DNA of 64,000 nt from Euzebya tangerina (GTDB lineage Bacteria; Actinomycetota; Nitriliruptoria; Euzebyales; Euzebyaceae): assembly GCF_003074135.1 (NCBI RefSeq), contig NZ_PPDK01000001.1, forward strand, positions 1,984,001 through 2,048,000, read 5' to 3'. Both the position numbers and the translations under genes were made by a program. Shown here piece after piece: positions 1 to 64,000 of this stretch (positions are counted from its first letter, which is position 1; each line of letters starts with the position of its first letter). The notes under the pieces are model-generated. The model ran no database searches and was not told the origin of the DNA. It worked only from the letters and a program-made list of their open reading frames with translations.

Positions 1-630
1 CAGCCGAAGGCGGACCGGGCGTTGGCCGCCGACGTCGTCCTCGCCGTCGAGCGTCTCATCCACCGCCCGGACGGACCGATCGTCGTCCTGGTGGGTCCGG
101 GACGGACCGGTCGGGTTGCGGTCATGGCGGCTGATCTGCTCCGCTCCGCCGGCGAGGAGGTCGTGGTCGTCACGCTGGCGTCCGACGCCGCGGGGAGCCT
201 GACCGACCCCACGGGGAGCCTGAGCGACCAAGACGAGATGCCATCCGCCTCCGACCCCCTCTCCAAGCGCCGCCTACCCCGCGGGGATGCTCCCGCAGGC
301 CTCGACGGGCCGATCGGCGTCGTGATCGACGGGATGCTTGGGCGGGGATTCGTCCAGCCGCTGCGCGAGCCGCTCCTCGGGGTCGTTCGATCCCTCGCCA
401 CCACCGGTGCCCCGCTGATCGCCCTGGACCTCCCCAGCGGCATCGACCCAGAGGAGGGCATGATCGGAGATGCCGTCTCGGCCGACGTCACGATCGCCGT
501 CGAGCCCCTCCTCCCAGCGCATCGGGGGCTTGGTGTCGCCCCCTTCCTCGGCGACATCTACGTCAGCCGTCTGCAGCACGACTTGGCACGCGCCGTCCTG
601 GTCGATCGGCCGACGGCCTGGGCTGAGTAG
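1..630 (+). CDS. YjeF-N (NAD(P)H-hydrate epimerase-like) protein, 5' end off window
   Basis: The frame is open from base 1, so the start lies upstream of the window and about 209 residues are visible. The pattern fits a YjeF N-terminal Rossmann-like domain: a helix ending in VVLVGPG, then VVIDGMLGRGFVQPLREPL, then LIALDLPSGIDPEEG and a strand DVTIAVEP. In the family this domain epimerises damaged NAD(P)H hydrates. Here the usual nucleotide loop, normally GxGNNGGDG, reads GPGRTGRVAV, so the Asn-Asn-Gly-Gly-Asp run is missing and activity is doubtful. An acidic, Pro-rich insert sits between the first and second halves. There is no C-terminal dehydratase domain; the gene stops 58 bases before threonine synthase. 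The family call is inferred from motif order. Confidence 0.6.
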   Translation, partial: QPKADRALAADVVLAVERLIHRPDGPIVVLVGPGRTGRVAVMAADLLRSAGEEVVVVTLASDAAGSLTDPTGSLSDQDEMPSASDPLSKRRLPRGDAPAGLDGPIGVVIDGMLGRGFVQPLREPLLGVVRSLATTGAPLIALDLPSGIDPEEGMIGDAVSADVTIAVEPLLPAHRGLGVAPFLGDIYVSRLQHDLARAVLVDRPTAWAE

Positions 631-688
631 CCGGGGGGCCCTCCCCCCGCGATCACGTTCGGAGGCACAGCCCCTACCCTCGGGGGCC

Positions 689-2113
689 ATGAGGTACCTG
701 AGCACCCGAGGAGACCACACACCTCGGCGCTTCTGCGACATCCTGCTGGAGGGGCTGGCTCCGGACGGTGGGCTCTACCTGCCGTCGGCCTACCCCACCG
801 TGGACGACCAGACCCTGTCAGCATGGCGAGGGCTGCCCTACGACGACCTCGCGTTCGAGGTTCTCAGCCTCTTCATCGACGACATCCCGCCGGATGACCT
901 TCGCGACCTGGTGGGCAGGACCTACACCGCGGACGTCTTCGGCAGCGACGAGATCACCCCTCTCCGACCGCTTGACGACGGAGTGCTCCTGCAGGGTCTC
1001 TCGAACGGCCCGACGCTCGCCTTCAAGGACATCGCGATGCAGCTGCTCGGAGCGCTGTTCGAGTACGAGTTGGCTCGGCGTGGCGAGGAGCTCAACATCC
1101 TGGGGGCAACCTCCGGCGACACGGGCAGCGCGGCGGAGTACGCGATGCGTGGTCGCGAGGGCATCCGGGTGTTCATGCTGAGCCCATACGGCCGGATGAG
1201 CCCCTTCCAGCAGGCGCAGATGTTCAGCCTGCGGGACGCCAACATCCACAACATCGCTGTGGAGGGGGTATTCGATGACGCCCAGGACATCGTCAAGGCC
1301 GTGTCGGGGGACCTCGAGTTCAAGCGTCGGCTGCGGATCGGGACGGTCAACTCGATCAACTGGGCCAGGCTGCTGGCGCAGGTCGTGTACTACGTCGCCG
1401 GATACCTGCGGGCCACGTCCTCGAACGACCAGACCGTCAGCTTCACCGTTCCCTCCGGCAACTTCGGCAACGTCTGCGCCGGCCACGTCGCCCGGTCGAT
1501 GGGCGTCCCGATCAGCAACCTGATCGTCGCAACCAACGAGAACAACGTCCTCGCGGAGTTCTTCGAGACGGGGACCTACCGCGTGCGTGGCGGGGCCGAG
1601 ACGCATCAGACGTCCAGCCCCTCGATGGACATCTCCAAGGCCTCCAACTTCGAGCGCTTCATCTTCGACCTCGTCGGTCGCGACACGGATCGGACCCAGA
1701 CGCTGTTCGGCACGTCGCTCCGCGAGCACGGGGAGTTCACCGTCTCACCAGCGGAGTTCGACCGGATCGGGACCTACGGCTTCTTGGCCGGGACCAGCAC
1801 ACACGCCGACCGGCTGGCCATGATCAAGCGGACCTGGGAGACCGACGACGTTCTGGTCGACCCGCACACCGCCGACGGCCTGACCACGGCGCGCCGTCTT
1901 CGCCGGACCGGCGCCGTCGCCAGCGAGCCCATGATCGTGCTCGAGACGGCCCTGCCGGTGAAGTTCGCTGAGACCATCACCGAGGCCGTGGGGTTCCAGC
2001 CGGAGCGGCCGCCGTCGCTCGAGGGGCTGGAGGACCTGCCGAGGCGGGTCCAGGTCATGCCACCCGACGTCGACCAGGTCAAGGACTACATCGAGACCCA
2101 CGCCGGGGCGTGA
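689..2113 (+). CDS. thrC: threonine synthase
   Basis: Converts O-phosphohomoserine to L-threonine and phosphate with PLP, in the cytoplasm. The 474-residue protein begins MRYLSTRGDHTPRRF, typical of the E. coli/yeast-type ThrC family. The PLP lysine lies in PTLAFKDIAMQ, the phosphate-binding stretch is GATSGDTGSAA, and the central VPSGNFGNVCAGH motif is intact. The open frame extends upstream to 470, but the conserved N-terminus fixes the start at the ATG at 689. A homoserine kinase or homoserine dehydrogenase gene is not adjacent. It converges on the following lipoprotein gene with only 19 bases between them. Confidence 0.95.
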   Translation: MRYLSTRGDHTPRRFCDILLEGLAPDGGLYLPSAYPTVDDQTLSAWRGLPYDDLAFEVLSLFIDDIPPDDLRDLVGRTYTADVFGSDEITPLRPLDDGVLLQGLSNGPTLAFKDIAMQLLGALFEYELARRGEELNILGATSGDTGSAAEYAMRGREGIRVFMLSPYGRMSPFQQAQMFSLRDANIHNIAVEGVFDDAQDIVKAVSGDLEFKRRLRIGTVNSINWARLLAQVVYYVAGYLRATSSNDQTVSFTVPSGNFGNVCAGHVARSMGVPISNLIVATNENNVLAEFFETGTYRVRGGAETHQTSSPSMDISKASNFERFIFDLVGRDTDRTQTLFGTSLREHGEFTVSPAEFDRIGTYGFLAGTSTHADRLAMIKRTWETDDVLVDPHTADGLTTARRLRRTGAVASEPMIVLETALPVKFAETITEAVGFQPERPPSLEGLEDLPRRVQVMPPDVDQVKDYIETHAGA

Positions 2114-2132
2114 AGCGCAGGGCCGTTGGTGG

Positions 2133-3431
2133 TCAGCTGGCTCGGGCCTGGTCGAGCAGGTCCTGGCACACTGCGGCCTCGCCTCCGAGTGCGACCACGC
2201 GGTCAGGGTGCAGGCGGGCGATCTCGTCAGCCACCACACCCGGCAAGACCCCGCAGGACGGAACCAGGAGTATCGGGCCGGCGGTCAGCGCCCCTCCGGC
2301 GACGGCGTCGGCGAACACATCGGCTCGGGCCAGATAGGCGGTCGCCGCCCCGTCGGGGAACTGCTCCTGGGAGATCGCGATGGCCGTCTCGATGCGAGAC
2401 GGCCCGGCCAACCGGTCGCCGTCACGGAGCGGACCGGTCTGCGTCGGTGTCGGCGACGGGGTCGGTTCGCCGGGTTGGCGGGCGGCACCCGAGTCGGGCG
2501 CCACCTGAAGGCCACTGACGTCGACGGCCTGCCAGGCGCGACCGGGAATGTCCCGCAGCGACCGGAGGGCGTCGTTGTCCCAGCGCTGGTCGGGGACCCC
2601 ACCGATGAACCAGGGCGAGCCGTTGTCGGCCAGGATCGCCCCGTAGGTCTGCAGCGCGACCAGGACCGGCCTGACCTGCTCGGGGAACTCAGCGGGGTCC
2701 AGGGTCGGGTCCAGGCGGAATCGGGCACCCATCGGCGGGAGAGACGGATCGTCGGCTGCTCCTGCCTGGTGCCGGGCTGGCCAGATGAAGCTGCGGTCAG
2801 TCCGTGGCGCCGTCATCCGGATGGCGTGGTCGATCACCCCGGCTTCCACCTCGTCGTACCGGACCAGGCCGGGGAGGATCGGCAGGCCGGCGGCGTCCGC
2901 CGAGGTCCAGGTCTCGGGACGGAGATCGTTCGAGGTGAGGTCGAAGATCGCACCTGAGCCGGCGGTCCAGCTGGCACCGCCATCGTCGCTGCGGGCATCG
3001 AACAGCTCGTAGAGGCTGCAGGAGTCCCGGTCGATGACGAGGATGTGCCGGTCGCCGTCCGCGTCGGGACCACCTTCGATGGGCGCATCCGGAGGGACGG
3101 GGTAGGGGCCGGGGTCGCTCTCGTCATCGAACCGGAAGGTGACGGGCACCCGCGGCTGGTCGTCGTCGACCACGACGTAGGGGATGCCGATCGGGCCTCC
3201 GGCGAACGTGCCCGACCCGAAGTCGGTGACGATGGTGGCATCTGACCCGATGGAGGCCACCCACGCCGCTGACTGCTCGTGGACGGGGGCATCGACGATC
3301 GGCGTGTTCCAGATCGAGTCGTCCGGGAGGACCGGGCAGTCCGGGGCCTCCGGGAGGGGTGCGGCCACGTCGACTCCGGCGGGGGCACAGGCGGAGAGGA
3401 GGAGGGCCATGGCGAGGATCAGTCGACGCAT
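2133..3431 (-). CDS. secreted lipoprotein with one cell-wall-binding type 2 repeat
   Basis: A 432-residue protein with a lipobox signal peptide (LLLSAC, Cys15), so it should be anchored outside the membrane. Residues about 30-310 form an uncharacterised module beginning DSIWNTPI and containing several short acidic loops. I recognise the layout from actinobacterial secreted proteins but no catalytic motif. A Pro/Thr linker (PTPSPTPTQTGP) leads to a single C-terminal cell-wall-binding repeat 2 (GDRLAGPSRIETAIAIS ... VVALGGEAAV). These repeats usually come in threes, so one is unusual. The ATG start codon lies inside copy C of the 49-bp repeat described at 3426-3474, and no strong Shine-Dalgarno sequence precedes it. 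Confidence 0.7.
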   Translation of the reverse strand: MRRLILAMALLLSACAPAGVDVAAPLPEAPDCPVLPDDSIWNTPIVDAPVHEQSAAWVASIGSDATIVTDFGSGTFAGGPIGIPYVVVDDDQPRVPVTFRFDDESDPGPYPVPPDAPIEGGPDADGDRHILVIDRDSCSLYELFDARSDDGGASWTAGSGAIFDLTSNDLRPETWTSADAAGLPILPGLVRYDEVEAGVIDHAIRMTAPRTDRSFIWPARHQAGAADDPSLPPMGARFRLDPTLDPAEFPEQVRPVLVALQTYGAILADNGSPWFIGGVPDQRWDNDALRSLRDIPGRAWQAVDVSGLQVAPDSGAARQPGEPTPSPTPTQTGPLRDGDRLAGPSRIETAIAISQEQFPDGAATAYLARADVFADAVAGGALTAGPILLVPSCGVLPGVVADEIARLHPDRVVALGGEAAVCQDLLDQARAS

Positions 3432-3474
3432 GTGTGACTTCTACCGGATTGGCCGGGTCAAGCTACACATGAGG
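3426..3474. repeat. 49-bp palindromic repeat, copy C
   Basis: Begins ACGCATGTGTGAC and has GGCCGGGTCAA in its centre. It aligns without gaps to the copy at 54641-54689 at about 73% identity (counted by eye). It overlaps the start codon of the lipoprotein gene at 3431, just as copy A does for the gene at 54685. Confidence 0.6.
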
Positions 3475-3530
3475 CGACCGGGTCTCGCACGCGATGCCGT
3501 CAACACGCGAGCGAAGCGAGTCGTATCGCG

Positions 3531-3604
3531 TGGGGGTGGCGGGATTCGAACCCGCACTGGACCGATTTTAAGTCGGGTGCCTCTGCCGGTTGGGCTACAC
3601 CCCC
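3531..3604 (-). tRNA. tRNA with anticodon UAA (nominally Leu) but class I shape
   Basis: A 74-nt cloverleaf can be folded by hand. It has a perfect 7-bp acceptor stem (GGGGGTG/CACCCCC), a D arm with GG in its loop, an anticodon loop CTTAAAA giving anticodon TAA, a T stem GCGGG/CCCGC with loop TTCGAAT, and discriminator A73. No CCA is encoded. The variable loop is only 5 nt (CCAGT), whereas bacterial tRNA-Leu genes have a long variable arm. The outermost anticodon-stem pair is C-U. The body therefore looks like a class I tRNA carrying a UAA anticodon. It lies alone between the lipoprotein gene and the hydrolase gene. Confidence 0.8.
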
Positions 3605-3612
3605 GAGAGTCC

Positions 3613-4671
3613 TCAGTCTAGGGAGCCGGCGCCGTCCGGATACCGCACCCAGAGGTCCCGGATCCAGCCCACCACCGTCGTGATGAACTGCTGGGAGTAC
3701 GGGCCGTCCAGCTCGCCGGCCATCCAGTTGCGCAGGTGGGCGTCGGCGTCAACCGACTCCGGGATCGTGTGCATCCCGTGATCAGCCCCGCGGATGATGG
3801 CCAGCGTGACGTCGGGGTTGCCCGCCGCCCTCAGCGCCGCCGCCGAGTCGTAGGCCTGCTGCACCGGCACGTTGATGTCCCGGTCGCCGTGGATCACCAT
3901 CACCGGTGCCCGGACGTGGGCGAACTGCTCGGGATAGGCGTGCCGGAGCTCCTGGATCGTCCGCTCCAGGTAGTCGACCCGCTCGGTGCCGTCCTCGTCG
4001 GTCCAGCGGTACTCCGGCTCACCCCGTCGCGCCGCCGCCAGCATCTGCGGCCACACCCGGGCCACCCCGAGGAACGGTCCCTTCGTCCGCTGCACGAGCG
4101 CGAGCTCGTCGGGACCGCGCTCGCTGAAGTCCAGCACGAGCGAGTAGATGTAGCTGATGAAGTCGCCGATGTCCTGGTGCACACCGCCCCACAGGATGTA
4201 GGCGGCCGGGATCTCGGTCCGTTCCGCCACACGACAGGAGAAGTGGGCGCCGGCACTGGTGCCCATCACGACGATCCGGTCGGGGTCCACCTCCGACCGG
4301 GACGCCAGGAACTCGATGGCCGCGTGGACGTCCTGCACGTCGGTCTCGACACTGGTGTAGCTGTCTCGCTCACCCGGCGGATCTCCCGGCTCACGTGGCC
4401 CGCCCGTGCTCGCCTGCACCCCTCGCTTGTCCCAGCACAGCTGGGCGATCCCGGCCTGCGCCAGCTGCTCGCCCACCCAGTGGTGGCGCGAGTGGGGCTG
4501 CACCGTCCCGTCAGGCAGCACCTGGTCGCCGTATCGGTTCTGCGGGCCGGTTCCGGCCACGGACAGCACCAAAGGATGTGGTCCCGGCCCCACCGGCACG
4601 ACCAGGTCGCCCACCAGGGTCTCGGCGCCGGAGGGGAAGGTGACCTCGAACCTGCGGTGCTGACCGGTCAT
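3613..4671 (-). CDS. alpha/beta hydrolase (esterase/peptidase-like)
   Basis: A 352-residue cytoplasmic hydrolase. The nucleophile elbow is VMGTSAGAHF (Ser), the acid is in VIHGDRDINVP, and the histidine is in GADHGMHTI, so the Ser-Asp-His triad is complete. The N-terminal strand followed by SVAGTGPQNRYGD resembles the GSGPQDRD oxyanion loop of the COG1073-type hydrolases. The open frame reaches 5022, but MTGQHRRFEVTF at 4671 is the sensible start: its ATG overlaps the TGA of the upstream cupin gene by 4 bases (ATGA). It is the last gene of the peptide-transporter operon, so a role on imported substrate is inferred. The substrate is unknown. Confidence 0.8.
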   Translation of the reverse strand: MTGQHRRFEVTFPSGAETLVGDLVVPVGPGPHPLVLSVAGTGPQNRYGDQVLPDGTVQPHSRHHWVGEQLAQAGIAQLCWDKRGVQASTGGPREPGDPPGERDSYTSVETDVQDVHAAIEFLASRSEVDPDRIVVMGTSAGAHFSCRVAERTEIPAAYILWGGVHQDIGDFISYIYSLVLDFSERGPDELALVQRTKGPFLGVARVWPQMLAAARRGEPEYRWTDEDGTERVDYLERTIQELRHAYPEQFAHVRAPVMVIHGDRDINVPVQQAYDSAAALRAAGNPDVTLAIIRGADHGMHTIPESVDADAHLRNWMAGELDGPYSQQFITTVVGWIRDLWVRYPDGAGSLD

Positions 4672-5204
4672 GCGTCCAGCGAGGCCGCGAAGGTACGAGC
4701 CGGATGATCTTCGGGTAGCTCGGCCAGGGTGAACACCGCCCCCTCCTCGCGGACCTGGCGTTCCAGGCTCGCCTGCATCTCCACCAGCCCCTCCACCATC
4801 TCGGCGTGGGTCCACGAGCCGGACTTGAAGATCAGCAGGACCGCCGGCTCGTCGAAGGGGTTCTCGAAGCCCGTGGGCACGTCGTAATCCATGTGGAAGA
4901 GGTCGCCGGGTCCCAGCACCGTCCGGATCTCCTGACCCTCGTCGTCGGTGGTGCAGAACACCCAGCGCCCGGATGGGGTGAAGATCAGGCTCTCGGTCGG
5001 GTGTGGGTGCGGGTAGCACCACATCCCCGGCTCCATCACGATCATGTGGGACGTCACGTTCTCACCGGAGAGCAGCGGCACGACCCGACCCTCGAGGGTG
5101 TCGACGCCGGGGAGGTCGGCCACGCCGCGGAGGACGGTGCACGCACCGATCGGCTCGGACGACGGCTCGAGGAGGGTCGAATCGGGCGGGGTGAGGTCGC
5201 TCAT
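4668..5204 (-). CDS. cupin-domain protein
   Basis: A 178-residue protein with a single cupin barrel. The first motif is GMWCYPHPHPTES (two His and a Glu as likely metal ligands); the second region is GDLFHMDYDVPTGFENP. It could bind or modify a small ligand, or act in sensing; nothing in it fixes a reaction. Its gene lies 9 bases after the permease stop and overlaps the hydrolase start by 4 bases, so it is translated as part of the ABC operon. Confidence 0.75.
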   Translation of the reverse strand: MSDLTPPDSTLLEPSSEPIGACTVLRGVADLPGVDTLEGRVVPLLSGENVTSHMIVMEPGMWCYPHPHPTESLIFTPSGRWVFCTTDDEGQEIRTVLGPGDLFHMDYDVPTGFENPFDEPAVLLIFKSGSWTHAEMVEGLVEMQASLERQVREEGAVFTLAELPEDHPARTFAASLDA

Positions 5205-5213
5205 CAGGACACC

Positions 5214-6095
5214 CTAGAGGCGGGGATTGATCCGCTCCTCCATCCAGAACGCCATGAGCGCGAACCCCAGCGAGGACGCCATGATCATCAGCCCCGGCGG
5301 CAGCACCCACCACTTCCAGGCCGGTGTGAAGAAGGCGCCGCGTTCCTGCGCCCAGAACAGGATCGAGCCCCAGCTCTTCTGGATGGGATCGCCCAGCCCG
5401 AGGAACGACAGGGCCGCCTCGAGCAGGATGGCCTGCGCGGTGGCCTGCACGAACTCGCCGGTCCCCAGCAGCGCCGTCCGGGGCAGCACGTGGCGCCTGA
5501 TGGCCCACCGATCACGTGCCCCCATCGACTTCGCCGCGAGGACGTAGTCCCGGGTGCGCAGCGAGAGCACCTGCGAGCGGATCACCCGCGCCGTCGGCGC
5601 CCAGATCAGGATGCCGATCACGAACGTGGTCGTGACGATGCTGCGCCCGAGGTAGGCCGCCAGCACGATCAGCAGCGGGAGGAACGGCAGGATCAGCACG
5701 ACGTCGACCCCACGCATGAGGAACGACCCGAGCCGCTTCGGGTAGTACCCCGCCAGGATTCCGACCGTGCCCCCGATCAGCATGGCGAAGGTGGCTGCGA
5801 CCAGCCCGACCAGGAGCGACACCCTGGTGCCGAAGATCAGCTCGCTCAGGAGGTCGTTACCGACGTCGTTGGTGCCGAGCGGATGCGTGCTGCTGGGTGG
5901 AAGGAACGGTGTGGCGACCCGCTCGGTCGGGTCGAAGGGGGCCAGCAGCGGCGCGAAGATCGCGATGATCAGCAGGGTCGCGACCATCCCCGCGCCCATG
6001 ATCCCGAGGATCCGGGGGAGCCGCCGCCGTCGGGCCAATCCCGCCGCGGCCTTGGCGTCGGCGGAACCCGGCTCGATGTCGATCGCCGTACTCAC
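5214..6095 (-). CDS. peptide/oligopeptide ABC permease, DppC/OppC type
   Basis: A 293-residue inner-membrane permease. It has an N-terminal helix (ATLLIIAIFAPLLAPFDP), the OppC signature HPLGTNDVGNDLLSELIFGTR, about five further helices, and the EAA loop (SMGARDRWAIRRHVLPRT) that docks to the ATPase. It forms the pore with the DppB-like partner encoded upstream. The GTG start at 6095 overlaps the upstream stop by 4 bases (GTGA). A longer frame continues upstream but runs through the neighbour gene and is not used. Confidence 0.92.
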   Translation of the reverse strand: MSTAIDIEPGSADAKAAAGLARRRRLPRILGIMGAGMVATLLIIAIFAPLLAPFDPTERVATPFLPPSSTHPLGTNDVGNDLLSELIFGTRVSLLVGLVAATFAMLIGGTVGILAGYYPKRLGSFLMRGVDVVLILPFLPLLIVLAAYLGRSIVTTTFVIGILIWAPTARVIRSQVLSLRTRDYVLAAKSMGARDRWAIRRHVLPRTALLGTGEFVQATAQAILLEAALSFLGLGDPIQKSWGSILFWAQERGAFFTPAWKWWVLPPGLMIMASSLGFALMAFWMEERINPRL

Positions 6096-7066
6096 CTCGA
6101 CGCCCTCGTCCGCGGGTCGAGCACCGGGTAGATCAGGTCGGCTGCCAGGTTGGCCAGCAGCATCGCGATGGTGAACACCAGGAAGGCGGCCTGCATGACC
6201 GGGTAGTCGCGTCCGCCGACCGCCTCGAACGTCAGCCGGCCGAGCCCGGGATAGCTGAACACCGTCTCGATCACGACGGTCCCGCCGAAGGCGAAGCCCA
6301 GTCGGATCGCCAGCACCGTCAGGACGGGGGCGAGCGCGTTCCGAGCCACGTGGCGGAACAGCAGCCGCGCCTCCGAGGCGCCCTTGGCTCGGGCCGTCCG
6401 GATGTAGTCCTCGCCCAGGGTCTCGAGCATCGAGTACCGCATGGTCAGGTACACGGCGGGGGTCGAGACGATGGAGAGGGTGGCGACGGGCAGGACGGCG
6501 TGCTGCGCGATGTCGAGGGCACGGTCCCACCCGGTGAGGCCGCTGGCTGCTGTCTCGGCCCCGAACGACGGCAGGATCCCGAGCGTGACGGCGAAGCCGG
6601 AGATCAGCAGCATCCCCAGCCAGAACGGGGGCATCGACTCCAGGCTGATCATGGTCGTCAGGGAGGTGAGGTCCGAGGCCTTGCCGCGCCGCCACGCCGA
6701 GATGGCCCCCGTGGTCACGCCGACGAGTGCGGAGATGGCCAGCGACGCCAACGTCAGCAGCAACGTCCAGGGCAGCCGCTCGGTGATCATCTCGATGATC
6801 GGTCGGCTGGACCGGTAGGAGAACCCGAGGTCGCCGGTCAGCAGGTTGCCCCAGTACTGGACGTACTGCTGCAGCAGGGACTGATCCAGGCCGGCCGCCG
6901 TCACGATCTCCGCGCGCTGTTCGGGGGTGAGCAGGCCGACGTCCACACCCGCGATCAGTGCCAGGGGGTTGCCCGGCATGAAGCGGGGGAGGAGGAAGTT
7001 GATCGTCACCGCGATCACGAGTACCAGGAGGTACTGCGCGATCCGTCGGGTGTCGAGTCGGCCCAC
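6092..7066 (-). CDS. peptide/oligopeptide ABC permease, DppB/OppB type
   Basis: A 324-residue permease. It starts with the usual first helix (AQYLLVLVIAVTINFLLPRFMPGNP), a large periplasm-facing loop, five more helices, and the EAA motif (RAKGASEARLLFRHVARNALAP). The GTG at 7066 gives the normal family N-terminus (VGRLDTRRIAQYLL), although the frame is open to 7162. It lies 26 bases after the binding-protein gene and is coupled to DppC by a GTGA overlap. Confidence 0.9.
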   Translation of the reverse strand: MGRLDTRRIAQYLLVLVIAVTINFLLPRFMPGNPLALIAGVDVGLLTPEQRAEIVTAAGLDQSLLQQYVQYWGNLLTGDLGFSYRSSRPIIEMITERLPWTLLLTLASLAISALVGVTTGAISAWRRGKASDLTSLTTMISLESMPPFWLGMLLISGFAVTLGILPSFGAETAASGLTGWDRALDIAQHAVLPVATLSIVSTPAVYLTMRYSMLETLGEDYIRTARAKGASEARLLFRHVARNALAPVLTVLAIRLGFAFGGTVVIETVFSYPGLGRLTFEAVGGRDYPVMQAAFLVFTIAMLLANLAADLIYPVLDPRTRASR

Positions 7067-7092
7067 TCGGCGTGCCTGGCGGTGCGTCGCCG

Positions 7093-8898
7093 CTACGGAC
7101 GAGCCTCGGCCGGCAAGAGCGAGAGCTTGCTGACGATGCCCTGACCGGCGATGAACTCCCACTCGCCGTAGACCTCGCTGTTGTAGGCGTACGCGCCGTC
7201 GCGGTACAGCAGGGTCACGAAGGGCAGTTGCTCGGCGAAGAGGGTCTGCAGCTCACCGATCAGCTCGAGTCGGGTGTCGGGGTCACCCTCGACGGTGAGC
7301 GCCTGCGCGACCTCGTCCATCTCCGGATTGCTGAACGCGGTCAGGTTGAGCGCGCCGATCGAGGGATCGGAGTGCACCAGTGAGGCGACCCGGCTGGCAT
7401 CCGCCTGGATCGGCGCCGACCAGCCCCACATGGCCAGGTCGTAGTTGCGTCCGTTGGCGATGTCGAAGCCCGGCCACACCGCCTCCTCCCAGGTGGTGGA
7501 CTCGACGGATGTGACCTCAGCCCCGATGCCGATCTCGGCCAGCATCTCTGACACCAGTTCCGCCGTCCGCAGCCGGAGGGTGTTGTCGGAGGGGGTGATC
7601 AGCTCATACGACATGGGCTCGCCGTCGGCTTCGCGGATGCCGTCCCCATCGGAGTCGGTGTACCCGGCGTCCTCGAGCAGTCCGTTGGCCTGTTCGACGT
7701 CGGTCGTGGTCTCGACGTCGGGGTTGAAGCTGACCTGGTCCGGGTGGATCCAGCCAGCCGATCCGGGTGTCGCCGCACCCAGGAAGACGGTGTCGACGAT
7801 GTCCTGCCGGTCCATCGCCAGCGACATGGCCTGCCGGACGGCGACGTCATCGAACGGTGCCTTGGAGGCGTCGTAGTACAGCAGGTCGGTTGAGAACTCG
7901 GGCCCCTGGACGATGTCGATCGGGTCCTGCGCATCGAGCAGCGGGACCTGCTCGGGCGAGACGCCGTCGAAGATCACGTCAACCTCGCCGGACCGGATGG
8001 CCGCCTGGGCGCCGGTGTCGTCGGCGAACTGGACCAGGACCAGCTCATCGACGGCGGGGGCGCCGCGGAAGTAGTCGGGGTTGGCCTCCATCGTGTAGCT
8101 CTGGTCGGGCGCGTAGTCGGTCAGGACGTAGGGGCCCGAGCCGACGTTGGTCACGCTGTCGAACTGGTGGTTCTCCGGGTCGGTGACCTCCGACCAGACG
8201 TGTTCGGGGATGATCGGGACGTCGGAGAGGGTGCTGAGCGGGAACGACGGGTTCGCGGCCTCCAGGGTGATGTCAACCGTCAGGTCGCCGGTGGCCTCGG
8301 CCCCGGTCACCCCGGCCAGTGCCCGGCTGAACCGGCTCTGGCTGTTGTTGAGGAAGTAGTCCACGGTGAAGGCGACGTCGCTGGCGTCCAGGGTCTCGCC
8401 GTCGTTGAACGTGACGCCCTCCGCGAGGGTCAGGCTGTAGGTCAGTCCGTCGTCGGAGACGTCGACGGTCTCCGCCAGCCAGGGCTGCGGGATGCCGTCT
8501 CCGTCGATCTGCATCAGCGAGTCGTACTGCATCATCAGCAGGTTCCAGCCGGGGAAGCCGGTGATGTAGGTGTAGGGGTTCAGCGACGCCTCGTCGCCGA
8601 TCATGCCGGCCCGCAGCGTGGTGGCGGCATCCGATCCACTCGCCGGCTCGTCGGGCTCGGCCAGAACCGCATCTCCGTCGGAGTCGCTCTCTGTGTCACC
8701 CTCGGACGGATCGGAGCTCTCCGTCGCAGCGTCACCGTCGGCGGCGTCGGCCGTCTCCTCGGTGTCCACGCCCTCATCGTCATCGCCCTCGTCGTCGCCG
8801 CCCCCACAGGCGGCTGCCAGCAGCGCCAGCGCCAGCGACATCGCGAGCAGTCGCAGCCAAGCGGTGTTCGAGCCGGTTCGGTTGAGCGTCTTCATCAT
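7093..8898 (-). CDS. extracellular solute-binding protein family 5 (peptide ABC lipoprotein)
   Basis: A 601-residue DppA/OppA-type receptor. The signal peptide ends in a lipobox (LLAAACGG, Cys31). A strongly acidic Asp/Glu/Ser linker spans about residues 34-90 before the binding domain begins. The family-5 landmarks are present: an N-terminal region ending PQPWLAETVDVSDDGLTY, then FNDGETLDASDVAFTVDYF, and the C-terminal VTLLYRDGAYAYNSEV. The ATG at 8898 is preceded by AAGGA at good spacing; the frame opens further upstream but without support. It captures substrate outside the membrane for the two permeases that follow. Confidence 0.92.
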   Translation of the reverse strand: MMKTLNRTGSNTAWLRLLAMSLALALLAAACGGGDDEGDDDEGVDTEETADAADGDAATESSDPSEGDTESDSDGDAVLAEPDEPASGSDAATTLRAGMIGDEASLNPYTYITGFPGWNLLMMQYDSLMQIDGDGIPQPWLAETVDVSDDGLTYSLTLAEGVTFNDGETLDASDVAFTVDYFLNNSQSRFSRALAGVTGAEATGDLTVDITLEAANPSFPLSTLSDVPIIPEHVWSEVTDPENHQFDSVTNVGSGPYVLTDYAPDQSYTMEANPDYFRGAPAVDELVLVQFADDTGAQAAIRSGEVDVIFDGVSPEQVPLLDAQDPIDIVQGPEFSTDLLYYDASKAPFDDVAVRQAMSLAMDRQDIVDTVFLGAATPGSAGWIHPDQVSFNPDVETTTDVEQANGLLEDAGYTDSDGDGIREADGEPMSYELITPSDNTLRLRTAELVSEMLAEIGIGAEVTSVESTTWEEAVWPGFDIANGRNYDLAMWGWSAPIQADASRVASLVHSDPSIGALNLTAFSNPEMDEVAQALTVEGDPDTRLELIGELQTLFAEQLPFVTLLYRDGAYAYNSEVYGEWEFIAGQGIVSKLSLLPAEARP

Positions 8899-8952
8899 GT
8901 CGTTCCTTGGTCGAGGGTCGTGTGCTGTTGGGGGCATCGGACGAGGGGACGA

Positions 8953-10995
8953 TCACTGGGGTACTGCGGTTCCACCGGCTGGCTCGACCAGATGGCAGGC
9001 AACGGTGCGGTCGGCCGTGATGGCACGAAGCGTGGGGACCTCGACGTCGCAGGTCCCGGGAACGGCCAGGGGGCAGCGGGTGTGAAATCTACAGCCGCTG
9101 GGCGGGGCCAACGGGCTCGGCAGGTCTCCCCTGAGCCGGGTGTCCTCGCCGCGACCACCGTCCTCCCCCTCGTCGTCCTGGGCTCGGGGCTCGGGGGAGG
9201 GCACCGCGGCCAGCAGCGCGACGGTGTAGGGGTGCAGGGGGTTGGCGTAGAGCTGGTCGCGAGGTGCCCGCTCGACGATCTGGCCCAGGTACATCACGGC
9301 CACATCATCGGAGATGTGGCGGACGACGGCCAGGTCGTGGGCGATGAAGAGAAAGCCGAGTCCGCGCTCGATCTGCACGGTTGCCAACAGGTTGACGATC
9401 TGGGCCTGCACCGACACGTCGAGGGCGGAGACCGGCTCGTCGCACACGATGACGTCGGGCTGGGCGGCGATGGCCCGCGCCACCGCGATGCGTTGTCGTT
9501 GACCGCCGGAGAACTCGTGGGGGTAGCGCGACACCGCGTCCGCTGGCAATCCCACGGCCGCCAGCAGTTCGATGACGCTCTCCTCGATCCGGTCCTCCTC
9601 GACCAGTCCGTGGATGCGCATGGGCTCGGCGACGACGTCGATCACCCGGGCGCCCGGGTTCATCGACGAGAAGGGATCCTGGAAGATCATCTGGATGCCA
9701 CGCCGATGGGGACCCGGCTTGGAGGTCACGGCCACGCCGTTCAGGGTGATCGTGCCGGCTGTCGGCTCGACCAGTCCGACCAGGGCACGGCCCAGGGTGG
9801 TCTTGCCACAGCCGCTCTCGCCGACCACACCCAGGGTGCGACCGGGGCGCACGTCGAGGGTGACGCCGTCCACGGCACGGACCGTGGCCGACCGGGAGCC
9901 GAGGAAGCCACGCCGGACGTCGAAGTGCACCGAGAGGTCGCGGATCGCAACACCCGGCCCCTCGGTCCGAGAGGTCCAGGATCGGGTGGTCGGGGCCGCC
10001 CATCTGAGCTCCCGGACGATGTCCGCATGTCTCAGGCAGGCCGTCCGGTGGCCGTCCTCCGCCAGCGGGGTCAGCTCGGTTGGTGTGCTCTGGCAGGCGT
10101 CGTCGGCCATCGGACACCGATCGACGAAGGCACAGCCGGTGTGGGGTTCGGTGACCACCTCCGGCGAGCCGGGTATCTCGGGGAGCGTGCCGGTCACCTC
10201 GCCGTCCAGACCTGGGATGGAGCGCAGCAGGCCGGCGGTGTACGGGTGACCCGAGCCGCGGTAGACCTGCTGGGCGGTGCCGGTCTCCATGACCCGGCCG
10301 CCGTACAGGACGCTGACACGGTCGGCCAGCTCGGCCACGACCCCGAGATCGTGGGTGATCCACACGACGGACATGCCGGTCTCCGCCTGCAGGTCCCTGA
10401 CCAACTCGACGATCTGGCGCTGCACGGTGACGTCGAGTGCGGTGGTCGGCTCGTCGGCGATCAGCAGCTTCGGGTTGCAGGCAAGCGCCATCGCGATCAT
10501 GGCGCGCTGCCGCATGCCGCCGGAGAACTCGTGGGGATGGTCATCCACGCGGCGTGCTGCGGCTGGTATGCCGACCCGGTCGAGCAGGTCGATCACACGG
10601 GTGCGTCGCTCACGCCGCGAGAGGTCGGTGTGCAGCTGCAGGGACTCGCCGATCTGGCGGCCGACGGAGTGCACCGGGTTCAGGGAGGACATCGGGTCCT
10701 GGAAGACCATCGCCATGTCTCGGCCCCGTATGGCCCGCATCCGCTTGGCCGAGGCGTGGAGGAGTGATTCGCCTGCCAGGATGATGTGCCCGCTGACGGC
10801 CGCCGTGGCCGGCAGCAGTCCCATGGTGGCCAGCATCGACACGCTCTTGCCCGAGCCGGACTCACCCACCACGGCCAGGACCTCGCCGGGGTCCACCGAG
10901 AGCTCGATGCCATCGAGTGCCAGGACACGCCCGCGAGGCGTCGCAAACGATACCCGAAGGTCCCGCACGTCGAGGAGGGGGCCGGCGACCGTCAT
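8953..10995 (-). CDS. fused double ATPase of peptide ABC transporter (DppD-DppF)
   Basis: A single 680-residue chain carrying two complete nucleotide-binding domains. The first has Walker A GESGSGKS, signature FSGGMRQR and Walker B LLIADEPTTALD; the second has GESGCGKT, FSGGQRQR and VIVCDEPVSALD. Each ends in the oligopeptide-type Cys-rich tail (CAFVDRCPMADDAC and CRFHTRCPLAVPGTC), which in the family can hold an iron-sulfur cluster. It powers import with the two permeases downstream. The ATG at 10995 is chosen over a GTG at 11010. It is the first gene of the operon, and 54 bases separate it from the binding protein. Confidence 0.92.
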   Translation of the reverse strand: MTVAGPLLDVRDLRVSFATPRGRVLALDGIELSVDPGEVLAVVGESGSGKSVSMLATMGLLPATAAVSGHIILAGESLLHASAKRMRAIRGRDMAMVFQDPMSSLNPVHSVGRQIGESLQLHTDLSRRERRTRVIDLLDRVGIPAAARRVDDHPHEFSGGMRQRAMIAMALACNPKLLIADEPTTALDVTVQRQIVELVRDLQAETGMSVVWITHDLGVVAELADRVSVLYGGRVMETGTAQQVYRGSGHPYTAGLLRSIPGLDGEVTGTLPEIPGSPEVVTEPHTGCAFVDRCPMADDACQSTPTELTPLAEDGHRTACLRHADIVRELRWAAPTTRSWTSRTEGPGVAIRDLSVHFDVRRGFLGSRSATVRAVDGVTLDVRPGRTLGVVGESGCGKTTLGRALVGLVEPTAGTITLNGVAVTSKPGPHRRGIQMIFQDPFSSMNPGARVIDVVAEPMRIHGLVEEDRIEESVIELLAAVGLPADAVSRYPHEFSGGQRQRIAVARAIAAQPDVIVCDEPVSALDVSVQAQIVNLLATVQIERGLGFLFIAHDLAVVRHISDDVAVMYLGQIVERAPRDQLYANPLHPYTVALLAAVPSPEPRAQDDEGEDGGRGEDTRLRGDLPSPLAPPSGCRFHTRCPLAVPGTCDVEVPTLRAITADRTVACHLVEPAGGTAVPQ

Positions 10996-11051
10996 GCCCC
11001 CACTCTTCACGACCGACGTGTCGGTTTGATGTCTTTCTCCCGGCCGGTCCG

Positions 11052-12125
11052 TCAGCTGGGAGGCTTTTTGCCCGCTACGACCCGACGATCATCGTGATGT
11101 CGGGTCAGCTCGTGGTGGTCGTTCCCGCTCGGATCCACGTGGACGGTGACCTCCTCGAGCCTGGCCACGCCGTGGAAGAGGGTGTGTCGGACGGCCTCGG
11201 CCACCTCGTGACCTGCAGCCACCGACAGCGCCCCGTCGACCTTGATGTGCAGGCTCGCCTCCATGCGGTGGCCCAACCAGCGGACCCGGACCTGGTCGGT
11301 GCCGAGGACGCCATCGACGTCGTCAGCCAGGCGCTGGATCGTCTCGGTGACGGCGGGATCGACGCCGTCCATCAGGCGCCGGAAGACCTGGCGCAGGGCG
11401 TCGCGGAGGACGAAGAGGATCGCGACCGTGATCAGCAGACCGATGATCGGGTCCGCCAGCGGGAAGCCGGCCCAGACGCCGATGCCGCCGAACACGACGG
11501 CGAGCGAGGTGAGCCCGTCCGTGCGAGCGTGGTGGCCATCGGCGATCAGCGCTGCTGACCCGATCTGGTTCCCGATCCTGATGCGGTACAGGGCGACGGC
11601 CTCGTTGCCGAGGAAGCCGATGATCCCCGCAGCCACGAGCAGGCCGACGTTGTTGACCTCCTGTGGTTCGACCAGCCGGCCGATCGACTCCCAGCCGGCG
11701 ACGACGGCCGAGAGGGCGATCATCGCCACGATGAACAGCCCTGAGAGGTCCTCGGCCCGGCGGAACCCGAAGGTGAAGCTCGTCGTCGCTCCCCGGCGAC
11801 CGAGGACGAAGGCGATCCAGAGCGGGATCGAGGTCAGCCCGTCCGAGAAGTTGTGGATGGTGTCGGCGAGGAGCGCCACCGAGCCCGTGATGAGGACCAC
11901 GACAACCTGCAGCAGCGCCGTGACGAGCAGGCCGACCAGCGAGATCTTCACGGCACGAATCCCCTGCTCCGAGGATTCCAGGGCAGTGTCGACCGAGTCC
12001 GCCGAGTCGTGGCTGTGCGGCTGGTAGAGCTCCTTCAGCCACGCCAGGGGACCTGACGGGTGGTCGTGGTCGTGCTGGTGGTCGTGGTCGTGTTGGTTGT
12101 CGTGGTCGGGCACTGGCGTTCCCAT
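11052..12125 (-). CDS. cation diffusion facilitator (metal efflux)
   Basis: A 357-residue CDF transporter, expected to export Zn, Co, Cd or a similar divalent ion in exchange for protons. The N-terminal tail is a His/Asp metal-binding stretch (residues about 7-23). Six membrane helices follow, with metal-site residues in LLADTIHNFSDG and ADGHHARTDG. The C-terminal cytoplasmic domain has HIKVDGALSVAAGHEVAEAV, typical of the family. The start at 12125 is the only ATG that places the His-rich tail at the N-terminus. An AT-rich inverted repeat overlaps its likely promoter. Confidence 0.92.
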   Translation of the reverse strand: MGTPVPDHDNQHDHDHQHDHDHPSGPLAWLKELYQPHSHDSADSVDTALESSEQGIRAVKISLVGLLVTALLQVVVVLITGSVALLADTIHNFSDGLTSIPLWIAFVLGRRGATTSFTFGFRRAEDLSGLFIVAMIALSAVVAGWESIGRLVEPQEVNNVGLLVAAGIIGFLGNEAVALYRIRIGNQIGSAALIADGHHARTDGLTSLAVVFGGIGVWAGFPLADPIIGLLITVAILFVLRDALRQVFRRLMDGVDPAVTETIQRLADDVDGVLGTDQVRVRWLGHRMEASLHIKVDGALSVAAGHEVAEAVRHTLFHGVARLEEVTVHVDPSGNDHHELTRHHDDRRVVAGKKPPS

Positions 12126-12152
12126 CGGCGCACGGATACCTGCAGGGCAGGG

Positions 12153-12199
12153 CCTTAGATATATCAGCAAGTCTATACAGATATATCTGACGGTCAAGG
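12153..12199 (-). promoter_or_regulatory. promoter and palindromic operator for the CDF gene
   Basis: On the minus strand TTGACC (12192-12197) is followed 16 bases later by TAGACT, a plausible -35/-10 pair. The perfect 12-bp palindrome CAGATATATCTG (12178-12189) sits in the spacer. A second arm TTAGATATATC (12155-12165) mirrors GATATATCTGA (12180-12190) with one mismatch and a 14-base gap. This is the most AT-rich spot for kilobases around, and it lies between divergent genes. A metal-responsive repressor or activator is inferred; its identity is not visible. Confidence 0.6.
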
Positions 12200-12231
12200 A
12201 GTCCCTCAGTCCAGAGCACTAGGGTCCACGT

Positions 12232-12990
12232 GTGTCCCGCTACCACACCCAGGCACATCGCCCGGCGCACCCGCCGGCGCAGAGCGCCACCACCCGGGCG
12301 TACCTGCACCTCAAGGAGCGGATCCTCACCTGCGAGCTGGCGCCGGGCACGTCGATGTTCGAGGGGGAGTTGGCGGCCGAGCTCGAGATGAGCAAGACCC
12401 CCGTCCGTGAGGCCCTGGGGATGCTGTCGCACGAGGGGTTCGTCCAGGTGATCCCGCGACAGGGCTACCGGGTCAGCGACATCTCCCTGGCGGATGTGAA
12501 GGAGCTGTTCGGTCTTCGGCTGCTGCTCGAACCGGAGGCGGCCCGACTGGCGGCCGCGCGGGCTGATCCTGACACGCTCGCGGAGCTGGGGCGACTGGCC
12601 GCACACGATCCGGACGACGACGCGGGAACCCGTGCGACACAGGCCACCGCGTTTCACATGGCGCTGGCTCACGCCTCGGGTAGCGCGCGTCTGGCTGCCA
12701 CGCTGGGCAATCTGCTCGAGGAGATCCAGCGACTCTTCTTCATCGGTCTGCCGTTGGGGGAGGGGTCAGGACACGCCGAAGCTCAGACCAGCGGAGAGCA
12801 CCACGACCACGGCGGGCACGCCGCGCTGATGGACGCCCTCGACGCAGGGGATGCCGACGCCGCCGAGCGTCTTGCCCGCCAGCAGGTGCAGGCCAGCCGA
12901 GATGCGGTGATGGCGGCGATCATGGCGACGTTGGCCGGCAGCGGCCCCGCCGCCTCGGCCGAGGACGTCATGCTCGGCCAGGCCCTCTGA
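12232..12990 (+). CDS. GntR-family regulator, FadR/FCD subfamily
   Basis: A 252-residue DNA-binding protein. The winged helix (residues about 22-85) has the GntR pattern LKERILTCELAPGTSMFEGELAAELEMSKTPVREAL, read here as separate short blocks. The all-helical FCD ligand domain follows (about 95-235), with Arg/His positions typical of a metal-plus-carboxylate pocket and an unusual His-rich loop EHHDHGGHAAL. The start is a GTG. It diverges from the CDF exporter, so control of that exporter is possible, but FCD regulators usually sense organic acids. Confidence 0.85.
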   Translation: MSRYHTQAHRPAHPPAQSATTRAYLHLKERILTCELAPGTSMFEGELAAELEMSKTPVREALGMLSHEGFVQVIPRQGYRVSDISLADVKELFGLRLLLEPEAARLAAARADPDTLAELGRLAAHDPDDDAGTRATQATAFHMALAHASGSARLAATLGNLLEEIQRLFFIGLPLGEGSGHAEAQTSGEHHDHGGHAALMDALDAGDADAAERLARQQVQASRDAVMAAIMATLAGSGPAASAEDVMLGQAL

Positions 12991-13037
12991 GCCTGCCCCC
13001 TACGCCTGGTCGGTGGCCGACCCGACCGCGCGCGGGC

Positions 13038-13086
13038 ACGCATGCATGAACTCACGCGCTCTGATCGGGCTACCTCACGCCTGCGT
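13038..13086. repeat. 49-bp palindromic repeat, copy B (inverted orientation)
   Basis: Ends ACGCATGCATGA and TCACGCCTGCGT are near-perfect inverted arms. The minus strand of this stretch aligns gap-free to 54641-54689 at about 36 of 49 positions by hand. It overlaps the stop codon of the acyl-CoA dehydrogenase-like gene. Confidence 0.6.
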
Positions 13087-14829
13087 CGGCGCCGTGGTGA
13101 CCGAATCGGGCCAGCCCCGGAGTGCAGCCGCCAGGATCTGATCGGTGTCTGCCCGACGGGCCGGGTCGGGGAGCGGGGCAGCCGGGCCGGTCAGGTGCCG
13201 GTCGATGAAGCGGCGCACCACCGCAACCCCGGCGTGGTCGTCGTCCTTGGCGATCCGATGCGAGGCGTGTTCGACCAGCAGGGCGGCCGTGTAGACCCGC
13301 CCGGCACGCAGCGCGAAGATCCGCATGGTCGCCTCCACGTCGGCGGCGTCGGAGGAGGCGAAGGCCGCCGCCCCCTCGGCCAGCCGCCGCAAGTGGGCCG
13401 CGACCACGCTGACGGGCTCGGCCAGGTCGGGACTGTCCGTGCCGGTCATGCGGTCTGCTGCGTCCTCCAGGAACGCCGCCACGGCATCCTCACGGACGGC
13501 CGCCCGCAGCAGGTCCAGGGACAACACGTTGGTGGTGCCCTCCCAGATCGAGAGCACCTGGGCGTCCCGGAGCAGCGCGGGCAGCCCGGTGTTCTCGACG
13601 TAGCCGGCGCCGCCGAAGGACTCGACCACCTCGGACGCGGCAGCCACGGCCGAGCGGGCGGTCAGCAGCTTGACGACTGGCATCAGCGCCCGGCGGGCGA
13701 GTGCCTCTGCAGGCGAGGCCGTCCCGGTCTCGGCGCGTCCCATCAGCTGGGCGGCACGCGCGACGATGGCGGCCGATCCCTCGTACTCCACGGCCAGATC
13801 GGCCAGGGTCGTGCGGTGCAGCGGCAGGTCCAGTAGGCGGCGTCCGAACGCCTGGCGGACCTGCCCGTAGGACAGGGCGAGCTGCAGGCCACGTGCCTGG
13901 CTGCTCATGGACCAGTAGGCATTCCACAGCCGGGTGACGGTCAGCATGCCAACGATCGACTTGACCCCGCGGTGCGGCGGCCCGACCGGCGTGGCATACG
14001 CCCCCACCAGGTCGAGTTCGGCCGTGGGGAGGGACTTGGTCCCGAGCTTGTCCTTCAGGCGTCTGACCTGGATGGTGCGGCCGATCTGCGAGCGCCCATC
14101 ACGTGGGTCGACGCGCTCGACCAGGTACAGGCCAAGCCCCCGCGATCCCGCCACCACGGAACCGTCGGCCGCTGCCGTCCGGGCCAGCGCAAGCGCACAG
14201 TCCGCTGTGGTGGCCGAGGTGAACCACTTGGTCCCGCTCAGCGCGAAGCCGCCGTCCGGCAGCGGGTGGGCGACCGTCTCGGTGCGTCCCACATCCGAGC
14301 CGCCGGGCTTCTCCGTCATCCACTGGCCTGACGTCCAGGCGTCGGGGGTCCTCCCGGTCAGGCGGGGCACCACACGGTCGCGCACCTCGGGCTCGCCGAC
14401 GTCGGTCAGCACCCGTGCAGCCGCGTCGGTCATCGAGACCGGGCAGGTGTAGACGGCGGAGGAGGGGCCGTACAGGTGCACCAGGGCCATCTGCTCCAGG
14501 CGCGCGTGGGGATCGTCGGGTCGCTCGTAGGGGATGGCTGCCAGTCCCAGGGACGCCTGGACCTCGTGGAGCCTCGTCCAGGCAGACGACACCGCGATGT
14601 GGTCAACGCGCCGTCCCCAGGCGTCGTACTGCTCCAGCGTGGGTTCCTCGCGCTGAGCCTGGGTCGCGAGGTCAAGCAGCTCGCCAGCCGCGCGCTCCCC
14701 AAGCTGGCGAAGCTCGGGCTGGATCTCCTCCCACCGGGCAGCAGGGAGCAGACGCCGGAGGTGCGACCGGAAGATCGGATCGGCGTCGTAGGTGTTCGGC
14801 AGGCTGGGCCCGTCCTGGATGAAGTCCAT
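13075..14829 (-). CDS. acyl-CoA dehydrogenase family protein, AidB-like
   Basis: A 584-residue flavoprotein, longer than ordinary acyl-CoA dehydrogenases (about 380) and matching the AidB branch. Landmarks are the N-terminal helical part, GQWMTEKPGGSDVGRTET for the flavin site, SGTKWFTSATTADCALALAR, and the AidB-type ESFGGAGYVENTG followed by SIWEGTTNVLSLD. AidB in E. coli is linked to the adaptive response to alkylating agents and binds DNA through an extra C-terminal domain; here about 150 C-terminal residues lie in the matching position. Its true substrate is unknown. It is divergent from the NYN gene, with 108 bases between them. Confidence 0.85.
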   Translation of the reverse strand: MDFIQDGPSLPNTYDADPIFRSHLRRLLPAARWEEIQPELRQLGERAAGELLDLATQAQREEPTLEQYDAWGRRVDHIAVSSAWTRLHEVQASLGLAAIPYERPDDPHARLEQMALVHLYGPSSAVYTCPVSMTDAAARVLTDVGEPEVRDRVVPRLTGRTPDAWTSGQWMTEKPGGSDVGRTETVAHPLPDGGFALSGTKWFTSATTADCALALARTAAADGSVVAGSRGLGLYLVERVDPRDGRSQIGRTIQVRRLKDKLGTKSLPTAELDLVGAYATPVGPPHRGVKSIVGMLTVTRLWNAYWSMSSQARGLQLALSYGQVRQAFGRRLLDLPLHRTTLADLAVEYEGSAAIVARAAQLMGRAETGTASPAEALARRALMPVVKLLTARSAVAAASEVVESFGGAGYVENTGLPALLRDAQVLSIWEGTTNVLSLDLLRAAVREDAVAAFLEDAADRMTGTDSPDLAEPVSVVAAHLRRLAEGAAAFASSDAADVEATMRIFALRAGRVYTAALLVEHASHRIAKDDDHAGVAVVRRFIDRHLTGPAAPLPDPARRADTDQILAAALRGWPDSVTTAPTQA

Positions 14830-14937
14830 GTTCGAACACTATCGCGGAGTCCCGCCCGGCTCGGTTGGCACGTCGACGTGAGCCAAGATGGCTCCGCGTA
14901 TGGTGTGAAGACATTCCAACCCAAGGAGCCTCTCCCC

Positions 14938-16050
14938 ATGACCGCCGACGAGGAGCGCATCGCGCTATTCCTCGACTACGAGAACCTGGCCATCGGTGCC
15001 CGAGAAGACCTGCGCGGCATGCAGTTCGCCCTCCGGCCCCTGGCTGATGCCCTGGCCGAACGAGGTCGCGTGGTCGTCCGCAAGGCCTACGCCGACTGGT
15101 CCTACTTCGACTCGGACCGCCGGATGTTGACGCGTGAGAACGTGGAGCTCATCGAGATCCCCCAGCGGATGGGGGCGGTCCGCAAGAATGCCGCCGACAT
15201 CAAGATGGCGGTCGATGCCATCGAGTTGGTCTTCGAGCGCGAGTACATGACCACCTTCGTGATCTGCACCGGCGACAGCGACTTCACGCCGCTCGTCAAC
15301 AAGCTCCGCGAGCTCAACAAGCGGGTGATCGGCGTGGGCCTGGAGGCCTCGACCTCCAAGATGCTGCCGCCGGCGTGTGACGAATTCCTCTTCTACGAGC
15401 GACTGGAGGGCGTGGACCTGCCGACCAAGAAGGGCCGCTCCGGTCGTCGCAGCGGCGGGGGCCGCAGCTCGTCGGGCCGTGGGTCGGGCGGGTCGTCGTC
15501 GAAGAAGTCGTCGCAGCCCGAGGAGTCGACCTCGTCCACCTCCGACGATGACTCGGCTGATGACGCGCCTCGGCACACCGATGTCGGCAAGCTGGTGACA
15601 CAGACCCTCTCGGGCCTGCAGCGGTCCAGTGGAGGGGTGGTGCTGGCTTCGGCGCTCAAGCGCGCCATCCTGCGGAAGGACCCGACCTTCAGCGAGGCGG
15701 ACTACGGCTTCCGCGCCTTCGGGGAGTTCCTGCGCGACATGGAGTCCAAGGACGTCATCGAGCTGTCGAGCAGCGCGGCGAAGGGTGACCCGGAAGTCGG
15801 CTTCCCCGAGACCTCCAAGACCGAAGCCGATGCCTTCGAGTTGCTCGGCGACGTCGTGCGAGACAACCAGCCCACACCGCTGTCAGGCCTCAAGGACAAG
15901 ATGCGGGCGATTCAGCCCGACTTCTCGGAGAAGCGCTTCGGCTTCGGCGGGTTCCTGCAGTTCTGCAAGGCGGCGCGGACGCGGGACATCGTGTCCATGG
16001 AGTGGGACGACGACGTCGACGACTACGTCCTTTCCATGGTCAGCAGCTGA
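14938..16050 (+). CDS. NYN-domain RNA-binding protein with two OST-HTH/LOTUS domains
   Basis: A 370-residue protein. The N-terminal NYN/PIN-like nuclease domain (residues about 5-150) shows the acidic pattern FLDYENLAIG, KNAADIKMAVDAIEL and VICTGDSDFTPLVNKLRE, that is, four conserved Asp-type sites. A low-complexity Ser/Gly/Arg/Lys linker (about 160-205) follows. Then come two copies of a winged OST-HTH/LOTUS fold, each with the D-x-x-F-S-E-x-x-(Y/F)-G-F-x-x-F core (DPTFSEADYGFRAF and QPDFSEKRFGFGGF). LOTUS domains bind RNA or protein in known cases. The ATG at 14938 follows a clear AAGGAG. Confidence 0.85.
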   Translation: MTADEERIALFLDYENLAIGAREDLRGMQFALRPLADALAERGRVVVRKAYADWSYFDSDRRMLTRENVELIEIPQRMGAVRKNAADIKMAVDAIELVFEREYMTTFVICTGDSDFTPLVNKLRELNKRVIGVGLEASTSKMLPPACDEFLFYERLEGVDLPTKKGRSGRRSGGGRSSSGRGSGGSSSKKSSQPEESTSSTSDDDSADDAPRHTDVGKLVTQTLSGLQRSSGGVVLASALKRAILRKDPTFSEADYGFRAFGEFLRDMESKDVIELSSSAAKGDPEVGFPETSKTEADAFELLGDVVRDNQPTPLSGLKDKMRAIQPDFSEKRFGFGGFLQFCKAARTRDIVSMEWDDDVDDYVLSMVSS

Positions 16051-16092
16051 CGAGTACCCTCCAGCAAGCCGACAGACCAAGGAGGCGAGGGA

Positions 16093-19688
<3,596 letters not shown>

Positions 19689-19761
19689 GGCCATTCTGCA
19701 GCATGTTGGACCTGGCCCACCTGGGGTCGGCTTCGCGCAACCTGTTGCTCAGTGGCTGCGG

Positions 19762-21159
19762 CTACAACACCCCGCCCTCCGTCATCTTCTTCATGTCGAG
19801 GATGCGGTCGACCTCGTCCTCGGACAGCCCCGAGTCCGCCTTGACGACCTCACGGAGCGGGCGGTCCTCCTTCAGCGCCTTCTTGGCCAGCTCCGCTGAG
19901 AGGTCGTAGCCGATGGCCGGCACCAGTGCGGTCACCGACGAGAGGTTCTTCTCGACCAGCTCGGTGTTGCGCTCGACGTCGGCCTCGACGCCGGCGATGC
20001 ACTTGTCGACGAAGTTGCGGCAGGTGTTGGACAGCAGCGTGATGGACTCGAGCACGTTGCGGGCCATCATCGGGATGTACACGTTCAGTTCGAAGTTGCC
20101 GGAGAGCCCGCCGATCGTGACGGCCGCATCGTTGCCGATCACCTGGGCGGCGACCTGGGTCACCGACTCGGGGATCACCGGGTTGACCTTGGCTGGCATG
20201 ATCGAGGAGCCCGGCTGGATCTCCGGCAGCCGGATCTCCCCGAGGCCGGTCCGCGGCCCCGAGCCCATCCAGCGCAGGTCGTTGGCGATCTTGGTCAGGC
20301 TCGCCGCAATCACCTTGAAGGCACCGGAGAGTTCGACCAACGCGTCGCGCGCGCCCTGCGCCTCGAAGTGGTTCTCGGCCTCCCGCAGGGCATCCAGGCC
20401 CGTCCGCTCCCGCAGATCCGCGATCACACCATCGGTCATGCCCTCGGGCGCGTTCAGGCCGGTGCCCACGGCCGTTCCGCCCAGTGGGAGTTCGGCAACC
20501 CGCTCCATCGCACTCTCGACCCGGACCTTGCCCAGTTCCACCTGGCGCGCGTAGCCGGAGAACTCCTGTCCGAGCGTCACCGGCGTCGCGTCCATCAGAT
20601 GCGTCCTGCCGGACTTGACCACGTCGGCGAACGCCTCCGCCTTGTCCGCGAGGGCCTGGTGAAGGTACTCCAGCGCCGGAACCAGGTCCGCCGCGCAAGC
20701 CTGGTAGCTGGCGACGTGGACGGCGGTTGGGAACACGTCGTTGGAGGACTGCCCCGCGTTGACGTGGTCGTTCGGGTGGACGAGCTTCGAGCCGAGGTCC
20801 CCGCCGAGGATCTCCGTCGCCCGGTTCGCGATCACCTCGTTGGTGTTCATGTTCGAGGAGGTCCCGGACCCGGTCTGGAACACGTCCACGACGAAGTGGT
20901 CGTTCAGGGTCCCGTCGATCACCTCCTGGGCTGCCGCGGCGATCCCGTCGAACTGTGCCGGCGTGATGACGCCCTTGTTCCGATTGACCACGGCTGCTGA
21001 GGCCTTGATCTGGCCGAGGGCCTTGATGAGCGCCGGCGGGATGGGCTGGCCGGAGATCGGGAAGTTCTCCGCAGCACGCTGCGTCTGCGCGCCGTAGTAG
21101 GCCTTCGCGGGCACCTGCATGTCGCCCATGGAGTCTGATTCGATTCGGAAGTCGCTCAT
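19762..21159 (-). CDS. fumC: fumarate hydratase class II
   Basis: A 465-residue homotetrameric, metal-free fumarase of the citric acid cycle. It contains the lyase signature [11 protein letters not shown], the active-site His in [17 protein letters not shown], and [18 protein letters not shown]. The N-terminus [24 protein letters not shown] is characteristic. The ATG at 21159 is used rather than a GTG at 21168. It converges on glnD across 73 bases in which I see no clear hairpin. Confidence 0.95.
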
Positions 21160-21223
21160 GGCGCTCACGATAGAGCGCCGTCCCGTCCGCGGCGATGCCT
21201 GCGGGCCGGCGGATCGCGATCAG

Positions 21224-21955
21224 CTACCAGCCCAGCGGCTCCCCATCCCGGAAGAAGCCGCCGGAGGGGCCATCGTCGGGCAGCGTCGCGGCATACACGA
21301 CGGAGCGGGCCCCGTCCTCGATCGGCCTGGCACCCATCTGCTCGGCGCCCGGGAACGTTGCCGTCAGGCCGGGACAGACGGCGTTGACGAGGACATCGTC
21401 CTCGGCGAGTTCAGCGGCAAGACTGCTGGTCAGCGCGTTGATAGCGGCCTTGCTGATCCCGTAGCTGGCCGCAGCGCCGCCGCGGGCGGTGAGCCCGAAG
21501 TCGGGATCGGCGTGGCTGCCAGCCCCGCTGGACACGTTGACGATCCGCGGGTGGGCACTGGAGCGGAGCTGTGGCAGGAAGGCCTGGATCATGGCCCAGG
21601 TGCCGTACAGGTTGACGTCGAGGACCTGGCGCGACCGGTCGAGGTCCGCACCGGAGGTGGACTCGGTCCAGTCGACGAACGCGGCGGCGTTGTTGACCAG
21701 GATGTCCAGCTGTGCTTCGGCCGCGGCGAGGGCGGCTGCGTAGGCGCTGATGCTGCCGGCATCCGCGACATCCAGCGGCAGTGGCAGGCTGCGGGCACCA
21801 TCCCCGAGGGCGTCAGCGGTCTGGGATGCGGTCGCCGGGTCGCGCCCGCTGACGTAGACCGTTGCACCGGCGCCGATCAGCTGTCGGGCCACCTCCTGCC
21901 CGATTCCCCGCGTCGACCCGCTCACGAGCGCCACACGCCCATCGAGTTCTGCCAT
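21224..21955 (-). CDS. short-chain dehydrogenase/reductase
   Basis: A 243-residue NAD(P)-dependent oxidoreductase. The cofactor loop is SGSTRGIGQE, then NNAAAF, and the catalytic set is Ser in IVNVSSGAG and Tyr-Lys in YGISKAAINAL. The C-terminal PGLTATFPGAEQ completes the fold. Two near ATGs exist; 21955 has AAGG at proper spacing. It is divergent from a TetR regulator with a palindrome between them, so it is probably that regulator's target. The substrate is unknown. Confidence 0.88.
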   Translation of the reverse strand: MAELDGRVALVSGSTRGIGQEVARQLIGAGATVYVSGRDPATASQTADALGDGARSLPLPLDVADAGSISAYAAALAAAEAQLDILVNNAAAFVDWTESTSGADLDRSRQVLDVNLYGTWAMIQAFLPQLRSSAHPRIVNVSSGAGSHADPDFGLTARGGAAASYGISKAAINALTSSLAAELAEDDVLVNAVCPGLTATFPGAEQMGARPIEDGARSVVYAATLPDDGPSGGFFRDGEPLGW

Positions 21956-21975
21956 CACCCACATCCTTGATTGAA

Positions 21976-21989
21976 ACGGACTGTTCCGT
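21976..21989. promoter_or_regulatory. palindromic operator between SDR and TetR genes
   Basis: ACGGA-CTGT-TCCGT is a perfect 5-bp inverted repeat with a 4-base centre, placed midway in the 48-base divergent gap. TetR-family sites are commonly short palindromes of this size next to the regulator gene. Confidence 0.5.
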
Positions 21990-22003
21990 CACAATGACTG
22001 GTG

Positions 22004-22624
22004 ATGACTGAACGGTCAACCCCCCGACGCCCGGGCCGGCAGCGCCTCCCGCGGGAGGAGCGAGCGCGCCGGGTGCTCGACGTCGCCGCCCGGCTGTTCT
22101 ACGAGCGGGGGGTCCACGAGGTCGGCATGGACGAGCTCATCCGGGAGACGGGGCTCGGCAAGGCGACGGTATATCGCCTCTTCCCGAGCAAGGACGAGCT
22201 GATCGGCGCCTACCTCGAGCGGCGGGCGAGGGTGACCCTCGGCTTCATCGATGCCGACATCGCGGCCCACACCGGGCGGCCTGCCGAGGCCATGGCAGCG
22301 ATCGTGGACGGCGTCCGAACCCACATCGAGGGCGATGGGTCTCGAGGCTGTCCGTTCAACAACGCCTCGATCGAGTTCGACGACCCGGCCCATCCCGCTC
22401 GGGTGCAGGCCCGTGCCTACCGCGAGGGCCTTCGAGCACGGTTGCGGGGGCTGGCCGAGGAGTTGACGGGTGCCTCCGAGCTCGGAGACCACCTCGCCGT
22501 ACTCATCGACGGCATGTACACCAGCGCCGCGCACCTGGGTGCCGCCGGTCCGGCCCGCAGCGGACACGAGCTGGCACGACACCTCATCTCCCGTGCATCG
22601 GGCAGTTCGGCGGTGGACGACTAG
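22004..22624 (+). CDS. TetR/AcrR-family transcriptional regulator
   Basis: A 206-residue repressor. The N-terminal helix-turn-helix (residues about 18-65) has VLDVAARLFYERGVHEVGMDELIRE and GLGKATVYRLFPSKDEL, read as the canonical TetR blocks. The C-terminal ligand domain contains GCPFNNASIEFDD, seen in regulators paired with oxidoreductases. A GTG three bases upstream is an alternative start. It probably represses itself and the divergent SDR through the site at 21976-21989. Confidence 0.88.
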   Translation: MTERSTPRRPGRQRLPREERARRVLDVAARLFYERGVHEVGMDELIRETGLGKATVYRLFPSKDELIGAYLERRARVTLGFIDADIAAHTGRPAEAMAAIVDGVRTHIEGDGSRGCPFNNASIEFDDPAHPARVQARAYREGLRARLRGLAEELTGASELGDHLAVLIDGMYTSAAHLGAAGPARSGHELARHLISRASGSSAVDD

Positions 22625-22636
22625 GCTCGGCTGCTC

Positions 22637-23248
22637 ATGGCAGCAACGATCCACCTGGTCCGGCATGCAGTGACCGAGGCCACGGGCTCGAGACTGGGCG
22701 GTCGCACGCAGGCGTCGCTCTCGGAGAAGGGGCAGGCCCAGGCGGCGGTCACCCGGGACGTTCTGGCCGGAACCAAGTTCGGTGCCGTCTACGCCTCGCC
22801 GCTGCCCCGCACCACCGAGACGGCAGAGATCATCGCGCGGCCCCATCGGCTCAAGGTGCGTGACGCGCCGGGCGTGATCGAGATGGACTTCGGCCGCTGG
22901 ACCGACAAGCCCCTCAAGCCGCTGTTCAAGCACAAGCTGTGGCCGGTGATTCAGCAGACGCCGTCGCTGGTCACGTTTCCCGACGGCGAGAGCATGCGGG
23001 GCGCCCAGGCCCGCGCGGTCGACCAGATCGAGGCGATCGCGGCCAAGCACAACGCCAAGAACGTGATCGTGACCAGCCACGCCGACATCATCAAGATGCT
23101 CATCGCGTTCTACTCCGGGATGCCCTTCGACACGTTCCAGCGGCTGCGCGTCGACCCCGCGTCGGTCACCGTCATCTCGACCGGCAAGGGGGAACGACCC
23201 GTCGTCCACTCCACGAACCACGTCCCCTACGGCGGGGAGTTGCGATGA
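22637..23248 (+). CDS. histidine phosphatase, MSMEG_4193 family
   Basis: A 203-residue phosphoglycerate-mutase-like protein. The catalytic phosphohistidine motif is LVRHAVTE, with SPLPRTTETA and the second His in VTSHADIIK. The family (named after MSMEG_4193) is an actinobacterial conserved protein of unknown substrate, nearly always next to the two genes that follow here. The gene starts 12 bases after the TetR stop. Confidence 0.85.
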   Translation: MAATIHLVRHAVTEATGSRLGGRTQASLSEKGQAQAAVTRDVLAGTKFGAVYASPLPRTTETAEIIARPHRLKVRDAPGVIEMDFGRWTDKPLKPLFKHKLWPVIQQTPSLVTFPDGESMRGAQARAVDQIEAIAAKHNAKNVIVTSHADIIKMLIAFYSGMPFDTFQRLRVDPASVTVISTGKGERPVVHSTNHVPYGGELR

Positions 23249-23281
23249 TTCCCGTGCTGCGCACCGCGCCGCCCCAGCCGT

Positions 23282-23296
23282 CCGGCTCCGAGCCGG
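23282..23296 (+). other. hairpin between phosphatase and DUF3090 genes
   Basis: CCGGCTC and GAGCCGG are perfect 7-base arms around a single base, so a 5-bp stem with a 5-nt loop can form. There is no U-run, and the cluster continues downstream, so it may be an attenuating or processing hairpin rather than a terminator. Confidence 0.3.
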
Positions 23297-23324
23297 CGGG
23301 ATTCTCGCAGGACTGGCGGCGCGC

Positions 23325-23876
23325 ATGAGCCCGAGCTTCGACTTCGACCCCGTGGAGTGGATCACCGCATCCTCGATCGGGCCGCCGGGAGACCGCACCT
23401 TCTACGTCCAGGCCCGCAAGGACGGCGAGTACGTCGCGCTCGTCGTGGAGAAGGCGCAGATCCGTTCGTTCGCCGACCTCGCCCAACGCCTGCTCGCCGA
23501 GGCCGGGGTCACGATCGTCCCGGACGATGTCGACTCCACGCTCGAGTTGCACGGTCCGGTCCAGCCGGTCTGGCGAGCCGGACAGATGAGCCTCGGTACG
23601 GACGAGGCTGCCGAGATCTTCGTGCTCGAGGCGGTTGAGTTGGTGACGCTGGAGCCGGGAACCGATCCGGAGTCGCTGGACCCCGACGAGATCGAACCCG
23701 CAACGGCGCGCTTCGTGATGGACCGTGAGCAGATGACCGCCATGACGGCGTTCGCCGCGTTCGCCGTCGAACACGGGGGACGGGAGCGGTGTCAGGTGTG
23801 TGAGGGCCTTCGTGACCCACTGGCTGGGTGCATGGGCTGCCCGTTGACGAACGGGTCCGGTCCGAAGCGCATATGA
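23325..23876 (+). CDS. DUF3090 family protein
   Basis: A 183-residue protein of the DUF3090 family, typically encoded between the MSMEG_4193-type phosphatase and the SCO1664-type protein in actinobacteria. Landmarks are the N-terminal DFDPVEWITASSIGPPGDRTFYVQ and the middle LHGPVQPVWRAGQMSLG. The C-terminal four-Cys cluster is CQVCEGLRDPLAGCMGC; family members usually show CxxC, an intervening DPxGH, and another Cys, so the tail is slightly altered. A structural metal site is inferred. It overlaps the next gene by 4 bases. Confidence 0.88.
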   Translation: MSPSFDFDPVEWITASSIGPPGDRTFYVQARKDGEYVALVVEKAQIRSFADLAQRLLAEAGVTIVPDDVDSTLELHGPVQPVWRAGQMSLGTDEAAEIFVLEAVELVTLEPGTDPESLDPDEIEPATARFVMDREQMTAMTAFAAFAVEHGGRERCQVCEGLRDPLAGCMGCPLTNGSGPKRI

Positions 23877-24646
23877 GCGCGAGCGGGCTCAGCGTGTTCG
23901 ACAGCGAGGCTGCCGCCTTCGCCCGAAGCCACGGCGACGGCCTGGTGCACCTGGCCGAGGACGAGATCACGATGCTCGGGTTCATCTCCTCCGCCAGCAA
24001 CGGGACCATGCTGGTCCACCTGGGATCCGAGGCCGAGCAGCGCTACGCGATCTACAAGCCCGGCCAGCACGAGCGGCCGCTGTGGGACTTCCCCGGCGAG
24101 CTGTACCTGCGGGAGGTGGCGGCCTTCGAAGTCAGTGCCTTCCTGGGGTGGGACCTCGTGCCACCTACCGTGGTGCGCACGGGCCCGCGAGGTGAGGGCT
24201 CCCTCCAGCTCTTCGTGCCACACGACCCCGCGGATCACTACTTCGAGCTGGTCGAGGACGCCTCGCTCTGGCCGCAACTCGTCCGCATGGCGATGTTCGA
24301 CATGGTGTGCAACAACGCCGACCGCAAGGGTGGGCACGTCCTGCGGCGCAGTGGGGCCGATCAGCTGTACGGCATCGACCACGGACTGACCTTCCACACC
24401 GAGACCAAGCTGCGGACGGTCATCTGGGACCTGCCGGACGTGCCGTTTCGCGAGGAGGACAAGGACGACCTCCGGCGACTGGAGCGCTGCATCGCTGGCG
24501 ATGAACCCTTCGCCAGGCGGCTGCACGAGCTACTGACCATCCGCGAGGTGGACGTCCTGCGCGCCCGGTGCGAACAGGTTGCCGGCATGACAGCCATGCC
24601 GCGGATCCCCTCGCAGGACCGCTGGTACCCCTGGCCGCCCATCTGA
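23873..24646 (+). CDS. SCO1664 family protein (PI3/4-kinase-like fold)
   Basis: A 257-residue protein whose motifs fit the SCO1664 family: AIYKPGQHERPLWDFP with the ATP-Lys, then FDMVCNNADRKGGHVL as the catalytic loop (Asn-Asn-Ala-Asp-Arg), and YGIDHGLTFH as the metal-binding Asp. These resemble the catalytic core of phosphatidylinositol 3/4-kinases and HipA-like kinases. The start overlaps the DUF3090 stop (ATGA). It is the third member of the conserved actinobacterial trio; the cellular substrate is unknown. Confidence 0.87.
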   Translation: MSASGLSVFDSEAAAFARSHGDGLVHLAEDEITMLGFISSASNGTMLVHLGSEAEQRYAIYKPGQHERPLWDFPGELYLREVAAFEVSAFLGWDLVPPTVVRTGPRGEGSLQLFVPHDPADHYFELVEDASLWPQLVRMAMFDMVCNNADRKGGHVLRRSGADQLYGIDHGLTFHTETKLRTVIWDLPDVPFREEDKDDLRRLERCIAGDEPFARRLHELLTIREVDVLRARCEQVAGMTAMPRIPSQDRWYPWPPI

Positions 24647-24678
24647 GCCGGACGACCACGCCACCGATCAGCGATGTG

Positions 24679-24695
24679 GCCGGGGCGAGCCCGGC
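24679..24695. terminator. hairpin between convergent genes
   Basis: GCCGGG and CCCGGC form a 6-bp GC stem with a 5-nt loop in the 52-base space between the SCO1664-type gene and the membrane-protein gene. No U-tract is present on either strand. Confidence 0.35.
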
Positions 24696-24698
24696 GCG

Positions 24699-25331
24699 TC
24701 AGTCCTGTTGGGGGACCAGACACCCGCCCTGCAGCCGGTCAGGACCGCCTGTTGGAGCCTCCTCATCCCCGCACAACGCGTTGCCGAGGTCCGAGCCGCC
24801 GGTGTCGAAGGCGATCACCTCGCTGACGACCGCGTTCTCGGGGAGTGGGATCAGCGTCCACGCGGCCGGCAGTTCCCGCGCCTGGGTGAGCCCGTTCAGT
24901 CCCTCACCCGTGGTCGTCGTGCCGCCGACGGTGGCCACCTCGGGCGGCGACGCAACGATCACGTAGGCGGGGTCCGCGTCGTCCGGCGCGTCGATGCCCC
25001 AGATCGGCCGCAGCGGATCCGGTGTTGCGCAGGTGCGATAGATCGAGCCTTCGCTGTCCGTCACCTCGGCGCAGACGCCGTCGCGTGACCATGTGGCCTG
25101 GCCGACCTCGGCGCCGGCCAACAGGAGGGGGCTCGTCACCGGCCCGTCGGGCGGTGGATCGAAGCCCAACCCGGCGTTCAGACCCAGATCGTCCTGCAGC
25201 CGTGGGGAGATGGTCAGGATGACCACCAGGAACACCAGCAGGAAGGCGCCAGCCGCCACCACGAAGAAGGTGCCGCTGCGGCGCGGGGGCTGGGCACCGA
25301 CATCGGTTGTCGTCGACCGCGATTCGCTCAC
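24699..25331 (-). CDS. single-pass membrane protein of unknown function
   Basis: I do not recognise the family. The 210-residue protein begins at a GTG, has a short Ser/Thr/Arg-rich cytoplasmic part, one membrane helix (FFVVAAGAFLLVFLVVILTI, about residues 22-41), and an extracytoplasmic domain of about 165 residues. That domain has four or more Cys (in VCAEV, YRTCATPD, NALCGDEE, GGCLVPQ) that could form disulfides. It is rich in Asp, Pro and Gly and has no catalytic motif that I can see. The frame opens further upstream, but only the GTG at 25331 gives a normal membrane-protein N-terminus. Confidence 0.6.
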   Translation of the reverse strand: MSESRSTTTDVGAQPPRRSGTFFVVAAGAFLLVFLVVILTISPRLQDDLGLNAGLGFDPPPDGPVTSPLLLAGAEVGQATWSRDGVCAEVTDSEGSIYRTCATPDPLRPIWGIDAPDDADPAYVIVASPPEVATVGGTTTTGEGLNGLTQARELPAAWTLIPLPENAVVSEVIAFDTGGSDLGNALCGDEEAPTGGPDRLQGGCLVPQQD

Positions 25332-25350
25332 ATGGCCATCATGCCGCGCG

Positions 25351-25470
25351 CTACTTGACGCGCTTGCCGCCGTGGGAGTCCAGCCGATAGATCCGGACCT
25401 GGCCGTCCTGTCGGACGTAGGCAATGATCCCGTCGCTGGTGCGGTGGGTGGAGATGACCTGGCGGTCCAT
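25351..25470 (-). CDS. 39-residue small protein
   Basis: A short frame beginning MDRQVISTHRTSDG and ending GGKRVK with TAG. It is supported by an AAGGAAGG ribosome-binding site about 7 bases before the ATG and by a near-consensus promoter upstream. It lies in an otherwise unexplained 205-base gap. The sequence is basic, about one third charged, and contains a plausible beta hairpin (GIIAYVRQDGQVRIYRLD). The family is unknown to me; it resembles a small stress-type or structural protein only in size. Confidence 0.6.
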   Translation of the reverse strand: MDRQVISTHRTSDGIIAYVRQDGQVRIYRLDSHGGKRVK

Positions 25471-25504
25471 GGTCTGACCTTCCTTGGTAAGCTGTCAGAG
25501 CGAG

Positions 25505-25537
25505 TTGGACCTTACAGATGAGGTTGTAATTAGTCAA
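25505..25537. promoter_or_regulatory. overlapping divergent promoters (small ORF / CGNR gene)
   Basis: Minus strand: TTGACT (25532-25537) and TAAGGT (25509-25514) are exactly 17 bases apart, the best sigma-70-like promoter I found in the window, with a 30-35-nt leader to the small ORF. Plus strand: TTGGAC (25505-25510) and TGTAAT or TAATTA (25525-25532) precede the ATG at 25537 by only 4-6 bases, which suggests a leaderless transcript for the CGNR gene. Confidence 0.55.
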
Positions 25538-26058
25538 TGGACTACGGTCATTACACGACGCAGACGATGGAAGAGACCGTCGCGCTGACGAACGGCCTGG
25601 CGAACGGGGAGCGTTCGATCTCCGACGATGAGCTGGAGGAGTTGCTGGTCCGCTTCGGGACGTGGGAGCGGGGCATCGACATCGAAGGGCTCACACACCT
25701 GGCCAGCCGTCTGCGGAGTGTCTTCTTGGCGGACGACGAGGCGGACCAGGCCCGGATCCTCAACGAGCTGATCGCGTTCTACCAGCCGCATCCGACCATC
25801 ACGGACCACGACGGCCAGGGGTTTCACCTGCACTACGGACCGCCAGGAGCCGGGCATCTGCGGATGATCGCGACGTCGATGACGATGGCCGTCGCGCTCG
25901 TCTTCTGCGACTACGGGGCTGACCGGCTGGGTGTGTGCCCTGACTGCGAGGACGTCTTCGTCGACACCACCCGCAACGGGCGGCAGCGATTCTGCTCGAG
26001 GACGTGTGCCAATCGGGTCCACGTGGCACGTCATCGGGAGCGGACGCGGTCAGAGTGA
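25537..26058 (+). CDS. CGNR-type zinc-finger transcriptional regulator
   Basis: A 173-residue protein with an ABATE-like N-terminal domain and a C-terminal CGNR zinc finger. The finger reads VCPDCEDVFVDTTRNGRQRFC, then SRTCANRVHVARHRER, so the usual CGNR motif is CANR here while the four Cys are kept. Family members bind DNA and often sit beside the enzymes they control. There is no ribosome-binding site; the ATG lies next to the likely -10 element. The stop overlaps the start of the threonine dehydratase gene (GTGA). Confidence 0.85.
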   Translation: MDYGHYTTQTMEETVALTNGLANGERSISDDELEELLVRFGTWERGIDIEGLTHLASRLRSVFLADDEADQARILNELIAFYQPHPTITDHDGQGFHLHYGPPGAGHLRMIATSMTMAVALVFCDYGADRLGVCPDCEDVFVDTTRNGRQRFCSRTCANRVHVARHRERTRSE

Positions 26059-27287
26059 GTCACGACGACTCGAAGCTGGTCGGCATCGACGACATCCGCG
26101 CGGCGCGTGAACGCATCCAGGATCTGATCCAAAGAACTCCCATCGAGGAGTCTCGCTCGGTCAGCGCCATCACCGGAGTGGAGACGCTGCTGAAGTGCGA
26201 GCACCTGCAGCGGACCGGGTCGTTCAAGATCCGCGGCGCGGCCAATCGGATCGCGGTCCTGGGAGAGGCGGAGCGAGCCGCCGGGGTGGTCTGCGCCTCG
26301 GCCGGCAACCACGCGCAGGGCGTGGCCTTGGCGGCATCGACCATCGGCGTCACCTCGACGGTCTTCATGCCGGCCGATGCGCCGCTCCCCAAGGTCGAGG
26401 CAACGCGCGGGTACGGTGCGAACGTCGTCCTCGGCGGCGCCACGTTCGATGACGCGCTGGAGGCAGCCCGGGCGTTCGAGCACGAGCACGGCGCCACCTT
26501 CGTCCATCCGTTCGACCACCCCGACGTGATCGCCGGCCAGGGGACGCTGGGGCTCGAGATCCTGGAGCAGGCACCGGAAGCCGCGACGGTCCTGGTGGCC
26601 ATCGGGGGCGGAGGGCTGATCGCTGGCGTTGCCGTCGCTCTCAAGGCGCTCCGGCCGGACATCCGCATCATCGGTGTGGAACCCGCGGGGGCGGCCAGCG
26701 CCGTCCAGGCCCTGGGGGCCGGCCACGCCGTGACGCTGCCCGAGATCGGGACCTTCGCCGATGGCATCGCGGTGAAGCGGGTTGGGGACGTGCCCTTCGC
26801 GCACATCCACCGGCTGGTCGATGACGTCGTCGTGGTCACCGACGAGGACATCGCGCGCGCCGTGCTCCTCTTGGTCGAACGGGCCAAGCAGGTGGTCGAG
26901 CCGGCGGGAGCCGCCCCGCTCGCCGCACTGCTGCGGGGTGACCTGGACATCACCGGACCGGCCGTCCCGCTCCTGTGCGGGGGCAACGTCGACCCGCTGC
27001 TGCTGGGCAAGATCATCCAGTCAGGCCTGTACGAGGAGGGCCGGTATCTGGTGGTCAACACCCGGGTAGGGGATCGCCCCGGCGCACTGGCACAACTCCT
27101 CGGCCTGATCGCGGGGGCCAAGGCCAACGTGCTCGCCATCCAGCACCACCGTCTCAACACGGCGCTCGGGCTGCTGGAAGTGGGCGTCGAGATCCAGCTC
27201 GAGACCCGCGGCGTTGCCCACATCCGTGAGGTGGTCCGGGTCCTGGAGGAGGCCGGGTACCCCGTGGAGGCGGAGATCCCCGACTGA
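26055..27287 (+). CDS. ilvA: threonine ammonia-lyase (dehydratase) with ACT domain
   Basis: A 410-residue PLP enzyme turning L-threonine into 2-oxobutanoate and ammonia. The PLP lysine is in GSFKIRGAANRI, followed by SAGNHAQGVALAA and the phosphate loop IGGGGLIAGVA. The C-terminal ACT domain (about 330-410, VVNTRVGDRPGALAQLLGLI) suggests feedback by amino acids; this is the short catabolic/biosynthetic type with one ACT domain. The GTG start overlaps the CGNR regulator stop by 4 bases, an unusual operon that suggests regulator and enzyme are co-produced. Confidence 0.9.
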   Translation: MSHDDSKLVGIDDIRAARERIQDLIQRTPIEESRSVSAITGVETLLKCEHLQRTGSFKIRGAANRIAVLGEAERAAGVVCASAGNHAQGVALAASTIGVTSTVFMPADAPLPKVEATRGYGANVVLGGATFDDALEAARAFEHEHGATFVHPFDHPDVIAGQGTLGLEILEQAPEAATVLVAIGGGGLIAGVAVALKALRPDIRIIGVEPAGAASAVQALGAGHAVTLPEIGTFADGIAVKRVGDVPFAHIHRLVDDVVVVTDEDIARAVLLLVERAKQVVEPAGAAPLAALLRGDLDITGPAVPLLCGGNVDPLLLGKIIQSGLYEEGRYLVVNTRVGDRPGALAQLLGLIAGAKANVLAIQHHRLNTALGLLEVGVEIQLETRGVAHIREVVRVLEEAGYPVEAEIPD

Positions 27288-27376
27288 GGGAGTCTTGCGG
27301 ACCAGCGCTCCTCCACCGCGACCGCCAGCCCGCGCCCGCCGGCCTGTCCCGGCAGCCCGTGCCACCATGGCCGGTC

Positions 27377-28405
27377 ATGGCGTCGTCTCCTCCCCTCGAG
27401 CATCCGCGGTCGATGCCGGTGCAGTCCCCGGGCACGTCGTTGGGTCAGGTCGTCTCGGGCTCGCTCTCGTGGCTGCTGGCGTCCATGACGGTCGCCGGGG
27501 TCATCGTCCGCGCGGTGGGCCTGGATGTCGGGCCCCTGCTGATCCCCGCCATGGCCATGTTCCCCTATGCCGTGGCTGCCGCAGCGTTGCTGTGCCTCGT
27601 CCCCTGGCTGACCCGGAACCGGGTGGCCGCCGTGACCATGACGGTGGCGGTGGGTGTCGGCGTTCTGTTCCTGGTACCCCGGGCGGTGGGTGCACCGGCA
27701 ACCGTGCAGGCGGGCACGCCCGAGTTCCGGGTCGCCTCGCTGAACGTGCTCTTCGGCCAGGCCAGGGTCGAGGACGTCGTCAGGATCGCCGAGCAGGTCG
27801 ACCTGCTGGCCCTCCAGGAGATCGACCAGCCCTTCGTCGAGGCTCTGACCGACGCGGGTATCGACGAGTTCCTCCCGCACCGGGTCGTTGAGTTCCGCGG
27901 CGGGGCCGGTGGGTCCGGCGTGTGGTCCCGCGACCCACTGCAACCACTCGCGCCCGTGGCGACGACCTTCGCGACGATCCACGTCGAGGTCCAACGATCG
28001 GACCGGATTCCCATGAGCGTCGCTGCGGTGCACCCGGTCCCGCCGATCGGCTTGGAGGGGGCGCCGCTGTGGGAAGAGGAGCTAGCGACCCTGGCTGATC
28101 TCGCCCCACTGGACATCATGCTCGGCGACTTCAACGCCACTGCTGACCACCGCCGGTTCCGGGCGATCGTGGACCGGGGCATGACCGATGCTGCCGAGGC
28201 GGTGGGACAGGGCCACCGTCCGACCTGGCCTGACCGGTCGTGGTTTCCGGGGATCCCGCTGGACCACATCCTGACCGGTCCTGGGGTCGCGACGCTGGCG
28301 TTCGATGTCACGCCCGTCCAGGGGTCGGACCACCGTGCGGTCATCGCCCGGCTGGCTGTGCCTGACCCGACCCTGAGCGTGCCGCCCGAGGGCTCCGGTT
28401 CGTAG
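27377..28405 (+). CDS. membrane-anchored endonuclease/exonuclease/phosphatase (EEP) family protein
   Basis: A 342-residue protein. Three hydrophobic helices (about residues 30-100) anchor it; the remaining domain should face outside. The EEP pattern is visible: RVASLNVLFGQ, LLALQEID (catalytic Glu), MLGDFNATADH (Asp-Asn) and GSDHRAVIARL (Asp-His). The substrate is not predictable: phosphodiester, sphingomyelin or nucleic acid have all been found in the family. The frame starts at 27359, but the ATG at 27377 is preferred. Confidence 0.82.
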   Translation: MASSPPLEHPRSMPVQSPGTSLGQVVSGSLSWLLASMTVAGVIVRAVGLDVGPLLIPAMAMFPYAVAAAALLCLVPWLTRNRVAAVTMTVAVGVGVLFLVPRAVGAPATVQAGTPEFRVASLNVLFGQARVEDVVRIAEQVDLLALQEIDQPFVEALTDAGIDEFLPHRVVEFRGGAGGSGVWSRDPLQPLAPVATTFATIHVEVQRSDRIPMSVAAVHPVPPIGLEGAPLWEEELATLADLAPLDIMLGDFNATADHRRFRAIVDRGMTDAAEAVGQGHRPTWPDRSWFPGIPLDHILTGPGVATLAFDVTPVQGSDHRAVIARLAVPDPTLSVPPEGSGS

Positions 28406-28445
28406 GTATCTCCGGCTTCTCGGTGTATCGACGGCCCAGCGGCCG

Positions 28446-30431
28446 CTAGTCCCGCGCGACCAGGTCGGCCATCTCGGCGATGAGCCGACTCACCTCGAAG
28501 TCCTTCGGGGTGTACACCGCGGCGACGCCTGCGGCGAGCAGGGCCTCCTCATCCGCTGCCGGGATGATCCCGCCCACGACGACGGGAATGTCCTCGGCGC
28601 CCTGGCCCCGCAAGCCCTCCAACACCTCCGGAATCAACTCACCGTGTGAGCCCGAGAGGATCGACAGGCCGATCAGGTGGACGTCCTCGTCCACCGCGGC
28701 CCGAACGATCTGAGCCGGCGTCAACCGGATCCCCTCGTAGATCACCTCGAACCCGGCATCCCGAGCCCGGACGGCGATCTGCTCGGCGCCCGACGAGTGA
28801 CCGTCCAGACCGGGCTTGCCCACCAACAGGCGTGCCTTGGTGCCCAGTCGCTGCTCAGCCCGCGCGACCGCCGCACGGGCGGCCGCCAACGATTCCGCAC
28901 CGTCGCCTCCGACGGCCGAGGGGGGGAGTGCCGCGGCGGCCGAAACCCCGGTCGGCCCCCGGTAGGTCCCCCACTCGGCTCGCAGTGCCTCGGTCCACTC
29001 GCCCGATGTGACGCCAGCCTTGGCGGCGGCGATGGACGCGGGCATCACGTTCTCACCAGCGGCCACCGCCTCCCGCAGTTCCGCGAGCGCCCCCGCCACC
29101 GCCTGGTCGTCCCGTTCCGCCCGGAAGGCCTCCAACCGCTCGATCTGCTCGGCCTCGCTGGCCGGGTCGACCTTCATGATCCCGCCGTCAAGTCCGTCCA
29201 TCAGCAGGGAGGGTTCCGACTCCGTGAACGCGTTGACACCGACGACCGTCTGGTCCCCGGACTCGATCCGCCGGAGCCGCTCCGCGTTGGAGGCGACCAA
29301 TTCGGCCTTCATGTACTCCACAGCCGAGACCGCCCCGCCCATGTCGAGGATCCGGGTGTACTCCGCTCGCGCGGCGTCAGCCACCTCCGCAGTCCTCGCC
29401 TCCATGACGTGGGAGCCGGCGAAGATGTCCTCGTGCTCGAGCAGATCGGTCTCGTAGGCCAGGATCTGCTGCATGCGAAGCGAGAGCTGCTGGTCCCAGG
29501 GGCGGGGCAGGCCCAACGCCTCGTTCCAGGCCGGCAGCTGGACGGCGCGGGCCCGGGCGTCCTTGGAGAGGGTGACAGCCAACATCTCCAGCACGATCCG
29601 GGCGATGTTGTTCTCGGGCTGCGCCTCGGTCAGACCCAGGGAGTTCACCTGGACGCCGTACCGGAACCGCAGGTGCTTGGGGTCGCGGACGCCGTACCGC
29701 TCACGGCCGAGCTCGGCCCACAGCTGTCCCATCGCGCGCAGCTTGGCGACCTCGTCCACGAACCGGATGCCGGCGTTGACGAAGAACGAGATCCGTCCGA
29801 AGACCCTGCCGAAGTCCTCCTCCGACACCGTTCCCCGGCCGCGGATCTCATCCAGCACCGCAGTGGCGGTGGCCATGGCGAAGGCCACCTCCTGCACCGG
29901 GGTCGCCCCCACCTCCTGCAGGTGGTAGCTGCAGATGTTGATCGGGTTCCACTTGGGGACCTCGGCGACCGTGAACGTGATGACGTCGCCGATGAGGCGG
30001 AGCGACTCCTCCGGACCGAAGACGTAGGTCCCGCGGGAGAGGTACTCCTTGATGATGTCGTTCTGCGTGGTGCCGCGGAGGACGGATCGGTCGACCCCCT
30101 GGTTCTCGGCGACGGCGATGTACAGCGCCAGCAGCCACGCAGCGGTGGCGTTGATGGTCATGGAGGTGTTCATCTCGGCGAGGGGGATTCCGTCGAAGAG
30201 GGTCTCCATGTCCGCCAGCGAGCAGATCGGGACGCCGACCTTGCCCACCTCGCCCCGGGCGAGGACGTGGTCCGCGTCGTACCCCGTCTGGGTCGGCAGG
30301 TCGAACGCAACGCTCAGGCCCGTCTGGCCCTTCGCCAGGTTCGATCGGTAGAGCTCGTTTGAGGCCTTGGCGGAGGAGTGCCCCGAGTAGGTGCGGATCA
30401 GCCAGGGACGGTCGCGCTCGCGCTGGTTCAT
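28446..30431 (-). CDS. ecm: ethylmalonyl-CoA mutase (B12-dependent)
   Basis: A 661-residue single-chain mutase. The N-terminal barrel contains AFDLPTQTGYDADHVLARGE, MNTSMTINATAAWLLALYIAV and VQVNSLGLTEAQPENN, patterns shared with Ecm/MeaA proteins rather than with methylmalonyl-CoA mutase. The C-terminal cobalamin domain (about 530-660) has DGHSSG (base-off His loop), GLSILSGSH and VVVGGIIP. Ecm isomerises (2S)-ethylmalonyl-CoA to methylsuccinyl-CoA in the ethylmalonyl-CoA pathway of acetate assimilation. Other pathway genes (ccr, mcd, mch) are not in the window. It is divergent from plsC. Confidence 0.85.
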   Translation of the reverse strand: MNQRERDRPWLIRTYSGHSSAKASNELYRSNLAKGQTGLSVAFDLPTQTGYDADHVLARGEVGKVGVPICSLADMETLFDGIPLAEMNTSMTINATAAWLLALYIAVAENQGVDRSVLRGTTQNDIIKEYLSRGTYVFGPEESLRLIGDVITFTVAEVPKWNPINICSYHLQEVGATPVQEVAFAMATATAVLDEIRGRGTVSEEDFGRVFGRISFFVNAGIRFVDEVAKLRAMGQLWAELGRERYGVRDPKHLRFRYGVQVNSLGLTEAQPENNIARIVLEMLAVTLSKDARARAVQLPAWNEALGLPRPWDQQLSLRMQQILAYETDLLEHEDIFAGSHVMEARTAEVADAARAEYTRILDMGGAVSAVEYMKAELVASNAERLRRIESGDQTVVGVNAFTESEPSLLMDGLDGGIMKVDPASEAEQIERLEAFRAERDDQAVAGALAELREAVAAGENVMPASIAAAKAGVTSGEWTEALRAEWGTYRGPTGVSAAAALPPSAVGGDGAESLAAARAAVARAEQRLGTKARLLVGKPGLDGHSSGAEQIAVRARDAGFEVIYEGIRLTPAQIVRAAVDEDVHLIGLSILSGSHGELIPEVLEGLRGQGAEDIPVVVGGIIPAADEEALLAAGVAAVYTPKDFEVSRLIAEMADLVARD

Positions 30432-30486
30432 ACCTGTCAGTGTGCAGGACGCGCAGAGTCGCCCACAAAGCGTATGGTGCCAACCG

Positions 30487-31263
30487 ATGGAACCCGTCTA
30501 CACACCGGTCATCGGTGCCGCTGTCGGCTTGTTCAAGGCGATGCGCTGGACGGTGCACGTCAGCGGCGCACACAACATCCCGTTGACCGGTCCGGCCATC
30601 CTGGCCAGCAATCACATCGGGTACCTGGACTTCGTGGTCGTGGGCTACGGCGCTCGCGAGGCCGACCGGTTGGTGCGGTTTGCCGCCAAGCAGGAGGTGT
30701 TCGAGCACTCGGTCGCCGGGCCCCTCATGCGGGGTATGAAGCACCTGCCCGTGGACCGGGACGGCGATGCCATGGCCATCATGCGGCTGGCCAAAGAGCG
30801 TCTGGCGCTAGGACAGGTGATCGGGATGTTCCCGGAGGGGACGATCAGTCGGTCGTTCATGCCGGCACAGGGGAAGACCGGCACCGCCCGGATGGCGCTC
30901 GAGTCCGGCGTGCCCTTGATCCCGACGGCGGTGTGGGGCTGTCAGCGCCTCTCGACCAAGGCGGTCACGAAGAACATCGAGCGGAACATCGAGATCAGGG
31001 TGACCTTCGGCCCACCGATCCCGTACGACCAGGACGACGAGCCCCGAGACCTCAGCCGCCGGCTCATGGAGAAGATCACGGGGCTGGTCGTGGCGTTGCA
31101 GGAGGCCTACACCCAGGTCCCGGCCGGGCCGGAGGACAGCTGGTGGCAACCGGCGCACCTGGGCGGGTCAGCCCCCACGCCGGAGGAGGCTGAGGAGATG
31201 ATCCGCCAGGAGCGGATCGAACGACGTCGGCGGCGGAAGGCCGAGCGGGAGGGCGGCGGGTAG
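30487..31263 (+). CDS. plsC: 1-acyl-glycerol-3-phosphate-type acyltransferase
   Basis: A 258-residue lysophospholipid acyltransferase. The catalytic HX4D motif is NHIGYLDF, the phosphate-binding region is MFPEGTISRS, and the fourth motif is VPLIPTAVWG. A tail rich in Arg/Lys/Glu (ERIERRRRRKAERE) ends the protein. In the family the enzyme adds a second fatty acid to lysophosphatidate at the membrane. The ATG at 30487 is chosen; the frame opens earlier through a region that is the promoter gap shared with ecm. Confidence 0.88.
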   Translation: MEPVYTPVIGAAVGLFKAMRWTVHVSGAHNIPLTGPAILASNHIGYLDFVVVGYGAREADRLVRFAAKQEVFEHSVAGPLMRGMKHLPVDRDGDAMAIMRLAKERLALGQVIGMFPEGTISRSFMPAQGKTGTARMALESGVPLIPTAVWGCQRLSTKAVTKNIERNIEIRVTFGPPIPYDQDDEPRDLSRRLMEKITGLVVALQEAYTQVPAGPEDSWWQPAHLGGSAPTPEEAEEMIRQERIERRRRRKAEREGGG

Positions 31264-31270
31264 GCCCCGG

Positions 31271-31783
31271 TCAACTCGCCGTCATCGCGGTGACGAACAG
31301 TGGCGTTCCGACTTGGCAGAAGGTCGCCATGCCGGGGTCGATCGCACCCTCCACCGTCACCTCGTCGCCGGCGCTGGCGATCTCGCTGCCGCTGGCGTCC
31401 GCGACCACGCCGTTGCGTGCGTCGACTGCCAGCTCGGAGCTCGGGTCGGCCAGGACCTCGTACTGCTCGCCGTCGACGTCGAGCACCAGGCAGCCACCCT
31501 CGACCTCGACCAGTTCCAGCGTGCCCGTCAACGGGAACCGGGGCCCCGACGCCCCATCCGCGGACTCCTCCGCCGTCTCCGAGACCCCGTCAGAGCCGGC
31601 GGTGTCGCCCTCTGTCGGCGCGGGCACGTCGCTCTCGTCAGCGGAAACCGGCGCATCGGAAGCGTCGTCCGATGGCTGGACGGTCACATCTGCGGCCTCG
31701 TCTTCTGCGGCGCAGGCTCCGAGCAGCACGGCGGAGAGCAGCACGATCGCGACGACGGGCAGGCTTCGAGACACGGGACGCAT
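31271..31783 (-). CDS. small lipoprotein, acidic
   Basis: A 170-residue secreted lipoprotein (lipobox LLGACA, Cys24) with a long Asp/Ser/Glu/Thr-rich linker (about 28-85) and a C-terminal beta-rich domain of about 80 residues (FPLTGTLELVEVEGGCLVLDVDGE, read in parts). Its family is unknown to me; the C-terminal part resembles an OB-like or lipocalin-like barrel. AAAGG lies 6 bases before the ATG. It converges on plsC with 7 bases between the genes and diverges from the polymerase gene. Confidence 0.7.
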   Translation of the reverse strand: MRPVSRSLPVVAIVLLSAVLLGACAAEDEAADVTVQPSDDASDAPVSADESDVPAPTEGDTAGSDGVSETAEESADGASGPRFPLTGTLELVEVEGGCLVLDVDGEQYEVLADPSSELAVDARNGVVADASGSEIASAGDEVTVEGAIDPGMATFCQVGTPLFVTAMTAS

Positions 31784-31845
31784 GATGACCTTTCTAGCGC
31801 GGGTGCTTGCGACTGGTTGGACGCACGACCTGGGAAGATCGTTCC

Positions 31846-33582
31846 ATGGAGGTCCTCCAAGCCAGCAGCGCGGCGGATGTCTCGTCCTGGCTGGCGGAGA
31901 CGGCGAGTGTCCCCTTCCTGGCCGTCGACACCGAGACGACCGGCTGGGACCCGTGGCGCTCACGTGTCCGCCTCGTGCAGGTGGCCGCCGGACCGGCACA
32001 TCCGGTCTTGGTCCTCGACACGGCGCGGGTCGACGCGCAGAGCCTGAGCAAGGTCCTGGCCGATACCCAACGCCTGAAGGTGTTCCACAACGCGGCGTTC
32101 GACCTGCGCATGTTGTGGGCCACGGGCCTGGACACGCGCCGGGTTGCCGACACGATGCTGGCCCAGCAGCTGCTCGACGGCGTCGCGGTCACCCCGGTCG
32201 GCGCGTCGCTGGCCGCGATCGCCCTCCACCGGTTCGACATCGTGCTGGACAAGTCGGTCCGCACGACGTTCATGGACGGCGGGACCTTGACCGACACCCA
32301 GATCGAGTACGGCGCGTTGGACGCCCGCGTGACCTGGGACACCTTCGCCGAGCAGATCGAGGAGCTGAAGGCGCAGGGCATGGTCCGGGTCGCCCGACTG
32401 GAGTTCGACGCGCTCCGAGGGGTCACGGCCATGCAACATCGTGGGATCGGGCTCGATGCCGACGCCTGGCGCACCACGCTGGCGGTCACCGAACGACGCC
32501 TGCCGGCCCTGCACGACCGGACGCAGCGGGCGCTGGTCACCGACACATCCCCGCAGACGCTGTTCGGTCCGGAGCCGGTCAACCTCGACTCACCGGAGCA
32601 GGTCATCACGGCCCTGGGCCGGACCGGTCTGCACCTCGAGTCGACTCGGGAAGCCGTCCTCCGTGATCACACCGACCACCCCGCGGTCGACGCGCTCCTC
32701 GCCTATCGACAGGCTGCGAAGCTGGTCAGCGGCTGGGGTGGGGACTGGGTCGAGCGGGCACTCCACCCCACCACCGGCCGTGTCCACGCCAGCATCCAGC
32801 AGATCGTCGGCACGGGCCGGATGGCGCACTCCGACCCGAACCTGACCCAGATCCCCGCTGACCCGACCTATCGGCGTTGCTTCGTCCCCGGTCCGGGGAA
32901 CGTCATGGTGGTGGCCGACTACTCGCAGCAGGAGTTGCGCGTCCTGGCGGCGGTCTCTGGCGATGCGGCGTTGACCGAGGTCTTCGCATCGGGCGCTGAC
33001 CTGCACAGCCGCACCGCCGCCACGGTCTTCGGGGTGGACGCCGAGGCGGTCTCTGCCGACCAGCGCAAGGCCGCGAAGGCCCTCAACTTCGGGCTGATGT
33101 ATGGCATGGGTGTTCGTGGGTTCGCCAGGGCCACGGGGATGACAGAGCCTGATGCCAGGGCAGCCATGGACGCCTACTTCGCGGGCTTCCCGCAGGTGGC
33201 CGCCTGGCTGCGGGGCATCGAATCACAGGCCCGCCGTACCCACCGGGTCGCCACGCCCCTCGGCCGGGCACGCTACCTCACCGACGCTGGGACCTTCGCC
33301 CGCAACGCACCCATCCAGGGCGCCGGCGCCGACATGACGAAGCTCGCCGTCGCGCGGACCGAGCAGGCGCTGGCCGACCGATTCGGTGACGACCCCGCAG
33401 CCCCGCGTGGCCTGGTCCTGACGGTCCACGACGAGTTGGTCGCCGAGGTCCCGGCTGCGCACGCCGAGGAGGGCCGGATGCTGGTGGAGCAGGCGATGGT
33501 CGAGGCCGGCCGGGAGGTGCTGGGTGAGGTTCCTCCGGCGGTGGACGTGGCGGTCGGCTCGTCCTGGGCCGCGAAGGGTTGA
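31846..33582 (+). CDS. bifunctional 3'-5' exonuclease / family A DNA polymerase
   Basis: A 578-residue PolA-like protein without the 5' nuclease domain. The exonuclease part has DTETTGWD (Exo I), HNAAFDLRML (Exo II) and YGALDARVTWD (Exo III), so proofreading residues look intact. The polymerase part has motif A VADYSQQELR, motif B RKAAKALNFGLMYGMG and motif C TVHDELVAEV. It is too short for full PolA (about 900) and resembles the stand-alone exo-pol type seen in some actinobacteria and phages. The ATG at 31846 is used; no phage genes are nearby. Confidence 0.9.
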   Translation: MEVLQASSAADVSSWLAETASVPFLAVDTETTGWDPWRSRVRLVQVAAGPAHPVLVLDTARVDAQSLSKVLADTQRLKVFHNAAFDLRMLWATGLDTRRVADTMLAQQLLDGVAVTPVGASLAAIALHRFDIVLDKSVRTTFMDGGTLTDTQIEYGALDARVTWDTFAEQIEELKAQGMVRVARLEFDALRGVTAMQHRGIGLDADAWRTTLAVTERRLPALHDRTQRALVTDTSPQTLFGPEPVNLDSPEQVITALGRTGLHLESTREAVLRDHTDHPAVDALLAYRQAAKLVSGWGGDWVERALHPTTGRVHASIQQIVGTGRMAHSDPNLTQIPADPTYRRCFVPGPGNVMVVADYSQQELRVLAAVSGDAALTEVFASGADLHSRTAATVFGVDAEAVSADQRKAAKALNFGLMYGMGVRGFARATGMTEPDARAAMDAYFAGFPQVAAWLRGIESQARRTHRVATPLGRARYLTDAGTFARNAPIQGAGADMTKLAVARTEQALADRFGDDPAAPRGLVLTVHDELVAEVPAAHAEEGRMLVEQAMVEAGREVLGEVPPAVDVAVGSSWAAKG

Positions 33583-33594
33583 TGGGCCGCGCGG

Positions 33595-34728
33595 TCAGTC
33601 CGTCAACGATCGGTGCAGCGCCGTGATCGGGTCGACGTGGTCATAGCCCAAAGCCGCTGCAACCGCCGGCTCCGTCACCATCCCGGCGTGGACGTTCAAG
33701 CCGGCGGCGAACATGGGGTCCTGGGAGAGCACCGTCTTCGCCCCGTGATCAGCCAACCGGATGGTGTAGGGCAACGTCGCGTTGTTGAGGGCCATCGCCG
33801 AGGTCCGTGGCACCGCGCCGGGCATGTTCGCCACGCAGTAGTGGACCACCCCATCGATCACGTAGGTCGGGTCCGCGTGGGTGGTCGGCCGTGACGTCTC
33901 GAAGCAACCACCCTGGTCGATGGCCACGTCGACCAGCACGGACCCGTCACGCATCTCCGGCAGCATCTCCGCCGTCACGAGTCGGGGTGCCCGCGCCCCC
34001 TTGACCAGCACGGCGCCGATGACGAGGTGGGCTGCCAGCACCTCGGCCCGCAGGCTCGCTCCCGTCGAGTAGATCGTCCGCAACTCCGCCCCGAAGCGAC
34101 GGGACAGGCGGTCGAGGACGCCGAGGTCGCGGTCGAGCACGGTCACGTCTGCGCCCAGCCCGATGGCCATCTCGATGGCGTTGACCCCGACCACACCTCC
34201 GCCGATCACCACGACCTTGGCTGGTGCCACACCCGGGACGCCCCCGAGGAGCATGCCGGCACCACCGCTCTGCGTCTCCAGGGCGTGAGCCCCCGCTTGC
34301 ACGCTCAGGCGTCCGGCGACCTGCGACATCGGGGCCAGCAGCGGCAGGCCGCCAGCGTCGTCGTGGATCGTCTCGTAGGCGATGCAGGTGGCACCCGACT
34401 CCACCAGATCCTTGGTCTGCTCGGGGTCCGGCGCGAGGTGGAGGTAGGTGAACAGGACCTGTCCTGCCCGCAGCATCGCCCGTTCGGCGGCCTGTGGTTC
34501 CTTGACCTTGACCACCATCTCGGCCTCGGCGAAGACCGTCTCGGCGTCGGGGACCAGGCGTCCCCCCGCCTCGGTGTAGTCATCCGGTGTGGCCCCGATC
34601 CCGTCCCCACATCCGGTCTGGACCAGGACCTCGTGTCCATGGGCGACCAGTTCCGCGACGCTGCCCGGCGTCAACCCAACCCGGCGCTCGCCGCTCTTGA
34701 TCTCCGTCGGGACTCCAACTCGCATCAT
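33595..34728 (-). CDS. ald: alanine dehydrogenase
   Basis: A 377-residue NAD-dependent enzyme interconverting L-alanine and pyruvate plus ammonia. It begins MRVGVPTEIKSGERRVGLTP, with the substrate-binding Arg and Lys, followed by VVKVKEPQAAERAML. It has AHALETQSGGAGMLLGGVPGVAPA, the NAD loop VIGGGVVGVNAIEMA, and HYCVANMPGAVPRTSAMALNN near the C-terminus. Two ATGs and a GTG are stacked at the start; 34728 sits closest to AGAGG spacing. It converges on the polymerase gene (12 bases apart). Confidence 0.93.
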   Translation of the reverse strand: MMRVGVPTEIKSGERRVGLTPGSVAELVAHGHEVLVQTGCGDGIGATPDDYTEAGGRLVPDAETVFAEAEMVVKVKEPQAAERAMLRAGQVLFTYLHLAPDPEQTKDLVESGATCIAYETIHDDAGGLPLLAPMSQVAGRLSVQAGAHALETQSGGAGMLLGGVPGVAPAKVVVIGGGVVGVNAIEMAIGLGADVTVLDRDLGVLDRLSRRFGAELRTIYSTGASLRAEVLAAHLVIGAVLVKGARAPRLVTAEMLPEMRDGSVLVDVAIDQGGCFETSRPTTHADPTYVIDGVVHYCVANMPGAVPRTSAMALNNATLPYTIRLADHGAKTVLSQDPMFAAGLNVHAGMVTEPAVAAALGYDHVDPITALHRSLTD

Positions 34729-34805
34729 CACACCTCTTCGTCGCCTCGATTGCCGCCCACAACCTAACCCCTTTGGCGGAGGGCCGAACGGGGCACGGTG
34801 GGAGC

Positions 34806-35798
34806 ATGAGCATCCTCAGCCAGACCGCCGCACGGCTGCCCTCGGCGCCGGTGCCGGGTCTGTCGTGGGCGGTGCGCAACTGGCTCCGCCGCTCGTTCGG
34901 TGAACCCCCGCTGGACCCCGACGGCACGCCAGGGGACCACGGCCTGTTCGGTCCGGGCAGCGCGTCGTGGCAGGTGTTCGGCGACGCGGCCTCGATCGTC
35001 GGCGGGATCCGGTCGCTGCTGGTCGAACTGACCCACCCGCTGGCGATGGCCGGCGTGAGCGATCACTCGCGATACCTCGACGAACCTCTCGAGCGGCTGC
35101 AGCAGACCTCTGCCTACTTCGCCCTGATCACCTTCGGGTCCACGGCGGAGGCGGTCGGCGTGACCCGACGTGTCCGGGCCATGCACCGACGCGTCACCGG
35201 ACACGCGCCGGACGGTCGGCCCTACGACGCCGCCCGACCAGACCTCCTCACCTGGGTCTCGATCACGGCCACTGCCAGCTTCCTGGTCAGCGACCGGGCC
35301 TTCGGGACCAATCCTCTGCCGCAAGCCGACCGCGATCGCTTCGTGGCGGAGCAATCCCGCGTGGCCAGCCTGCTCGACCCGCGGGTCGACCTGGAGGAGT
35401 TGTCCGGGATTCCGGACCTCGGCGCCGCCCTCCATCGGGGGGACGTCACCCTGCCGCTGATCGAGGAGGGTTGGATGCCGCTGACCGAGCAGGCGCTGGA
35501 CGAGCGACTGGCCAGCTTCGACGACGCCCTCGCGGTCGGGCAGCAGGGGCGGACCTGTCTGAAGTTCCTGCTCTGGCCGCCGGTCGATCCACTGCTGCGA
35601 TTGGGATACCTCCCGACGTTGGCGGGCGCGTTGGCCACCCTCGAGCCCGGGACCCTGCGGCTGCTCGGCCTGCCAATCGGTGAGGTTCCCGCCACGATGA
35701 TGCGCCTCAACGCAGAGGTGGCCCTGGTGGCACTGCGCACCGCATTGGCATCGCGCTCACCCAGCGCGGAGCAGGCGGGCAGGCGGGCCGAAGCCTGA
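34806..35798 (+). CDS. oxygenase MpaB family protein (DUF2236)
   Basis: A 330-residue protein. The DUF2236 landmark is VELTHPLAMAGVSDHSRYLDEP, with His residues that match the heme-ligand region of latex-clearing protein and MpaB-like enzymes. Then come TFGSTAEAVGVTRRVRAMHRRVTGH and WVSITATASFL, typical of the family. Members are mainly uncharacterised oxidoreductases. No partner enzyme is adjacent. The ATG at 34806 is used. Confidence 0.8.
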   Translation: MSILSQTAARLPSAPVPGLSWAVRNWLRRSFGEPPLDPDGTPGDHGLFGPGSASWQVFGDAASIVGGIRSLLVELTHPLAMAGVSDHSRYLDEPLERLQQTSAYFALITFGSTAEAVGVTRRVRAMHRRVTGHAPDGRPYDAARPDLLTWVSITATASFLVSDRAFGTNPLPQADRDRFVAEQSRVASLLDPRVDLEELSGIPDLGAALHRGDVTLPLIEEGWMPLTEQALDERLASFDDALAVGQQGRTCLKFLLWPPVDPLLRLGYLPTLAGALATLEPGTLRLLGLPIGEVPATMMRLNAEVALVALRTALASRSPSAEQAGRRAEA

Positions 35799-35921
35799 CG
35801 TCCTGAACGAACCGGCCCGATGGCCAACTGCCGGACGTGTGCGGGCCGTGAGCGAGTGTCGGCGGTGGTGCCGAACACCGTCGCGTTTTGCCCTTGATCC
35901 TGCGGGCGGATCCGTCAAGAC

Positions 35922-35967
35922 TGACGGCTCACGAGCCGTGTCGTCGCCGTGACGGCTTGTGACAGCC
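35922..35967 (+). promoter_or_regulatory. paired TGACGGCT hairpins upstream of amylase-pullulanase
   Basis: TGACGGCT occurs at 35922-35929 and again at 35950-35957. The first continues into ACGGCTC-AC-GAGCCGT (35924-35939), a near-perfect hairpin; the second forms GGCT-6-AGCC (35954-35967). They lie 30-75 bases before the ATG, where an operator for a sugar-responsive regulator could be. I cannot name the regulator. Confidence 0.35.
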
Positions 35968-35996
35968 GCTATTCGCCGCTCCACATCGGAGAAGTC

Positions 35997-38900
35997 ATGT
36001 CGCTCGCCCGTCGGTTCGTTCCCGTCTGGATCACCCTCCTCCTGATCCTGAGTCTGCTCTCACCACCGGCCACGGCCGAGCCCGCCAGTTCCGACCCGGG
36101 CGGAGTCGAGCCGACCGGCACAGCAGCCCCGAGCGCTGCGGCGACCGCCGCGCAGTCCGCGGACACGGACTGGCCGGCGGACGAGGAGTTGGCCCTGCCG
36201 TCACTCCGCGACGAACTGGACGACGAGGTCTTCTACTTCGTCCTGCCCGACCGCTTCCACGATGGTCGAGCTGACAACAACTGCGGCGACTACGAGGGCA
36301 CCTGCACCACCGAGGAGATGCTGGAGCACGGATTCGACCCGACCGACCAGGGCTTCTACCACGGGGGCGACCTGGCCGGGCTGCTGGACAAGCTCGACTA
36401 CATCGAGGGGATGGGCGTGACCGCGATCTGGATGGCCCCGGTCTTCAAGAACCGCCCCGTCCAGGGCGTCGAGCCCGACATCTCCGCCGGCTACCACGGC
36501 TACTGGACCGTCGACTACACCCAGATCGACCCGCACTTCGGCACCAACGAGGAGCTCGAGAGCCTGATCGACGCGGCCCACGATCGCGACATCAAGGTGT
36601 TCTTCGACATCATCACCAACCACACGGCCGACGTGATCACCTACGAGGAGGGGGTGTTCACCTACGTCCCCAAGGCCGACCAGCCCTACCTGGACGTCAC
36701 GGGCGAGCCCTTCGATGACCGGGACTTCGCCGGCACCGGGACCTTCCCCGAGCTCGACCCGGCCGTGTCGTTCCCGTACACGCCGACCTTCGCCACGGCG
36801 GAGGACGAGACCATCAAGGTCCCGGAGTGGCTGAACGACCCGACCCTGTACCACAACCGCGGCGACTCGAGCTTCTCGGGGGAGAACTCCGCCTACGGCG
36901 ACTTCTTCGGCCTCGACGACCTGTTCACCGAACACCCGACGGTCGTCGAGGGCATGACCGACATCTTCACCTTCTGGACCGACAACTACGACATCGACGG
37001 GTTCCGGATCGACACGGTGAAGCACGTCAACCGGGAGTTCTGGGAGCAGTGGGTCCCGGCCGTCCTCGACGACGTGGCCACCGATGACAACCCCGACAAC
37101 GACGACTTCTTCATGTTCGGCGAGGTGTTCACCGCCGACCCGGCGTTCCTGTCGATCTTCACGACCAACACCGACATGCAGGCGGTGCTCGACTTCGGCT
37201 TCCAGGACCGCGCCACGGCCTTCGCGGCTCGCAGTGCGCCGACCAATGAGCTGGCGGCCTTCTTCGCCTCCGACGACTGGTACACCGACGCCGACAGCAA
37301 CGTGTACAGCCTGCCGACGTTCCTCGGCAACCACGACATGGGCCGCATCGGGACGTTCATCTCCCAGGCCAATGACGGTGCGGACGACAGCGAGCTGCTG
37401 GCCCGCGACGTCCTCGCCCACGCGCTGATGTACGCCGCTCGCGGCATGCCGGTGATCTACTCCGGCGACGAGCAGGGGTTCACCGGCACCGGCGGTGACA
37501 AGGAGGCGCGACAGAACCTGGATCCCAGTCAGACACCGATCTATCAGGACGACGACCAGATCGGGTCGACCGAGACCCCAGCGGACGACAACTTCGACAC
37601 CGATCACCCGCTGTACCTCACCATCGCCGATCTGTCGGCGCTGACCAGCAACCACGAGGCGCTCCGCAGCGGCGCGCAGCTGCCGCGATATGCGCAGGAC
37701 AGTGCCGGGCTGGTCGCCTTCTCCCGGGTGCTGCGCGAGGATCAGGTCGAGTACCTGGTGGTGGCCAACAACGCCGAGACCGAGGCGTCGGCAACCTTCG
37801 CCACGGGGACCCCGGACGCCACGTTCAACCAGCTCTGGTCGACCGACACATCCGGTGACAGTCAGCCGGCGCCGGTGACGAGCTCCGCGAGCGGCGAGGT
37901 GAGCGTCACCATGCCGCCGCTCTCCCTGACCATCTTCCAGGCCGACGCTGCGCTGCCGGCCCGCGATGCGGCACCGGGCATCACGCTGAACGACCTGGAC
38001 CGCTTCGACATCGAGCAGGACAGTCAGGAGCAGCACGGCCTGGTGCTGTCCGCCGAGCTGGACGAGGACACCTTCACCGAGGTGACGTTCGCCGTCTCGA
38101 TCGACGGTGGGGAGTGGGCGGTCGCCGGGACGGACGACAACGCACCGTACGCCGTCCACTACCGGACCGACGCCGCACCCGGCACGTCGGTCCGGGTCAA
38201 GGCCGTCGCGCGTGATGGCTCCGGCAACCTCTCCTCCGCCACACTGGAGGGTGAGGTGCCTGCACCAGGCAACCCGGGCGGTGGTGGGGACTGCTCGGTC
38301 GACACTGCGGTGGTCCACTACAACCGGCCCGACGGCGCCTACGACGACTGGACCCTGTGGTCCTTCTTCGACATCACGAACACGATGCCGGGGGACTACC
38401 CGAACGGGCTGCCGTGGGACGGCGAGGACGACTTCGGTGTCTTCCGCACCCTTGACCTGACGCCCGACGCCCAGCAGGTCGGTGTGATCGTCGTGGACGG
38501 GAACGGGACCAAGGACGGCACCGAGGACGACCGGATCTTCGACCCGAGGGTCTCACCCGAGGTGTGGATCAACGCCGGCGACCCGACGACCTACACCTCG
38601 CAGGCCGCTGCCCAGGGCTACGTGAGCGTCCACTACCAGCGGCCGGACGGCGAGTACGGGACCTGGCCGAGCGACGACTTCACCGACTTCTGGGGCCTGC
38701 ACCTGTGGGGTGATGCGCTGGCCGACGGCGTCGCGACGGAGTGGACCGCCCCCCGGGCCCCGGACGGGGTGGACGAGTTCGGTGCCTACTGGCAGGTCCC
38801 GATCGACGACGCGGACAGTGCTTTCAACTTCATCATCCACCGCGGCGACGAGAAGGACCCCGGCCCGGACATGTCCGTTATCCCCGCGGATGACTACGGC

Positions 38901-41900
38901 GATGTCTGGATCCAGTCGGGCGAGGAGGAGATCCACCGCTCCGCGGCCTCGGCGACCGACACCGCCGTCCTGCACTACCAGCGCCCTGACGGCGACTACG
39001 GCACCTGGCCGAGCGATGACTTCACCGACTTCTGGGGCGTCCACACCTGGACCGGGTCGGCCAACCCGACCGACTGGCCCGCTCCGGTCCAGCCGACCAG
39101 CGTCGACCGCTGGGGTGCCCGGTACGACATCGATCTGGTCGACGGCGCCTCCGAGCTCGCCTACATCCTCCACCGTGGGGACGAGAAGGACCTGCCCGAG
39201 GACCAGTTCCTCGATCTGGACGGTGTCGGCCACGAGGTCTGGATCGAGTCCGGCGAGCCCGGGTACGTTCTGCCGATCAGCGGCTGTGACGGACCGGGCG
39301 AGGGCGGCTCGCTCGCGACCCAGTCGGCCCACTGGCTGACCAGCGACACGATCGCCTGGGACGTCGAGACCGACGCCGACGGCACCTACGCGCTGCACTA
39401 CGCCGCCGACGGTGGTCTGGAGCTGGTCGAGGGTGGGATCGACGGGGACGAGCAGGTGCCGCTCGAGTGGGTCTCGGACAGCCTGCCCGCGGGTCTCGCC
39501 GAGGCCTACCCGCACCTGGCCGGGCTGGACGTCCTCCGGGTGCCCGGCGACATCGACGTCCCGACCTGGTTGCGAGGCCAGCTGGCCGTCTCGGCCGTCG
39601 CAGACGGCGTCCGAGTGGACGCGACCGGTCTGCAGCTGCCGGGTGTCATCGACGAGCTGTACGCCACGGACACGCGGCTGGGCGTCACCTGGGAGAGCGG
39701 GCAGCCGACCATCGCCGTGTGGGCGCCGACCGCTCAGGACGTGGCGCTTCGCCGGTACTCGGTCGGCGACGCAGACCCGGACTCGCCCGACGAGCAGCTG
39801 CCCATGACACGTGACGACGCCACCGGCGTGTGGAGCGTGACCGGAACCCCCGACTGGGCCGGCAGCTACTACCTGTTCGAGGTCGATGTGGTCACCCCGA
39901 CCACGAACAGCCTCGAGACCAACCTGGTGACCGACCCGTACGCTCTGTCGCTGTCGACCAACTCGACCAAGAGCCAGATCGTCGACCTGGCGGGAGATGC
40001 GGCCCTGCAGCCGCCCGGCTGGGACGACGTGGGCACCACCGCTCCGGACCGGCCCGAGCAGCTCAACCTCTACGAGCTCCACGTCCGTGACTTCTCCATC
40101 CGTGACGAGACGGTCCCGGCGAACCTGCGTGGCACCTACGCGGCGTTCGGTGTGGAGAACTCTGATGGCATGGCCCACCTGCAGTCGCTGGCCGCCAGCG
40201 GCATCAACGCCGTGCACCTGCTGCCGACCTTCGACATCGCCACCATCGAGGAGGTGCGGGCTGACCAGGCCGAGCCGGACCCCTCGCCCGAGGCGAGCCT
40301 GGACGACTGGCCGGCGGACTCAGAGGTCCAGCAGGAGCGGGTCGAGGCCGTGGCCGATGAGGACGGGTTCAACTGGGGCTACGACCCCTACCACTACACC
40401 GCCCCCGAGGGCAGCTACGCCACCGATCCGATGGGAACCCAGCGGATCGTGGAGTACCGCGGCATGGTCCAGTCGCTGAACGACACCGGACTCGGCGTGG
40501 TCATGGACGTGGTGTACAACCACACGGCCGCCGCCGGCCAGGCTGACCAGTCCGTGCTCGACCGAATCGTCCCCGGCTACTACCACCGACTGCTCGAGGA
40601 CGGCGCCATCGCCACCTCCACCTGCTGCCAGAACACGGCCCCCGAACACGCGATGATGGGCCGTCTGGTCGTGGACTCGATCGTCACCTGGGCCCGCGAG
40701 TACAAGGTGGACGGGTTCCGCTTCGACCTGATGGGCCACCACCCCCGCCAGAACATGCTGGACGTCCGCGCTGCGCTCGACGCCCTGACGCTGGAGGATG
40801 ACGGGGTCGACGGGTCGCGGATCGCCCTCTACGGCGAGGGTTGGAACTTCGGCGAGGTGGCGAACGACGCCCGCTTCGTGCAGGCCACACAGGCCAACAT
40901 GGCCGGGACCGGCATCGCCACCTTCAACGACCGGTTGCGCGACGGCGTGCGCGGCGGGGGCCCGTTCGACGAGGATCAGCGGTCAAACCAGGGCTTCGGC
41001 TCGGGCCAGTGGACCGATCCGAACGGGGTCGACGGCAACGACGGCAGCGCTGACGAACGCGACGCGCTGTTGCTGAATGCCGATCGCATCCGTGTCGGCT
41101 TGGCCGGCAACCTGGCTGCCTACACCTTCATCGACCGGACCGGCGCGACCGTGACCGGCGCCGAGGTGGACTACAACGGCTCACCCACGGGCTACACGGC
41201 GGATCCGCAGGAGAACGTCCTGTACGTGTCCGCCCACGACAACGAGACGCTGTACGACTCCAACGTCTTCAAGTTGCCGGCCGACGCCACCATGGACACC
41301 CGGGTGCGCATGCAGGCGCTCGGTCTGTCGACCGTGGTGTACGGCCAGGGCATCTCGTTCTTCCACGCCGGGTCGGAGCTGCTGCGATCCAAGTCGCTCG
41401 ACCGCAACAGCTTCAACTCCGGCGACCACTTCAACGAGGTCGATTGGACCTACCAGACCAACCGCTTCGGCATCGGGTTGCCGCCGGCGCCGGACAACTC
41501 CGATCGCTGGCCGGAGATGCGGCCGCTGCTGGCTGACCCGGCTCTCGAAGCCGACAGCGCTGCGGTCCAGGCCTCCTACGCCCGAGTCGCCGAGCATCTC
41601 GAGGTCCAGCAATCCTCACCCCTCTTCGCGCTGGAGAGCGCCGAGCAGGTCCAGCAGGTCGTGCAGTTCCTCAACACCGGAGCCGACCAGGTACCTGGAC
41701 TGATCGCCATGCACCTGGATGACACGGGCGGGCTGGACCTCGACCCCGAGCGAGACCGACTCGTGGTGCTATTCAATGGCACCGACGAGGAGCAGACCTT
41801 CACCGTGGAGCCGCTTGCGGGGCGGCAGCTCGACTTGCACCCGGTGCTCGCGGCCTCTGAGGACGCGGCGGTCGCAGGTGCGTCCTACGACGCGACGACC

Positions 41901-42353
41901 GGCACGTTCACCGTGCCGGCGCGGACGACATCGGTGTTCGAGGAGTCGGCCGTGATCAGCCTGGACGCGGTCGCCGTGCCACGGCGACTGACGGAGGCTC
42001 AGGGCTGGGTCGTGGTCAGCGCCTTCAGCGGCGAGGTGGACCTGGGCGAGGTCGACCGGCGCACGGTCGGCTTCGGCCCGGCCGAAGCCCGTCCCTGGTG
42101 GTGCTGGTCGGTCGACTGGGACCGAGACGGTGACGACGAGCGTGCCACCTGCCTGTTCCTGGTGGCCCAGACGGGACTGGTGGCCGGTGACACCGAGTCC
42201 ACACTGGTCGGCGCGCTACGAGACGGCCAGCAGATCCAGGCGGTTGTGCCGGTCGACGTGCGGGCTCCACGCAACTGCCCGCGCTGGTGGCCCTGCCATC
42301 GGGCCGGGCTCGGCGGCGGTGGAGGTCAGGTGGTGACCGACACCACGGGGTAG
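35997..42353 (+). CDS. secreted amylase-pullulanase fusion with carbohydrate-binding repeats
   Basis: A 2118-residue secreted enzyme (signal peptide 1-28) joining two GH13 catalytic barrels. Domain 1 (about 70-660) is alpha-amylase type: nucleophile Asp339 in [10 protein letters not shown], acid Glu376 in FGEVF, Asp447 in GNHDMGR. After a short beta module (about 690-755) come three pullulanase-associated (CBM41-like) repeats starting [16 protein letters not shown] and LHYQRPDG (about 772, 878, 992). A CBM48-like region precedes barrel 2 (about 1350-1900), pullulanase type: NWGYDPYHY, Asp1577 in [11 protein letters not shown], Glu1614 in YGEGWNF, Asp1748 in SAHDNET. A final 130-residue module of unknown fold carries three Trp-rich patches and six Cys. 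It should cleave both alpha-1,4 and alpha-1,6 bonds of starch or glycogen outside the cell. The ATG has GGAGAA upstream. Its 3' end overlaps DUF427 by 28 bases. Confidence 0.9.
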
Positions 42354-42610
42354 AACGCGACGTGGTCCTTGATGTGGGCCGCGTCCGCCTTCGGGTCCGG
42401 GTAGAACCAAGCGGCGTTCTCGTGCTTCACACCATCGACCTCGATGGTGTAGTAGCTGGCATCGCCCTTCCACGGGCAGTGGGTGTGGTGGTCCGTGGTC
42501 GTGAACAACTCCCCGGAGACCGAGTCGGGCGGGAAGTAGTGGTTGCCTTCGACGATCTTGGTGTCATCGCTCTGCGCGATCACCGTGCCGCCCAGCGTTG
42601 CGGTTGCCAT
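42326..42610 (-). CDS. DUF427 family protein
   Basis: A 94-residue single-domain protein. The pattern GGTVIAQSDDTKIVEGNHYFPPDSV, then THCPWKGDASYYTIEVDG and [22 protein letters not shown] is the whole DUF427 domain, a small beta-fold of unknown function found widely in actinobacteria and proteobacteria. AAGGAAC sits 5 bases before the ATG. The gene converges on the amylase gene and overlaps its last 28 bases. Confidence 0.85.
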   Translation of the reverse strand: MATATLGGTVIAQSDDTKIVEGNHYFPPDSVSGELFTTTDHHTHCPWKGDASYYTIEVDGVKHENAAWFYPDPKADAAHIKDHVAFYPVVSVTT

Positions 42611-42732
42611 GGCCGTTCCTTAGCGTTGCGTGCGAGCCCAGAGTGGGTCCCGGGATGCGACAACTCCTGGTCGACCACTCGTATTCCGGACCCCACCGTG
42701 CTACTACTGATATAGGAGGGGTATTCGGGGTA

Positions 42733-42749
42733 TGGCTCTCATGGAGCCA
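42733..42749 (+). other. leader hairpin before osmolyte-binding protein gene
   Basis: TGGCTC and GAGCCA are perfect 6-base arms around a 5-nt loop, in the 177-base gap between DUF427 and the binding-protein gene. The arms lie 40-55 bases before the TTG start. A role in the leader or as an operator is inferred only from position. Confidence 0.3.
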
Positions 42750-42787
42750 AACCACTCAACACAAAGGACAGAGCTATCCACGCAACA

Positions 42788-43876
42788 TTGAGATTGAGAC
42801 TTCTGGCGCTGATCGGTGTGCTGGCACTGCTGGCCGCCGCGTGCAGCGGATCCGACGACGACACCGCAACGACCGACGAGGAAGCGGAGCCCACCGAGGC
42901 GGCCGCCGACGACGCTGGGGGGGACGACGAGGCCACCGAGGCCATGGACGACGAGGAGATGGCCGAGGACGACGGCGAGGAGATGGCCGAGGACGACGGC
43001 GAGGAAGCGGGGGCCTCCAGCGGGGGCACGCTCTCTGACTTCGACCTGAGCGGCGTCGAGATCACCGTCGGATCCAAGGACTTCGCCGAGCAACTGGTGC
43101 TGTCCCAGATCTACATCCAGGCCCTCGAGGCGGCCGGTGCGACGGTGACCGACGAGTCGAACACCGGCGGGACCAACGTGGCCCGTGATGCACTGGTGAA
43201 CGGCGACATCGACGTGTACCCCGAGTACAACGGCACGGGCTGGACCGTCCACCTGGGCAATGAGGACCCGGTCGATGATCCCGACCAGCTGACCGAGATG
43301 GTCCGCGAAGAGGACATCGAGGAGAACTCGATCCGGTGGATCGATCGTGCCCCGTTCAACAACACCTACGGCTTTGCTGTCGGCCCCGACTTCGTCGAGG
43401 AGAACGGCGAGTTGGACCTGCAGGGCATGGCCGACTACCTGGCTGAGAACCCCGACGCCACCGTCTGCATGGAGCAGGAGTTCCCGAGCCGTCCTGACGG
43501 TCTGGTGCTCTTCGAGGAGGCCACGGGCTTCACCATCCCGCAGGAGCAGCAGGAGATCCTCGGTACCGAGGTGATCTACACCGAGACGGCTGAAGGTGGC
43601 TGCACCTTCGGAGAGATCTTCACCACCGACGGTCGCATCCCGTTCCTCGAGCTGGACGTCATCGACGATCCCGGTGTGTTCATTCTGTACAACATCTCCG
43701 CCACGATGCGGGACGAGGTCTATCAGAATGCACCAGAGGACCTGGACGGGCTCTTCAGCCTGATCCATGAGCCGTTGGACATTCCCACGATGGCTGAGCT
43801 CAACCGACAGGTGTCGGTCGACGGCGAAGACCCCGCCGACGTTGCCGCCGGGTACCTCGAGCAGTTCTCCGGATAG
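42788..43876 (+). CDS. glycine betaine/choline-type ABC substrate-binding lipoprotein
   Basis: A 362-residue receptor with a lipobox (LLAAACSG, Cys19) and an acidic linker that includes a perfectly duplicated block (EEMAEDDG twice). The binding domain has GSKDFAEQLVLSQIYIQALEAAG, then DIDVYPEYNGTGW, as in OpuBC/OpuCC/ProX family receptors. The start must be TTG at 42788, since no ATG or GTG gives this signal peptide; the AAGGA before it is about 20 bases away, which is far. It faces its likely permease operon (46813-43975) rather than lying in it. Confidence 0.88.
   Translation: MRLRLLALIGVLALLAAACSGSDDDTATTDEEAEPTEAAADDAGGDDEATEAMDDEEMAEDDGEEMAEDDGEEAGASSGGTLSDFDLSGVEITVGSKDFAEQLVLSQIYIQALEAAGATVTDESNTGGTNVARDALVNGDIDVYPEYNGTGWTVHLGNEDPVDDPDQLTEMVREEDIEENSIRWIDRAPFNNTYGFAVGPDFVEENGELDLQGMADYLAENPDATVCMEQEFPSRPDGLVLFEEATGFTIPQEQQEILGTEVIYTETAEGGCTFGEIFTTDGRIPFLELDVIDDPGVFILYNISATMRDEVYQNAPEDLDGLFSLIHEPLDIPTMAELNRQVSVDGEDPADVAAGYLEQFSG
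42953..43000 (+). repeat. 24-bp perfect tandem duplication in lipoprotein linker
   Basis: Two identical 24-base units (GAGGAGATGGCC plus GAGGACGACGGC) follow each other, encoding the repeated EEMAEDDG. It only lengthens the acidic linker. Confidence 0.85.
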
Positions 43877-43897
43877 CTGCTGAGAGCTACATCACGC

Positions 43898-43929
43898 CGA
43901 TGGGCGGGAGCACGTGCTCCCGTCCATCG
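43898..43929. terminator. long hairpin between convergent transporter genes
   Basis: GATGGGCGGGAGCAC and GTGCTCCCGTCCATC form a 15-16-bp stem with one G-U and a 4-nt tip, exactly in the 98-base gap between the binding-protein gene and the permease gene. It lacks a U-run but is symmetrical, so it could stop transcription from both sides. Confidence 0.7.
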
Positions 43930-43974
43930 CTCGTTCTGGCCGCCTCTCGGCGGGAGATCGACATCACGGTCTGA

Positions 43975-44799
43975 TCAGCGGAGGCCCTTGGGGCTGAGTG
44001 TGTACTCCGCAACGGCAGCCAGCCAGTCGATGGACATGGCCAGCAACGCGGCGAGTGCCGCACCGGCGAAGGTCACGAAGTCCTCCCGCAGTTCGAGTCC
44101 CGCGGTGATGATCTCGCCCAGACCGCCGCCACGGATGTAGGTCCCGAGCACGGCTGTCCCGACGTTGATGATCAGCGCCGTCCGCAAGCCCGCGAGGATG
44201 ATCGGCACTGCCAACGGCAGCTCGATCCGTCGCAGGACCTGGCGTTTGGTGAGCCCCATGCCGCGTGCCGCCTCCACCACCTTCGGGTCGACCTGCCGGA
44301 GGCCGACCATGGTGTTGCGCAGCACTGGCAGGATCGAGTACACGGCCAGTGCGTAGACGGCCGTCCCGAAGCCGAGGCCGAAGAAGATCGCGAACAGGAC
44401 CAGCAGACCGTAGGCGGGCACCGCCTGGCCGCTGGAGGCGACGGCGAGAACTGGCTCGGCGATCCGACGAGCCGACGGACGCGTCAGGAAGATGCCCAAC
44501 GGGATGGCGAAGGCGACGACCAGGCCCGTGGAGTAGGCGGTCATGGTGACGTGTTGCGCGAACTGCCGGCGGATCTGGGCTGGGTTGAAGACGCGCTGCT
44601 CGGCGAAGCGCAGGTTCTCTCGTGCGGCCTCGTCGAACAGGGCCATCGCATCCAAGAGGAGGTAGCCGAGGATCGCGATGACGATCGGGACGATCGACAG
44701 CGTGATCCAGCGGTTGGCGCGGACGTAGCTCGTGACACTGCTGAGCAGGTCGCCCAGCGACTGGTCGCCCGCCGTCGTGGTCGCGGTTGCTGCGCTCAT
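43975..44799 (-). CDS. osmolyte ABC transporter permease (OpuCD/OpuCB type)
   Basis: A 274-residue permease with about six helices. The EAA motif GMGLTKRQVLRRIELPLAVPIILAGLRTA is the ProW/OpuC type, and the following LGTYIRGGGLGEIITAGL is characteristic of glycine-betaine permeases. The ATG at 44799 overlaps the stop of the ATPase gene (ATGA). It pairs with the second permease encoded upstream to form a heterodimeric pore. Confidence 0.9.
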   Translation of the reverse strand: MSAATATTTAGDQSLGDLLSSVTSYVRANRWITLSIVPIVIAILGYLLLDAMALFDEAARENLRFAEQRVFNPAQIRRQFAQHVTMTAYSTGLVVAFAIPLGIFLTRPSARRIAEPVLAVASSGQAVPAYGLLVLFAIFFGLGFGTAVYALAVYSILPVLRNTMVGLRQVDPKVVEAARGMGLTKRQVLRRIELPLAVPIILAGLRTALIINVGTAVLGTYIRGGGLGEIITAGLELREDFVTFAGAALAALLAMSIDWLAAVAEYTLSPKGLR

Positions 44800-46040
44800 G
44801 CGGACACCTGTCGGCTCAGCTCGTCGTAGTGGACTCGGGCGTCGTGCTGCATCTCCTCGATGCGCTCGTTCAGCGTGGTCATCCGGATCACGCCGACGTA
44901 GGCCTGGTCCTTGTCCACCACCGTGGCGCAGGCCGTGGAGGAGTGGAGCATCAGCTCGAGTGCATCGCGCAGCGTCGCATTCTGTTCGATGGTGTCGATC
45001 GGCTGACCGACCTCCACGAGTGGCTTGTCGGTGCGCTCGAGGTCGCTGCGGTGCACCCAGCGCAGTGGTCGCTCACCCTCGTCGACGACCATGGCCCAGC
45101 CATCGGGGGTGGTTTCCATTGCGGCCTGCACCTCCCGGCGGGGGGAGCCGGACGCGACGCGTGGGAAGTCGTCCAGCTTGATGTCCCGAACGCGCTCCAG
45201 GTTGAGTCCCTTCAGGGTGGCACCACTCCCGATGAAGTCGGAGACGAAGTCGTCGACGGGGAAGGCCAGGATCCGCTCGGGCGTGTCGAACTGCGCGATG
45301 CGTGACTGCTCACCGAGGACGGCGATGCGGTCCCCCATCTTGATGGCCTCGTCGATGTCATGCGTCACGAAGACGATGGTCTTCTTGAGCTCCTCCTGAA
45401 CGCGCAGGAACTCGTTCTGCAGACGGTCTCGAGTGATCGGGTCGATGGCTCCGAAGGGTTCGTCCATCAGCATCACCGGTGGGTCTGCGGCCAGTGCGCG
45501 AGCCACGCCCACACGCTGTGCCTGTCCACCTGACAGCTCCTTGGGGAACCGGTCGCGGTACTGCCCTGGGTCCATTCCCACCAGGTCCAGCAGCTCGTCG
45601 ACCCGACTCTCGATCCGGTCGTTGGACCAGCCGAGGAGCTTGGGAACCGTTGCGATGTTCGCCTTGATCGTCAGATGCGGGAAGAGTCCGATCTGCTGGA
45701 TGACGTAGCCGATGCGGCGGCGCAGCTTGTCAGCGTCGACGGACGTGACGTCCTCGCCGTCGAAGATGATCCGACCGGACGAGGGCTCGATCATCCGGTT
45801 GATGAGTCGCAGGGTGGTCGACTTCCCACACCCCGAGGGTCCGACCAGCACCAGGATCTCACCCTCGGGGATCTCGAGGTCGAGATCGGACACGGCGGGC
45901 ACCGTCGTGCCGGGGTAGGTCTTCGACACACCCTCCAGCCGGATCATCGTCTTCGTGTCGTCCGTCGACATGGTCGTGGCCACTTCACGCGAGACTCCGG
46001 CGCGTGGTTCGGTGTCGTCGGTTGCGGAGTGATCGGTCAC
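44796..46040 (-). CDS. osmolyte ABC transporter ATPase with CBS domains (OpuCA type)
   Basis: A 414-residue ATPase: Walker A GPSGCGKST, signature LSGGQAQRVGVARAL, Walker B VMLMDEPFGAIDP, switch THDIDEAIKMGDRI. Two C-terminal CBS domains (about 290-400) match the ionic-strength sensor of OpuCA-type ATPases. The GTG at 46040 overlaps the upstream permease stop (GTGA) and gives an extra 23-residue N-terminus; an ATG at 45971 is an alternative. It is the middle gene of the permease-ATPase-permease operon. Confidence 0.9.
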   Translation of the reverse strand: MTDHSATDDTEPRAGVSREVATTMSTDDTKTMIRLEGVSKTYPGTTVPAVSDLDLEIPEGEILVLVGPSGCGKSTTLRLINRMIEPSSGRIIFDGEDVTSVDADKLRRRIGYVIQQIGLFPHLTIKANIATVPKLLGWSNDRIESRVDELLDLVGMDPGQYRDRFPKELSGGQAQRVGVARALAADPPVMLMDEPFGAIDPITRDRLQNEFLRVQEELKKTIVFVTHDIDEAIKMGDRIAVLGEQSRIAQFDTPERILAFPVDDFVSDFIGSGATLKGLNLERVRDIKLDDFPRVASGSPRREVQAAMETTPDGWAMVVDEGERPLRWVHRSDLERTDKPLVEVGQPIDTIEQNATLRDALELMLHSSTACATVVDKDQAYVGVIRMTTLNERIEEMQHDARVHYDELSRQVSA

Positions 46041-46813
46041 TGGATTCCCTTTGACGTGGTGAGCTTGGTGAGCAGGGCGAAGAAGGCCTCGAAGACCAGG
46101 GCAAGGACGATCGTGAACAGGGTCCCGGCCCAGATCGCCTCGGTGGAGTTGGGGAACCCGAAGCGAGTCAGTCCGTCCTGGATCAACTCCCCCAATCCTC
46201 CGGCGCCGATGAGCGTGGCGATGGCCGCGATCGACACAGCGAGAATGGTGGCGACGCGGATGCCGGTGAGGATGACCGGCCATGCCAGCGGCAGCTCGAT
46301 CTTGCGGATGCGCTCGAATCGCGACAGGCCCATGCCCTTCGCGGACTCCACCACGGCTTCGTCGACCGAATCGAGTCCCGTGACCGTGTTTCTGAGGATC
46401 GGCAGGACCGAGTAGATCGCGAGTGCCACGTACGGCGGCCCGAACCCGATCCCGAGCACGGGCAGCAGGATGGCGAAGAACGCCAGCGACGGGACGGTGA
46501 GCGCGATGCCGAAGAGCGTCAGGAAGCCGTTGCGCAGCGGCGGGGTCTTCTGGATCGCGACGCCGAGCGGCACGCTGAAGATCGTGGCGGTTCCCACGGA
46601 GGCCACGGTCAGGACGGCATGTTCCCTGGTCCGGGTCAGGATCTCGTCGACCCGTTCGGCCACGAACTCGAAGAAGCTCACGACGCCGGAGTAGCCGACG
46701 GCCACCCGCCAGGCGAGCAGCGCGAGGATGACGGCGACGACGAGGGCGGTCCCGATGAGTACGGTCCGCTCGCCCTCGACAGCCGGAGCTCGGGCAGGTG
46801 TTTCGTCAGGCAT
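46037..46813 (-). CDS. osmolyte ABC transporter permease (first permease of operon)
   Basis: A 258-residue permease with an N-terminal cytoplasmic stretch, six helices, and the EAA loop GMGLSRFERIRKIELPLAWPVILTGIR, then TLIGAGGLGELIQDGLTRFG. It shares the fold with the second permease but is diverged, so the pair are distinct subunits. The ATG at 46813 is chosen; the frame is open to 47392 through the opposite strand of arcA. It diverges from arginine deiminase. Confidence 0.88.
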   Translation of the reverse strand: MPDETPARAPAVEGERTVLIGTALVVAVILALLAWRVAVGYSGVVSFFEFVAERVDEILTRTREHAVLTVASVGTATIFSVPLGVAIQKTPPLRNGFLTLFGIALTVPSLAFFAILLPVLGIGFGPPYVALAIYSVLPILRNTVTGLDSVDEAVVESAKGMGLSRFERIRKIELPLAWPVILTGIRVATILAVSIAAIATLIGAGGLGELIQDGLTRFGFPNSTEAIWAGTLFTIVLALVFEAFFALLTKLTTSKGIQ

Positions 46814-46934
46814 TGGGTTGACCCTACCGAACACAGCGGACGGAACAGCGTGACAGCGTGGAAGGTTGTGTCCGCCCAGCTGGGAAGCGGGCCGGTCGGG
46901 CGGGGGCTGCCGGCGGTCGCATACGCTGCCCGAC

Positions 46935-48161
46935 ATGAGCGTTTCGAGCGAAATCGGTCGGCTGCGCGAGGTCATCCTGCATCGTCCCGGCCTCGAGTTG
47001 CGACGGCTGACCCCGGCCAACAAGACGCAGTTGCTGTTCGACGAGCTGATCTGGGTCGAGAAGGCGAAGCAGGAGCACGACATGTTCGCCGAGGTGCTGC
47101 GGGGCCGAGGTGTGACGGTCCGCCTCTTCGCCGACCTGGTGGAGACCGTCGTCACCGACGACGAGGTGGCCGCCGAGCTGATCCAGCGACGTGCGACCCC
47201 CGAGACGTGTGGGGTGGAACTGGTGGACCGAGTGCGTGGGTTCCTCCGCGACCTCGAACCACGGGCGCTCGCCACACACCTGATCGGCGGGCTGACGGTT
47301 GATGAGGTTCCCGGTGCCGGCGACGGGTTCGCCGGGGGGCTCCTCGGTCCGACCGCCTTCCTCGTCCCGCCGCTGCCGAACTCCGTGTTCACCCGGGACC
47401 CCAGCGCGCACCTCTATGGCGGACGCGTGCTCTCGCCCATGTACAAGCCGGCCAGGCAACCCGAGCGGCTCCTGTGGCGCACGATGTATGCCGCCCATCC
47501 AGAGCTGGGCGGGCGCCCGATCTGGTACGGCGAGGGAACCCACGACTACTTCCCCGCCACCGTAGAGGGCGGGGACATCCTGGTGCTGTCGGATCGCGCG
47601 ATCGCGGTCGGCGTCAGCGAACGCACCTCACCCATCGCGGTGGAGAACCTTGCGGCTCGGCTGTTCGACGCCGGCGAGATCGACCACGTCCTCGCCGTCG
47701 AGTTGCCCATGGGGCGCGGCACCATGCACCTCGACACGGTCATGACGCAGGTGGATCGGGACGCCATCGTCATGTGGCCCCGCCTGGGCGAGGTGTCCCG
47801 CGCCTTCCGGATCGACCCCGGCGGAGGCGCCGGTCCGGCCAGCGGGGAGGGGACGATGACCGTGCGCGAGGAGCCGGATCTCGTCCGTGCGCTGGCCGCC
47901 GCCATCGGGGTGGATGAGCTGCGCGTCATCACCACCGGCGAGGACGAGGTGGCCAGCGATCGGGAGCAGTGGGACGACGGGAACAACACCCTGGCCATCG
48001 CCCCGGGTGAGGTGATCGCCTACGAGCGGAACGTCGACACCAACCGGCGGCTACGTGCGGCTGGGATCACCGTGCACGAGATCTCCTCCTTCGAACTGCC
48101 CCGTGGGCGGGGCGGTCCCCGCTGCATGTCGTGCCCCGTGGAGCGCGAATCGCTCACGTGA
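46935..48161 (+). CDS. arcA: arginine deiminase
   Basis: A 408-residue enzyme hydrolysing arginine to citrulline and ammonia. Active-site motifs are FTRDPSAHL (Asp), EGGDILVL (Glu), TMHLDTVMTQVD (His and Asp) and the catalytic Cys in RCMSCPVER near the C-terminus. The N-terminus SEIGRLREVILHRPGLEL is the family hallmark. Ornithine carbamoyltransferase, carbamate kinase and the arginine-ornithine antiporter are not adjacent, so the energy-yielding pathway is not encoded here as a unit. It diverges from the osmolyte transporter operon. Confidence 0.93.
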   Translation: MSVSSEIGRLREVILHRPGLELRRLTPANKTQLLFDELIWVEKAKQEHDMFAEVLRGRGVTVRLFADLVETVVTDDEVAAELIQRRATPETCGVELVDRVRGFLRDLEPRALATHLIGGLTVDEVPGAGDGFAGGLLGPTAFLVPPLPNSVFTRDPSAHLYGGRVLSPMYKPARQPERLLWRTMYAAHPELGGRPIWYGEGTHDYFPATVEGGDILVLSDRAIAVGVSERTSPIAVENLAARLFDAGEIDHVLAVELPMGRGTMHLDTVMTQVDRDAIVMWPRLGEVSRAFRIDPGGGAGPASGEGTMTVREEPDLVRALAAAIGVDELRVITTGEDEVASDREQWDDGNNTLAIAPGEVIAYERNVDTNRRLRAAGITVHEISSFELPRGRGGPRCMSCPVERESLT

Positions 48162-48238
48162 CCCTCGTGGACACGGCGGGAGTGGCATTGTCCGACAAAG
48201 TGTGATCGACTGCTCCAGCCGCAAACCACGGAGGACGT

Positions 48239-51200
48239 ATGTCGACCGATGCAGTGACGTCAGCCCGCCGCCTGACACGCACCCACTGGCCACTGGCCCT
48301 CGCCCTGCTCATCGTCGCCATACTGGGCACCGCCGCCCAGGGTGCTGACCCCGAGGCGTCGGAGCCCGGTCCAGATCAGCTGGGGGCCTACGACGTGGTC
48401 GTCTCGCCACAACGGGCCGAGACGCTCCGGGTCTTCGGGTACGACATCACCCGGGTGGCGCAGGCCGACCAGGACGAGGTTCGCCTCGAGGTCATCATGA
48501 CCGGTGCACAGGCTGAGGAGCTGCAGGCGGCTGGTGATGTGGTGGAGGAACGTCCTGCGGGTGACGGTCAGGGCACGACGTTCAACCAGGCAGGGGTCTT
48601 CCGACCGTGGAGCGGTCCTGGGAACCTGGCCGAGGAGGTCGACGACCTGGTCGCGGCGTACCCCGACATCACCGAGCGGATCACGATCGGTCAGAGCCTC
48701 AACGGACAGGACATCGTCGCGGTCCGCGTCACCGGGGACCCCGACGGCACCGAGATCGGTGACCTTCCCGCGGTGCTGTACCAGGCGACGCAGCACGCTC
48801 GCGAGTGGATTGCGCCCGAGGTCAATCGTCGCCTGCTGCGCTACGTCCTCGAGAACTACGACAGCGGGACGGACACCGAGATCACCGAGCTGGTCGACAC
48901 CCGCGATCTGTACTTCATCGTCGTGGCCAACCCCGATGGCTACGACTGGACCTTCACGCCGGGCAACCGGCTGTGGCGCAAGAACCTGCAGGACAACAAC
49001 GGCGACGGCAGCATCACCGCCGATGCGGATGGTGTCGACCTGAACCGCAACTGGCCCTACCAGTGGGGGTACGACAACGAGGGCTCCTCGCCCGATCCGG
49101 CCGACGCCACCTACCGGGGGACGGCCCCTGGCTCAGAGCCGGAGATCCAAGCCCTCGATGCCTTCATCGGCGAGATCAGTCCGGCCTTCCTCGTCGACTA
49201 CCACTCCGCTGCCGAGCTCATCCTGTACGGCGCCGGATCCCAGGTCGCAACGCCGACACCGGACGACGTGATCCTCGAGGCGCTGGCCGGCGACGACGCA
49301 AAGCCCGCCGTTGAGGGGTATGACCCCGACCTGTCCGCTGAGCTCTACATCACCAACGGCGCCGCGACGGAGAACGCGCAGAACGTCCACGGCGCCCTCG
49401 CCTACACCCCGGAGCTCTCCACGTGTCAGACCGTGGCGCCCGACCCGCAGAACTGCCAGAGCGTGTTCAACTTCCCCGACGACGAGGCCCTCATCCAAGC
49501 CGAGTTCGAGAAGAACATCGAGTTCGCCCTCGACCTGGCCCGCAGCGCGGACGACCCCTACGAGCCGGACAGCCACATCGGCAACACGGCCGACGACTTC
49601 CAGATCGATCCGTTCGAGGAGGCCCACAGCGGCACCACCGAGGTCGCAGCGATCATCAGCCGTCAGATCGAGGCCCCCGAGGTCAACTGGTCGGTGGGCG
49701 GTGGCGCCACCCAGACCGCCGCGACGACCGAGTGGGACGGCGGCGAGCGGTACGGCGCCGACTTCGACCGCTACTACCGTGAGGTGCGCGGGACCGTGAC
49801 CGGCGCGGCGCCCGGCGACTCGGTCGAGGTGTGGTTCAGCGGCAACGGCGCGGAGTCGGAGCGCTTCACCTACACGGTGAGCACCGAGCCGAGCAACGTA
49901 CTCGTCGTCGCCAACGAGGACTACGACGGCTTCAACCCCGAGCAGCCGGACGTCGACGCGCCGCAGTACGCGCAGATCTACGTCGATGCGCTGGAAGCGG
50001 CGTCGTACTCCGCCGAGGTGTGGGACCTCGACAGCCAGGGTGTCCCGCACCACCTGGGCGTGCTCGCCCACTACGACGCAGTGATCTGGTACTCGGGACA
50101 GAACCGCCTGACCCAGGCGGCAGACGACACCGGCTTCGGCGGCGACGCCCTGGTCGATGAGTCGATGGTCGAGTTGACGGTCAGCCTGCGCGACTACCTC
50201 AACGAGGGCGGGAAGGTCATGAACACCGGTGAGTTCGCCGGCTACTTCGGCCTCGCCGGCCAGGTCGGCTTCGGCGGAGCACTGGTCGCTGACAACGGCG
50301 ACATCACGTCGACCTGCACCGACCCCAACACGTGTCTGCTCTACTCCGACGACTTCCACCAGTACTACCTGGGGGCGTGGAACCGCGTGAACGAGCGGCC
50401 GGCAACCGCCGTGATCGGCACCGCAGGCGCGCTGGCCGACAGCCTGCTCGAGTTGGCCGATGAGCCCAGCCCGCAGGATGCGGCCGGTGAGTTCGTCGTG
50501 ACCTCCGACATCCTGCCGGCAGACGAGTTCCCCCTGTTCGCCTCCGAGACGATCGCCCGCTACGGCGATCTCCCCGGTGTTCAGGGTCCCTTCGCACCGC
50601 TGGACAGCGACTTCTACGTCGGCGTCCCCGCGACCAACCTGGCGTACAACCGCGTGACCCGGACCATCGATCTCACCGGGGTCACGGCCGGGGAGGCCCC
50701 GACCCTGACCTTCGCGACCTCCTACGACGTGGAGGCGGCCTACGACTTCTTCGCGGTCGAGGCCCGAACGGATGGTGGCAACGACTGGACGACCCTGCCG
50801 GACGCCAACGGCAGCACCGTCCAGGGCCCGCTGTCGGTCTGCACCGACGGGCTGTGGGACGTCCACCCGTTCATCTTCGACCACTATGTCGACGGCGCGT
50901 GCAACCCGACCGGTCCGACCGGTGAGTTCCACGCCTTCAACGGCAACTCCGGAGGGTACGTCGACGCGTCCTTCGATCTCTCCGCCTACGCCGGCTCCGT
51001 CGTCGAGGTCTCGCTGGCCTACATCTCGGACGTCGGCCTGACCAACACCGGGGTTGTCGTCGACGACGTCGAGATCGTGGTCGATGGTGATGTCATCGAG
51101 TCGGAGGGCTTCGAGGACGGTTTAGGCGAGTGGGCGGCGACGCCACCGCCGGCTGGGTCGCCCGATCCCACCATCAACTGGGAGCGCACCGAGTCGATCC

Positions 51201-52537
51201 TCCCGACGCTCTCGGCGGGGATCGCGACCGAGGACACGATCTTCCTGCCCTGGGGCCTCGAGGCGATCGGGTCCACGCAGGCCCGCAACGCCGCGTTCCT
51301 GCGACTGGTCGACGATCTGGTCGGCCTCGATCGCCCAAGTGCCGTCGCCTCGGTGACGGCCAGCATCGACGGCGACGCCGTCCTCGCCGAGTTCGAGGTC
51401 GGGGCCAACTTCGATCAGTCGGCCGGCTACCGAGCGACGGCCTACGCCGACGGCGAACCCGTCGCCCAGGTCGAGGTCGAGGGTTCGCCGGCTCGGCTCG
51501 AGGGCATCGAGCCCGGCACCTACGTCGAGGTGGGAGTGGCGCCGTTCGTGAACGATGTGGTGGGCGAGCAGGTGCTGTCCGAGGAGATCTTCTTCTCACC
51601 GGAACAGCCTGACGGGATCACCAGGATCGGCGGCGGGGACCGCATTGCGGGCGCCATCGAGGTGTGTCAGTACCTGGTGCCGGACTACACGCAGGCGCGA
51701 CGGGTCGTCCTGGCTCGTGACGATGCGTTCGCCGACGCGTTGGCCGGGTCACCGCTGGCCGGACCTGATGCCTGCATCCTGTTCACCGAGGGTGGGCCGG
51801 ACGCCGAGTTGAACGCCGACGTGGCGGCTGAGATCGACCGGGTCTTGGAGGCCGGTGACGATGTCTTCGTGCTGGGCGGCACCGAGGCCGTCTCGACGGC
51901 GGTCTCGGACGCTCTTGCTGCTGCCGGGTACGACGTCGAGCGCTTCGCCGGGGAGACCCGCTTCGAGACCGCCGGGCTGATCGCGCAGTACGTCCATGCG
52001 CTTAACCCGGGGGCCGAGGCACTGGTTGCCTACGGCTACAACTGGCCTGACGCGCTGGTCGGCGGTGCCTACGCAGCTCGGACGGGTGTGCCGATCGTGC
52101 TCAGCGAGACCGCATCACTGCATCCCGCGGCCGCCACCTTCATGGTGAACGCCGAGATCGAAGCAGCGACGCTGCTGGGTGGAACCGCGGTGCTGGCCGA
52201 CGACGTGCTCGACGCCGTGCCTGGCGGGGTGCGGGTCGCCGGGTCCAATCGGATGGGCACCGCTGCCGCCATCGCGCAGGAGCTCTGGCCCGCCTTCACC
52301 AACGGCGAAGGTGCCGTGTTCATCAACGCCGAGGCCGACGACGCGTGGGTGTTCGCCCTGGCTGCGGCACCGCTGTCCGCTGCGGCGGGCGAGCCACAGC
52401 TCGGGGTGCGAGCCGACGAGATCCCCACGGAGACCGTGCCGTTGCTCGAGGTGCTCCGGCGCGGCCAGATCATCGGCGACAGCTCCCACATCGACGAGGC
52501 CGTCGAGGGCGCACTCCAGGCAGCGATCGAGGGCTGA
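48239..52537 (+). CDS. secreted M14 zinc carboxypeptidase with cell-wall-binding type 2 repeats
   Basis: A 1432-residue secreted protease (N-terminal signal helix about 16-34). The M14 domain (about 120-430) keeps its zinc ligands: His186 and Glu189 in QHAREWIAPEV and His322 in VDYHSAAEL; Arg/Asn in DLNRNWPY; and the catalytic Glu392 in YTPELST. A long region with immune-inhibitor-A-like and beta modules follows. Three cell-wall-binding type 2 repeats end the protein (about 1120-1420; RIGGGDRIAGAIEV, FVLGGTEAVSTAVSD, LLGGTAVLADDVL), which should hold it at the wall. Codon 962 (51122-51124) is TTA, a very rare codon here. GGAGGAC lies just before the ATG. Confidence 0.88.
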   Translation: MSTDAVTSARRLTRTHWPLALALLIVAILGTAAQGADPEASEPGPDQLGAYDVVVSPQRAETLRVFGYDITRVAQADQDEVRLEVIMTGAQAEELQAAGDVVEERPAGDGQGTTFNQAGVFRPWSGPGNLAEEVDDLVAAYPDITERITIGQSLNGQDIVAVRVTGDPDGTEIGDLPAVLYQATQHAREWIAPEVNRRLLRYVLENYDSGTDTEITELVDTRDLYFIVVANPDGYDWTFTPGNRLWRKNLQDNNGDGSITADADGVDLNRNWPYQWGYDNEGSSPDPADATYRGTAPGSEPEIQALDAFIGEISPAFLVDYHSAAELILYGAGSQVATPTPDDVILEALAGDDAKPAVEGYDPDLSAELYITNGAATENAQNVHGALAYTPELSTCQTVAPDPQNCQSVFNFPDDEALIQAEFEKNIEFALDLARSADDPYEPDSHIGNTADDFQIDPFEEAHSGTTEVAAIISRQIEAPEVNWSVGGGATQTAATTEWDGGERYGADFDRYYREVRGTVTGAAPGDSVEVWFSGNGAESERFTYTVSTEPSNVLVVANEDYDGFNPEQPDVDAPQYAQIYVDALEAASYSAEVWDLDSQGVPHHLGVLAHYDAVIWYSGQNRLTQAADDTGFGGDALVDESMVELTVSLRDYLNEGGKVMNTGEFAGYFGLAGQVGFGGALVADNGDITSTCTDPNTCLLYSDDFHQYYLGAWNRVNERPATAVIGTAGALADSLLELADEPSPQDAAGEFVVTSDILPADEFPLFASETIARYGDLPGVQGPFAPLDSDFYVGVPATNLAYNRVTRTIDLTGVTAGEAPTLTFATSYDVEAAYDFFAVEARTDGGNDWTTLPDANGSTVQGPLSVCTDGLWDVHPFIFDHYVDGACNPTGPTGEFHAFNGNSGGYVDASFDLSAYAGSVVEVSLAYISDVGLTNTGVVVDDVEIVVDGDVIESEGFEDGLGEWAATPPPAGSPDPTINWERTESILPTLSAGIATEDTIFLPWGLEAIGSTQARNAAFLRLVDDLVGLDRPSAVASVTASIDGDAVLAEFEVGANFDQSAGYRATAYADGEPVAQVEVEGSPARLEGIEPGTYVEVGVAPFVNDVVGEQVLSEEIFFSPEQPDGITRIGGGDRIAGAIEVCQYLVPDYTQARRVVLARDDAFADALAGSPLAGPDACILFTEGGPDAELNADVAAEIDRVLEAGDDVFVLGGTEAVSTAVSDALAAAGYDVERFAGETRFETAGLIAQYVHALNPGAEALVAYGYNWPDALVGGAYAARTGVPIVLSETASLHPAAATFMVNAEIEAATLLGGTAVLADDVLDAVPGGVRVAGSNRMGTAAAIAQELWPAFTNGEGAVFINAEADDAWVFALAAAPLSAAAGEPQLGVRADEIPTETVPLLEVLRRGQIIGDSSHIDEAVEGALQAAIEG

Positions 52538-52556
52538 GCAACGACCGACCGGACGG

Positions 52557-52581
52557 GCCGCGGGTTGATCGGACTCGCGGC
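52557..52581. terminator. weak hairpin after M14 protease gene
   Basis: GCCGCG and CGCGGC form a 6-bp stem with a 13-nt loop in the 50-base gap between convergent genes; no U-run. Confidence 0.3.
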
Positions 52582-52587
52582 TCGTCG

Positions 52588-53127
52588 TCAGTCCGGGGCT
52601 TGATCCAACCGTGGCGCGTCGACCTCGCGATGGGCGTCGAAGTCACCATCCAGGTAGTGCGCCATCAGGATGTCATCCACCAGCCGGTTCTCCAACTCGA
52701 ACTCCTGTCGGAGCACGCCCTCGACCACGAAGCCAGCCAGGGAGTACAGGCGACGCGCCACCACGTTGGTGCCGAGCACCCGCAGTGACACCTTCGTCGC
52801 CTCGCGGTGTCTGGCCAGCTCGAGCACGCCGCGGATGAGCGCCCGACCCACGCCCTCACCCTGGAAGCGTGGGTCGACGGCCAGGGCCTGGATCTGCATG
52901 ACGTGCTCGCTCGACGGCAGCGGCGTCGGGTGTCCCCACGCGGTGTATCCCTGGATGCGCCCGCCCTCGGACTCGGCGACCAGCACCTGACCGGGCCCGA
53001 AGTTGCCGAGGTGGTGGCGTTCGGGGTCCGGCGGCGGGCCGGGGGAGGTGTCGACCGAGTGGGTGGCGATGTCGATCGCGCGCAGGACTGACAGGTCAGC
53101 GGGTTCGGCGTCACGGATGTGGGTCAC
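52588..53127 (-). CDS. GNAT-family acetyltransferase
   Basis: A 179-residue acetyltransferase starting at GTG. The acetyl-CoA loop is FQGEGVGRALIRGVLEL, then VSLRVLGTNVVARRLYSLAGFVVEGVLRQEF, typical of the RimI-like GNAT fold. The substrate is unknown. It converges on the M14 gene; the next gene upstream is 61 bases away on the same strand. Confidence 0.87.
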   Translation of the reverse strand: MTHIRDAEPADLSVLRAIDIATHSVDTSPGPPPDPERHHLGNFGPGQVLVAESEGGRIQGYTAWGHPTPLPSSEHVMQIQALAVDPRFQGEGVGRALIRGVLELARHREATKVSLRVLGTNVVARRLYSLAGFVVEGVLRQEFELENRLVDDILMAHYLDGDFDAHREVDAPRLDQAPD

Positions 53128-53188
53128 GCGTCTCAGTATGGAGGAGCATGTTGCGAGATGGCGGTGCCGAATCTCCGCGGGACGGTGA

Positions 53189-54685
53189 TCAGGCCAGGAA
53201 AACCGATCGAGCCACGATGACCAGGCCCCCGATCACGATCAGGGAGGAGGTGGCGACGGGGAGGGCCGCGGACACCCGAGCCCACGTCGTGCTCTCCAGA
53301 CGTTCCATGACCCGGTAGCGAACGCGATGCAGGAGGTAGCCGGCCCCGACGAGCGCCAACGCCATCCCGACCCCGTAGGCGATGACCAGGATCACGCCGA
53401 ACCAGGTCCGACCCAGGGCGACGCCGCCCAGGAGGACCAGCAGTGCAGAGGGCGAGGGGACCATCCCTCCGGCCAGTCCCGGCACCACCAGCATGCGCCA
53501 GCTCGGTTCCGAGGACCGCTGACCGGTGTGGCTGTGGTCGTGATCATGACCGTGATCGTGGTCATGACCGTGGCCGTGGTCGTGGTGGTGGTCGTGGCTG
53601 TGCCCACGGTTGCGTAGCGCCCGGTACAGCAGCAACAGGCCGAGGCCAGCGAACAGCGCGCCGCCGATGGCACCCAGGACCGGATACAGCGACTCGGGAG
53701 CCACCGTGGCGGAGGTCTGCACGACCAAGCCGAGGAGCAGGACACCGATGGTGTGGGTGACCGCCACGGTTCCACCGAGCGCCAGGGCCTGACGGGCGTG
53801 TCCACCTTCACCCAACAGATACGCGGCGATGACGGTCTTGCCGTGCCCGGGAGCGACGGCATGTGCGGTACCGAGGAGGATGGCGAGCAGCAACGCCAGC
53901 AGGACGAAGCCGACGGTCAGGTCTTGTCGTGCGATCAGGTCGGTGTAGGACTCGACCAGCCCCGATAGGCCACCACTCGGTTCGTCTGGGACGGGCGTGA
54001 ACTCCGCGGATCGCAGAGACGCTGGTGCTGGCTCTCCCTGCGTGCTCTCCAACCGCAGGCTGGCGCTGGTGGTTCGTGATACCTCCGCGTCGGGGTACTC
54101 GCGGAGTTGGTCGGTGGCCGACTCGCTGGGCACATCGCTGGTGCCCACCGTGGTCCCGTCCCCGACCGCGAGCACCTCCCGCCATCCGGCTCGTTCCGGC
54201 ACGTACTCATCGGCGTAGTCGATCTGCGTGTCCCTCGCGATGGGGGTCTCACCGGACAGGCTGCAGGTCAGCCGCAGGGTGTCCAAGCCCGCCTCCCCCT
54301 CGGGGAAGGTGATTGCGGCCGCGTCGGCGAGGATCTCGGTCGTCGCACCGTCGGTCTCCAGAGACTGGGTGTCTGCGATTCGCCGACACTCCTCGGCCGC
54401 CCAGGTCTGCGCGCCTCCGGCGTCGGCGATGGCTGAGGCCGTCTGCTGAGTCGGGATCTCAGCCAGATCGAGGACGTAGACGACGTCGACCGCGTCGGGC
54501 TGGATCAGCAGTGTGGCCGAGGTGTTGGTCGTGAAGTTGCCCAAGGGGTGCGCTGCCGCCGGCGCGGCGAGCACCGCCAGTGCGACCAGCACCGCAATGG
54601 TCACCCGCAGCGTCCGGGAGAACCGCCGGGTGGCCGTTCCACGCATGCGTGACGTTGCCCGCCCTGGCCGGGTCAACTCACGCAT
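53189..54685 (-). CDS. NicO-type nickel/cobalt transporter with secreted N-terminal domain
   Basis: A 498-residue protein. A signal helix (about 22-45) and an extracytoplasmic domain of about 200 residues with two Cys precede six membrane helices. The transporter motif is HAVAPGHGKTVIAAYLLGE (NicO/RcnA family), followed by a His/Asp-rich loop (about 362-385) and GLAGGMVPSPSALLVLLGG. Nickel, cobalt or a similar ion is inferred. The ATG at 54685 has GGAGG 7 bases upstream; it lies in copy A of the 49-bp repeat. A GTG at 54736 overlaps the TPR stop (GTGA), and an ATG at 54646 is another choice. Confidence 0.83.
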   Translation of the reverse strand: MRELTRPGRATSRMRGTATRRFSRTLRVTIAVLVALAVLAAPAAAHPLGNFTTNTSATLLIQPDAVDVVYVLDLAEIPTQQTASAIADAGGAQTWAAEECRRIADTQSLETDGATTEILADAAAITFPEGEAGLDTLRLTCSLSGETPIARDTQIDYADEYVPERAGWREVLAVGDGTTVGTSDVPSESATDQLREYPDAEVSRTTSASLRLESTQGEPAPASLRSAEFTPVPDEPSGGLSGLVESYTDLIARQDLTVGFVLLALLLAILLGTAHAVAPGHGKTVIAAYLLGEGGHARQALALGGTVAVTHTIGVLLLGLVVQTSATVAPESLYPVLGAIGGALFAGLGLLLLYRALRNRGHSHDHHHDHGHGHDHDHGHDHDHSHTGQRSSEPSWRMLVVPGLAGGMVPSPSALLVLLGGVALGRTWFGVILVIAYGVGMALALVGAGYLLHRVRYRVMERLESTTWARVSAALPVATSSLIVIGGLVIVARSVFLA

Positions 54686-54689
54686 GCGT
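54641..54689. repeat. 49-bp palindromic repeat, copy A
   Basis: The ends are two perfect ACGCATGCGT palindromes (54641-54650, 54680-54689), each extended as ACGCATGCGTGA and TCACGCATGCGT, so the whole can fold. It contains two in-frame ATGs for the NicO-type gene. It aligns to copies at 3426 and 13038. Confidence 0.65.
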
Positions 54690-54732
54690 CGGCCTCCGAC
54701 GGCGCCGGATCGGACCGGCTCACGGGAGAGAC

Positions 54733-56025
54733 TCACGGGAGGTAGAGGTCACGTGCGACGGGGTTGCGGGAGAGGACGGCGGGGTCCTCCTCGCCCAGGA
54801 CTTCGGCCATGCGCAGCTCATGGGCCGTGTCGATCGTCCCCAACCGACTGGCCCGCTCTGCCAGTTCTCGCGCCCGTTCCACGTGGCCGTCCTGGTGGAG
54901 CGCCCACGCCAGCGACCCGGCGGCGAACACGTTGTCCGGTCGGGCCTCATATGCTTCCTGCGCCAGCTCGACCGCAACCGCCGGGTCGCCGAAGGAGGCC
55001 TCGAACAGCGCAAGCTCGAGGTCGACCGTCTGGCCGGCTTCCTGCTGCAGCGTGGCGATGGTCCGCGCGAGCGCAACGGTCTCGGCCAGACCCTCGTCGT
55101 CACCAGCTCGTTCCTGCACCTCGGCCAGGGCGGTCACGACCGCTGGGACCGGGGCACGCAGGGACAGATCGCTGAGGATGTCGGTGGCCCGATCCAGGTC
55201 ACCCCTGGCGGCGGTGATCCGCGCCAGGCCAGCGGCCGCAGCCGGCGTTTGGGCACGGACGTAGGCCTCTTCGGCTTGCTCCAGGTCACCACGGTGCAAG
55301 AGCAGGTCGCCCAGCAACGCGCTGACCGAACTGGACGTCGAGGCACGCTCCCCCGCGATGGTCACGGCTGCGGCCGTGCCGCCTCCGGCAGTCTCTGCCT
55401 GGCGCATGGCCACGATGGCCCCGTCCAGGTCGCCGTTCAGCTGTCGCAGGTACGAGGCACGTGCCAGCGCCGGAAGATCCGGCCGCAGGTCGAGCATCCG
55501 TTGCACGGAGTCAGCAGCCTCGTCGTAGGAACCGAGCTCGACCTGGGCGTCGGTCAGCACGCCGTAGGCGTCGGCGGTGTCAGGCAGCTCGGCAACGGCC
55601 TGCTGCCCCAGCTCGAGGGCTTGGGTGAAGTCGTGCAGGCTCAGGGTCAGCTGGCCTTGGGCGATGGTGGTGAACGGGTCGGCGGGATCGAGTTCCGCGG
55701 CGCGGTCGAAGGCCTCCTCGGCGACGGCGTACCACGCAGGGTCGGCCGTTGCGATCGCCTGATTGGTGGCGGCGACGCCGAGCGCCTGCCAGTTGGCGGC
55801 ATCGTCCGGGTCCTGCTCAGCTGCGCGCTGGAGGTCTCGGACGGCGTCGTCAGCGGGCAGTGCGATGTCGGGCAGCGGTGTGCTCGGGGTGTCGTCGTAG
55901 GTCAGGAACACGCCGACGGCCAACCCGACGATGGCGGCGACGACGAGCGCTGTGACGGCAGGAGCCCACGATGGGGAGGGACGTGTGTCCCTCCCCATCG
56001 CGGCGGTGGCTACTAAGTTGCTCAC
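54733..56025 (-). CDS. membrane-anchored tetratricopeptide-repeat protein
   Basis: A 430-residue protein with one N-terminal membrane helix (AVTALVVAAIVGLAVGVFLT, about 23-43) and about eight TPR-like helix pairs (for example WYAVAEEAFDRAAELDPADP, VELAQEAYEARPDNVFAAGS). TPR domains scaffold protein partners; here they would lie outside the membrane. The GTG at 56025 is used, and an ATG at 55998 is possible. It sits 21 bases after the DUF4331 gene, and its stop overlaps a GTG of the NicO gene. Confidence 0.8.
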   Translation of the reverse strand: MSNLVATAAMGRDTRPSPSWAPAVTALVVAAIVGLAVGVFLTYDDTPSTPLPDIALPADDAVRDLQRAAEQDPDDAANWQALGVAATNQAIATADPAWYAVAEEAFDRAAELDPADPFTTIAQGQLTLSLHDFTQALELGQQAVAELPDTADAYGVLTDAQVELGSYDEAADSVQRMLDLRPDLPALARASYLRQLNGDLDGAIVAMRQAETAGGGTAAAVTIAGERASTSSSVSALLGDLLLHRGDLEQAEEAYVRAQTPAAAAGLARITAARGDLDRATDILSDLSLRAPVPAVVTALAEVQERAGDDEGLAETVALARTIATLQQEAGQTVDLELALFEASFGDPAVAVELAQEAYEARPDNVFAAGSLAWALHQDGHVERARELAERASRLGTIDTAHELRMAEVLGEEDPAVLSRNPVARDLYLP

Positions 56026-56046
56026 CGGATGATGGTAGGCCGAGGC

Positions 56047-57711
56047 CTACAGGTTGTTGCCCAAGGGATCTTCCTGCGGCGAGTAGTAGCCGCTGTGCGG
56101 CTGCGCCAGGTACGGGAAGGTGTCCAGGAACGGCAGGTCGTTGGTCAACGTCCCATCGCTCAGCGGGGCAACGGTTGCCGGGTCGACGCCCGGAACGGTC
56201 GCGCCGGCCAGGGCCAGCAGGGTGATGTCGGTCACGTCGTCGTACAGACGACGGCCGTTCGGGAAGCCGTCGGCCTCCGCGCCCTCACCCAGGAAGTCGG
56301 TCCCGTTGTCTCCGCCCAGCACACCAAGACGGTTGACGTCGTTGGGGTTGGAGGATGACGGGGGCACCGCGGTGTTCAGCCGGATCATCTCGGCGGGGAC
56401 GCCGCCGGGGATCTGGTTGACGTTGTCGCAGTCGTCGGCCGTCGAGTCGAGGCAGGGCTCGCCCTCGGCGGTGATGCCGACACCGGTCAGGTAGATGGCG
56501 GAGAGGTCCACACGTCCGACCTCGTCACCGACGGCAGCAGAGACGGCCTCGGCGCTGTAGTGGGTGAAAGCGCCCTCGTCCGGTCCGTCTTCGCCGTCGG
56601 TGTCGAAGGCGTCGGGGTACAGGACGGGGAACAGGTCGAGGAGCTCAGGGTCGGTCACGACGGGGACAGCACCCTCGTCGGAGTTCGCACCGGAGGCACG
56701 CTCGATGGTCACGCCAGCGAGTGCGCCGGCGTCCTGGCTGGGTGAGAGGGTGTTGAAGGTGTCCTTCAGACCCAAGGGGATGACGGCCTCGTTGACCAGG
56801 GGCATGCCCAGGCGGGAGACCTGACGGTAGGGACCGGTGTAGATCGGGTCGGCGGAGTTGCCGGCCGAGAACGTCCGGGTCTGACGACGGGATGCGGTTG
56901 CCCACACACCGACGACGGGCTGGTCCTCGGTTGCGCCGAGGTAGCTGGAGGGCACCTCAACAGCGATGGAGTGGGTGTTGCGTCCGGCGACGGAGTCGAT
57001 TGCCGACTCGGTCGGTGAGTCGTTGCCGACCAGGTGCAGACCCTCGAAGGGACGGAGGGTGCCGAGGTCGAAGACGGAGCCGAGGTCGACCCAGAACGGG
57101 TCGTCCTTCTGACCGGCGAAGGCCTGCAGGGTGCCGCCGTCCACGTCGATGGACTGGATGGCTGCATCCGAGAGGGCCGCGTAGTTGGGGGTCGAGCGTG
57201 GGCCGAGGTTGTTCGGCGGCACGACCAGGTCCTGGCCGAGCACGGTCCGCACGCCGTCCTGGACGACTGACAGGTCGTAGCTCTGACGCAGGTTCCAGGC
57301 GGCAGCGCCCTCACCCTCGAGCGCGGTGATCGGGCCGAACGCGTACAGGAAGCTGTTCGGGTCGGTCAGCGTGGTGGTGAAGTCGAACTCGAAGGTCACG
57401 TCGGCAACAGCGTCACCGTCGTTGTCCACGTTGATCTCGTAGAGGACGTCGTCGCCGAAGTTGTGGAAGTTCGGACCGGCATCGGCGTCTTGCAGTGGGA
57501 TGTAGTTGGCGATGAGGACGGTGTTGTCCGGGTTCGCCGGAGACACGAAGGCGTAGGTGTCGGTGTTGTCGGCCACGGGGTCCTCCGCGATCAGCGGCGC
57601 CTCCCGGTGACTCGATGCATCGACGGTGGACAGGGTTGTGATGGCCAGCAGGGCTGCAAGCCCGGCCGCCAGCAGCGCCCGGAAGCTCCGGGTGCGTGGT
57701 GTGGTTGTCAT
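56047..57711 (-). CDS. DUF4331 domain secreted protein
   Basis: A 554-residue secreted protein: signal peptide 1-32, then SSHREAPLIAEDPVADNTDTYAF, the hallmark of DUF4331, followed by NFGDDVLYEINVDNDGDAVADVTFEF. Asp/Asn-rich loops such as DNDGDAVAD could bind calcium. The C-terminus has GFPNGRRLYDDVTDI and LPYLAQPHSGYYSP-like ends. The domain's function is not known to me. AAGGAG with 6-base spacing fixes the ATG at 57711. It is followed by TPR and NicO-type genes. Confidence 0.87.
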   Translation of the reverse strand: MTTTPRTRSFRALLAAGLAALLAITTLSTVDASSHREAPLIAEDPVADNTDTYAFVSPANPDNTVLIANYIPLQDADAGPNFHNFGDDVLYEINVDNDGDAVADVTFEFDFTTTLTDPNSFLYAFGPITALEGEGAAAWNLRQSYDLSVVQDGVRTVLGQDLVVPPNNLGPRSTPNYAALSDAAIQSIDVDGGTLQAFAGQKDDPFWVDLGSVFDLGTLRPFEGLHLVGNDSPTESAIDSVAGRNTHSIAVEVPSSYLGATEDQPVVGVWATASRRQTRTFSAGNSADPIYTGPYRQVSRLGMPLVNEAVIPLGLKDTFNTLSPSQDAGALAGVTIERASGANSDEGAVPVVTDPELLDLFPVLYPDAFDTDGEDGPDEGAFTHYSAEAVSAAVGDEVGRVDLSAIYLTGVGITAEGEPCLDSTADDCDNVNQIPGGVPAEMIRLNTAVPPSSSNPNDVNRLGVLGGDNGTDFLGEGAEADGFPNGRRLYDDVTDITLLALAGATVPGVDPATVAPLSDGTLTNDLPFLDTFPYLAQPHSGYYSPQEDPLGNNL

Positions 57712-57767
57712 GGGTGCTCCTTCAGAACTGATGTGTGCTCGTGACTGGTGTGCTGCGTGAACCGACC

Positions 57768-58832
57768 TCACTCGTTGATCGCCGCCTCAGCGGCATCGCA
57801 GGCCGCCTGGCTCACACCAGGACCACAGATGAGCGGACGTGCCGCGCCTGTGACGTACTCGGTTGTCTCGGGCGTCAGGCTGTCGCCGTTGGCGAGCAGC
57901 ACGGCCGCGCCGTTGCCGGTCTGGACGCCAGCGGGGAAGCCGGAGGTCCACGAGGTGTCGCTCTGGGCCTCGAACAGCAGAATGCGGCTCGCGTCGGCTG
58001 CAGTCGCATTGCCGAGGGCAATGCTCATCTGCACCGCGGTCGCCCATCGGTTCGGACCGTCGATCCGGGTGACCGATGTGCCGGGCTGCTGGTCCGCGCC
58101 GTCGACGTCGGGCACGCTCAGTGCGGCCTCGACCTCATCGGCCACGCCCTCGCTTACGGCATCGGTGCCGCCCACGATCTGGACCCGCTGGATCGGCAAC
58201 TCGCCCAGTGCGGCGGCCGTGGGGCCGTCGAGCGAGTCAGTTGCGGTCAGCAGGCTGGGGGTGTTCGTCGCGGCACCGAACGGTCCGGTGACGAGCGAGT
58301 CGGCAAAGGCCTGGGTCGGGTCGGTCTCGGTGCCGAAGGCGCGAGCCAGGATCACGTCGGTTGTGGAGGGGAAGAACCGCTCCACGATCAGGACCGCGGT
58401 CTCAATCCGGGTGGGACCGCCGATCCGCTCGGTCTCAAGGCCCAAGGCCTCGAGTTCCGTGATGACCACGGGGCCTACGGCGTCCACGCCGCCGAGCACG
58501 ATGGCGCTGGATGAGCCGAGGCGGGTGATCTCCGCAGCGGTCTCCGGGCTCAGTGCGTCGGTGGCGGTCAGGAGCAGGGGAGCTTGCAGGAGTCCCTGGA
58601 CGGCACCAGAACCCAGTGCGTCGGCGAACTCGTCGTCCCTTGCGATGATGACTGTCGGTGCGCTGCCGTCGGTGAAGCTCAGCTGGCTCCACGCGATTGC
58701 TGAGGAGACGGGTGTCTCCCCGCCCTCCAATCGCGTGGTGTCCTGCGCGGACGCAGGTAGTGCCAGGGCAAGAAGCATCACCACGGCCGCGAACAGTGCG
58801 ATAGGTGCACGTGCGACCTTGTGTCTACTCAT
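57768..58832 (-). CDS. secreted protein with three cell-wall-binding type 2 repeats
   Basis: A 354-residue protein that is almost entirely wall-binding repeat: signal peptide 1-29 (ending PASAQ), then three type-2 units recognisable by RxxG, FADALGSG, and xVLGG (SSAIVLGGVDAVG; VQIVGGTDAVSEG; RIDGPNRWATAVQMS). No catalytic domain is attached. It probably acts as an S-layer-like or adaptor protein. The ATG at 58832 has GGAGG about 9 bases upstream. It lies 56 bases before DUF4331 on the same strand and diverges from the 59036 gene. Confidence 0.85.
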   Translation of the reverse strand: MSRHKVARAPIALFAAVVMLLALALPASAQDTTRLEGGETPVSSAIAWSQLSFTDGSAPTVIIARDDEFADALGSGAVQGLLQAPLLLTATDALSPETAAEITRLGSSSAIVLGGVDAVGPVVITELEALGLETERIGGPTRIETAVLIVERFFPSTTDVILARAFGTETDPTQAFADSLVTGPFGAATNTPSLLTATDSLDGPTAAALGELPIQRVQIVGGTDAVSEGVADEVEAALSVPDVDGADQQPGTSVTRIDGPNRWATAVQMSIALGNATAADASRILLFEAQSDTSWTSGFPAGVQTGNGAAVLLANGDSLTPETTEYVTGAARPLICGPGVSQAACDAAEAAINE

Positions 58833-58896
58833 ATGTATGGCCCTCCAAGGTGGGGCGTTGATGGTTGGATACCGACGAACACCACAACCGCCCACT

Positions 58897-58919
58897 CGCT
58901 TGTACTGCGGCGGCAAGCG
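58897..58919. other. hairpin in divergent gap
   Basis: CGCTTG and CAAGCG form a 6-bp stem with an 11-nt loop in the 203-base gap between the wall-binding protein and the 59036 gene. I see no clear -35/-10 pair in this gap, though AT-rich patches (for example near 58979-58990) suggest promoters. Confidence 0.25.
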
Positions 58920-59035
58920 GCTCTGAGGCTCGACAGTCGTTGTTCGAAGCAAACACCAGGTCGGGTTGGTACGAACCGTATGACATACCCTGCACCCAAT
59001 AGCCCAACGTCAAACGTGGATATCGGAGAGTAATC

Positions 59036-59926
59036 TTGGTTGGAACGCGACTGTCATCACGTGGCCTGGTGATCCTTGCCCTGCTGGCCGGTCTCGCCAT
59101 CGGTGTTGCCGCGGCTCTGGTCATCACAGGGTCCGGAGGGGACTCCGACACCCCTGCCGCCACCTCTGAGACCACTCGGGACGGCGATCCCGAGGCGCTC
59201 GCCGAGCTGCCCGAACCCAGAGAGCCGGTGACGCCCGAGGCGGCCGACGATCCGGAGTCTGCGCTGGCCAGCTTCCTGACCCTCGAGGCAGCAGGGGAGT
59301 GGGAGGCGTCCTACGAATTCCTGACCGACGATCTCCGGTCGACCACCTACCCGAGCCCCGCCGAGTGGGTCAGCGCCCACGCCGACTTCCCCACCGTGAC
59401 CGGCTACCGGATCGACGACGTGACCGAGGGCGAGGACGGCACGACTGCGACGGTCGCGACGTTGACCGGGTTCCAGGCCGGGCTCGACCCCGTGCTCGGT
59501 TTGGTGGCCGCTCGGGGCAGATCGACCTGGCAGCTCCAGCAGGACGGGGATGTGTGGCGCGTGAACGTGGCGGAGAACACCAACACGTTCCTCTACCCGG
59601 CGTCGGACGGTGCTGAGACGACGGTGCGGCGGTGGGTGGATGCACGGGTGGCCTGCGAGGACTCCTCGGCGTTGGAGCAGGGCCTCATCGGCTCGCCGTC
59701 GTTGGCCGAGCAGCTGTGCACCGAGGAGCAGGACGGGACGGTGGGCATCGGCGACGTCGCGTCGCTGCCGGACTCAGCCGACACCTCGACGTTGGTCAGC
59801 GAGTTCGGGCCGCAGGTGTTCACCTGGGCGCGGACCGTCTCCGTCGACGCCGCGACGCCGCTGACCGCGGTGCTGGGCCCGGTCGGGGAGGAGTGGCGCG
59901 TCGTGGCGGTCCTCCCCGGGACCTGA
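59036..59926 (+). CDS. membrane-anchored extracytoplasmic protein, function unknown
   Basis: A 296-residue protein with one N-terminal helix (GLVILALLAGLAIGVAAALVIT), an acidic Pro/Glu linker (about 35-75), and a domain of about 215 residues that begins PESALASFLTLEAAGEWEASYEFL, the layout of NTF2-like or DUF4878-like lipoprotein folds, with a second half starting VRRWVDARVACEDSSALEQGL. The start is TTG with GGAGAG 5 bases upstream; no ATG gives this N-terminus. No catalytic residues are evident. Confidence 0.65.
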   Translation: MVGTRLSSRGLVILALLAGLAIGVAAALVITGSGGDSDTPAATSETTRDGDPEALAELPEPREPVTPEAADDPESALASFLTLEAAGEWEASYEFLTDDLRSTTYPSPAEWVSAHADFPTVTGYRIDDVTEGEDGTTATVATLTGFQAGLDPVLGLVAARGRSTWQLQQDGDVWRVNVAENTNTFLYPASDGAETTVRRWVDARVACEDSSALEQGLIGSPSLAEQLCTEEQDGTVGIGDVASLPDSADTSTLVSEFGPQVFTWARTVSVDAATPLTAVLGPVGEEWRVVAVLPGT

Positions 59927-59967
59927 CCGGGTCTGACGGGGTTGACCGGTGCCTGTCCGGTCTGGGC

Positions 59968-60006
59968 GGGTGGACTTCCCGGCCCGGACGGGCGGGAAGT
60001 CCACCC
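59968..60006. terminator. 14-bp hairpin between convergent genes
   Basis: GGGTGGACTTCCCG (59968-59981) and CGGGAAGTCCACCC (59993-60006) are perfectly complementary around an 11-nt loop, and a few more outer bases pair. It fills the gap between the 59036 gene and the RNB nuclease gene and should stop transcription from both sides. Confidence 0.7.
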
Positions 60007-60013
60007 ACCCGTG

Positions 60014-62113
60014 CTAGGCCGGCTTGAGGTCGGGGCGGCCCAGCGGGTCCAGTCGGTCCAGCCGAACCTTGATGGAGCCACCCAGCGTGAACTGACCGTC
60101 AGCGGTGGCCATCTCGGTCGTGTCCAGCTCGAGCGTGGCCTTCTGCCGGGGCGGGAGACCGAGCGCCCGCGCAGCCGGCATGAACCCGACCAGGCCGGGG
60201 ACGGTCATCCGGATCCGCAGGCCGGCCTTGGAGATGCCGACAATGGTTCCCGGCGTGGGGAAGTGGACTGCGTTGCGTTCGAGCAGAGCCGACCAGAGGG
60301 CGTTGCGCTCCAGCGCCTGAGCGTGTGAGGCCGCACCGCTGCGCGCGTCCAGCCAGACCGCAAGCTTGGTCAGATCCTCGGCGGAGTAGGGCGGGACCTC
60401 CCCGGCGATGGCCGCGCGCAGCTGTCGGTGCACCACGAGGTCGGCGTACCGACGCAGCGGCGAGGTGAAGTGGGTGTAGGCGCCCGCGCCGAGCGCGTCG
60501 TGGGCGGAGGGCACGGCGGTGTACCCGGCCCGGGCAACGACGCCGGTGGCCGTGGTCGCGAGCGCGGCGGCGGCATCGTGTTGTCCTTCGTCCTGCAGTC
60601 GCTCGACCAGGGAGACCAGGTCGGCCGGCTGGACGGACCCGGGATCTTCGAACGGCGTCCCGAGCTTCTCTGCGGCCGCCAGCAGCCGTGGTAACCGGTC
60701 CTCCGCGAAGCCGGAGTGCGACCGATACAGCAGCGGCAGGTTCCGCGCTGCGCCCCACGCCGCCACTGCCTCGTTGGCCGCCACCATCAGCCGCTCGACC
60801 AGCCGCTGGGCAGCGGGATGTGGGTCGGCCTTGACGGCCCGGATCTTCCCGTCGATCACGGCCGCCTCGAGTTCGGCGTCGGTGAAGAGATCCTCCAGCG
60901 TGTCGCGGGCGTCACGCGCCGCGCCCAACCGGGTCGCGGCCTCCGCCAGCGCGGCCACGGCGATCGAGACGTGCGGCAGGGCCTCCGGCGACGCGCCATG
61001 CGGCCCATGAGCGCCCGTCATCAACGCCGTGGGGCCAGGATCCTGCAGGTAGGCCTCGACGGCGGCGTATGACAGGCGAGCATCCGATCGGATCCAGGAC
61101 AGGTCAACCGTCACGCCGCTGACCACACCGTCCGGGGCGACGAGCATCTGCACGGTCACGGCGCGCCGGTCCTGCCCGGGGAGGAGGCTCAGGTCGCCCT
61201 CCGACAGGGCCGGATCCAACATGGCCGCGTTCGGCCCGGCCGTGAAGTACGCCGTGGCCGCCATCGTGCGGGCGTAGCGATCCGCGGCGGAGCCGATGCC
61301 CACGGTTCCCGCCGCGTCGGCGATGTGGACCTTGATCAGGACGGGGTCCTCGGCGTCCCCGCTCCACGCACCGAACAGCGCATCGTCCAGGTCCTGGGAG
61401 GAGTCGGCGTCGATGGTGATCTGCACCTCGTCGCGCCGGTCCACCAGTTGGTGCAGCGCGCCGGGGACGGGCCCCTCGTCGGGGGTGAGGCCTGCAGCCA
61501 GGCCCGCCTGACCAGCAGCCATGCGCCCGGTCGTCCGCAGCACGTTGGTGTTGGTCTCCGCAACCGGGAGTCCGACGGCCTCCGGCCCTCCGGGAATCGA
61601 GTCCGGGGTGGCCCCGCCGTGGGCGATCACCACCGAGCGAGCCCGAACGGCGGAGGGCGAGAGGGCGGGCAGAGGACCGGCTACCAGCGCCGCGCAGCTG
61701 GCGACGCCGGTCGGCTGCAGCGTGGCGACGATCTGCTTGCCCTCGGCGTGGAGGAGCTTGCTGGTCATCTCCGGCGTCATGGGCCACTCACCCAGGCCCA
61801 GTCGCGCGTCGGGCTGCAGGATCATCTTGCCGGCGAAGGGCTGGACCACACCGACGGCGAACCGCCGCTGCCGGGTCACCAACGTCATCGAGGCCACGTT
61901 CACGCGTCCCTCGGAGTCAACGGTGAGCACGGCCGTCACCGTGTCATCGGCGACCCAGCCGCGGGCGACGTCCGGCGGCACGAAGGCCGACTTGACGCGG
62001 TGGGAACGGCCCGCCTCATCAACGACGAGTGGTGCGGCGCCTGAGCTGGTTGGCGGTGGCTCGACGAAGCCGAAGCCACGGGGATGGGGGGTGAAGCGTC
62101 CGGTGACCTGCAC
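60014..62113 (-). CDS. RNB-domain ribonuclease (RNase R/II-like)
   Basis: A 699-residue exoribonuclease. The GTG start gives QVTGRFTPHPRGFGFVEP, a cold-shock-type N-terminal RNA-binding part. The catalytic RNB domain has ITIDADSSQDLDDALF (four Asp-type metal ligands), then HIADAAGTVG and FTSPLRRYADLVVHR near its end. A C-terminal S1-like domain follows (about 600-690, PGTIVGISKAGLRIRMTVPG). It is smaller than RNase R (about 800) but has the same order. A 125-base gap holds no visible gene before RimK. Confidence 0.88.
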   Translation of the reverse strand: MQVTGRFTPHPRGFGFVEPPPTSSGAAPLVVDEAGRSHRVKSAFVPPDVARGWVADDTVTAVLTVDSEGRVNVASMTLVTRQRRFAVGVVQPFAGKMILQPDARLGLGEWPMTPEMTSKLLHAEGKQIVATLQPTGVASCAALVAGPLPALSPSAVRARSVVIAHGGATPDSIPGGPEAVGLPVAETNTNVLRTTGRMAAGQAGLAAGLTPDEGPVPGALHQLVDRRDEVQITIDADSSQDLDDALFGAWSGDAEDPVLIKVHIADAAGTVGIGSAADRYARTMAATAYFTAGPNAAMLDPALSEGDLSLLPGQDRRAVTVQMLVAPDGVVSGVTVDLSWIRSDARLSYAAVEAYLQDPGPTALMTGAHGPHGASPEALPHVSIAVAALAEAATRLGAARDARDTLEDLFTDAELEAAVIDGKIRAVKADPHPAAQRLVERLMVAANEAVAAWGAARNLPLLYRSHSGFAEDRLPRLLAAAEKLGTPFEDPGSVQPADLVSLVERLQDEGQHDAAAALATTATGVVARAGYTAVPSAHDALGAGAYTHFTSPLRRYADLVVHRQLRAAIAGEVPPYSAEDLTKLAVWLDARSGAASHAQALERNALWSALLERNAVHFPTPGTIVGISKAGLRIRMTVPGLVGFMPAARALGLPPRQKATLELDTTEMATADGQFTLGGSIKVRLDRLDPLGRPDLKPA

Positions 62114-62238
62114 GTGGTGGTTCCTGCACGGGGGTGGGGCCGCGCAGAGCGCGACGCGGTGGCGGTGGGGGCGTCCCGGGGTGGCACGGTACCCGTCCGG
62201 CGTGCAGGGGGCCAGACGGGTTGCGGCACCCCGCCAGA

Positions 62239-63447
62239 TCAGGCCTGGGAGGGGGTGTCGCCGTTGCCGAGTGGGGCGTCGGGGAGGTCCCGAACACGCG
62301 CACGTCGACGGCGCCGCTCGGGGATGAGCCCCCGCATCTCCTCCAGCTTGCCGAAGCACAGCAGCCGGTCCCCACCCTCGAGGATTCGATTGCCGCGCGG
62401 GTTCGGAACGACGGTGGTGTCTCGGTGGAGCGACAGCACCGAGATGTCCGCCTCCCGAAGCCCGGACTCCCGCAGCGTCTGGCCCGCGTAGTGGGAGTCC
62501 TCGCGGATCAGCAGCTCGGCCACGCCGTAGCCGGTGCTGACCGTCAGGCGCTGGCGCACGTCGAGTTCCGGGAAGGCCACCTGGTTGTCGATGTGGTCCA
62601 TGATGGCGCCAGCGATGTCGAGGCCGGTCGCGCCCTCGATCCCCTCCAGACCGGGGGAGGAGTTGACCTCGAGGATCAGCGGCCCGTCGTCGCCCTCCAG
62701 CATGTCGACGCCGGCCACCTTCAGACCCATGATCTGGGCGGCACGTACCGCCGCGCGCGCGTACGCCGGCTCGATGTCGATGGCCGTCGCGGCGCCGCCT
62801 CGGTGGACGTTGCTGCGGAACTCGTCACCCTCGGCCGTCCGCCGCATCGCGGCGATCACCCGGTCTCCGATGACGAGCGCCCGGATGTCGCGCCCCTTGC
62901 TCTCGGCGACGAAGCGTTGCAGCAACACGTTGGTGCCCGTCGACTGCAGCGTCTCGATGATCGCCTCGGCGACCTTGGCGTCGGGAGCGAGCATGACACC
63001 GATGCCCTGCGTCCCCTCCAGCAGCTTGATGATCACCGGGGCTCCGCCGACCCGGTCGATGGCGGGGACGGCGTCCTTGCGGTCGCGGACGAAGGTGGAG
63101 GAGGGGATGCCGATGTCGTGGCGGGAGAGGATCTGGAGGGACCGCAACTTGTCGCGGGAGTTGGTGATCCCCGTCGAGGTGTTGGGCGTGTAGACGTCCA
63201 TCTGCTCGAACTGTCGCACCACGGCGGTGCCGAAGTAGGTGATGGACTGCCCGATGCGTGGCAGGACGGCGTCGTAGTCGTCGACCGGCTGGCCGCGGTA
63301 CTGCAGGTCGGGCTCGTCGCCGCTGAGATCGATTGCGAACCGCAGGGTGTTCAGCACCTTCACGTCGTGACCGCGTTGCGCCGCCGCCAGCTTGAGCCGA
63401 CGGGTGCTGTAGCTATCTGCTGCCCGGGAGAGGATGGCGATCTTCAT
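62239..63447 (-). CDS. rimK: RimK-type ATP-grasp glutamate ligase with TrkA-C domain
   Basis: A 402-residue ligase. The N-terminus MKIAILSRAADSYSTRRL and PRIGQSITYFGTAVVRQFE match RimK. The ATP-grasp core has APVIIKLLEGTQGIGVMLAPD, RDIRALVIGDRVIAAMRR, and the metal-binding ILEVNSSPGLEGIE. After residue 300 a TrkA-C-like domain (VSTGYGVAELLIREDSHYAG, GGDRLLCFGK) replaces the usual end. RimK in E. coli adds Glu to ribosomal protein S6; this enzyme may modify another target. The gene starts 10 bases after the AstE/AspA-type gene. Confidence 0.87.
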   Translation of the reverse strand: MKIAILSRAADSYSTRRLKLAAAQRGHDVKVLNTLRFAIDLSGDEPDLQYRGQPVDDYDAVLPRIGQSITYFGTAVVRQFEQMDVYTPNTSTGITNSRDKLRSLQILSRHDIGIPSSTFVRDRKDAVPAIDRVGGAPVIIKLLEGTQGIGVMLAPDAKVAEAIIETLQSTGTNVLLQRFVAESKGRDIRALVIGDRVIAAMRRTAEGDEFRSNVHRGGAATAIDIEPAYARAAVRAAQIMGLKVAGVDMLEGDDGPLILEVNSSPGLEGIEGATGLDIAGAIMDHIDNQVAFPELDVRQRLTVSTGYGVAELLIREDSHYAGQTLRESGLREADISVLSLHRDTTVVPNPRGNRILEGGDRLLCFGKLEEMRGLIPERRRRRARVRDLPDAPLGNGDTPSQA

Positions 63448-63465
63448 GCGTTCGTCTTCATGCGT
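63441..63465 (-). other. duplicated start-codon region between AstE-like and rimK genes
   Basis: TCTTCATGCGT on the plus strand occurs twice, at 63441-63451 and 63455-63465. On the coding strand this gives ATG AAG ACG AAC GCA TGA, where the first ATG overlaps the AstE-like stop and the TGA overlaps the rimK ATG. A five-codon mini-ORF (MKTNA) thus bridges the two genes. Confidence 0.6.
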
Positions 63466-64000
63466 GGTTGCCTTCGTTGTGTGCGATGTGGACCAGGGCG
63501 TCGCCTTGGTTGACGCTCGGGTCCAGGTTGAGGCCGATGACCATGCCGTCGGCGGGCGCGTTGATCTGGCCCAGCCGGCCACCGAAGGAGTCGTGGATGC
63601 GGCCGAGCGACGCCCCCTTGTCGACCCTATCCCCGAGGTCGACGGCCAGCTGCATGAGACCGGATCGACGGGCGCGGACCCAGCGGGACCTGCGACTGAT
63701 GTAGGGCGTCGGGGGTGTGCGGTCGAATGCCTCGCTGACCATGTCCAGGGCAGCCATCACCGCGAGGACGCCATCGGTCCCGGCCACGATCGCCGTCTCG
63801 TCGTACCGCCACGCCTCGCCGCCCTCGTAGAGGAGCACCGTCGCGCCCGCCTCGGTTCCCGCTTGACGGAGCGACCCGTCTCGGGTTGCGGCGTGCATCA
63901 TCAGCGGCGCCCCGAAGGCGTCGGCCAGCGCCCGGGTGGTGGGGTCGTCCAGGTTGGCTCGGATCTGTGGGAGGTTCGTCCGGTGGCCCGAGCCGGTGTG
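63458..64000 (-). CDS. AstE/AspA-type deacylase, 5' end off window
   Basis: The C-terminal 180 residues of a succinylglutamate desuccinylase/aspartoacylase-like zinc hydrolase. The window edge reads HTGSGHRTNLPQIR, which is the region after the first metal motif; then FGAPLMMHAATRDGSLRQAG and TVLLYEGGEAWRYDE (active-site Glu). The tail (GLMQLAVDLGDRVDKGASLG to the end) is a biotinyl-lipoyl-like extension often seen at this position. It sits directly before rimK on the same strand, as in several gamma-proteobacterial and actinobacterial RimK loci. The N-terminal metal ligands are outside the window. Confidence 0.8.
   Translation of the reverse strand, partial: HTGSGHRTNLPQIRANLDDPTTRALADAFGAPLMMHAATRDGSLRQAGTEAGATVLLYEGGEAWRYDETAIVAGTDGVLAVMAALDMVSEAFDRTPPTPYISRRSRWVRARRSGLMQLAVDLGDRVDKGASLGRIHDSFGGRLGQINAPADGMVIGLNLDPSVNQGDALVHIAHNEGNHA

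Follow-up and report, generated by a model that had tools for sequence, protein, structure and literature searches.

The window, meaning the whole 64 kb stretch of DNA that was analysed (from genome G000), contains a gene for a CGNR zinc-finger regulator and, head-to-head with it, a 39-codon open reading frame (ORF). The features that matter for what follows are these.

24699..25331, minus strand: probable membrane-protein gene; GTG start chosen by eye, 19 nt after the small-ORF stop
25351..25470, minus strand: small ORF, 39 aa; diverged member, without cysteines, of an HxTSEG/HxTSDG family (from HMM rank and the G050 homologue)
25478..25485, minus strand: Shine-Dalgarno-like AAGGAAGG, with 7 nt between its end and the ORF ATG (from the sequence)
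25487..25515, no strand: predicted operator dyad 1, GTAAG-N19-CTTAC (from sequence comparison)
25488..25493, plus strand: TAAGCT, a weak inferred candidate for the -10 of the CGNR gene, without a good -35
25510..25515, minus strand: -10 TAAGGT, coinciding with the right arm of dyad 1
25526..25554, no strand: predicted operator dyad 2, GTAAT-N19-ATTAC, spanning the ATG of the CGNR gene; codons 5-6 (CAT TAC) hold the right arm
25533..25538, minus strand: -35 TTGACT, within dyad 2 and overlapping the AT of the CGNR ATG
25537..26058, plus strand: CGNR zinc-finger regulator of the ABATE-CGNR type, 173 aa (from Pfam and a profile match to PDB 3h0n)
26055-27287, plus strand: threonine ammonia-lyase-like gene, named by eye; likely GTG start overlapping the CGNR stop codon (GTGA)

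ABATE-CGNR proteins were reportedly called putative stress regulators in 2009. They are common: even a threshold of E 1e-25 leaves 61 genomes with one among the 396 sampled from the phylum. In the window protein the C-terminal zinc finger is recognised by Pfam zf-CGNR (E 6.5e-15, 55.1 bits with a cut-off of 24), and C134, C137, C153 and C157 are invariant in 13 sequences. The Pfam ABATE model alone stays below its cut-off (17.8 vs 24.4 bits). It is a profile of 13 homologues that identifies the N-terminal ABATE domain, by matching PDB 3h0n over positions 1-177 of 178 (E 4.3e-29). This entry is Jann_2411, an ABATE-CGNR (DUF1470) protein that the consulted part of its report describes as dimeric, with a zinc finger that putatively binds DNA (PMC2954205). 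The window protein resembles it in domain order, in the four invariant zinc-finger cysteines and in the near full-length profile match. The same part of that report gives no DNA target and does not use the word promoter, and no DNA site, target or ligand was found for the CGNR/ABATE family in the set of literature searched, outside which papers may exist. What is proposed here, and distinguishes the locus from Jann_2411, is that there is an operator, that it is placed for self-targeting and that a small gene is paired with the regulator.

The membrane-protein gene is perhaps co-transcribed with the small ORF in G000, and by eye a similar gene is divergent from the CGNR gene in G001, the closest CGNR relative. 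A general link between CGNR proteins and threonine ammonia-lyase was considered and discarded, a downstream PLP motif being present only in G000 and G001 among 22 loci.

The small ORF, its promoter and its relatives

The small ORF (25470-25351, minus strand) encodes MDRQVISTHRTSDGIIAYVRQDGQVRIYRLDSHGGKRVK. The first-pass annotation had credited it with a strong ribosome-binding site and with promoter elements TTGACT/TAAGGT, and both are present where it placed them. The former is AAGGAAGG at its 7 nt spacing, and the latter, with a 17 bp spacer, fits the sigma-70-type pattern (TTGACN, 16-18 bp, TANNNT). The further claim that this is the best promoter in the window is nearly correct. When the 64 kb were scanned for a -35 matching 5/6 or better, with a TANNNT -10 and a spacer of 16-18 bp, only two sites came up, but the other one (TTGACC-16-TAGACT, minus strand, 12197-12170) scores higher, with 9/12 consensus bases vs 8/12 for the small-ORF promoter. 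A stricter scan of 24500-26500, requiring 9/12, found no promoter.

The arrangement recurs elsewhere. A GTCAA block lies just before the start codon in 21 distinct CGNR loci, and all 21 have a TANNNT on the minus strand at a spacer of 16 (1 locus), 17 (14 loci) or 18 bp (6 loci). None has one at spacers 5-15 or 19-21, with single cases at 22, 26 and beyond. In G050, as in the window, the right arm of dyad 1 doubles as the -10; the remaining loci have another sequence there. The 16-18 bp spacing is thus held though the distance from site to site varies. The genes downstream of the minus-strand promoter also differ among loci, and many are small. The promoter of the small ORF is thus, by sequence comparison, conserved.

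Relatives of the ORF itself are scarce close by. A homologue was found in 1 of 100 relatives, G050, where it is head-to-head with the CGNR orthologue and has a promoter (TTGACA-17-TAAGCT) and a strong Shine-Dalgarno sequence of its own; in the class, only G000 and G050 carry it (2 of 66 genomes). The two ORFs are 49% identical, vs 54% for the two CGNR proteins. When a profile of these two sequences was run against the 396 phylum genomes it gave four weak matches beyond that in the window itself. Those in G300 and G353 (E about 0.009) are small ORFs head-to-head with CGNR genes, and the other two sit within long open frames.

Profile searches then define a sister CGNR subfamily, with 84 matches among 201 relatives of G319 and 38 among 118 relatives of G300. 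Sixty sister loci, the best 30 of each search, were examined, and 57 of these best-scoring 60 have a small gene head-to-head with the CGNR gene, counted as a frame at a fixed distance that carries the loose motif H-x0-2-[TVS][SV]x[GASV] or YxxCx1-2C. The start codons are 25 nt apart in 37 of the 57 and 26 nt apart in 20, the small genes have 45-119 codons, and all 57 products contain at least two cysteines. No small gene fitting the motif at that distance was seen in the other loci of the 60 (L159, L167 and L191). The typical motif is HxTSEGxVxYxRCxCG (17 proteins aligned, with those of the window and G050). The sister family has a median dN/dS of 0.53 over 898 pairs, only moderately below 1, and several pairs exceed 1.

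Is the window ORF a member of this family? An HMM was built from 54 sister-subfamily proteins (the distinct sequences out of 56, with L181, read in a wrong frame, excluded and the window and G050 sequences not in it). It was used to rank all 1186 ORFs, counted from 25 codons upwards, that the window and 3.1 kb of G050 contain. The top rank goes to the window ORF (E 8.8e-5) and the next to that of G050 (E 1.4e-4); rank 3 has E 0.36. The window ORF's match is short, covering 16 model positions. The ORF has the core SxHxTSxGxxxY and the head-to-head position at a CGNR gene, and what it lacks, as does the G050 ORF, is the cysteine pair, both having no cysteine at all. It is best read as a diverged relative, by descent and by position, without the family's cysteine site.

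A lone ORF or a chance promoter is rejected on the HMM ranks together with the conservation of the promoter. Another way to dismiss the ORF is to regard it as decayed or accidental, the promoter and operator serving the membrane-protein gene that begins 19 nt behind it. Its lack of cysteines and its presence in only 2 of 66 class genomes would suit this. Yet a good Shine-Dalgarno sequence precedes it in both genomes, it has kept nearly the identity of the CGNR proteins (49% against 54%), it and its homologue take the first two ranks with an HMM made from other genomes and, by eye, a different gene lies behind it in G050. Decay or chance is therefore very unlikely. The 39-aa ORF is, as far as these comparisons go, a genuine small gene paired with the CGNR gene, and the advice to look for the small protein in relatives has paid off, since the G050 homologue, the sister-subfamily proteins and the recurring minus-strand promoter go beyond chance.

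The family to which this 39-codon ORF belongs is without a Pfam or NCBIfam model, none matching the 17 members scanned at E 0.01; a PHROG matches 1 of the 17 (E 0.0033). A profile from five proteins matched at least 5 of the 396 genomes, the window's own included, when the best 15 candidates per genome were scored. This understates the size of the family, and one of the matches, in G213, is weak and lies within a 436-aa open frame. The small ORF had no match among plasmids and phages. Pattern scans confirmed no small-ORF relative among 15 stretches of genome contigs or 10 of viral contigs, which is weak evidence of absence. A CGNR scan of genome contigs likewise confirmed 0 of 125 stretches, and these contig scans say little about absence because CGNR genes do exist in the genomes searched by profile. 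No Rfam family reaches its gathering threshold at 25200-26200.

Small zinc-ribbon proteins are a general fold class, and the sister members resemble them in having a C-x1-2-C pair after a predicted strand. The window protein is modelled by AlphaFold2 without an alignment as three beta strands (pLDDT 82.5, pTM 0.50), and a Foldseek search with this model, made from a single sequence, found nothing at E 0.001. Unlike zinc-ribbon proteins, the window and G050 members have no cysteine, and no Pfam or NCBIfam model covers the 17 members scanned. The family probably had a zinc-binding ancestor. A search of the literature for small zinc-ribbon proteins beside autoregulated genes found nothing. Separately, L120 and L037 have divergent small proteins with CPxC/CPxH and CYCG motifs upstream of their CGNR genes, perhaps a second zinc-ribbon-like partner family.

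Predicted operators at CGNR start codons

The first-pass annotation missed not only the small-protein family but also the two dyads. Each is 29 bp long with the form GTAA-N21-TTAC, and they start 39 bp apart. GTAAG-N19/20-CTTAC is found upstream of many CGNR genes. For a count, 99 CGNR loci were chosen, omitting duplicates and several partial matches, and L114 was dropped for want of a recognisable zinc finger. In the remaining 98 start regions (35.5 kb) GTAA is followed by TTAC 13, 33 and 14 times at gaps of 21, 22 and 23, a total of 60 against an expectation of 0.064 per gap from base composition; owing to relatedness among the genomes sampled, locus counts are not independent events. The remaining gaps from 8 to 44 have 0 to 4 inverted pairs each (4 at gap 13). 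The outward pair TTAC/GTAA occurs 8 times at gap 15 and at most 3 times at other gaps. The flanks of the loci (170,781 bases) contain a single dyad, making them about 290-fold less dense than the start regions. At least one dyad is present in 40 of the 98 loci, and 58 have no perfect GTAA-N21-23-TTAC. L040 has two dyads 166 nt apart, of which the upstream one, where the scanned region begins, resembles those at start codons (GTAAGCTGTCAA...). In G001 dyad 1 is present, whereas dyad 2 and the small ORF were lost or never present.

Further evidence comes from the part of dyad 2 that lies in coding DNA. Its right arm reads AAC CCT TAC (Asn-Pro-Tyr) in sister-subfamily genes, and the proline is CCT in 60 of 60 genes (the best 30 of 84 and the best 30 of 38), against 9 of 420 other proline codons in these best-scoring genes. 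In other CGNR groups the residue before the right-arm tyrosine varies (His, Ala, Asp, Ser or Tyr). Nevertheless a T precedes TAC in 22 of 23 non-sister start-codon sites with a left arm and a TAC codon, compared with 4 of the 184 codons that precede TAC elsewhere. This count was made over 97 distinct loci, 40 of which have the left arm, 27 with TTAC (22 once five sister loci are subtracted) and 13 without. In six of those without (L007, L043, L085, L088, L092 and L109) the wrong start codon was probably chosen, and L123 has CACTAC at the right-arm position. Six loci (L083, L087, L099, L101, L117 and L122) have TGAC in place of TTAC, perhaps a variant operator, with T before GAC in 6 of 6. It is by comparison among loci, then, that both the predicted operator dyads and a constraint on silent bases become apparent.

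These dyads bear on how the CGNR gene is transcribed. It had been proposed that a promoter opposite to that of the small ORF has its -10 just before the CGNR ATG and yields a leaderless mRNA. The promoter is weak, consisting of TTGGAC (25505-25510) followed by TAATTA or TGTAAT 4-6 nt before the ATG. Neither hexamer, by eye, has the form TANNNT expected about 6 nt before the start of a leaderless gene, TGTAAT lacking A at position 2 and TAATTA lacking T at position 6. The supposed -10 is instead a predicted operator arm: the left arm of the conserved dyad GTAA-N21-TTAC is formed by GTAAT, 11 nt ahead of the ATG, with the partner arm in the coding sequence. A leaderless -10 at the ATG was accordingly dropped as the main reading. 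A TANNNT at the place of the weak candidate TAAGCT is found also in G001, G050 and L007. In 3 of 25 loci TTGACx-17-CAAACT lies on the CGNR strand, upstream, at or replacing dyad 1, and it would give a leader of about 30-45 nt, as judged from its position; most of the 25 loci inspected have no clear plus-strand promoter. No Shine-Dalgarno sequence lies within the usual distance of the CGNR ATG. In the sister subfamily leaderless mRNAs are plausible because in 57 of the best-scoring 60 loci the start codons are only 25-26 nt apart.

Perhaps, then, there are simply two back-to-back promoters, with a leaderless CGNR mRNA and coupling by transcription alone, and no dedicated operator. The small-ORF promoter is real and conserved, and the missing Shine-Dalgarno sequence and the little room for a leader in the sister loci would also be accommodated. 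However, this leaves the 290-fold enrichment of dyads and their extension into coding DNA unaccounted for, the -10 put forward beside the ATG does not fit TANNNT, and the 3 loci with TTGACx-17-CAAACT have their CGNR-strand promoter upstream. We regard it as quite improbable. The more general expectation that the divergent genes influence each other is supported by the shared control region, where RNA polymerase or a regulator bound at either promoter should hinder the other one.

What binds the dyads? In the whole G000 genome the pattern occurs at 4 places, two of which are the window dyads, and read backwards it occurs at 2. One of the other sites is directly before a TetR-like gene, as might be expected if the dyads were real operators of a regulator other than CGNR. 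This is unlikely, however. The pattern is rare in the genome, and dyads occur at CGNR genes from several groups whose neighbouring genes differ. In addition, of 20 loci with two dyads (among them L040, with its pair 166 bp apart), 18 have the same gap in both, the exceptions being L005 and L110, and gaps vary from locus to locus; such agreement is reached in 0 of 20,000 shuffles, which do not correct for shared descent. Gaps that agree within loci and differ between them are expected if the local CGNR protein sets the spacing of its dyads.

A possible regulator-microprotein switch

We consider it probable, from sequence comparison, that the small gene is expressed from TTGACT-17-TAAGGT and that the head-to-head CGNR protein, as a dimer, represses both genes through the two dyads until released by a ligand. 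The dimer would bind each dyad. Once bound it would shut the small-ORF promoter, the -10 of which is the right arm of dyad 1 and the -35 of which lies in dyad 2. Dyad 2 also covers the CGNR start codon, and occupancy there would give negative autoregulation; autorepression is preferred over activation solely for where the sites lie. Binding of a ligand by the ABATE domain would then make the dimer let go. The small protein would be the main co-regulated product, perhaps also a partner or feedback modulator of CGNR. That it may act on CGNR is suggested by the steady pairing.

In divergent pairs of the TetR/LacI type an autoregulated repressor is encoded head-to-head with its target, with shared operators over both promoters. 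The CGNR locus shares the head-to-head target and, as predicted, the common operators. It differs from such pairs in its unrelated DNA-binding fold, in its dyads of 29-31 bp with arms of 4-5 bp, in the continuation of one dyad into the regulator's codons and in the very small size of the partner protein.

A broader idea is distinctly more tentative. In Actinomycetota there could be a two-part switch in which the CGNR dimer reads GTAA-N21-23-TTAC, one copy of it in its own first codons, and a dedicated head-to-head microprotein (zinc-ribbon-like in the sisters, cysteine-free here) binds CGNR to tune or release it. The small gene and its promoter, real as they seem to be and ordinary in type, would thus lie within a conserved regulator-microprotein module. 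A module of this kind, with an operator reaching into the regulator's codons, is apparently undescribed, and it offers a clear case of an operator constraining silent bases in the first codons of a gene. Since the predicted operator is precise and the candidate partner gene conserved, the function of ABATE-CGNR proteins becomes directly testable.

In one locus the pair is kept together in another arrangement. On a Tsukamurella plasmid (L194; NZ_LR134458.1, 9125-12232) the small HTSEG gene points the same way as the CGNR gene, with 7 nt between them; both are annotated, the small one as a hypothetical protein. A heavy-metal P-type ATPase gene lies nearby on the opposite strand, a hint at metals as the signal.

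Follow-up and report, generated by a model that had tools for sequence, protein, structure and literature searches.

The window analysed here is a stretch of 64,000 nucleotides in which four minus-strand genes were read from the open reading frames between positions 53189 and 58832. They encode a cell-wall-binding protein with CWB2 repeats, a DUF4331 protein, a TPR protein and a NicO-type permease (Table 1). The first two genes are separated by 56 bases and the second and third by 21 bases, while the TPR and NicO genes share a 4-base stop/GTG overlap. The coordinates agree exactly with the spacing given in a first-pass annotation of this DNA, and its four domain calls were recovered with Pfam scores of 77, 420, 64 and 33 bits, respectively; the His/Asp-rich loop that it described in the transporter was also read at the position listed. 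The NicO assignment is weak, the match to PF03824 scoring 33.1 bits against a gathering score of 27.7 and covering profile positions 4–148 of 287. The NCBIfam model for RcnA-type permeases (PRK10019) gave 87 bits against a cut-off of 195, so the protein is related to RcnA but is no member by rule. A relationship of the TPR protein to MamA or PrsT was considered and rejected with scores far below the cut-offs, leaving a generic TPR protein.

Table 1 Features of the DUF4331 locus in the window, with predicted features named as such.
Feature	Coordinates	Strand	Details
CWB2 cell-wall-binding protein	57768..58832	-	ATG 58832; CW_binding_2 77 bits (Pfam); co-directional first gene
DUF4331 protein (PF14224)	56047..57711	-	ATG 57711; Pfam 420 bits, positions 1-421, cut-off 27
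DUF4331 signal peptide, Sec-type	mature chain from Ser 57615	-	mature start placed from the 135-homologue alignment
Ser-Ser-His codons, mature DUF4331 residues 1-3, predicted ATCUN motif	57607..57615	-	
TPR protein, one N-terminal membrane anchor	54733..56025	-	GTG 56025; TPR_19 64 bits
NicO-type (RcnA-like) permease bearing an extracytoplasmic N-terminal domain	53189..54736	-	GTG 54736 or ATG 54646
NicO N-terminal domain, anglerase-like (likely), mature residues 1-173	54032..54550	-	His1 codon 54548-54550
Permease His/Asp-rich loop HSHDHHHDHGHGHDHDHGHDHDHSH	53528-53602	-	read from sequence
Exported protein, conserved, divergent, no Pfam match	59036..59926	+	profile match 183 bits

A scan of the four-gene run found no sigma-70-type promoter or intrinsic terminator inside it, which is weak evidence at 69% GC. 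Because signals of this kind are uninformative here, the case for a functional unit is made from conservation. Two samples of loci were scanned with profiles made from the window's own proteins: 80 DUF4331 loci from GTDB genomes and 40 further loci drawn across Actinomycetota. In the Actinomycetota sample, a TPR gene lies beside DUF4331 at 35/40 loci and a NicO gene at 25/40, and the adjacency of both far exceeds chance. The DUF4331-TPR pairing also occurs in Acidobacteriota, Chloroflexota, Bacteroidota and Pseudomonadota. The full order DUF4331-TPR-NicO, to which the first-pass annotation had drawn attention, recurs in Acidobacteriota, Chloroflexota and Streptomyces; in Frankia the three genes are present but divergently arranged.

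The wall-binding protein, which had been counted as a component of the system, is lineage-specific. CWB2 adjoins DUF4331 only at loci L110, L113, L117 and L137, all from the window's own taxonomic order, and is therefore placed outside the conserved unit, which consists of DUF4331, TPR protein and permease. Elsewhere a sortase (L044, L047 and L060) or, in some other lineages, a DUF4394-like protein is found in the neighbourhood instead; attachment to the wall thus seems to be an interchangeable addition. Separately, the divergent gene at 59036–59926 is conserved more widely than CWB2, with homologues at 8/40 sampled loci, from Acidimicrobiia and the window's order. The profile that matched its product was made from the upstream neighbours of DUF4331 in L002–L020.

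A constant feature of DUF4331 is found at its predicted mature N-terminus. In a profile alignment made with no motif filter, all 135 full-length sequences that reach the first column begin with Ser-Ser-His (132) or Ala-Ser-His (3). The preceding residue is Ala in 109/135 and otherwise Gly, Ser, Thr or the start-codon residue. Members of a short, divergent class (34–109 bits) carry ADH, SDH, SHH or SNH, following either the start codon or a signal peptide, so that across the classes His is invariant at position 3 and Pro never occurs at position 2. The ATCUN copper/nickel motif is defined as H2N-X-X-His (PMC7701195), and this arrangement is present at the predicted mature N-terminus of 135/135 sequences, directly after the start codon in 19 of them. 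The X-X-His terminus is accordingly a predicted ATCUN motif, and would be expected to bind Cu or Ni. Nickel sites that use an N-terminal amine have precedents in HypA, RcnR and HypB (PMC7055735). A likeness of the A-SSHR signal-peptide junction to Ni-assisted hydrolysis sequences was considered and set aside, as the ADH forms do not fit.

The His at mature position 3 is the sole invariant His of DUF4331, and this does not support the Asp/Asn-rich loops that had been put forward as the metal site. The invariant polar residues (mature numbering) are D16, N17, D19, D183, R268, N275, E276, K284, R368, R412, N414, N453, R455, R456, D459 and D460, the invariant Asp and Asn residues belonging to the motifs DNTD and PNGRRxxDD. 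Conservation of so many polar positions suggests an active or binding site. The AF2 model of DUF4331 is beta-rich (pLDDT 85, pTM 0.90). In the PDB, no sequence match and no significant fold match to a solved relative was obtained, the best Foldseek hit having an E-value of 0.039 (prob 0.03) and the best VIA hit a Z of 5.7, to Ig folds. A purely structural reading, in which the N-terminus docks into the fold of a calcium-type or sugar-binding envelope protein and the permease link is incidental, would be in keeping with the beta-rich model, with Asp/Asn-rich loops such as DNDGDA and with invariant polar residues distant in sequence from the N-terminus. It is considered quite unlikely, as all classes, even those of very low similarity, keep His3 although positions 1 and 2 vary (S/A and S/D/H/N), and as linkage to Ni/Co permeases is repeated with three families (see below).

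The same N-terminus would arise by two routes. In 19 full-length DUF4331 proteins without a signal peptide, ATG, GTG or TTG stands directly before SSH (19/19). As the start codon abuts SSH, and as removal of the initiator Met is expected before Ser, the resulting N-terminus would be identical to that of the exported forms. A small gene lies directly upstream of all 19 unexported full-length DUF4331 genes and of 0/112 signal-peptide-bearing ones (Fisher p 3e-23, ignoring phylogeny). Its product carries a twin-Arg signal in 17/19 cases; L010 reads RL and L052 gives no clear reading. Conversely, TPR and/or NicO accompany 100/114 exported DUF4331 versus 0/31 unexported ones (p 4e-21, ignoring phylogeny), the 114 including the two short-class proteins that are exported (L129 and the second L071 copy). 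The 14 exported full-length loci with neither partner lie partly at contig ends. By tree, the full-length unexported forms make up a single clade over Thermoleophilia, Chloroflexota and Dormibacterota, with the short class separate, and few independent events are therefore behind the split. A HoxN-type NiCoT importer adjoins 6/19 of the full-length unexported genes.

A second conserved His was found on the permease. The predicted mature NicO chain starts with HP[LM]G in 59/59 homologues, with Ala before His1 in 58 and in every case a small residue of the kind usual at signal-peptidase sites, and signal peptide cleavage is predicted. An invariant N-terminal His after a signal peptide is also a defining property of the anglerases, and 4/4 proteobacterial HupE/UreJ proteins likewise begin with His after a signal-peptidase-like site (HQLS, HKSS, HSAS and HKAS). 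The AF2 model of NicO (pLDDT 83, pTM 0.63) shows an extracytoplasmic domain mostly above pLDDT 90, which among PDB entries matches 9gce best (Foldseek E 2.9e-4, prob 1.00). That structure shows the Ang-1 domain from a HupE/UreJ-2 protein with Cu bound (PMC12537917). Comparison by VIA gave a Z of 8.1 over 136 aligned residues at 4.1 Å, a borderline value since unrelated Ig folds score 5–6, and no sequence match was detectable. The next structural matches are the zinc-binding protein ZrgA and PA4063; the paper that described Ang-1 likewise names ZrgA (8F1B) as the structure closest to it (PMC12537917). The fusion to HupE/UreJ-2 (PF13795) that characterizes anglerases is not seen here, the window's permease being NicO. 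The modelled N-terminal domain is thus likely to be anglerase-like, with membership short of proof at a VIA score that the tool itself would rate as borderline. An anglerase of this type, RbAng-1a, binds metal through His1 with Kd values of 74 nM for Cu(II) and 220 nM for Ni(II) (PMC12537917).

The permease beside DUF4331 is not always NicO. Plasmid-borne operons in Pseudoalteromonas, Marinobacter adhaerens HP15, Lichenicola and a Comamonadaceae strain (L140, L141, L146 and L147) comprise DUF4331, an extra small gene in most cases, a TPR-type protein and HupE/UreJ, with PF13795 scores of 153 bits in L140 and 124 bits in L146. In Thermoleophilia, a HoxN/NixA-type NiCoT lies downstream of DUF4331 (L023, L025, L036, L045, L052 and L057), that of L023 scoring 334 bits against PF03824. 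NiCoT and HupE are among the secondary Ni/Co transporter families, and both import nickel (PMC2667541). With NiCoT, HupE/UreJ and RcnA-like NicO all found beside DUF4331, the same slot is therefore occupied by three Ni/Co permease families.

Regulators adjoining some of the loci are consistent with this picture. For the Fur proteins encoded next to DUF4331 at L007, L015, L019, L057 and L100, the best PDB match was 3eyy in 5/5 cases. The pair aligned with Nur His70/His72, ligands of the Nur nickel site, is kept in 4/5 and missing in L019. The 3EYY structure is Nur of S. coelicolor, a repressor of uptake genes (PMC7055735). Such regulators are scarce, being found beside 5 of about 130 DUF4331 loci, and a search of the window for the Nur box (TGCAA-N5-TTGCA) gave 7 matches versus 6.5 expected, which is no enrichment. 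The common theme of permeases and regulators is a transition metal, probably nickel. The proposal of the first-pass annotation that the genes form an envelope system for metal gains from these findings, as it does from the invariant His3 and His1.

The same slot bears on the possibility that NicO exports excess Ni/Co in the manner of RcnA while DUF4331 buffers metal outside the membrane. Such a detoxification role would fit the 87-bit similarity to RcnA-type proteins, the His-rich loop of NicO and the nickel permease of Frankia EUN1f (L041), which clusters with RcnA (PMC4531530). It is nevertheless a weaker rival and very unlikely: HupE/UreJ and NiCoT, which fill the slot elsewhere, are importers where known, the conserved neighbours include no recognisable regulator of the RcnR/CsoR type, and the cytosolic and Tat-linked DUF4331 forms would be left unexplained.

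Known nickel enzymes were considered as beneficiaries. Genes for urease, NiSOD and CbiM are present in the window's genome, while NiFe-hydrogenase and CobN were not found in it. Among 34 DUF4331 genomes, urease is present in 15/34, NiSOD in 23/34 and CobN in 13/34. A tie to [NiFe]-hydrogenase was ruled out by its absence from the window's genome and its variable occurrence among DUF4331 genomes; a tie to cobalamin synthesis through CobN was dismissed on the same absence and the count above, and the partial occurrence of urease and NiSOD speaks against either as an obligatory partner. Several DUF4331 genomes lack urease, NiSOD and NiFe-hydrogenase alike, and the system is therefore no accessory of one known nickel enzyme.

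The reading that best accounts for these observations, held tentatively and at a level close to evenly balanced, is that DUF4331, TPR protein and permease constitute a metalation module in which DUF4331, a metalloprotein with an N-terminal ATCUN site, receives its metal outside the cytoplasm. In DUF4331, a metal, most likely Ni(II), would be coordinated in square-planar geometry by the free amine, two backbone amides and the imidazole of His3. On the outer side of the membrane, the permease (NicO in the window, HupE/UreJ in Proteobacteria) would present its His1 domain, and metal could be passed between the membrane channel, this domain and DUF4331, presumably in the direction that loads DUF4331. 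The membrane-anchored TPR protein, a putative scaffold or chaperone, would bring the partners together. DUF4331 without a signal peptide could instead take up metal in the cytoplasm; TPR and NicO are missing from its loci, and in the full-length unexported clade the small, mostly Tat-signal protein could carry the folded DUF4331 out. As the N-terminus is kept in both export modes while TPR and permease are retained only where DUF4331 would have to be loaded outside, DUF4331 would be the client. It counts against metalation with nickel that ATCUN sites prefer Cu(II), that 9gce is copper-bound and that no known nickel enzyme accounts for the system.

A strong rival, although judged somewhat unlikely, is capture and uptake, in which secreted DUF4331 collects scarce Ni (or Co/Cu) and passes it to the His1 domain for import by the permease, with the TPR protein as scaffold. 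Anglerases have been proposed to fish metal for their permease, for import (PMC12537917), nickel is imported by the NiCoT and HupE families (PMC2667541), Nur-like regulators of the kind that represses uptake genes adjoin some loci (PMC7055735), and urease and NiSOD are both encoded in the genome of the window. Uptake is harder to reconcile with the unexported and short cytosolic DUF4331 proteins, which keep the N-terminus yet have no access to outside metal, with the resemblance of NicO to the exporter RcnA (PMC4531530) and with the CbiM-type uptake already present in the window's genome; a conserved fold of 420 residues in which Arg, Asn, Asp, Glu and Lys positions are invariant also exceeds the needs of a chelator. 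The first-pass suggestion that the system captures and moves metal is possible, but the pattern of co-occurrence fits loading of DUF4331 outside the cytoplasm better.

Copper could also be the metal of an otherwise unchanged metalation architecture. ATCUN sites have a higher affinity for Cu(II) than for Ni(II), and copper is the metal bound in 9gce. RbAng-1a and MmAng-2a likewise favour Cu(II) (PMC12537917). This preference in vitro is non-discriminating because, by the Irving-Williams series, almost any N ligand favours Cu(II). As every permease family in the slot is a Ni/Co family and the adjacent Fur proteins are Nur-like, copper in place of nickel is unlikely.

A bolder extension of the metalation reading is that DUF4331 is itself a new class of extracytoplasmic Ni (or Cu) enzyme with an ATCUN-type active site, into which the TPR protein and the His1-bearing permease (NicO or HupE/UreJ) insert the metal, the Tat-signal partner and NiCoT being the alternative for cytoplasmic loading; this is regarded as rather unlikely. 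If it is an enzyme, DUF4331 would join the few enzymes known to use nickel or copper, and would give a reason for nickel permeases in bacteria without other recognised nickel enzymes. More generally, a large family in at least five phyla is proposed here to bind a transition metal by way of an N-terminus that is fixed in the gene, anglerase-type permeases are linked to dedicated partner proteins, and the place where metalloproteins acquire their metal can be studied in a natural experiment, as two export routes share one N-terminus.

Taken together, DUF4331, TPR protein and permease look like a widely conserved envelope system for handling nickel or a metal like it. In agreement with the first-pass annotation, no earlier description of the combination was found in the literature searched, and both the His3 N-terminus of DUF4331 and the His1 of NicO are without an earlier report there. 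That DUF4331 is not named in this literature is weak evidence, since other DUF names scarcely appear in it either.

Among the closest known systems are the anglerases (Franco Cairo et al. 2025, PMC12537917; PDB 9GCE), which, like NicO, combine a Ni-type permease with an extracytoplasmic domain that begins with His1. They differ in that Ang-1 and Ang-2 are fused to HupE/UreJ-2, whereas the domain in the window is fused to NicO and has DUF4331 and TPR partners; the text of PMC12537917 mentions neither NicO nor tetratricopeptide. ATCUN proteins such as serum albumin and the histatins (PMC7701195) share X-X-His and a non-Pro residue at position 2 with mature DUF4331, which differs in being a large bacterial family whose motif arises through signal peptidase or the start codon and whose metal binding is predicted. 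With E. coli RcnA, NiCoT (HoxN/NixA) and HupE/UreJ, the window's permease has in common the NicO membrane part, HAxxPGHGKT and a His-rich loop, but it possesses an additional His1 domain of about 170 residues and lies in an operon with DUF4331 and TPR. Exported metalloproteins fold and acquire metal either outside, with an exporter and a chaperone, or inside and are then exported by Tat. The DUF4331 family would follow this principle, as its export mode tracks TPR/NicO versus a Tat-signal partner, judged from gene content alone.

A gene encoding a small protein was found directly 5' of each full-length DUF4331 gene lacking a signal peptide (loci L010, L012-L015, L018, L022-L025, L030, L036, L045, L049, L052, L054, L057, L099 and L112). 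A twin-arginine signal is visible in most of these small proteins, and their C-terminal part of ~60 residues is conserved (VVAYV..GEI.VM.G.REVTVRDR.L...). The small protein is possibly a hitchhiker export partner for the signal-less DUF4331 protein. A signal peptide is also missing in most members of a short, divergent DUF4331 class (L122-L135, about 340-400 aa), whose N-termini read ADH, SDH, SHH or SNH and which, with the exception of the exported L129, occurs without TPR/NicO.

On Sulfitobacter and Jannaschia plasmids (L142, L144), DUF4331 has as neighbours genes of a type II secretion system (T2SS) and one for an A24 prepilin peptidase, a setting hinting that these DUF4331 proteins are T2SS substrates. 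An ECF sigma factor is encoded directly 5' of DUF4331 in Pseudoalteromonas and Acidobacteriota. A gene for a large exported protein, presumably DUF4394-like, precedes DUF4331 in Acidobacteriota (L058, L072, L074, L076-L078, L081).

Near the four-gene run of the window, the divergently encoded exported protein is a homologue of the product encoded directly 5' of DUF4331 in Acidimicrobiia. The M14 carboxypeptidase represents a further wall-binding protein close to the run.

Coordinates of genes near the run and in other genomes
Feature	Location	Remarks
Exported protein	window 59036-59926	no Pfam family; divergent from run
Large M14 zinc carboxypeptidase	window 48239-52537	InhA-like MAM, three CWB2 stretches
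ECF sigma factor upstream of DUF4331	L140 5588-6804	anti-sigma also in L140
ECF sigma factor upstream of DUF4331	L051 7283-7873	
ECF sigma factor upstream of DUF4331	L067 4161-4763	
NiFe-hydrogenase large subunit, in-frame TGA (example)	G131:C1:409573-411072	
NiFe-hydrogenase large subunit, in-frame TGA (example)	G185:C16:84975-86477	

Separately, NiFe-hydrogenase large subunit genes of many actinobacterial genomes contain one in-frame TGA, consistent with selenocysteine (NiFeSe) enzymes.
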